Source: a virus | IMG/VR virus record: IMGVR_UViG_3300032050_008653 | Location: 1 to 20,889 of that record | Reading direction: 5' to 3' (one strand) | Length of the DNA: 20,889 nucleotides | Shown here: positions 1 through 20,889 of the stretch, piece after piece | How positions within the stretch are numbered: the stretch's first letter is position 1 | Layout: every line of letters starts with the position of its first letter | Notes under the pieces: generated by a model | Told to the model about the DNA's origin: nothing | The model's database searches: none | What the model saw: the letters and a program-made list of their open reading frames with translations, nothing else | Position numbers and translations under genes: made by a program

Positions 1-840
1 GCTGAGGCTTCTCTTTACATTAGAACAAAGTATGAATTTACTTATATTCCAAAATATAATAATACTCTTGTAGTTGCTGATACTTTTACAAAAATAGCAA
101 CAACACCCCTGGAGGCAGCTCAAGTTGCTACAACATTTAGACTTCCGCAACTAACGGACAGAGTTATAACATCTGCTGTAATTAATACAAATGTAGCAAC
201 TATTACAACATCTACTCCTCACCTGTTCAGTGTGGGAGATTTAGTAACTCTATATAACTTGACAGATGGTAGTGGCTATGAAGATTACACTGTAATATCT
301 GTTCCACTGGAGACAACTTTTACTGTTTCATACACAGAAACCGATGGAGCACTGACTCTAGGCACATCCCCTGTAGCAAGATTTACTGCGTACCCTGCAA
401 TTGGTGCAGCAAGAGGTAGAAGAGTTACTGAGGTTTCTCTATCAGTTGCTGGTTGGCAAGACGAGAGCGCTAGATTACGAGCAGCTGTTTGGGATGGGAC
501 GAATAATTCTATTATTGCTGTTTCTGGAAATGCTGATGCTGCTCCAAAACTTCAAGGAATTCAGTACATAGACTCTAAATCATTCCCTATGACGCATACC
601 GAGGAAGAGTCTTTAGTTTTTCCTGACACGGACTACCTAGTTGGATTTAAACGAAACACTGCTAGTAATTTCAGTGCTCAATGGGCCCTAGACTCAATAG
701 CCTCTGCTGGTGGAGTTAACTACGCTTACCTTTACTATGACAACAGAACTTCAAGCAACGATGTTGAGTCCTTTGATAGAGATGCTGAATTCCCTAATAA
801 ATCACTAGTTTTCGTTGTGAAATACGAGTTTGTAGCATAA
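1..840 (+). CDS. Phage virion (tail/fibre) protein, 5'-truncated
   Basis: The frame is open from base 1, so the gene begins outside the window and 279 codons of its C-terminal part are present; the GTG at 232 is an internal codon, not a credible start. Codons around bases 169-342 encode a beta-rich module with TTSTPHLFSVGDLVTL followed by a strand-rich stretch ending FTVSYTE. The same pattern occurs three times in the large protein at 1269-4328. The remainder (about residues 115-279) is rich in beta-forming residues and lacks membrane segments, signal peptide or catalytic motifs. It ends one base before the next start codon, within a run of structural genes. I infer a virion protein, probably tail fibre or baseplate periphery. 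The exact component cannot be told from this fragment. Confidence 0.7.
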   Translation, partial: AEASLYIRTKYEFTYIPKYNNTLVVADTFTKIATTPLEAAQVATTFRLPQLTDRVITSAVINTNVATITTSTPHLFSVGDLVTLYNLTDGSGYEDYTVISVPLETTFTVSYTETDGALTLGTSPVARFTAYPAIGAARGRRVTEVSLSVAGWQDESARLRAAVWDGTNNSIIAVSGNADAAPKLQGIQYIDSKSFPMTHTEEESLVFPDTDYLVGFKRNTASNFSAQWALDSIASAGGVNYAYLYYDNRTSSNDVESFDRDAEFPNKSLVFVVKYEFVA

Positions 841-841
841 T

Positions 842-1264
842 ATGAGCGATCTAAATCAAATAATTAATCTCCATGACAAGAGACTTAGATACCTTGAAAC
901 AAAGCCTGACGCTACTACTGCTTTGTCAGACATTGTAGAATTTGATGATTTGTCGTCTCGGTTTGACAACTACACATCTAGATTTGTTTTAAGTTTTAAT
1001 ACGGCGACACAGTCCGTACTTAATCCTTACCGTCTTATTGTGATAGTTAATGGTATAATTCAAACTGTAAGTTTTCCAGATTATGTAAGCCATTCGCCTC
1101 TACAAAAAGATGGTTTTTATATAGACAACGAAGGATATATTGTGTTTGCAGAAGCTCCGCCAATCGGATCTATGTGTAACATAAGACTGATGCCGGGACC
1201 AACAACAAACGCAGCAAGTAAGGTTTATCCTTTGAAACCTGCAAATATTTTATTAGGAGCATAG
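842..1264 (+). CDS. Small tail-fibre-type structural protein
   Basis: This 140-residue protein starts with ATG one base after the upstream stop, so translation is probably coupled. Residues 1-25 are polar and likely helical. The middle carries a pattern common in phage fibre proteins: a strand with VIVNGIIQ, an aromatic-D-Y segment, then IVFAEAPPIGSMCNIRL, comparable to the general form NG-x-Q ... Y ... ItF-x-x-aPp-x-G. The C-terminus reads NILLGA, resembling the FLLMGA end of the 65-residue protein at 4338-4535. No enzyme motif, membrane segment or signal peptide is visible. The family resemblance is from memory of phage fibre sequences; the assignment as a virion component rests mainly on this pattern and on its position between two structural genes. 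Confidence 0.6.
   Translation: MSDLNQIINLHDKRLRYLETKPDATTALSDIVEFDDLSSRFDNYTSRFVLSFNTATQSVLNPYRLIVIVNGIIQTVSFPDYVSHSPLQKDGFYIDNEGYIVFAEAPPIGSMCNIRLMPGPTTNAASKVYPLKPANILLGA
1255..1259 (+). promoter_or_regulatory. Ribosome binding site for the large virion protein
   Basis: A perfect AGGAG lies inside the last codons of the upstream gene, 9 bases before the ATG at 1269. It is one of the clearest Shine-Dalgarno sites in the structural block and supports that start. Confidence 0.7.
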
Positions 1265-1268
1265 AGAC

Positions 1269-4200
1269 ATGGCTAGAAAAGTTTTAACTGAGATCGGTTA
1301 CGAATTTACCCCTGCGACAAAGACTCTTGTAATTCCTAAATACATTATGCAGGAAAAGCTAGTTCTTATTACAAACGTTACTAGCAACCAAGTTATCTAT
1401 AATTTCTCAGATCCAGCGCTCAGAGCAACTAGTTACTCCTCTGTTGTAAATTCAGACGGTTCAGAAACAACAACTATTGTTTTTAATTACAACACTCTTG
1501 CCATGAACATAACGGACAAGATTCAGATTACTTTTGAAGAGCAAGATGAAACTTTTACACCATCACAAGCTTACACGGATCCAACTAACAAACTTCGTGT
1601 AACCACGCCTCAGGCTTTGATTGATACGGACTTTGAGTACGGTATTCAGGGTACTAAGTGGGAAAACCTAACTACTACAGACAACAGACCGTTTGCTTCT
1701 CAATCTTCTAACGCTGTCCCAAACATTACTGGTATAGCTATTGCTGGTAGAACAGTAACTGTTACCACCTCTGCGGCTCACGGGTTGGCTGTAGGAACTC
1801 CTATTATTGTTCAAGATACATACTTAGGTTTTGCTAACGGTAACTTTATTATTGAATCTGTTACTACATCATCTCCGTACACATTCACGTACACTTCCCG
1901 TGCCGCTAACACAACTGGTATTTCTGCTTTATTTGACTCAAATAAAACTGCAATTTATACAGGTAACCTTTACACAGGTGCTCAAATTGGTGCAGCTCCA
2001 TCGGCAATGACAGTATCGGGATTTGCAATCACCGTCACAACAACTGTTCCACATGGTCTTTCTATTGGTAACGAAATTGCAGTTACTGGCGTAACAGCAG
2101 CAACATCTAATCCGCCTAACGGTTCGTTCTTTGTTGCCGGTATCAACAGTGCTACGCAATTTGTCTACTATGTATCAACTGCTCCAGTAGGCGCTCTTAC
2201 AATCACTAGCGCTAAAATTTATGTTCGTCCGCAAGGACAGATTCTTCACCGTCCTTTTGATGGTGGAGTAATTTTCTCTGCTAATACAACTTCAAATAAC
2301 GAAATGACTGCTCGTCAGACTCGTCGTTATTTCCGATACCAATCTGGTAAAGGTATTCAACTAAGTTCTGGAACAATTCTAAAGCCAAACCTTCAGATTG
2401 ATTCTTTAACTGCTACTGGAACAACTATTACCGTACAGACCAGAGAGCAACACAACCTAACTCCCGGTGTTGCTATTGCAGTTGGTGGCGCTTCTGATTC
2501 TGCATACAACGGAAACTTTGTTGTTGCTAACGTTTTGGGCTACAACAAATTTACTTACACAGCACTTACAACCCCGACTTCGTCAGTAGGTGCTGGTCCA
2601 TACTATGTTTCTGTTGTTGGTTGGAATGGCGCTATCAATAGACTTGGTATTTTTGATCTTCAAAATGGTTTGTTCTTTGAATTTGACGGTCAGACTCTCT
2701 ACGCTGTGCGCCGCTCATCTACATTCCAACTTTCTGGAAAAGTTACAGCAACAAACGGTTCAAACACTATTACCCAGACTGGCGCTGACTTCCCTACAAA
2801 CTTCTCAAATCAACTATCAGTTGGCGATTTTATTGTAATTCGTGGGCAGTCATATCAAGTGCAGACAATTGCAAGCGATACTTCTATGACAATTACTCCA
2901 TCGTACCGAGGAGCTACTGCTAATTATGCAATTGTTAGTAAAACAGTAGACACAAAAATTCCTCAGTCTCAGTGGAATCTTGATCCTTGCGATGGCACAG
3001 GTCCGTCTGGCTACAACCTTGACTTATCTAAAATGCAGATGTTCTATATTGACTACTCTTGGTATGGAGCTGGTTTCGTTCGCTGGGGTATTCGTGCATC
3101 AGACGGTGATGTTACATACGTACATAAGCAACCAAACAACAACATTAACTACGAAGCCTACATGCGTTCTGGTAACCTTCCTGCGCGATACGAAACATCT
3201 ACAACACCGCCAGTAACACTACTTCAGGATAGTTTAACTAACGATGCTTCGGTGATAACTGTTCAATCAACAGCAGCGTTTCCTAGTAGCGGAACTCTTG
3301 TAATTAGACCAAGTAGTACAACAAACCAAGCAGATCAACTTTTTGAGTATGTAAACTACACTGGAAAAACAACAACAGAGTTTACTGGTGTTACTAGAGG
3401 ATTAGCCGGTGCTTCTGTAACTTCAACTGGCTCTGCTGGTTCTAACGGTATTACAGTTACATCTGCTACAGGTCTGCAAGTTGGTCAAAGAGCCATTCAC
3501 GCTAACATTCCTAGCGGAACATTTATTTCAGCAATATCTGGAACAACCTTAACTCTTTCCCAGGCTTTGACTGGAGCTATCTCTTCTGCTTCAGTTACTT
3601 ACGCTCGTATGGGTGGTGTAAACGGTAGTACCGAATATGCTTTTGCTTATACTTACTCTGCTACATCACAAACTAGCGTTGAGTTAGCATTCCCTACATT
3701 TGCCCCGAACCTATCTCACTGGGGTACTTCGGTAATCATGGATGGTCGTTTTGATGATGATAAGTCGCTTTTGTTTACTTACGGTCAGAGAACTACAACT
3801 AATATTTCAGCTGGCGCAACAAAAGCGCTATTCTCAATCCGAGTAGCACCATCAGTAGATAACGGAACTCCAGCAGAGTTTGGAGCCCGTGAACTTATTA
3901 ACCGTATGCAGTTGGTCCTTAGAGCGCTTGACATTACAACTAGAGCATCTACCTCAAACCTTCTCGTGACTGCTGTGCTTAACGGTGTCCCAACGAACGT
4001 CAGTAGTGTTACGTGGAAAAACGTTATTCAAGGATCAGCAACAGAGTTTAACTCAAGTTTATCTCAAATTGCAGATTATTCTGGAGGATCAGCAACAGTT
4101 GCTGGTGGTGAAGTAACTGGTGGTTTCTTCGTGAACTCAACTACAAGTCTTTCTCTTGAAGCCGTGCGAGACCTTGGTAACTCAATTCTTGGCGGTGGAA

Positions 4201-4328
4201 CTTCTGCTCCTGGTTCTAATATCTACCCAGACGGTCCAGATGTTTTAACTATTTCAGTGACAAACCTTGCTAGTTCTGGTTCTCAGGATGTTTTCGGTCG
4301 TCTTTCTTGGACTGAAGCACAGGCATAA
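1269..4328 (+). CDS. Large virion structural protein (1019 aa) with repeated beta modules
   Basis: This is the largest gene of the window. Three modules of about 55-60 residues recur at about residues 153-213, 247-304 and 377-432. Each has T-x-T ... H-G/N-L ... G ... I-x-V, then N-G-x-F and an aromatic-rich strand. The core (about 430-650) contains LFFEFDGQTLYAVRRS, PQSQWNLDPCDGTGPSGY and YIDYSWYGAGFVRWG, which I recognise as a conserved phage structural core seen, for example, in cyanophage virion proteins. A segment at about 654-716 (FPSSGTLVI ... EYVNYTGKT ... GVTRG) is a common phage tail motif, followed by a Gly/Ser/Thr-rich beta segment at about 717-782. It is very rich in Ser, Thr and Asn and lacks membrane segments. 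Likely tail fibre or baseplate-associated; exact position in the virion is not determinable. Confidence 0.8.
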   Translation: MARKVLTEIGYEFTPATKTLVIPKYIMQEKLVLITNVTSNQVIYNFSDPALRATSYSSVVNSDGSETTTIVFNYNTLAMNITDKIQITFEEQDETFTPSQAYTDPTNKLRVTTPQALIDTDFEYGIQGTKWENLTTTDNRPFASQSSNAVPNITGIAIAGRTVTVTTSAAHGLAVGTPIIVQDTYLGFANGNFIIESVTTSSPYTFTYTSRAANTTGISALFDSNKTAIYTGNLYTGAQIGAAPSAMTVSGFAITVTTTVPHGLSIGNEIAVTGVTAATSNPPNGSFFVAGINSATQFVYYVSTAPVGALTITSAKIYVRPQGQILHRPFDGGVIFSANTTSNNEMTARQTRRYFRYQSGKGIQLSSGTILKPNLQIDSLTATGTTITVQTREQHNLTPGVAIAVGGASDSAYNGNFVVANVLGYNKFTYTALTTPTSSVGAGPYYVSVVGWNGAINRLGIFDLQNGLFFEFDGQTLYAVRRSSTFQLSGKVTATNGSNTITQTGADFPTNFSNQLSVGDFIVIRGQSYQVQTIASDTSMTITPSYRGATANYAIVSKTVDTKIPQSQWNLDPCDGTGPSGYNLDLSKMQMFYIDYSWYGAGFVRWGIRASDGDVTYVHKQPNNNINYEAYMRSGNLPARYETSTTPPVTLLQDSLTNDASVITVQSTAAFPSSGTLVIRPSSTTNQADQLFEYVNYTGKTTTEFTGVTRGLAGASVTSTGSAGSNGITVTSATGLQVGQRAIHANIPSGTFISAISGTTLTLSQALTGAISSASVTYARMGGVNGSTEYAFAYTYSATSQTSVELAFPTFAPNLSHWGTSVIMDGRFDDDKSLLFTYGQRTTTNISAGATKALFSIRVAPSVDNGTPAEFGARELINRMQLVLRALDITTRASTSNLLVTAVLNGVPTNVSSVTWKNVIQGSATEFNSSLSQIADYSGGSATVAGGEVTGGFFVNSTTSLSLEAVRDLGNSILGGGTSAPGSNIYPDGPDVLTISVTNLASSGSQDVFGRLSWTEAQA

Positions 4329-4337
4329 GGATTTATT

Positions 4338-4535
4338 ATGAGTGGCTTAGATAGAGTCAAAAATGTATCTTCAGAGCCAGCAATCGCTCCGGTTCTGCAG
4401 TCAGAAGATCTTTATGCTCAGACAACCACTACTAGTAATTTGGTAGTAAAAGAAACTGTAACATTGCCAGTCAACTATGTAGACGATTTAATAAATTCAA
4501 ACATACAACATCCATTTTTGTTGATGGGGGCTTAA
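4338..4535 (+). CDS. Small phage structural-region protein (65 aa)
   Basis: The ATG is preceded by AAGGA at 4327-4331 with a 6-base spacer, in a 9-base gap after the large virion gene. The product is polar at the N-terminus, Thr-rich in the centre (TTTTS) and ends FLLMGA, similar to the C-terminal NILLGA of the 140-residue protein at 842-1264. It has no recognised domain, membrane segment or catalytic motif. Its placement between virion genes suggests a small structural or assembly protein, but the function is unknown. Confidence 0.55.
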   Translation: MSGLDRVKNVSSEPAIAPVLQSEDLYAQTTTTSNLVVKETVTLPVNYVDDLINSNIQHPFLLMGA

Positions 4536-4538
4536 CAT

Positions 4539-4868
4539 ATGTCATACACATATAAAGTCCTTGGGCAAGAAGCTCCTGCTGCTACCACTAATACAAATCT
4601 TTACACTGTAGGTTCGGGAAAAGAAGCAATTATCTCTACAATTGTTATTGCTAATCGTTCTGCTTCTGGTGCTACGTATCGCATTGCTGTTCGCCCAGGC
4701 GGAGCTGCATTGGCTAATTTGCATTACATTGCATACGATGTGGCTATTGCGGCTAACGACTCAACTGCTTTAACTCTAGGTTTGACCCTTGGCGCAGGGG
4801 ATGTAATTACTGTTTATGCTTCTTCTATAAATCTATCTTTTGGAGCATTTGGTACGGAGATTTCCTAA
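4539..4868 (+). CDS. Small beta-sandwich-like virion protein (109 aa)
   Basis: The ATG follows the preceding stop by three bases. The protein alternates short hydrophobic strands and Gly/Ala/Asn turns: EAIISTIVIANRS, TYRIAVRPGG, a stretch with NDSTALTLG, and GDVITVYAS. This pattern is typical of a compact all-beta phage tail or head-decoration protein; similar small proteins occur beside fibre genes in marine and freshwater phages. There are no cysteines, signal peptide or membrane segment. The stop codon overlaps the next start (TAATG), so it is translationally linked to the glycine-rich protein. A structural role is inferred; a precise virion location is not. Confidence 0.6.
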   Translation: MSYTYKVLGQEAPAATTNTNLYTVGSGKEAIISTIVIANRSASGATYRIAVRPGGAALANLHYIAYDVAIAANDSTALTLGLTLGAGDVITVYASSINLSFGAFGTEIS

Positions 4869-5737
4869 TGGCTGTAAGGTTTTTTAGTAAATCTAGTGTT
4901 GCTCAAGCCACACCGAAAAGTAGCAAGTTCTGGGATCAAGTAGCTAGACGTCAAGTTCCTGCTGAAATGCTTTTAGTTGCTGGCGGCGGCGGTGGTGGTC
5001 CAGGTGGAGCAAACGTCGGCGGTGGCGGCGGTGGCGGCGGTGGTGTTTACTACAGTCTTGGAAATATATCATCCTCACCTGTAACTATAAGTGTTGGAAC
5101 TGGTGGTCCAGCTGGGCAAAGTGGTACTGCTTCAACAGTTACTGGAACAGGTTGGGTTACTTTGACCGCAGGTGGCGGTGGCTACGGTTCTGGTTCAGAC
5201 AATCGTAATGGTGGTAATGGTGCCTCAGGTGGGGGCGGGGGTGGGGGTTGCCCTGGATCTACGCCAAACTCTCCTGGGGTTGGTGCTGGAGGTAATAATG
5301 GAGGTTCTGGTGTTGGTATTGTAGGAACAACAATCTGTAGTGCTGGCGGTGGTGGTGGTGCTGGTGGAGCTGGAGTTACCTCAACTTCTAATACTGTTGG
5401 AGGTGCTGGCGGAGCTGGCACGCCAAACTCATCCGCTAGATTAATTACTGGAGTTGATACAAACTACGGTGCTGGAGGTGCAGGTAGATCATACCTTTCT
5501 GGAGTGAATGGTGTAGCAGGTGCTGCAAATACTGGAATTGGTGGGGAAGGCGGAGCAGGTTCCACAGGAGTAACTGCTGGGGCAGGTGGCTCTGGAGTTG
5601 TGGTTGTTGCCTACCCAAATAGCTATGTTGAGTCGTTAACTGTTACTGGAACTCTTGTTTATACACTTGATACAACTACTAGAAGTGGTTATAAAGTCTA
5701 TAAATTTACATCAGGAACTGGGACTTTCTACATTTAA
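4868..5737 (+). CDS. Glycine-rich tail adhesin-like protein
   Basis: This 289-residue protein starts at the ATG overlapping the previous stop. Residues 1-35 form a basic, non-repetitive head. From about residue 36 to 250 it is dominated by polyglycine runs separated by short strands, for example LLVAGGGGGGPGG, GGGGGGGGGVYY and GGAGVTSTSN. Near residue 243 it has GSGVVVVAYP, a motif typical of the end of phage glycine-rich domains, followed by a small beta domain ending YKVYKFTSGTGTFYI. Glycine-rich domains of this kind act as receptor-binding tips in some phages, such as the polyglycine helix bundle of the Salmonella phage S16 adhesin. The last tail-region gene before the sugar cassette, it is the best host-recognition candidate here. 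That role is inferred. Confidence 0.7.
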   Translation: MAVRFFSKSSVAQATPKSSKFWDQVARRQVPAEMLLVAGGGGGGPGGANVGGGGGGGGGVYYSLGNISSSPVTISVGTGGPAGQSGTASTVTGTGWVTLTAGGGGYGSGSDNRNGGNGASGGGGGGGCPGSTPNSPGVGAGGNNGGSGVGIVGTTICSAGGGGGAGGAGVTSTSNTVGGAGGAGTPNSSARLITGVDTNYGAGGAGRSYLSGVNGVAGAANTGIGGEGGAGSTGVTAGAGGSGVVVVAYPNSYVESLTVTGTLVYTLDTTTRSGYKVYKFTSGTGTFYI

Positions 5738-5750
5738 TAATACATTTTTC

Positions 5751-5771
5751 AGTTATACTTACTAAAAGTAC
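5751..5771 (+). promoter_or_regulatory. Candidate promoter/regulatory element before the sugar cassette
   Basis: The 58-base gap 5738-5795 contains TATACT at 5754-5759, a reasonable -10 hexamer, and an overlapping inverted repeat TACTT-N5-AAGTA at 5756-5770. No convincing -35 lies 16-18 bases upstream. The stretch from 5751 can be matched to the gap at 19588 (14 of 20 positions by hand alignment). It is the only gap of this size within the first 11 kb, which supports a regulatory role. Confidence 0.3.
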
Positions 5772-5795
5772 ATACACCCCAGAGACGAGTACAAA

Positions 5796-6845
5796 ATGAA
5801 GATTGCTGTTTATACAATTGCTCTTAATGAGGAGAGTTTTGTAGAACGCTGGTACACCGCAAATAAAGATGCTGACTATTTAGTGATTGCCGATACTGGA
5901 TCAACAGATAAAACAGTAGAAATAGCCCGCAAACTAGGGATCCTAGTACACGAAATCCGCGTCAAACCTTGGCGCTTTGATGATGCCCGCAATGCTGCGA
6001 TGGCGCTTATCCCTGCAGATGCAGACGTATGTGTCAGCGTGGATATGGATGAAGTTCTTTACCCTGGTTGGCGCGAAGCCCTTGAATCTCAGTGGGGAGA
6101 TGCTAACCACGGTCGCTTCCTATACACATGGAATCACGAAGAAGATGGAAGTAACGGTCTTACTTTTTGGTATGAAAAAATCCACTCTCGTCACGGATAC
6201 CGTTGGAAGCATCCAGTCCACGAAATCTTACAACCAGACCGGATTGAGGAGAAGTGGGCAGATATTCATGGATTTGAACTCCATCACTTTGCAGATCCGC
6301 AAAAATCTCGTGGTCAATACTTAGATCTTCTTGCTCTTTCAGTGAAAGAAGATCCTCACAATGACCGTAACGCTTTTTATTATGCTCGTGAATTAATGTT
6401 TTATGGCCGTAACGAAGAAGCAACTAAAGAATTTAAACGTCACTTAGCCTTGCCTTCTGCTGTATGGAAAGCAGAGCGAGCAGCTGGCATGCGTTTTTTG
6501 GCTAAAGTTGATGAGCCAGAAAATGCTGAAGCATGGTTAATGATGGCGACTCAAGAATGCCCTACTGACCGGGAGCCTTGGATTGAGTTGGCTCAGTATT
6601 ACTACCGTACTTCTCAGTGGGAGCAATGCTTGAGAGCGGCTGAACGCTCTCTGACTATTACAGTGCGTGACTATAACTACCTAAGTCAAGCGTGGGCCTG
6701 GGGGCCAGAGCCTTATGATCTTGCTGCAATTGCATCTTATCGTTTAGGCGAAAAAGAAAAAGCAATTGAGTACGGTGAAAAAGCCCTTAAATTAAGCCCA
6801 GAAGATGGTCGACTTATGACAAACCTTATTTGGTACAGACAGTGA
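5796..6845 (+). CDS. GT2-family glycosyltransferase with TPR-like C-terminus
   Basis: The N-terminal part is a GT-A fold glycosyltransferase: IALNEE at about 8-13, IADTGSTDKT at about 31-40 (nucleotide-sugar binding), and the DxD-type metal motif D83-M-D85-E86 in VDMDEVLYPGW. Such enzymes transfer a sugar from a nucleotide donor in the cytoplasm. From about residue 190 the chain becomes helical repeats with the W/Y/A/P spacing of TPRs (for example AIASYRLGEKEKAIEYGEKALKLSPED split over the last 50 residues), suggesting protein binding or dimerisation. The total of 349 residues suits this GT2-TPR architecture. There is no membrane segment. It is the first gene of six overlapping sugar genes, following the candidate promoter at 5751. 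Donor and acceptor are unknown. Confidence 0.85.
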   Translation: MKIAVYTIALNEESFVERWYTANKDADYLVIADTGSTDKTVEIARKLGILVHEIRVKPWRFDDARNAAMALIPADADVCVSVDMDEVLYPGWREALESQWGDANHGRFLYTWNHEEDGSNGLTFWYEKIHSRHGYRWKHPVHEILQPDRIEEKWADIHGFELHHFADPQKSRGQYLDLLALSVKEDPHNDRNAFYYARELMFYGRNEEATKEFKRHLALPSAVWKAERAAGMRFLAKVDEPENAEAWLMMATQECPTDREPWIELAQYYYRTSQWEQCLRAAERSLTITVRDYNYLSQAWAWGPEPYDLAAIASYRLGEKEKAIEYGEKALKLSPEDGRLMTNLIWYRQ

Positions 6846-7567
6846 AAACAATAGCAGCGATACCTACACTTAACGCAATTGAATGGATTGCTCCACTAAT
6901 TGAGGGATTACTTCTTGCTGATGAGGTTGACGAAGTCTGGGTGTATGACAATGGGTGCACAGACGTAACTGCAGATTGGGTGCGTAATCGTAGGTTGCTA
7001 GATAAACGTATTTTTTTGATTGATTCCAAAGGAATGGGAATCTATCAAATGTGGAACCACATGATTAGAAAAGCAAACGAATTTGACGAAGAAGTAAACC
7101 TTGCTCTTCTTAATAGTGACATCAGGCTTCCACCTAACGCAATCAAAAACTTGTCTAAAGTTATGCGAGACCATGGGTACCAAATTGCCACCGTGGACCC
7201 AACTCGTCCAGGTCTACACTCAAAACACATCCCTGTCTGGAACAAACCCCTTGGCGAACTATTTCCAAAAGATTTTGAGCCCTACCCAATGGATACTCCG
7301 CCTGGTCATGCTGTGGCTTGGGCTTTTGTTATTGCCGCTGAGTTCTGGAAAGACCAGCCATATGCGGTAAGTGAGCAATACCAGTGGTGGTATGGAGATG
7401 ATGATTTGTTTCGGCGTGCCTACAAGAGGAATGGTCGAATTTGTAGAGTTGTTGGGGTAGGATCAGATCACTTTGGTTCTAGCAGTGATGCTTATAACCC
7501 AAGAAAGCAAGAAATGATCGACAGTGATACAAAAATATTCAACAAAATGTGGTTAGGTATTGGATAA
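6842..7567 (+). CDS. GT2-family glycosyltransferase
   Basis: I chose the GTG at 6842 because it overlaps the upstream stop as GTGA, the coupling used throughout this cassette; a TTG at 6830 is less likely. The 241-residue protein begins KTIAAIPTLNAIEW, a GT2 opening, followed by VYDNGCTD at about 34-41 (donor binding), LLNSDIRLP at about 89-97 and WWYGDDDLFRRAYKRNG near residue 183. The SD and GDDD acidic clusters are candidates for metal-diphosphate binding and the catalytic base. No membrane helices are present, so it is probably cytosolic. The sequence is unlike the neighbouring TPR-containing enzyme beyond the shared fold, so two different linkages are likely. The sugar and acceptor cannot be named. 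Confidence 0.8.
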   Translation: MKTIAAIPTLNAIEWIAPLIEGLLLADEVDEVWVYDNGCTDVTADWVRNRRLLDKRIFLIDSKGMGIYQMWNHMIRKANEFDEEVNLALLNSDIRLPPNAIKNLSKVMRDHGYQIATVDPTRPGLHSKHIPVWNKPLGELFPKDFEPYPMDTPPGHAVAWAFVIAAEFWKDQPYAVSEQYQWWYGDDDLFRRAYKRNGRICRVVGVGSDHFGSSSDAYNPRKQEMIDSDTKIFNKMWLGIG

Positions 7568-8595
7568 TGACAAAGCGAGTTCTTTTAACAGGTGCAAGTG
7601 GTTTCGTAGGAAGTCATGTTCTACGCCACTTACTAGTAAATACAGACTGGGATATTGTTTGTCCAGTAACTTTTACACATAAAGGTGTTCAAGATCGTAT
7701 TCGATTAGCTACTGAAGATAGCTCAAAATACTTTAACCGAGTAAAAATTATTCATATTGATCTTTCAGCACCCTTGAGTTCTGTAACTGCTCATGCATTT
7801 GGAAAAATTGACTATGTTTTTAATCTTGCTAGTGAAAGTCACGTAGACCGAAGCATTGAAAATCCAGCACCATTTGTTATCAATAACGTGCAGTTGATTT
7901 GTCATTTACTTGATTGGGCTCGTTCTAGCGATCATTTAGAGAAGTTTATTCATATCTCAACTGATGAAGTCTATGGTCCGGCACCAATAGGGCATGACCA
8001 CGCCGAATGGGAAGATTTACATTTCCCAAGCAACCCATATTCAGCCTCTAAAGCTGCTCAGGAAGATATTGCATACGCTTACTGGCGGACTTATGGTGTT
8101 CCACTTATCATTACAAACACAATGAATATCATTGGTGAAATGCAAGACACAGAAAAATTTGTTCCCCTTGTTATGAAAAGTATTCTTTCTGGGTATGGCG
8201 TACGCCTACACGGAGACGCTGAGGGCAGACTTGGAAGTCGTTTTTACCTACATGCTCGTAATCAAGCCGATGCTTTGCTCCATATTGCAAACACTCAAGA
8301 AGTTAACCACTATTCAGCAGATAATCCAGTTAAAGTTCCTCAAAGATTCCATGTTGTTGGTGAAAAAGAACTAGACAATCTAGAAATGGCAAAATTAATT
8401 GCTAAGTTTATGGATATGCCTCTTAAATATGAAGTAATTGACTACCGCGATAAGCGCCCTGGTCACGACCTTCGCTACGCATTAGATGGTTCCAGGTTGG
8501 CTGCAACTGGGTGGACTGCCCCTATCTCACTTGAAGATTCTCTAGAAAAAACAGTTAGGTGGACTCTAGAAAATAAAGAGTGGCTTTCTTTATGA
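7567..8595 (+). CDS. rmlB: NAD-dependent nucleotide-sugar 4,6-dehydratase (RmlB-like)
   Basis: The start is the ATG at 7567 sharing a base with the previous stop (TAATG); an upstream GTG at 7549 is inside the preceding gene. The 342-residue chain is an extended short-chain dehydrogenase. It has the NAD loop GASGFVGSH (9-17), SESHVDRSIENP near residue 93, the catalytic S131-T132-D133-E134-V-Y136 segment, the Y158-S-A-S-K162 dyad, and RPGHDLRYALD at 297-307. The SESHVDRSI, TDEVYG and RPGHD-RYA signatures together are those of dTDP-glucose 4,6-dehydratase, which makes dTDP-4-keto-6-deoxy-glucose; length fits (about 340-355). A related dehydratase or epimerase using another nucleotide sugar is possible. 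It would feed the C-methyltransferase two genes downstream. Confidence 0.85.
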   Translation: MTKRVLLTGASGFVGSHVLRHLLVNTDWDIVCPVTFTHKGVQDRIRLATEDSSKYFNRVKIIHIDLSAPLSSVTAHAFGKIDYVFNLASESHVDRSIENPAPFVINNVQLICHLLDWARSSDHLEKFIHISTDEVYGPAPIGHDHAEWEDLHFPSNPYSASKAAQEDIAYAYWRTYGVPLIITNTMNIIGEMQDTEKFVPLVMKSILSGYGVRLHGDAEGRLGSRFYLHARNQADALLHIANTQEVNHYSADNPVKVPQRFHVVGEKELDNLEMAKLIAKFMDMPLKYEVIDYRDKRPGHDLRYALDGSRLAATGWTAPISLEDSLEKTVRWTLENKEWLSL

Positions 8596-9503
8596 AAAAA
8601 AGTCGCTCTACAGCAGAAAGACGAAGTGCGACAGTAGTTCAAGACATTAATGCACTTATGTTAGACAAAGACAAAAACATAATTTACCACGTAGAAAGGC
8701 CTCCCGGAATGCTAATAACTGAAGCTTGTAAGGGTCAGGTCTATTTGGTTCGCTCTGGAAAAGTTATCAGAGACAAAGTTGTTTTATATGCTCATCACAC
8801 TAACGACGGTAAAATAACTAAGTCAGTAGCAAAACAACTAGAAAACTGGAATAACTGTGGCTGGCCTGTAGTAGTCGTTGATTCAACCCCAGAGGAATTG
8901 CCTTGGCCAGATTATGTGACTCTTATTCGTAAGCCTAATATTGGATCAGACTTTGGGTCATGGTCTGTGGGCTTACACGCTATGCCTCATTTATATGACA
9001 TTAAAAAAATATTATTTGCAAATAGTGGAGTAGTTGGTCCTTTCTGGTCATTCTCAAACTTACTTAGAGATTTTGAAGAAACAGACAAAGACATATGGGG
9101 TCTAACAACCAACTCTGATATTGATTGGCATATACAAACTTATTGGTTTGGTTTTTCTAATGGGGCTTTGCGCAGAAAGCCTATGAAAGATTTTTGGGAA
9201 AGTATAAAAATACAACCTACAAAAGCTCATATTATTGTTGCATATGAAGTTGGTATGAGCCGTCTAATTAAAAAAGAAGGTTGGTCCACTAGGGTCATTT
9301 ACCCTTTTGAAGCAGTTGGCGTAGCCAGTGGTGTCGATACTGGGACCTATAATTGGGATAGATTGCTAGATATGGGCTTACCTTTCGTAAAAAGGCGCGT
9401 TTTGCATTGGAATGGTTGGCGTATGATTCATAAAATAGAAGAGTACGGTAAAGAAGCAGTTGAATTAGCGACAGAAGGAATGAGTGAAACTTTAAGTGCC
9501 TAA
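8592..9503 (+). CDS. RgpF-like rhamnan/polysaccharide biosynthesis protein
   Basis: I place the start at the ATG of an ATGA overlap; a GTG at 8580 lies inside the previous gene. The 303-residue protein has a basic N-terminus, then VVLYAHHTNDGKI at about 56-68, VVVVDSTP, IRKPNIGSDFGSWSVGL near residue 116, ILFANSGVVGPF near 140 and DIWGLTTNSD near 169. The order (cell-surface style opening, N-x-G-x-D-F-G, L-x-N-S, GLT) matches the RgpF family (rhamnan synthesis protein F), which acts in rhamnose-containing polysaccharide assembly and is thought to be a glycosyltransferase. There is no obvious membrane helix. Within this cassette it is the third potential sugar-transferring enzyme. Family assignment is good; its reaction here is inferred. 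Confidence 0.65.
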   Translation: MKKSRSTAERRSATVVQDINALMLDKDKNIIYHVERPPGMLITEACKGQVYLVRSGKVIRDKVVLYAHHTNDGKITKSVAKQLENWNNCGWPVVVVDSTPEELPWPDYVTLIRKPNIGSDFGSWSVGLHAMPHLYDIKKILFANSGVVGPFWSFSNLLRDFEETDKDIWGLTTNSDIDWHIQTYWFGFSNGALRRKPMKDFWESIKIQPTKAHIIVAYEVGMSRLIKKEGWSTRVIYPFEAVGVASGVDTGTYNWDRLLDMGLPFVKRRVLHWNGWRMIHKIEEYGKEAVELATEGMSETLSA

Positions 9504-10779
9504 CAATACTAAATACTGCCTGGCTTGTGGTGGTTCCGATGTTAAAGAAGTTTTAGATTTAGGTTTTCAAGCACCAGCAAACAATCTTTTAGCCTCTAGG
9601 GATGAGAAAGATTATGCTGTTTATAAGTTAGGGATTGAGGCTTGTTTCCATTGTGGTCACGGTCAGTTGACTAATTTTGTCTCAGCAGAAGAGTTATTCA
9701 GTGATTATTCTTATGTTAGTTCAACAAGTCAGACCATGAAAGACCATATGCAAAAGCTTGCATATTTTGTTGCCAATCTTTGCGGTAAAGATATTTCTGT
9801 ACTTGAACTTGGATCCAATGATGGTTTGTTTTTGAAAAGCCTCAGTGTTGCTGGAATAACAAACTTTTGTGGCGTAGACCCAGCAGAAAATATTGTGTCT
9901 GTAGCAAATCAAGAAGGACTAAAAACTGTTCTTGGTTTTTGGCCTGATGTAGCAAATCAATTTGAGTCTAACTCGTATGACATTGTTATTGGACAAAACG
10001 TCTTTGCTCATACACAAAATCCGTTAGCTGCTTTAGAACAAGTTCAAAGAGTTTTAAATAAGAATGGGTATGCAATATTTCAAACTTCTCAGGCAGACAT
10101 GATTGCTAATGGAGAATTTGACACCATTTACCACGAGCACTGCTCTTTCTTCTGTGAAGATTCTATGGCTGCACTGGCTAAACGTGTTGGCTTAAAGCTT
10201 GTATACACCCACTACGTGGAGATGCACGGTAACTCATCTCTATACGTACTTGTAAACGAGGACTACGACCCAGATAAAACCTCTATTGAGTTGTCAGCAA
10301 TATCTGCTGGTCTTAATGAGGTTCAGCCGAAAGATGATGAAACAGGTTTGATTAGATCAACTCGTACTCCTGTAGATTGGGAGCAGTTCTATCAAAATGC
10401 TATTTACACCAAGCAAGTGTCTGTAGAAGTCACTGAGGATTGGAAAAACCTAGGTCACAGAATTGTCTCTGTTGGAGCCGCTGCAAAAGGAATTACTTTC
10501 TTACGTGCCTGTGATTTGGAAGTTGATGCGGTATTAGACGAGGCTCCATTAAAAATTGGTAAGTGGATTCCTGGTTTAGATGTTCAAATTACAGATTTTT
10601 CATCTATTAAAGATAACGATGCTTACATTATTAGTGCTTGGAACTTTGCGAAAGAGATTTCACTTAAGTTGGTTCAAAACGGTGCTAACCCAGATGCTCC
10701 TTGTTTTCTGTATTTCCCAAATGCAATAGTGACAACCCTTGGGTATCTTGCTGTTAATGGGCTGGCATTCCATGAGTGA
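9496..10779 (+). CDS. SAM-dependent nucleotide-sugar C-methyltransferase
   Basis: A GTG start overlaps the upstream gene by 8 bases. The 427-residue protein has the full three-domain layout of sugar C-methyltransferases such as NovU, TylC3 and TcaB9. An N-terminal zinc-binding domain carries C8-x2-C11 and C50-x2-C53. A SAM-binding Rossmann domain carries E104-L-G-S-N-D-G110 and then YDIVIGQNVFAH. A C-terminal domain carries SVGAAAKGITFL and LDEAPLKIGKWIPG. E214-H215 sits where the TcaB9-type catalytic Glu-His pair is expected, and H244-G-N-S matches the conserved HGGS region. These enzymes methylate a ring carbon of dTDP-4-keto-6-deoxy sugars, exactly the kind of product the RmlB-like enzyme two genes upstream would supply. 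Regiochemistry (C3 or C5) cannot be read from the sequence. Confidence 0.85.
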   Translation: MPNNTKYCLACGGSDVKEVLDLGFQAPANNLLASRDEKDYAVYKLGIEACFHCGHGQLTNFVSAEELFSDYSYVSSTSQTMKDHMQKLAYFVANLCGKDISVLELGSNDGLFLKSLSVAGITNFCGVDPAENIVSVANQEGLKTVLGFWPDVANQFESNSYDIVIGQNVFAHTQNPLAALEQVQRVLNKNGYAIFQTSQADMIANGEFDTIYHEHCSFFCEDSMAALAKRVGLKLVYTHYVEMHGNSSLYVLVNEDYDPDKTSIELSAISAGLNEVQPKDDETGLIRSTRTPVDWEQFYQNAIYTKQVSVEVTEDWKNLGHRIVSVGAAAKGITFLRACDLEVDAVLDEAPLKIGKWIPGLDVQITDFSSIKDNDAYIISAWNFAKEISLKLVQNGANPDAPCFLYFPNAIVTTLGYLAVNGLAFHE

Positions 10780-11461
10780 GCAACCTTCAGCAGACTTTTA
10801 CAGATCAACCCCTATAAATCTCGGTATGTCTTTGCTTGATTTTTATAGAGCTAGGCTTCTTAATCAAATACACTATGTAGATTTATATAAAGGCGTTCGT
10901 ATTTTAAAACTCCCAGAGGATTTACGTACATACGAACGTCTTATTGAAGATTCAAAACCAGAAGTTATTGTTGAATTAGGAATTGAATCAGGTGGCTCTT
11001 CGCTATGGTTTGCTGATCGCCTCAGCAATATACTTGGTGGCGGTGAAGTTATTGGCGTAGATGTCAACACTAAGGCAGCTGAAGATAACATTTCTTATGA
11101 CAAAAGAATCACTATTATAAACGGAGATTTAACTACTCCGGAGACAGTTAAGGCTGTCTATGACGCTGTTGCTGGACGTAGGGCAATGGTTATTGAAGAT
11201 GCTGCTCATACCTATCAGTGCACGATGTTTGCCATGGAGAACTATTCAGACTTAGTTCCCGTTGGTGGTTGGTTTGTTGTAGAAGATGGAATTGTTGATA
11301 TTGAAGAACTTCGTCAATACAAAGAGGCTCCGAGAGGGGTGATTCCAGCGCTAAATGATTTTATGGAGACTGAAGCAGGTAAAAAGTTTACTCGTTTGCG
11401 ACTTGCTCCTTATGGAATTACCGCAAACCCTGGTGGATGGCTCCAAAGAGAGTTTAAATAA
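10772..11461 (+). CDS. CmcI-family (cephalosporin hydroxylase-like / rhamnosyl O-methyltransferase) enzyme
   Basis: I choose the ATG at 10772, which overlaps the preceding stop by 8 bases; in-frame TTG and ATG codons at 10739 and 10757 are inside the upstream gene. The 229-residue protein has LKLPEDLRTYERLI, the SAM-binding VELGIESGGSSLWFA near residue 68, EVIGVDVNT, IIEDAAH-type residues V-I-E-D143-A-A-H and VVED172. This order defines the CmcI family, whose members include rhamnosyl O-methyltransferases; the acidic residues are the expected metal site. Despite the family name, hydroxylation is unlikely; O-methylation of a sugar is the natural reading beside five sugar genes. It closes the overlapping run; a 48-base gap with a promoter-like element follows. 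Confidence 0.75.
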   Translation: MSEQPSADFYRSTPINLGMSLLDFYRARLLNQIHYVDLYKGVRILKLPEDLRTYERLIEDSKPEVIVELGIESGGSSLWFADRLSNILGGGEVIGVDVNTKAAEDNISYDKRITIINGDLTTPETVKAVYDAVAGRRAMVIEDAAHTYQCTMFAMENYSDLVPVGGWFVVEDGIVDIEELRQYKEAPRGVIPALNDFMETEAGKKFTRLRLAPYGITANPGGWLQREFK

Positions 11462-11462
11462 C

Positions 11463-11480
11463 AATGTATACTTGTTGGAT
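11463..11480 (+). promoter_or_regulatory. Candidate promoter before the replication block
   Basis: The 48-base gap after the sugar cassette contains TATACT at 11467-11472 in the context TGTATACTTG. The same TATACTT occurs in the gap before the sugar cassette (5754-5760). No good -35 hexamer is present, so the call rests on gap position, the -10 match and the repetition. Transcription would start about 30 bases before the GTG at 11510. Confidence 0.25.
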
Positions 11481-11509
11481 AGACACCATGACATTCAGGA
11501 GCCAGAACA

Positions 11510-11983
11510 GTGTACGAAGTTAGAGATGGTTCCCGTACTCTTCAGTTTAATGGTCGCATTCTTGGATCCTCTTCTTCGTGGAGAAAAGGGTCTACTCGTT
11601 GGATTGAGTTTGATCTTTACCAGACAGAAAACGGTTCCTACATTCTTTCTAGAGTAGGTGTATCTCTTGTCTTTCATGGAGCCTCTTGCCCTCTTGTAAA
11701 AAGGTATGGTTTAGTTGAATCCGTTCCTGAAAACCTATCAAAGGACGCTATACCTTGCGAAGAATGCTCTCCTGTTGAAAGCGAACTTCCTTATATATTT
11801 CCTGAAAGAAATAGAACTTGGGCGCAAGTAAGCGATGATGCGGAAGCTGTGCTTGAAGCATTATATAAGTATGATGATGGTGGGGCTCGTTACCTGACTA
11901 AAGTTGCTCAGAGATTGCTTGAAGAAGCGTCTAAGCAAGATAAAAAAATTGAATCTGTGTATAGGGTAGAAATTATTCCCTAA
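11510..11983 (+). CDS. Conserved hypothetical phage protein
   Basis: The start is a GTG with AGGAG at 11497-11501, 8 bases upstream; there is a stop in frame before it. The 157-residue protein opens with a beta-rich domain: YEVRDGSRTLQFNGRILGSSSS, split here as YEVRDGSRTLQF and NGRILGSSSS, then WIEFDLYQTENGSYILSRVG. A short Cys/His-bearing region follows (H-G-A-S-C near residue 60, then C-E-E-C near 83-86), which could bind metal or a disulphide. The C-terminal 60 residues are helical and charged. I have the impression that the YEVRDGSRTLQF-type opening recurs in other actinobacterial phage or plasmid proteins, but I know no function. It sits directly before DNA polymerase and may be cotranscribed with it. 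Confidence 0.7.
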   Translation: MYEVRDGSRTLQFNGRILGSSSSWRKGSTRWIEFDLYQTENGSYILSRVGVSLVFHGASCPLVKRYGLVESVPENLSKDAIPCEECSPVESELPYIFPERNRTWAQVSDDAEAVLEALYKYDDGGARYLTKVAQRLLEEASKQDKKIESVYRVEIIP

Positions 11984-11992
11984 ACAAAAACC

Positions 11993-11997
11993 AAGGA
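11993..11997 (+). promoter_or_regulatory. Ribosome binding site deciding the DNA polymerase start
   Basis: AAGGA abuts the ATG at 11998 with no spacer but lies 9 bases before the second in-frame ATG at 12007. Normal spacing therefore favours initiation at 12007, making the polymerase three residues shorter than the longest open frame. Confidence 0.6.
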
Positions 11998-12006
11998 ATG
12001 ACAAAA

Positions 12007-13842
12007 ATGACAGAACGACAGACAGAAGATTTATCCGCAGTACAACTACACCTAGTTGATTCTGTAGAAAAAGCCACTGAGTTTCTCACTTGGCTTAGTC
12101 AACGCCGTCCATACGATGCAGTATCTGTAGATATTGAAACTGGTGAACTCGCTGGCGGTGTTCGTGGTGATGCCTTGTCTCCTTGGCACGGAGATATACG
12201 TCTTGCTCAGATTGGAGATGGGCAACAAGGTTGGTCTATACCTTGGAAAAACTGGTCTGGCGTTTTCTATGAAGCAATGAATAAATTTGAAGGTCAGATT
12301 GTTTGCCACAATATTGCTTTTGAAGCCAAGTGGTTTGCTGTTCGATCTGAGTGGGAAATGCCTTGGCATCGTGCGCACGACACAATGATTATGGCTCAGA
12401 TTATCGACCCACTGGGTTCTGGTGCGCTTAAAAAATTAGCTGCTCGTTATGTAGACTCTCGTGCTGTTGCACTGCAAGAAACTTTGGGAACAGAACTTGC
12501 CACTAATGGCTGGACTTGGGGAACTGTTCCGGTCAACTTTCAGCCTTACTGGTCTTATGGTGCGCTTGATACTGTGCTGACAATGCGTATCTGGGAACAG
12601 TTCTATGAAAAGTGCGGTCCTGGTGGTGTGTACAACACAGCATACGAACTTGAAATGGCTACAAGAAAAATTGTTACTCGTATGGAGATCAATGGGGCTC
12701 GTATAGATCTTGACTATTCTCAGAGAAAATATGAGGAGTTGGTTAACTACACGGAGTCCGTAAAAGATTGGGCTAAAAAGACGTACAACGGGGCTTCTAT
12801 AACCAGCAACATACAGTTAGTCAGGCTTTTTGAGAGTCTTGGTGCAGAAATTACTGAACTAACACCTACGGGGCAAAAGTCAGCAACCAAAGACCAACTA
12901 AAACTGTTAACAATAACTGGAAATGAAGAAGTTAAAAACCTAGCCGAAACTGTTCTTAAACAGCGAAAAGCTGACAAACTTGCTAGTAGCTACTTCTCTA
13001 ATTTTATAGATAAGAACGTTGAGGGTTTTGTTCATCCATCTGTAAAAACAATGGGTGCTCGTACCGGTCGTATGTCTATTACTGACCCTGCACTGCAGAC
13101 CCTCCCTAAGGGTGACGATGTAGTTCGCTCTGCATTCTTGCCTAAAGATGATGACCACGTGATTGTCACATCTGACCTTGACCAAGTTGAGTTTCGTATG
13201 TTCGCTTCTCTTTCTCAAGACCCCAACTTGATTCAACTATTTCACCGTGCGGACGCAACTGGTTCTGACCCATTTACTGAAATTGGCCGTGAGGTGTATC
13301 AGGAACCAGAAATGACTCGCTCTGATAAGAGACGTAACCTTATTAAGGGTGTTGTTTACGGTCGTCTATACGGCGCTGGTGTGGCTAAGCAAGCCTTAAC
13401 TGCTGGTGTACCAGAACATCAAATGAGGGCTGTTTCTGACTCTTTTGATCGTAACTATCCCGGAATGATTTCATTCCAGAAGCAGATTGAAGATATTGGT
13501 ATGCGTCGCTTACGTGGTGAGGGTCAAGGCTATGTCTATACCTGGACTGGTCGTCGTATTCCTTGCGATGATGAAAGAACCTACACCCTTGTTAATTATC
13601 TAATCCAGGGTGGAGCAGCGGAAGTTTTTAAGAGTAACTTAATTAAATTAGATCAGGCTGATTTAACAGAACTTCTTATTGTTCCCGTACACGATGAAAT
13701 TGTGCTTAATGCGCCACGTGACCAAGTGCAAGAAGTAATGCAAACTGTCAAAGAATGTATGACTACAACTGAGGGTTGGGCAGTTCCGCTTACCTCTGGT
13801 ATAGATGGACCAATGGAAACATGGGGTGAAAAGTATGTCTAA
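12007..13842 (+). CDS. polA: Family A DNA polymerase with 3'-5' exonuclease domain (T7-like)
   Basis: The replicative phage polymerase, 611 residues from the ATG chosen by Shine-Dalgarno spacing. Exonuclease motifs: D42-I-E44 (Exo I), H101-N102-I-A-F105-E106 (Exo II, with Glu where Asp is usual) and Y184-G-A-L-D188 (Exo III). Polymerase motifs: motif A D390-L-D-Q-V-E395 followed by FRMFASL; motif B R443, K447, Y451 and Y455 in the O-helix ending YGRLYGAG; motif C V-H562-D563-E564. There is no 5' nuclease domain. The O-helix has Tyr at the position of E. coli Phe762, as in T7 polymerase. The gene overlaps the RuvC-like gene by 8 bases, and a helicase, nuclease, recombinase and SSB follow. Codon and base use look like the neighbours. 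Confidence 0.95.
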   Translation: MTERQTEDLSAVQLHLVDSVEKATEFLTWLSQRRPYDAVSVDIETGELAGGVRGDALSPWHGDIRLAQIGDGQQGWSIPWKNWSGVFYEAMNKFEGQIVCHNIAFEAKWFAVRSEWEMPWHRAHDTMIMAQIIDPLGSGALKKLAARYVDSRAVALQETLGTELATNGWTWGTVPVNFQPYWSYGALDTVLTMRIWEQFYEKCGPGGVYNTAYELEMATRKIVTRMEINGARIDLDYSQRKYEELVNYTESVKDWAKKTYNGASITSNIQLVRLFESLGAEITELTPTGQKSATKDQLKLLTITGNEEVKNLAETVLKQRKADKLASSYFSNFIDKNVEGFVHPSVKTMGARTGRMSITDPALQTLPKGDDVVRSAFLPKDDDHVIVTSDLDQVEFRMFASLSQDPNLIQLFHRADATGSDPFTEIGREVYQEPEMTRSDKRRNLIKGVVYGRLYGAGVAKQALTAGVPEHQMRAVSDSFDRNYPGMISFQKQIEDIGMRRLRGEGQGYVYTWTGRRIPCDDERTYTLVNYLIQGGAAEVFKSNLIKLDQADLTELLIVPVHDEIVLNAPRDQVQEVMQTVKECMTTTEGWAVPLTSGIDGPMETWGEKYV

Positions 13843-14302
13843 ATATGTTTTGTCGGTGGACCCAGGGAAAGCTACTGGAGTTGCTTTACTTTGTTTGGCT
13901 AAAGATAAAGAGCCTGAGATTTTATTTTCTGGGGAGTCCCAGCCAGAGGAGTTTGCTGGCGTTGTAAGAAACCTTTTAGAGGATTTTACTGAGGACTACA
14001 GCCTTTTGACTGTGGTTTGTGAGAAATTTACAATAAATGCTCAAACAGTCCGTAACTCTCAAGCGCCATACAGCCTTGAGCAAATTGGAGTTTTAAAGCA
14101 GATTTTGCAAGATTTTGGCATTGATAGGGACTCTATTGTTTGGCAAATGCCTGTAGATGCCAAAAAAATGTTCCCTAACGAGGCCCTAAAGACTTTAGGG
14201 GTGTGGCATAAAGGTGGGGAAGGCCATGCAAATGATGCCCTTAGACACGCCCTTTTGAGGCTTGTAAAGGGTGGCTGGATACCTAGAAAACTTCTAGAAT
14301 AG
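13835..14302 (+). CDS. ruvC: RuvC-like Holliday junction resolvase
   Basis: I use the ATG at 13835, which overlaps the polymerase stop by 8 bases and has a GGGGTG stretch just upstream; an ATG at 13805 is inside the polymerase gene. The 155-residue protein has an RNase H-like fold with the RuvC acidic set: D9 in SVDPGKATG, E63 in VVCEKFTI, and H131-A-N-D134 in HANDALRHALL. The H-x-x-D ending matches the pair seen in Thermus RuvC. Such enzymes cut branched DNA symmetrically; in phages they resolve replication and recombination intermediates before packaging. Length is close to bacterial RuvC (about 160-175). The gene ends within a group of inverted repeats that may terminate transcription. Confidence 0.8.
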   Translation: MSKYVLSVDPGKATGVALLCLAKDKEPEILFSGESQPEEFAGVVRNLLEDFTEDYSLLTVVCEKFTINAQTVRNSQAPYSLEQIGVLKQILQDFGIDRDSIVWQMPVDAKKMFPNEALKTLGVWHKGGEGHANDALRHALLRLVKGGWIPRKLLE

Positions 14303-14332
14303 AAGTTACTATTCAAAATAAATAGTTTTCTA
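14284..14332 (+). terminator. Cluster of nested hairpins, possible weak terminator or attenuator
   Basis: Several inverted repeats straddle the resolvase stop. AACTTCTA (14289-14296) pairs with TAGAAGTT (14300-14307) around a GAA loop. Directly after, ACTATT (14308-14313) pairs with AATAGT (14321-14326) and is followed by TTTTCT. A wider pair, TAGAAAACT (14284-14292) with AGTTTTCTA (14324-14332), and GAATAG with CTATTC (14297-14314), would compete with these. The stems are AT-rich, so termination would be inefficient; alternative folding suggests attenuation. It sits just upstream of an extended -10 element. Confidence 0.4.
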
Positions 14333-14341
14333 CAAAAAGTG

Positions 14342-14350
14342 TGATAGTAT
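14342..14350 (+). promoter_or_regulatory. Candidate extended -10 promoter for the helicase operon
   Basis: TG-A-TAGTAT at 14342-14350 matches the extended -10 form TGn-TATAAT at most positions, in the 85-base gap after the resolvase. A weak TAGTTT at 14323-14328 lies 16 bases upstream. Start of transcription would be near 14357, about 30 bases before the helicase ATG. A strong purine-rich ribosome site (GGGAGAAGGAAG, 14373-14384) then precedes ATG 14388. Confidence 0.4.
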
Positions 14351-14387
14351 TTTTTTAATGACAAAAAGACATGGGAGAAGGAAGTAA

Positions 14388-16193
14388 ATGCCTGTAACAG
14401 CAAAACTAGATCCAGACGGTAAGCATATTCGCTTAGACGTTGAATACCGATACAAAGAACTTTGTAAAAGTATTCCGGGATCATCTTGGTCAGCTTCTGA
14501 TCAAATCTGGAGAGTCCCTCTAAGTTGGTCTACTTGTTTAGCGCTGCGCTCTACCTTTAGAAACGATTTAGTTATTGCCGAAGATCTTGGTGAGTGGGCT
14601 ACAAACCTTCTTAACACTCGTATTAGTCCAGCAAACTCTCTTAGAGAGTTAGAGCAGTTTGAGTCCTCAACTAACTTAGATCTTTTCCCGCACCAGCAAG
14701 CAGGAGTTGAGTTTCTTAAAACAGCTCGTAGGGCTTTGTTGGCAGATGAGCCAGGTCTAGGTAAGACTGCTCAAGCAATTAGAGCAATCAAAGAACTTAA
14801 AGACAGCGGTGAAGATGTTTTTCCTGCACTTATTGTCTGTCCTAACACTCTTAAGAAAAACTGGGCTCGTGAATTTGGTCGTTGGTGGCCAGGAGTTTCT
14901 ACTCAAGTTATTAAGGGAACTTCTACCCAGCGTAAAAAGCAGTTTGAGACTCCTGCAGATGTTTACATTATTAACTGGGAGTCGTTACGTACTCACTCAC
15001 GACTGGCTCCGTACGGCTCTGTAGCACTGGCTCGCTGTAAAGAATGCGGCGGTCACGATGAAAGAGTGAGTCTTACTCGTTGTGAGGTTCACCAAAGAGA
15101 GTTAAATAAGATTGATTTCAAAGCAGTTGTTGCTGACGAAATTCACCGGTCAAAAGATCCTAAATCAAAACAAACTCGCGCTTTGTGGTCAGCAACTGGC
15201 AATGCAGAGTTTAGGTTTGCACTAACTGGTACTCCTGTGGCAAACAACGTTGTAGATATGTGGTCAATTTTGCATTGGCTTTCTCCTGAGGATTGGCCAT
15301 CAAAGACAAAGTGGATTGACCGTATGGTTGACACAATGCTTAATGCTTTTGGTGGGATGATGGTTCTTGGAATTAAGCCTCATATGGAAGATGAGTTCCA
15401 ACGTACTATTAGTCATCACATGCGTCGTATGTTGAAGGCTCGCGTATTGCCTTGGCTACCACCAGTAATCAACGAACGCCGCGACTTGGAGATGTCTACT
15501 AAGCAGAAAAAAGCTTACGAACAAATGCGCGACACAATGATTGCCGAACTTGAGTCTGGCGAAGCGTTATCTGCCCCTAGTGTTCTGACTCAGACAATTC
15601 GTTTGCTTCAGTTTGCTAGTTCTTATGCAAACATTGTTGTTGATGAGAATACTGGAGAACCTAAGGCTGTTTTGTCAGAGCCATCTTGTAAGGTTGATTC
15701 TCTTATGGATGACATTAAAAACGGAGACTTTGGAGAGGACTCAGTTGCTGTATGTGCAGTGTCGCGTCAGTTAATTGAACTTCTAAGTGCTGCTTTGACT
15801 AAAGCCAACATCCCTCACGGTTTAATTACTGGTGCTCAGAATGAAGATGAACGTCAGCAAGCTATTGATGATTTTCAATCTGGTGCAAAGAAGTGGATTT
15901 TATTTACTGCCCAGGCTGGCGGTGTAGGTGTGACTCTCACTGCTGCTCGTCGCTTGATTATGCTTCAGCGCCCTTGGTCTTTGGTTGATCACAAACAAGC
16001 ACTAGACCGTGTGCACCGCATTGGATCAGAGATTCACGATTCGATTGTGATTACAGATTATGTAACAGAAGGAACTATAGAAGAACGAGTTCTACAAGTT
16101 CTTGAAACTAAAGCAGATAACTTTGAGCAAATCGTTCACGACAGGGAAAAACTACTTGACTTGCTTAAAAAAGATAAGGCAGGTAAGTTATGA
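14388..16193 (+). CDS. SNF2/SF2-type DNA helicase with candidate zinc knuckle
   Basis: A 601-residue superfamily 2 ATPase of the SNF2-like branch. After an N-terminal region of about 100 residues with a small alpha/beta part, motif I is LLADEPGLGKTAQ near residues 117-129. Motif Ia is LIVCPNTLKKNW, motif II D250-E-I-H253, motif III FALTGTPVANN. The second RecA-like lobe has motif IV around SVAVCAVSRQ, motif V TAQAGGVGVTLTAA and motif VI QALDRVHRIG near 537-546. Between motifs Ia and II lies C217-x2-C220-x11-C232-x2-H235, resembling a zinc knuckle. Such phage enzymes remodel or unwind DNA during replication and recombination. It begins after the promoter candidate at 14342 with a strong ribosome site, and ends in an ATGA overlap with a 15-codon mini-ORF. 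Confidence 0.88.
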   Translation: MPVTAKLDPDGKHIRLDVEYRYKELCKSIPGSSWSASDQIWRVPLSWSTCLALRSTFRNDLVIAEDLGEWATNLLNTRISPANSLRELEQFESSTNLDLFPHQQAGVEFLKTARRALLADEPGLGKTAQAIRAIKELKDSGEDVFPALIVCPNTLKKNWAREFGRWWPGVSTQVIKGTSTQRKKQFETPADVYIINWESLRTHSRLAPYGSVALARCKECGGHDERVSLTRCEVHQRELNKIDFKAVVADEIHRSKDPKSKQTRALWSATGNAEFRFALTGTPVANNVVDMWSILHWLSPEDWPSKTKWIDRMVDTMLNAFGGMMVLGIKPHMEDEFQRTISHHMRRMLKARVLPWLPPVINERRDLEMSTKQKKAYEQMRDTMIAELESGEALSAPSVLTQTIRLLQFASSYANIVVDENTGEPKAVLSEPSCKVDSLMDDIKNGDFGEDSVAVCAVSRQLIELLSAALTKANIPHGLITGAQNEDERQQAIDDFQSGAKKWILFTAQAGGVGVTLTAARRLIMLQRPWSLVDHKQALDRVHRIGSEIHDSIVITDYVTEGTIEERVLQVLETKADNFEQIVHDREKLLDLLKKDKAGKL

Positions 16194-16237
16194 AACATAC
16201 AACAATGACATATAAGGACGGAATGATAGATGTCTAA
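16190..16237 (+). CDS. Possible 15-codon coupling ORF between helicase and nuclease
   Basis: An ATG overlapping the helicase stop (ATGA) opens a 15-residue frame (MKHTTMTYKDGMIDV) whose stop, at 16235-16237, lies just past the nuclease start at 16230. The nuclease Shine-Dalgarno (AAGGA, 16214-16218) is inside it. Its exact fit across the 36-base gap suggests translational coupling rather than a functional peptide. It could equally be chance. Confidence 0.3.
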   Translation: MKHTTMTYKDGMIDV

Positions 16238-17162
16238 TGTAATTAGACTCTCTAACTCAGAGATTCAAACATTTAAAGATTGTCGTCGCCGGTGGTGGTT
16301 AACTTACTATCGTCGTCTAAAGCCTCTTAACCAAGACTTTACTGGGGCCCTGGCGCTTGGATCACGTATTCATGCTGCCTTAGATGATCACTATGCAAAA
16401 GGTGTTCCACTACTAGATGCTCATTCTCGCTTGGTAGAGGCTGACCGTAACTTACTTATTGCAGATTTCAGGGATACTGACACCCTTGATGGCGAAGCAG
16501 AACTAGGTCGAATCATGCTTGAGGGCTATGAGCAGTGGGTTGAGGAAAACGGAATTGACTCAGAGCTAGAAATGATTTCTACAGAAGAAACAATTATTGC
16601 CCCATTATTCAACGGAGAAGTTGAGTTACAGGGGAAGCTTGATATGCGTGTTCGCCGTAAGGTTGATGGTGTTCGTATGTTCCGTGACTTTAAGACTGTA
16701 GGTGGATCACTTTCAGACTTTGCAATGCTTGCTCCAATGAATGAGCAAGTGCTTACATATATGCTTCTGGAAACATTCCAGAGTAAAGAAGGAGAACGCT
16801 CCGAAGGTGGCATCTTTACGATGCTAAAAAAGGTAAAGCGTACTGCTTCTGCACGACCTCCGTTCTACGACCAGATTGAGGTGCGTCACAATGTGTTCAC
16901 ACTTCGTTCTTTCTGGAACCGTATCCACGGAACAATAACAGACCTAATGCGAGTGCGTACAGCGCTTGACGAAGGTACTGATCATACTTCTGTTGCGTAT
17001 CCTCACCCGACACGCGATTGTAAGTGGAAGTGTCAATTCTTTACTGTATGCACGTTAATGGATGACGGTAGCGCAGCCGAGCAAGCACTTTCAGAAATGT
17101 TTGAAGAGGGAGACCCCTATTCATATTACGAAAACGAAAATGACAAGAAAGGACTGGAATAA
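16230..17162 (+). CDS. Cas4/RecB-like PD-(D/E)XK exonuclease with Fe-S cluster
   Basis: The 310-residue protein starts IRLSNSEIQTFKDC18RRRWW, the typical opening of Cas4/RecB/AddB-type nucleases, followed by LGSRIHAALDDHY with the conserved G-x-x-x-H. The catalytic core shows D138 in GKLDMRV and D153-F-K155, fitting the D-(x)n-D/E-x-K pattern. Four cysteines, C18 and C264-x3-C268-x5-C274, are placed as for a 4Fe-4S cluster joining N- and C-termini, although the usual spacing of the middle pair is two residues. It should degrade DNA ends or ssDNA to make recombination substrates. Genes for a Sak4-like recombinase and an SSB-like protein follow immediately. No CRISPR array or other Cas gene is nearby, so this is a replication/recombination nuclease. 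Confidence 0.82.
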   Translation: MSNVIRLSNSEIQTFKDCRRRWWLTYYRRLKPLNQDFTGALALGSRIHAALDDHYAKGVPLLDAHSRLVEADRNLLIADFRDTDTLDGEAELGRIMLEGYEQWVEENGIDSELEMISTEETIIAPLFNGEVELQGKLDMRVRRKVDGVRMFRDFKTVGGSLSDFAMLAPMNEQVLTYMLLETFQSKEGERSEGGIFTMLKKVKRTASARPPFYDQIEVRHNVFTLRSFWNRIHGTITDLMRVRTALDEGTDHTSVAYPHPTRDCKWKCQFFTVCTLMDDGSAAEQALSEMFEEGDPYSYYENENDKKGLE

Positions 17163-17164
17163 CT

Positions 17165-17944
17165 ATGAGTGACATTCAGCGTTCTCTTACAGTTATGGTC
17201 TACGGTGAGTCAAAGGTTGGAAAATCCACCTTTGCGGTTACCGCTCCATATCCACGTCTCATGCTTGACGTTGAGGGTGGGCATCGTTTCCTCCCTATCA
17301 TCGTGAAGTACTGGGACCCACTCCGAGAGGAGCCACCAGTAGCAGACGGCACTTGGGATACTTGCGTAGTCCAAGTTCGTAGCTATGACGATGTGCTTAA
17401 GGCATATCAATGGCTTCAGAGCGGTAAGCATCAGTTTAAGAGTCTTATCATTGACTCAATCTCTGAACTTCAAGTTAAGTGCATGGATAGCATCGCAGGT
17501 AGCGAGCAGATGAAGATGCAGCAGTGGGGCGAACTACTTCGTCACATGGGCGGTCTTTTACGTGACCTACGCGATCTAACAATGCACGCAACTAATCCAC
17601 TAGAAGCAGTTGTCTTGACTGCAATGGCTCGTCCTAGCCAAGACGGTCGTCAGCGTCCGTACTTGCAGGGTCAGCTTGCAATCCAGGCTCCGTACTTCTA
17701 CGACATTCTTGGTGCTATCACAACAGAGGAAGTACCAAACCCTGATCCATTGAGTCCTCCGTACAAGGTTCGTAAAATGTACGTGGAACGAAATAATCAG
17801 TATGAGGCTGGAGAGCGTGTACAAGGTCGCCTTGGCTCAGCAGTTCAGCAAGAAAACCTCTCCATTGAACGTATGCTTGACATGATTTTTGGAGAAAAAC
17901 AACCTGCAGCAACTGCTGCCAAAACAACAAAGAAGGAAGGTTAA
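17165..17944 (+). CDS. RecA-like AAA ATPase, Sak4-type recombinase
   Basis: The ATG follows the nuclease stop by two bases, with AAAGGA upstream. The 259-residue protein is a single-domain RecA-like ATPase: Walker A G14-E-S-K-V-G-K20-S-T22, MLDVEGG after the first strand, a Walker B strand LIIDSISEL with D97, and VVLTAMARPSQDG with QGQLAIQAPYFYD, a layout seen in phage Sak4-like proteins (AAA_24 family). Sak4 proteins bind ssDNA and, together with a phage SSB, promote strand annealing. The Fe-S nuclease upstream and SSB-like gene three bases downstream give the expected trio. The C-terminal 15 residues are Ala/Lys-rich and probably disordered. Confidence 0.82.
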   Translation: MSDIQRSLTVMVYGESKVGKSTFAVTAPYPRLMLDVEGGHRFLPIIVKYWDPLREEPPVADGTWDTCVVQVRSYDDVLKAYQWLQSGKHQFKSLIIDSISELQVKCMDSIAGSEQMKMQQWGELLRHMGGLLRDLRDLTMHATNPLEAVVLTAMARPSQDGRQRPYLQGQLAIQAPYFYDILGAITTEEVPNPDPLSPPYKVRKMYVERNNQYEAGERVQGRLGSAVQQENLSIERMLDMIFGEKQPAATAAKTTKKEG

Positions 17945-17947
17945 GGT

Positions 17948-18478
17948 ATGAGTACCTTAAACTGGTCCGACCTCATCAAAGAGGCTGGAGAAACAGCATC
18001 ATACGAACCACTACCAGACGGTGACTACGATTTAGTAGTTCTTGAAGGCGTGGCAAAGCAGACTCAGTCTGGCAAGACAATGTTCTCAGTTAAGGCTGAA
18101 GTACAGGGTGGTCCACACAACAAGCGTCTCGTATGGGACAACCTTGTAGTGTCTAATGACAATCCAACTGCGTTGGGTATTTTCTTTAGCAAGATGGCCG
18201 CTTTGGGATTGACTAGAGAAAATTTCTTTAGCCAAGACCCTACTAATGCTCAGATTGAAGCAGCTCTTGCTAATCGCAAGTTCCGCGCTCAAATTGGTAG
18301 TCGCGTATGGCAGGGTAACAAGAAGAATGAAATCAAGCGTTACTACCCTGCTCAGGCAGCAGCTCCAACTACAGATCCATGGGCTGAAGAACAGGCTCAG
18401 GCTGCTCCAGCACCTGCACCGGCTCCAGCACCTGCACCTGCACCCGCACCGGCTCCAGCGCCGTCTGCACCCTTCTAA
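17948..18478 (+). CDS. ssb: Single-stranded DNA-binding-like protein with Pro-Ala tail
   Basis: A strong ribosome site, AAGGAAGG at 17933-17940, lies 7 bases before the ATG, fitting high expression. Residues 1-135 form a compact domain: PLPDGDYDLVVLEGVAKQTQSG, read here as DGDYDLVVLEGVAK then TQSGKTMFSVKAEV, then NKRLVWDNLVVSND and RKFRAQIGSRVWQGNKKNEI. This matches phage DUF669-like ssDNA-binding proteins (an OB-like fold) rather than bacterial SSB. From about residue 153 to 172 it is an almost pure Pro-Ala repeat ending S-A-P-F; a terminal Phe is also the end of the bacterial SSB tip, though the acidic residues are missing here. It follows the Sak4-like gene, a common phage pairing. The Pro-Ala tract is encoded by repeated DNA. 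Confidence 0.78.
   Translation: MSTLNWSDLIKEAGETASYEPLPDGDYDLVVLEGVAKQTQSGKTMFSVKAEVQGGPHNKRLVWDNLVVSNDNPTALGIFFSKMAALGLTRENFFSQDPTNAQIEAALANRKFRAQIGSRVWQGNKKNEIKRYYPAQAAAPTTDPWAEEQAQAAPAPAPAPAPAPAPAPAPAPSAPF
18404..18466 (+). repeat. Pro-Ala coding tandem repeat in the SSB-like gene
   Basis: The 17-base unit GCTCCAGCACCTGCACC occurs at 18404-18420 and again at 18422-18438, an 18-base period. Shorter GCACC/GCACCGGCTCCAGC pieces continue to about 18466. It is GC-rich against an AT-rich background and likely to vary in length by slippage. Confidence 0.75.
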
Positions 18479-18498
18479 GTCACTGGCTTAGTGAGATT

Positions 18499-18530
18499 GC
18501 CTTCCAGCAAATGTTGGAAGGCTTTCTCAT
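18499..18530 (+). terminator. Intrinsic (Rho-independent) terminator
   Basis: GCCTTCCAGC (18499-18508) pairs with GTTGGAAGGC (18513-18522) over 10 base pairs with one G-U, around the 4-base loop AAAT, followed by TTTCTCATT. GAGA before and TCTC after the stem can extend it past a two-base mismatch. It is the strongest terminator in the window and closes the replication block, 21 bases after the SSB-like stop. A small TCACT/AGTGA hairpin (18480-18494) precedes it. Confidence 0.85.
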
Positions 18531-18568
18531 TACTCCACAAACTATAGGAAAGAGATAGATTAAAAACT

Positions 18569-19585
18569 ATGAAAGTATTACTTACTGGATGTAGTGCTCC
18601 TCAGTCGTCCCCTGGATTAAATACAAGGCTTCCTACTTTTTCTGGTCTTATACGAAATGCTTTGAGTTATTCTGGACACGAAGTTGTGTGGACTACACCA
18701 TCAATAGATATGTCTGAAGAGTATCTATCCCAGTTTGATGTGGTAATAGTTGGTCTAACTCCACCCACGAGTCTTTCTTCATATCGACTATACGGGGCTT
18801 TGTCTGTCATTGAAAGAGCTCGCAAGGTGTCTAATGTTAGATATTTAGTTGATGCTCCAGAGCCCCACAAACTGTGGGCTGGGATTAGGGCGGTTGCTAA
18901 TAATCCAGAGGATCTTGTAAAAGATTTTTACTCTAAAAGATCAGAGTTTGGTAAAGCTACATCCTCAGCAAATCTTTCTCGTATTCAAGGAGTTATTTTT
19001 GATTTGTATGAAAATACTTGGGAACAGACTTTGTGTCCTTCTTTTCCTTGGTCTAAGAAAGAACACATAACAAAACACATACCTAATATTTCTGAAGATA
19101 ATTTGGATCTTTTATGTCTTGACTCATTTCTATTGACTGCCGTAGAGGATTCAACTGCTTTATATATGAAGTCAAATTCAGACCATTGGTCTACTAATCA
19201 AAAGACCCCTTGGGTTAAAAATCTTGAAAAAACACTAAAAAATAAAATTTACCCAATGTCTAGTAGTAAATGGTCTACTAATACTTCTGTATTGACAAAT
19301 ATAAATAAATCTATTGGCTCTGTAATTTCTGTGTATAAAAATGAAGAGCCTTGGTGGTCGGTAAATCTTTCTCAGTCTTTGTATGTAAATACTCCCGTAG
19401 TCACAGACTGGAAGCAGACATCTTATTTAGGAGAGTCCTGGTCCCTTTTGGCTCATAACTTAGAGGATATGTCTGTTGGGGAAAGGCTTTCTATTGCTAC
19501 AAAACAAAAGAATGATTATATAAAGGTTTTACCAGATTTTAATGAGTCAATTTATAGAGTTTTATCCTGTGTTTTTGATGTTTAA
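18569..19585 (+). CDS. GT-B-like putative glycosyltransferase of unknown substrate
   Basis: The ATG lies 90 bases after the SSB-like stop, downstream of the terminator, so the gene starts a new transcript; the only purine-rich site (GGAAAGAG, 18547-18554) is distant. The 338-residue protein opens MKVLLTGCSAP, then LPTFSGLIRNALSYSGHEVVW and DVVIVGLTPPTSLSSYRLYGAL. This beta-strand/helix order, with an early G-rich loop and VVIVGL, resembles the N-terminal half of GT-B glycosyltransferases. The second half (about residues 240-330) has SVYKNEEPWWSVNLSQSL, read as SVYKNEEPWW and NLSQSLYVNTPVV, consistent with a donor-binding domain. It looks poorer in GC than its neighbours. I know no characterised homologue; the substrate could be DNA, protein or a surface sugar. 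Confidence is for the gene; the function is tentative. Confidence 0.6.
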   Translation: MKVLLTGCSAPQSSPGLNTRLPTFSGLIRNALSYSGHEVVWTTPSIDMSEEYLSQFDVVIVGLTPPTSLSSYRLYGALSVIERARKVSNVRYLVDAPEPHKLWAGIRAVANNPEDLVKDFYSKRSEFGKATSSANLSRIQGVIFDLYENTWEQTLCPSFPWSKKEHITKHIPNISEDNLDLLCLDSFLLTAVEDSTALYMKSNSDHWSTNQKTPWVKNLEKTLKNKIYPMSSSKWSTNTSVLTNINKSIGSVISVYKNEEPWWSVNLSQSLYVNTPVVTDWKQTSYLGESWSLLAHNLEDMSVGERLSIATKQKNDYIKVLPDFNESIYRVLSCVFDV

Positions 19586-19590
19586 TACAG

Positions 19591-19605
19591 TACAATTTAC
19601 GTAAA
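19591..19605 (+). promoter_or_regulatory. Candidate -10 element with overlapping palindrome
   Basis: In the 34-base gap before 19620, TACAAT (19591-19596) resembles a -10 hexamer and runs into the perfect 10-base palindrome TTTACGTAAA (19596-19605), a possible operator. No clear -35 is present. The surrounding bases align with the gap at 5751 at 14 of 20 positions. Confidence 0.25.
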
Positions 19606-19619
19606 GTGAGAGTGGATAT

Positions 19620-20045
19620 ATGAGAGATTTAAATATTGAGATGGCAAAGTCTCAACTAGAAATGGCTAAAGTGTCTGTTGATGTAGGCACTTCTGTAGTA
19701 AAACTTCTTGATTTTTGGAGAACCCTGCCCCACCTAGCATCAAACGATGCTCAAATAGTTGAAGTATTTTCAAAACTAGCTATGGGCATTGCTTTAGTTA
19801 ATAACCAAGGCAACGAGATTTGGGAACCCGGTATGCCAGGGTTTATCCGCGTTGGTGATGAAGTAAGAGTCTTGGCAGATGCTTTTGAGGGCGAGTTAGG
19901 ACAACTCCATAACGGGCGTAGGGGTCGTGTAGTTGCTGTTCGTTCAGGTGACATTATTGTTAAAACAACTGACGGTAGAGAGCCTACTCTTGATGGATCT
20001 CACTACTCTCCTTACAAAGTAGAAAAGTTAGTTGCAACATTATGA
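19620..20045 (+). CDS. Small protein with KOW/SH3-like barrel
   Basis: This 141-residue protein has a helical N-terminal half (about 1-75; MAKSQLEMAKVSVDVG, then DFWRTLPHLAS) and a C-terminal small beta-barrel: VGDEVRVLADAFEGELGQLH followed by NGRRGRVVAVRSGDIIVKT. The pattern of charged turns, G-R-R-G-R-V-V and alternating strands is that of KOW or SH3-like domains, which often bind RNA or protein. The start is ATG with only a weak GAGAG upstream. It ends in an ATGA overlap with the next gene. No function is known to me; a nucleic-acid or ribosome-associated role is speculation. Confidence 0.65.
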   Translation: MRDLNIEMAKSQLEMAKVSVDVGTSVVKLLDFWRTLPHLASNDAQIVEVFSKLAMGIALVNNQGNEIWEPGMPGFIRVGDEVRVLADAFEGELGQLHNGRRGRVVAVRSGDIIVKTTDGREPTLDGSHYSPYKVEKLVATL

Positions 20046-20257
20046 GCGTAGTCACTGTTGCTCATCTTTTGGTTAACGGAGATGATTACGACGAAATTTC
20101 TTTAGCTGCTGAAAAGCGTATTTCAGAGTTCTTTAACGTAAGTGTCTCTGACGTAAGAAAGAAATTTAACTACGAATTACTTGTTAAAGAGACAGAAGAT
20201 ATGGAAAGCGAAAGCTTTTATCAAGCACAGGTAGTGGTGAAAAATAGAGATGTCTGA
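20042..20257 (+). CDS. Hypothetical protein (71 aa)
   Basis: The ATG overlaps the upstream stop as ATGA and the gene overlaps the next by 8 bases, strong evidence for a translated, coupled gene. The product is acidic and looks like one compact alpha/beta fold: VVTVAHLLVNGDDYDEI, then ISEFFNVSVSDVRKKFNYEL and FYQAQVVVKNRDV. No cysteine motif, membrane segment or known domain is visible. Function unknown. Confidence 0.6.
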   Translation: MSVVTVAHLLVNGDDYDEISLAAEKRISEFFNVSVSDVRKKFNYELLVKETEDMESESFYQAQVVVKNRDV

Positions 20258-20555
20258 GACTACTCAAGAACCGGTTCTACAACTCAGAGTTCAAGCCCTT
20301 CGTGAAGCAGCAACAATTATTGCTGGGGATCGTGATGTTCAATATGGCGGTCCAGAAGAGAACTTTACTCGTATTGCAAAAATTTGGTCTGTAATTATTG
20401 GAGTAGATATAACTCCCGAAGATGTAGCAATGATGATGGTTGGGTTAAAAGTTGCTCGCTACGCATCTAAGTCAGGATTCCAGCCCGACACGTGGATTGA
20501 TATTGCTGGATACGCTGGTTGCGGTTATGAAGTTGGTAGTGTAGAAAAGACTTAA
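20250..20555 (+). CDS. DUF6378-like phage protein
   Basis: The 101-residue protein, overlapping the previous gene by 8 bases, reads LREAATIIAGDRDVQYGGPE, then NFTRIAKIWSVIIGVDITPEDVA, MMMVGLKVARYASKSG and DTWIDIAGYAGCGYEV. The combination GDRDxQYGxPExNF ... VALMMxxLKxAR ... DTWIDIAGYA is, as I recall it, the signature of DUF6378, an all-helical family common in phages of Gram-positive bacteria and often near nucleotide-metabolism genes. No experimentally proven function is known to me. The acidic E-x-N and D-I-A-G residues could form a metal site like the all-alpha NTP pyrophosphatases, but this is only a guess. Confidence 0.72.
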   Translation: MSETTQEPVLQLRVQALREAATIIAGDRDVQYGGPEENFTRIAKIWSVIIGVDITPEDVAMMMVGLKVARYASKSGFQPDTWIDIAGYAGCGYEVGSVEKT

Positions 20556-20578
20556 CAACTTCACAGACAGGCAAAATT

Positions 20579-20887
20579 TTGTACAAAAAAACAAAGCCTC
20601 AACTTCCATTTCCATCGACATATGAAAACCCTCTGTGTAGGGAAGTCGGTGGAGATTTGTTTTTTTATGGGGATGCTGATGATCCTGGTCAACTAGATAC
20701 AAATGCTACAAACGTTAAATTAGCAAGAAGCATATGTAAAAGTTGTGACCACATAGTTGAGTGCGCTGAGTGGGGTATACAACACGAACAGTTTGGTGTG
20801 TGGGGTGGTCTTAGTCCTGTAGAGCTTACAGATGCTCGTAGAAAAAGAAACATTAATCTTGCAACTATTCAGTACTTAGTTGATTAA
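20579..20887 (+). CDS. whiB: WhiB-like Fe-S transcriptional regulator
   Basis: The only reasonable start is TTG at 20579, with AGACAGG just upstream at 20565-20571; no ATG occurs in frame before the conserved region. The 102-residue protein has the four cluster cysteines C20, C53-x2-C56 and C62 (C-x2-C-x5-C), the WhiB turn G73-V-W-G-G77 and a basic C-terminal DARRKRN segment expected to contact DNA. WhiB-like proteins bind a 4Fe-4S cluster and the sigma factor region 4, altering host transcription. Phage copies, such as TM4 WhiB, can repress host whiB genes and cause superinfection exclusion. This gene is the main evidence for an actinobacterial host. It ends two bases before the window edge; a 23-base gap separates it from the preceding gene. 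Confidence 0.9.
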   Translation: MYKKTKPQLPFPSTYENPLCREVGGDLFFYGDADDPGQLDTNATNVKLARSICKSCDHIVECAEWGIQHEQFGVWGGLSPVELTDARRKRNINLATIQYLVD

Positions 20888-20889
20888 AG

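Follow-up and report, generated by a model that had tools for sequence, protein, structure and literature searches.

What does a glycosyltransferase-like gene do when it lies among the DNA-metabolism genes of a phage, at a distance from the sugar genes of the same genome? The window analysed here, an IMG/VR virus record of 20,889 bases, raises this question. Judged by its gene content, with a WhiB-like gene at the 3' end and relatives in Gordonia phages and DSL-LC01, the window phage is an actinobacteriophage. A first-pass annotation had proposed that a GT-B-like gene in it might modify DNA, or might add the sugar of a separate cassette to another target. Our analysis suggests that the product of the gene is a sugar-transferring enzyme not described before, similar in shape to the DNA-glucosylating enzyme of phage T4.

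The gene, its setting and its predicted fold

The open reading frame spans exactly the interval first noticed, and its setting is as described (Table 1). It is not a chance reading frame: with one protein as query, 12 IMG/VR loci are retrieved at 56-100% identity, and with the family alignment as query the number of loci with relatives rises to 65. Fourteen annotated phage records contain a homologue; most are from Gordonia phages (22-25% identity), and DSL-LC01 stands at 32%. We refer to these proteins as family A and to the window's member as P0001. Neither Pfam nor PHROGs holds a family matching P0001 at E up to 10, and 50 pattern matches in bacterial genomes included no relative.

Table 1. 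Features of the gene and its surroundings in the window
Feature	Position	Strand	Basis
SSB-like DUF669 protein, upstream neighbour	17948..18478	+	PF05037 E 3.2e-9; PHROG single-strand DNA binding
Hairpin followed by TTTCTCATTA, intrinsic-terminator-like	18499..18522	+	10 pairs, moderate T tail; gap between SSB-like gene and glycosyltransferase gene
Family A GT-B glycosyltransferase (predicted), P0001	18569..19585	+	ORF call; ATG start, 338 aa
Asp95 codon, aligned with catalytic base Asp100 of T4 BGT	18851..18853	+	hhalign prob 52.8 (weak alignment)
Asn266 codon, in the column of BGT Arg269	19364..19366	+	hhalign; subclade counts
Downstream neighbour, weak KOW motif	19620..20045	+	DSL-LC01 WJZ48544 homologue; PF00467 E 0.0099 (below cut-off)
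DUF6378 protein, same downstream unit as the 19620 gene	20250..20555	+	PF19905 E 2.8e-29

Upstream, the SSB-like gene is the last of a PolI-RuvC-helicase-nuclease-RecA-SSB block; the C-terminal end of its product is a long Pro-Ala repeat tail (18380-18475). The terminator that had been supposed ahead of the glycosyltransferase gene is borne out by the hairpin. A hairpin occupies the SSB-to-glycosyltransferase gap in the window and in 21 of 21 loci with A only, with unrelated sequences in distant relatives, and the SSB-to-B gap in five of five module-bearing loci (families and module are described below); these loci were hand-picked, and the counts refer to those two gaps. A promoter scan returned no sigma-70-like promoter on the plus strand directly ahead of the gene. 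As for a transcript of its own, the genes at 19620, 20042 and 20250 come close behind, so that a small unit with this gene at its head is more likely than a lone gene. Its downstream neighbour is conserved among relatives in the locus map. Elsewhere in the window, a sugar cassette (5796-11461) directly follows tail-like genes and encodes two GT2 proteins, an NAD-dependent epimerase/dehydratase, an RgpF-like protein, a sugar C-methyltransferase and a CmcI/rhamnosyl O-methyltransferase-like protein.

The gene had also been called more AT-rich than its neighbours, as a hint of separate origin. At 36.0%, its GC content does lie below the 42.0% of the window as a whole. At third codon positions, however, the gene (GC3 25.7%) is on a par with others in the window: WhiB has 25.5%, the epimerase 26.7%, DUF6378 26.7% and a tail gene 28%; it is the RecA and SSB genes directly upstream that are GC-rich. 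Given this comparison and the constant position of the gene, held by a family A member in dozens of contigs, we reject AT-richness as a mark of separate origin.

AlphaFold2 modelling on a 60-sequence alignment yields two Rossmann-like halves (pLDDT 94.1, pTM 0.91). In a Foldseek search of the PDB, T4 beta-glucosyltransferase (BGT; 1bgu) ranks second (E 1.8e-4, prob 1.00, TM 0.50), after a dehydrogenase with a TM of 0.15. In VIA-align comparisons with solved structures, T4 BGT takes ranks 1 to 3, entry 1nzd giving a Z of 17.9 and an rmsd of 3.8 over 298 of 338 residues at 9% identity; SenB (Z 16.5), GlgM (15.7), MshA (15.6) and T4 alpha-glucosyltransferase (14.8) follow. The GT-B fold of the T4 BGT family extends over the whole protein and, with T4 BGT the top-ranked solved structure, the earlier guess at the fold holds despite the lack of a Pfam or PHROGs match. 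We regard P0001 with high confidence as a GT-B-type glycosyltransferase on the strength of its predicted structure; a DNA substrate does not follow from the shared fold alone. At the level of sequence, a one-to-one comparison with T4 BGT is weak, a search of the PDB with family A and B profiles gave nothing usable, and hhalign of the P0001 family against a six-member BGT alignment reaches a probability of only 52.8 (E 1.4e-4), although the match, over 317 columns, extends from end to end of the protein. For that reason, and because no Pfam or PHROG family matches, P0001 is not filed as a member of PF09198: family A is BGT-like by descent and structure and lies outside the BGT sequence family.

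Two paralogous families and a predicted hydroxymethylcytosine module

In what company does family A occur? Among 145 mapped loci, A and B occur together in 72, A alone in 61 and B alone in 12, as judged by the genes visible on each. Family B (a set of 80 of 225 loci) is paralogous to A and homologous to it along its length (hhalign prob 100, E 7.6e-50), and its predicted fold is the same, with T4 BGT again the top match (Z 19.1). Examples are L014:9863-10909 and gene 129 of BlueNGold; the corresponding PHROG, phrog_14998, is listed as of unknown function. The WWxxR motif is kept in B, with Arg268 in 28 of 28 sequences. The pair thus constitutes a phage glycosyltransferase family pair absent from Pfam, of which PHROGs has B only.

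In DSL-LC01 the genes run in the order kinase, thymidylate-synthase (TS) homologue, dCMP deaminase, PolI, RuvC, helicase, nuclease, RecA and SSB-like gene, followed by B, UDP-galactopyranose mutase, A, MazG, a C5-methyltransferase-like gene and WhiB. The same module elements recur, in related order, in the Gordonia phages BlueNGold, GodonK and GMA2, and in most relatives A and B share a syntenic operon with module genes, sometimes including UDP-galactopyranose mutase. In the window the order from PolI to the SSB-like gene is that of DSL-LC01, and A then follows directly, B being absent. The best PDB match of the TS homologue is the CMP 5-hydroxymethylase MilA, and Cys, Thr and Asp at E. coli columns 146, 147 and 177 are present in 39 of 39 TS-homologue rows, T4 gp42 included. 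In the MetaGPA study (Yang et al. 2021, PMC8670742), Asp at 177 in TS homologues marks contigs with modified cytosine, in which dCMP deaminase and MazG-like domains co-occur. Since the hydroxymethylase residues coincide with this pattern, the module-bearing Gordonia and freshwater actinophages probably carry DNA of the 5-hydroxymethylcytosine (5hmC) type. B accompanies the predicted 5hmC module in all loci examined, while A also occurs without it; we infer that B would glycosylate 5hmC DNA.

Several features of the module deserve mention in their own right. The dCMP-hydroxymethylase Asp is present in the proteins of DSL-LC01, BlueNGold and GodonK whose annotation reads thymidylate synthase (L014:1940-2800, L038:11438-12286, L039:15889-16773). 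The C5-cytosine-methyltransferase-like protein (L014:14953-16197 and relatives) is always part of the module and has a PC motif in 55 of 58 cases and an odd first motif. UDP-galactopyranose mutase adjoins B, and A where present (L014:10902-11999; L114, L115, L116, L117, L118, L125, L128), which suggests galactofuranose as the sugar donor in these phages; the DSL-LC01 paper takes the mutase as a host cell wall gene (PMC10611076). In L106 (6720-10001) another GT-B-like protein and a sugar nucleotidyltransferase-like protein stand in place of B directly upstream of A, the module being otherwise present. In the open PMC literature we found no paper on 5hmC glycosyltransferases of actinobacteriophages, on a Gordonia phage hydroxymethylase with a glycosyltransferase, or on a phage hydroxymethylcytosine glycosyltransferase with galactofuranose.

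Is the window's enzyme still equipped for catalysis? All 60 aligned members of family A have Asp95 (31/31 A-only, 29/29 module-bearing), and Trp207, Trp215, Gly250, Trp263, Trp281 and Gln313 are likewise invariant in both groups. The hhalign alignment, a weak one, pairs Asp95, Lys257, Asn266 and Gln269 of P0001 with BGT Asp100, Lys259, Arg269 and Glu272, respectively. Asp100 is said, in PDB titles and in the title of a 2003 article by Lariviere et al., to be the catalytic base of BGT. Arg269 and Glu272, which contact UDP, are shared by all six sequences of the BGT alignment; P0001 has neither. Arg fills the Arg269 column in 24 of 29 sequences from module-bearing loci, in 14 of 16 from A-only loci outside the window's subclade and in none of the 15 of that subclade, where position 257, aligned with the BGT-family invariant Lys259, is Lys or Arg in 15 of 15. 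Donor binding may be rearranged in this subclade. The missing Arg269 equivalent, together with Gln in place of Glu272, would also fit a catalytically dead protein retained for a DNA-binding, structural or regulatory purpose, but Asp95 and the invariant Trp, Gly and Gln residues are intact, and Lys or Arg at 257 looks as if it compensates, so that we hold a dead enzyme to be improbable. A relic gene is rejected on the same invariant sites and on purifying codon selection (dN/dS 0.06-0.10 versus the nearest relatives); PolI, helicase and RecA do, however, evolve more slowly than family A. Charge (predicted pI 6.3 for P0001, 9.05 for BGT) tells nothing about DNA binding here, because family B is also near neutral.

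Probable module loss and palindrome avoidance

Whole-contig searches of 49 contigs, picked for length from the 145 loci, place the TS family in 27 of 28 contigs that are not A-only and in none of the 21 that are, although two of the latter reach about 111 and 120 kb; the single miss, L118, begins inside PolI. The C5-methyltransferase family is present in one of 21 versus 27 of 28, the miss (L114) ending before that gene; the one A-only case is G002, where further C5-methylase pieces lie in a different arrangement at 67-70 kb. The five contigs nearest the window, itself a 20.9 kb fragment, have no TS-type hydroxymethylase, and the observation that no base-modifying gene is visible in the window holds. 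Exactly three gene clusters are common to all four module-bearing genomes and absent from all six A-only genomes: the kinase, the TS homologue and the C5-methyltransferase-like gene. G003 (119.7 kb, A-only) matches DSL-LC01 along nearly the whole genome; it also has a histone-deacetylase-like gene beside a dual-specificity-phosphatase-like gene (L026:11472-12413 and 12417-12920). In trees, A-only rows fall among module-bearing rows. Module-bearing outgroups, and a dCMP deaminase kept at the former module position in A-only locus L109, argue for loss rather than gain, so the window's lineage appears to have lost the 5hmC module and kept A alone. A helicase tree hints at three independent losses (p 0.0519 in the AU test of one clade), but the concatenated PolI-helicase-RecA-SSB tree gathers the 13 A-only rows into a single clade with an SH-aLRT of 84; we therefore reject a claim of three losses with A kept each time and, within a range of one to three events, claim at least one. 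L106, which has a TS homologue, was labelled A-only in the first tree and belongs to the module-bearing set in later trees and in the palindrome counts below.

Palindromic restriction sites tend to disappear from phage genomes whose DNA is unprotected. Among loci of 12 kb or more (67 of 145), at least one C-containing 4-bp palindrome is eliminated in 17 of 23 A-only loci versus none of 44 module-bearing ones, a count uncorrected for shared descent. The eliminated sites include GATC, AGCT, GGCC, CCGG and GCGC. AGCT and GATC are at zero in both G003 (438 and 294 expected) and G007 (408 and 287), as are GATC in G002 (239), GATC and CCGG in G012 (191 and 66) and AGCT in G009 (300); the A-only genomes G018 and G001 have no C-containing 4-bp palindrome eliminated. 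Observed/expected (o/e) ratios of C-containing palindromes, likewise uncorrected for shared descent, are 0.33-0.87 (median 0.69, n=17) in dereplicated A-only and 0.84-1.12 (median 1.015, n=25) in dereplicated module-bearing loci. The window has no palindrome eliminated, and its reduced ratio of 0.676 falls below the module-bearing range. Avoidance in A-only phages is as expected of unprotected cytosines.

Does the signature follow A or the module? Loci with B and the C5-methyltransferase and without A have ratios of 1.02-1.12 in six of six dereplicated cases, and L106, with a TS homologue and no B, stands at 1.02; the signature thus follows the module, and A appears to be neither needed nor enough for it. 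In DSL-LC01 (OQ999401.1, 129 kb) ATAT and TTAA are at zero (126 and 123 expected) while C-containing palindromes are normal, and loss of cytosine-free sites is what cytosine protection predicts under restriction. T4 is an imperfect control, with none eliminated and a ratio of 0.784 that stems from GATC (48 of 174 expected); T7 has 0.70. In PMC6286503, on restriction-site avoidance, a search with six terms on modified DNA found no passage. By this test, loss of a modification module would be readable from the genome sequence alone.

These results bear on the proposal that A glycosylates phage DNA here as T4 BGT does, the hydroxylated base coming from an unrecognised or outside-encoded enzyme. 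The closest solved fold, the alignment of Asp95 with the BGT catalytic base, the relatives inside a predicted 5hmC module and a Mom-family DNA-modification gene in G003 and G007 all lend it some weight. However, the acceptor-making genes are missing throughout the lineage, even from the A-only contigs of about 111 and 120 kb, a Tet/JBP dioxygenase search had 0 matches in nine records (its control was silent too), and C-containing palindromes are eliminated in most A-only loci. With the TS homologue missing, those palindromes avoided and no avoidance in module loci that lack A, glycosylation of DNA cytosine is unlikely to be the gene's job in the window's lineage, and DNA glycosylation of any such kind seems to us a minority prospect. 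The first-pass reading thus survives in its fold, its T4 affinity and its kin beside a predicted 5hmC module, and finds no support as regards DNA modification in this phage and a separate origin.

The Mom-family gene (PF25680) is confined to G003 and G007, 2 of 50 records and the near-complete genomes closest to the window (L028:2405-3076 in G003, adjoining a PNKP-phosphatase-like gene; G007:C1:67217-67834). A DNA role of A on Mom-modified adenine is possible but unlikely; were it the acceptor, a two-step, sugar-bearing adenine would arise in that branch.

Proposed role and comparison with known systems

We propose that the gene encodes a nucleotide-sugar-dependent GT-B glycosyltransferase, with the T4 DNA glucosyltransferases as its nearest solved relatives, which would have arisen as one half of the paralogous A/B pair inside a predicted actinobacteriophage 5hmC-DNA module. 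In module-bearing phages the dCMP hydroxymethylase, kinase and deaminase would make and incorporate 5hmC, and B, the module-linked half, would glycosylate it. The window's lineage would have lost the module and retained only A. Asp95 would serve as catalytic base, the sugar nucleotide lying in the cleft towards the C-terminal half. With the 5hmC pathway gone and only A kept, hydroxymethylated phage DNA is probably not what the enzyme acts on; the likeliest acceptor is a protein or some other non-DNA molecule made or met during replication-gene expression. That T4 BGT, a DNA enzyme, tops the structural matches counts against such an acceptor, although SenB, MshA and other non-DNA enzymes come close behind; so does the operon shared by A and the module in most relatives, which points to a DNA role there. 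Taken as a whole, this is our best explanation, unproven, and we rate its chances as about even, the non-DNA acceptor above all being conjecture.

Could A instead add the sugar made by the window's cassette to a virion or surface target? The cassette is present, with the gene a few kilobases downstream of it. However, the gene stays beside the SSB-like gene, far from virion genes, DSL-LC01 has nucleotide-metabolism genes rather than a sugar cassette upstream of PolI, tRNA arrays surround A in Gordonia phages, and no cassette gene is of the same family as A; a cassette-fed role accordingly seems improbable. Quite improbable, too, is a more specific variant in which a BGT-like enzyme was redirected after 5hmC loss to a host defence protein or a phage protein, or to Mom-type adenine in the G003/G007 branch. 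The lineage offers a natural experiment, an acceptor pathway having apparently gone while one transferase was kept, and, if our preferred account of a non-DNA acceptor is confirmed, a new target of glycosylation in infected cells should be found by way of the retained enzyme.

How does the system compare with those already described? The MetaGPA contigs (PMC8670742) resemble the relatives' module in their TS homologues with Asp177, dCMP deaminase and MazG-like domains, but their final modifier is a carbamoyltransferase, where the actinophage module has a GT-B pair; the window's lineage differs further in having apparently lost the module. Family B is like A in homology, fold and top match, and differs in its constant tie to the module. 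With respect to T4 BGT (b-gt; PF09198), P0001 differs in its low identity and lack of a Pfam match, in Asn and Gln at the Arg269 and Glu272 equivalents, in its lower predicted pI and in a lineage without hydroxymethylase. It is like BGT, and like T4 alpha-glucosyltransferase (PF11440), in a two-domain GT-B fold shared over its whole length, and, if the weak alignment holds, like BGT in the Asp that falls in the column of the catalytic base; and just as T4 b-gt adjoins gene 42 and lies near uvsX, the genes of its relatives lie near a dCMP hydroxymethylase homologue and a RecA-like gene.
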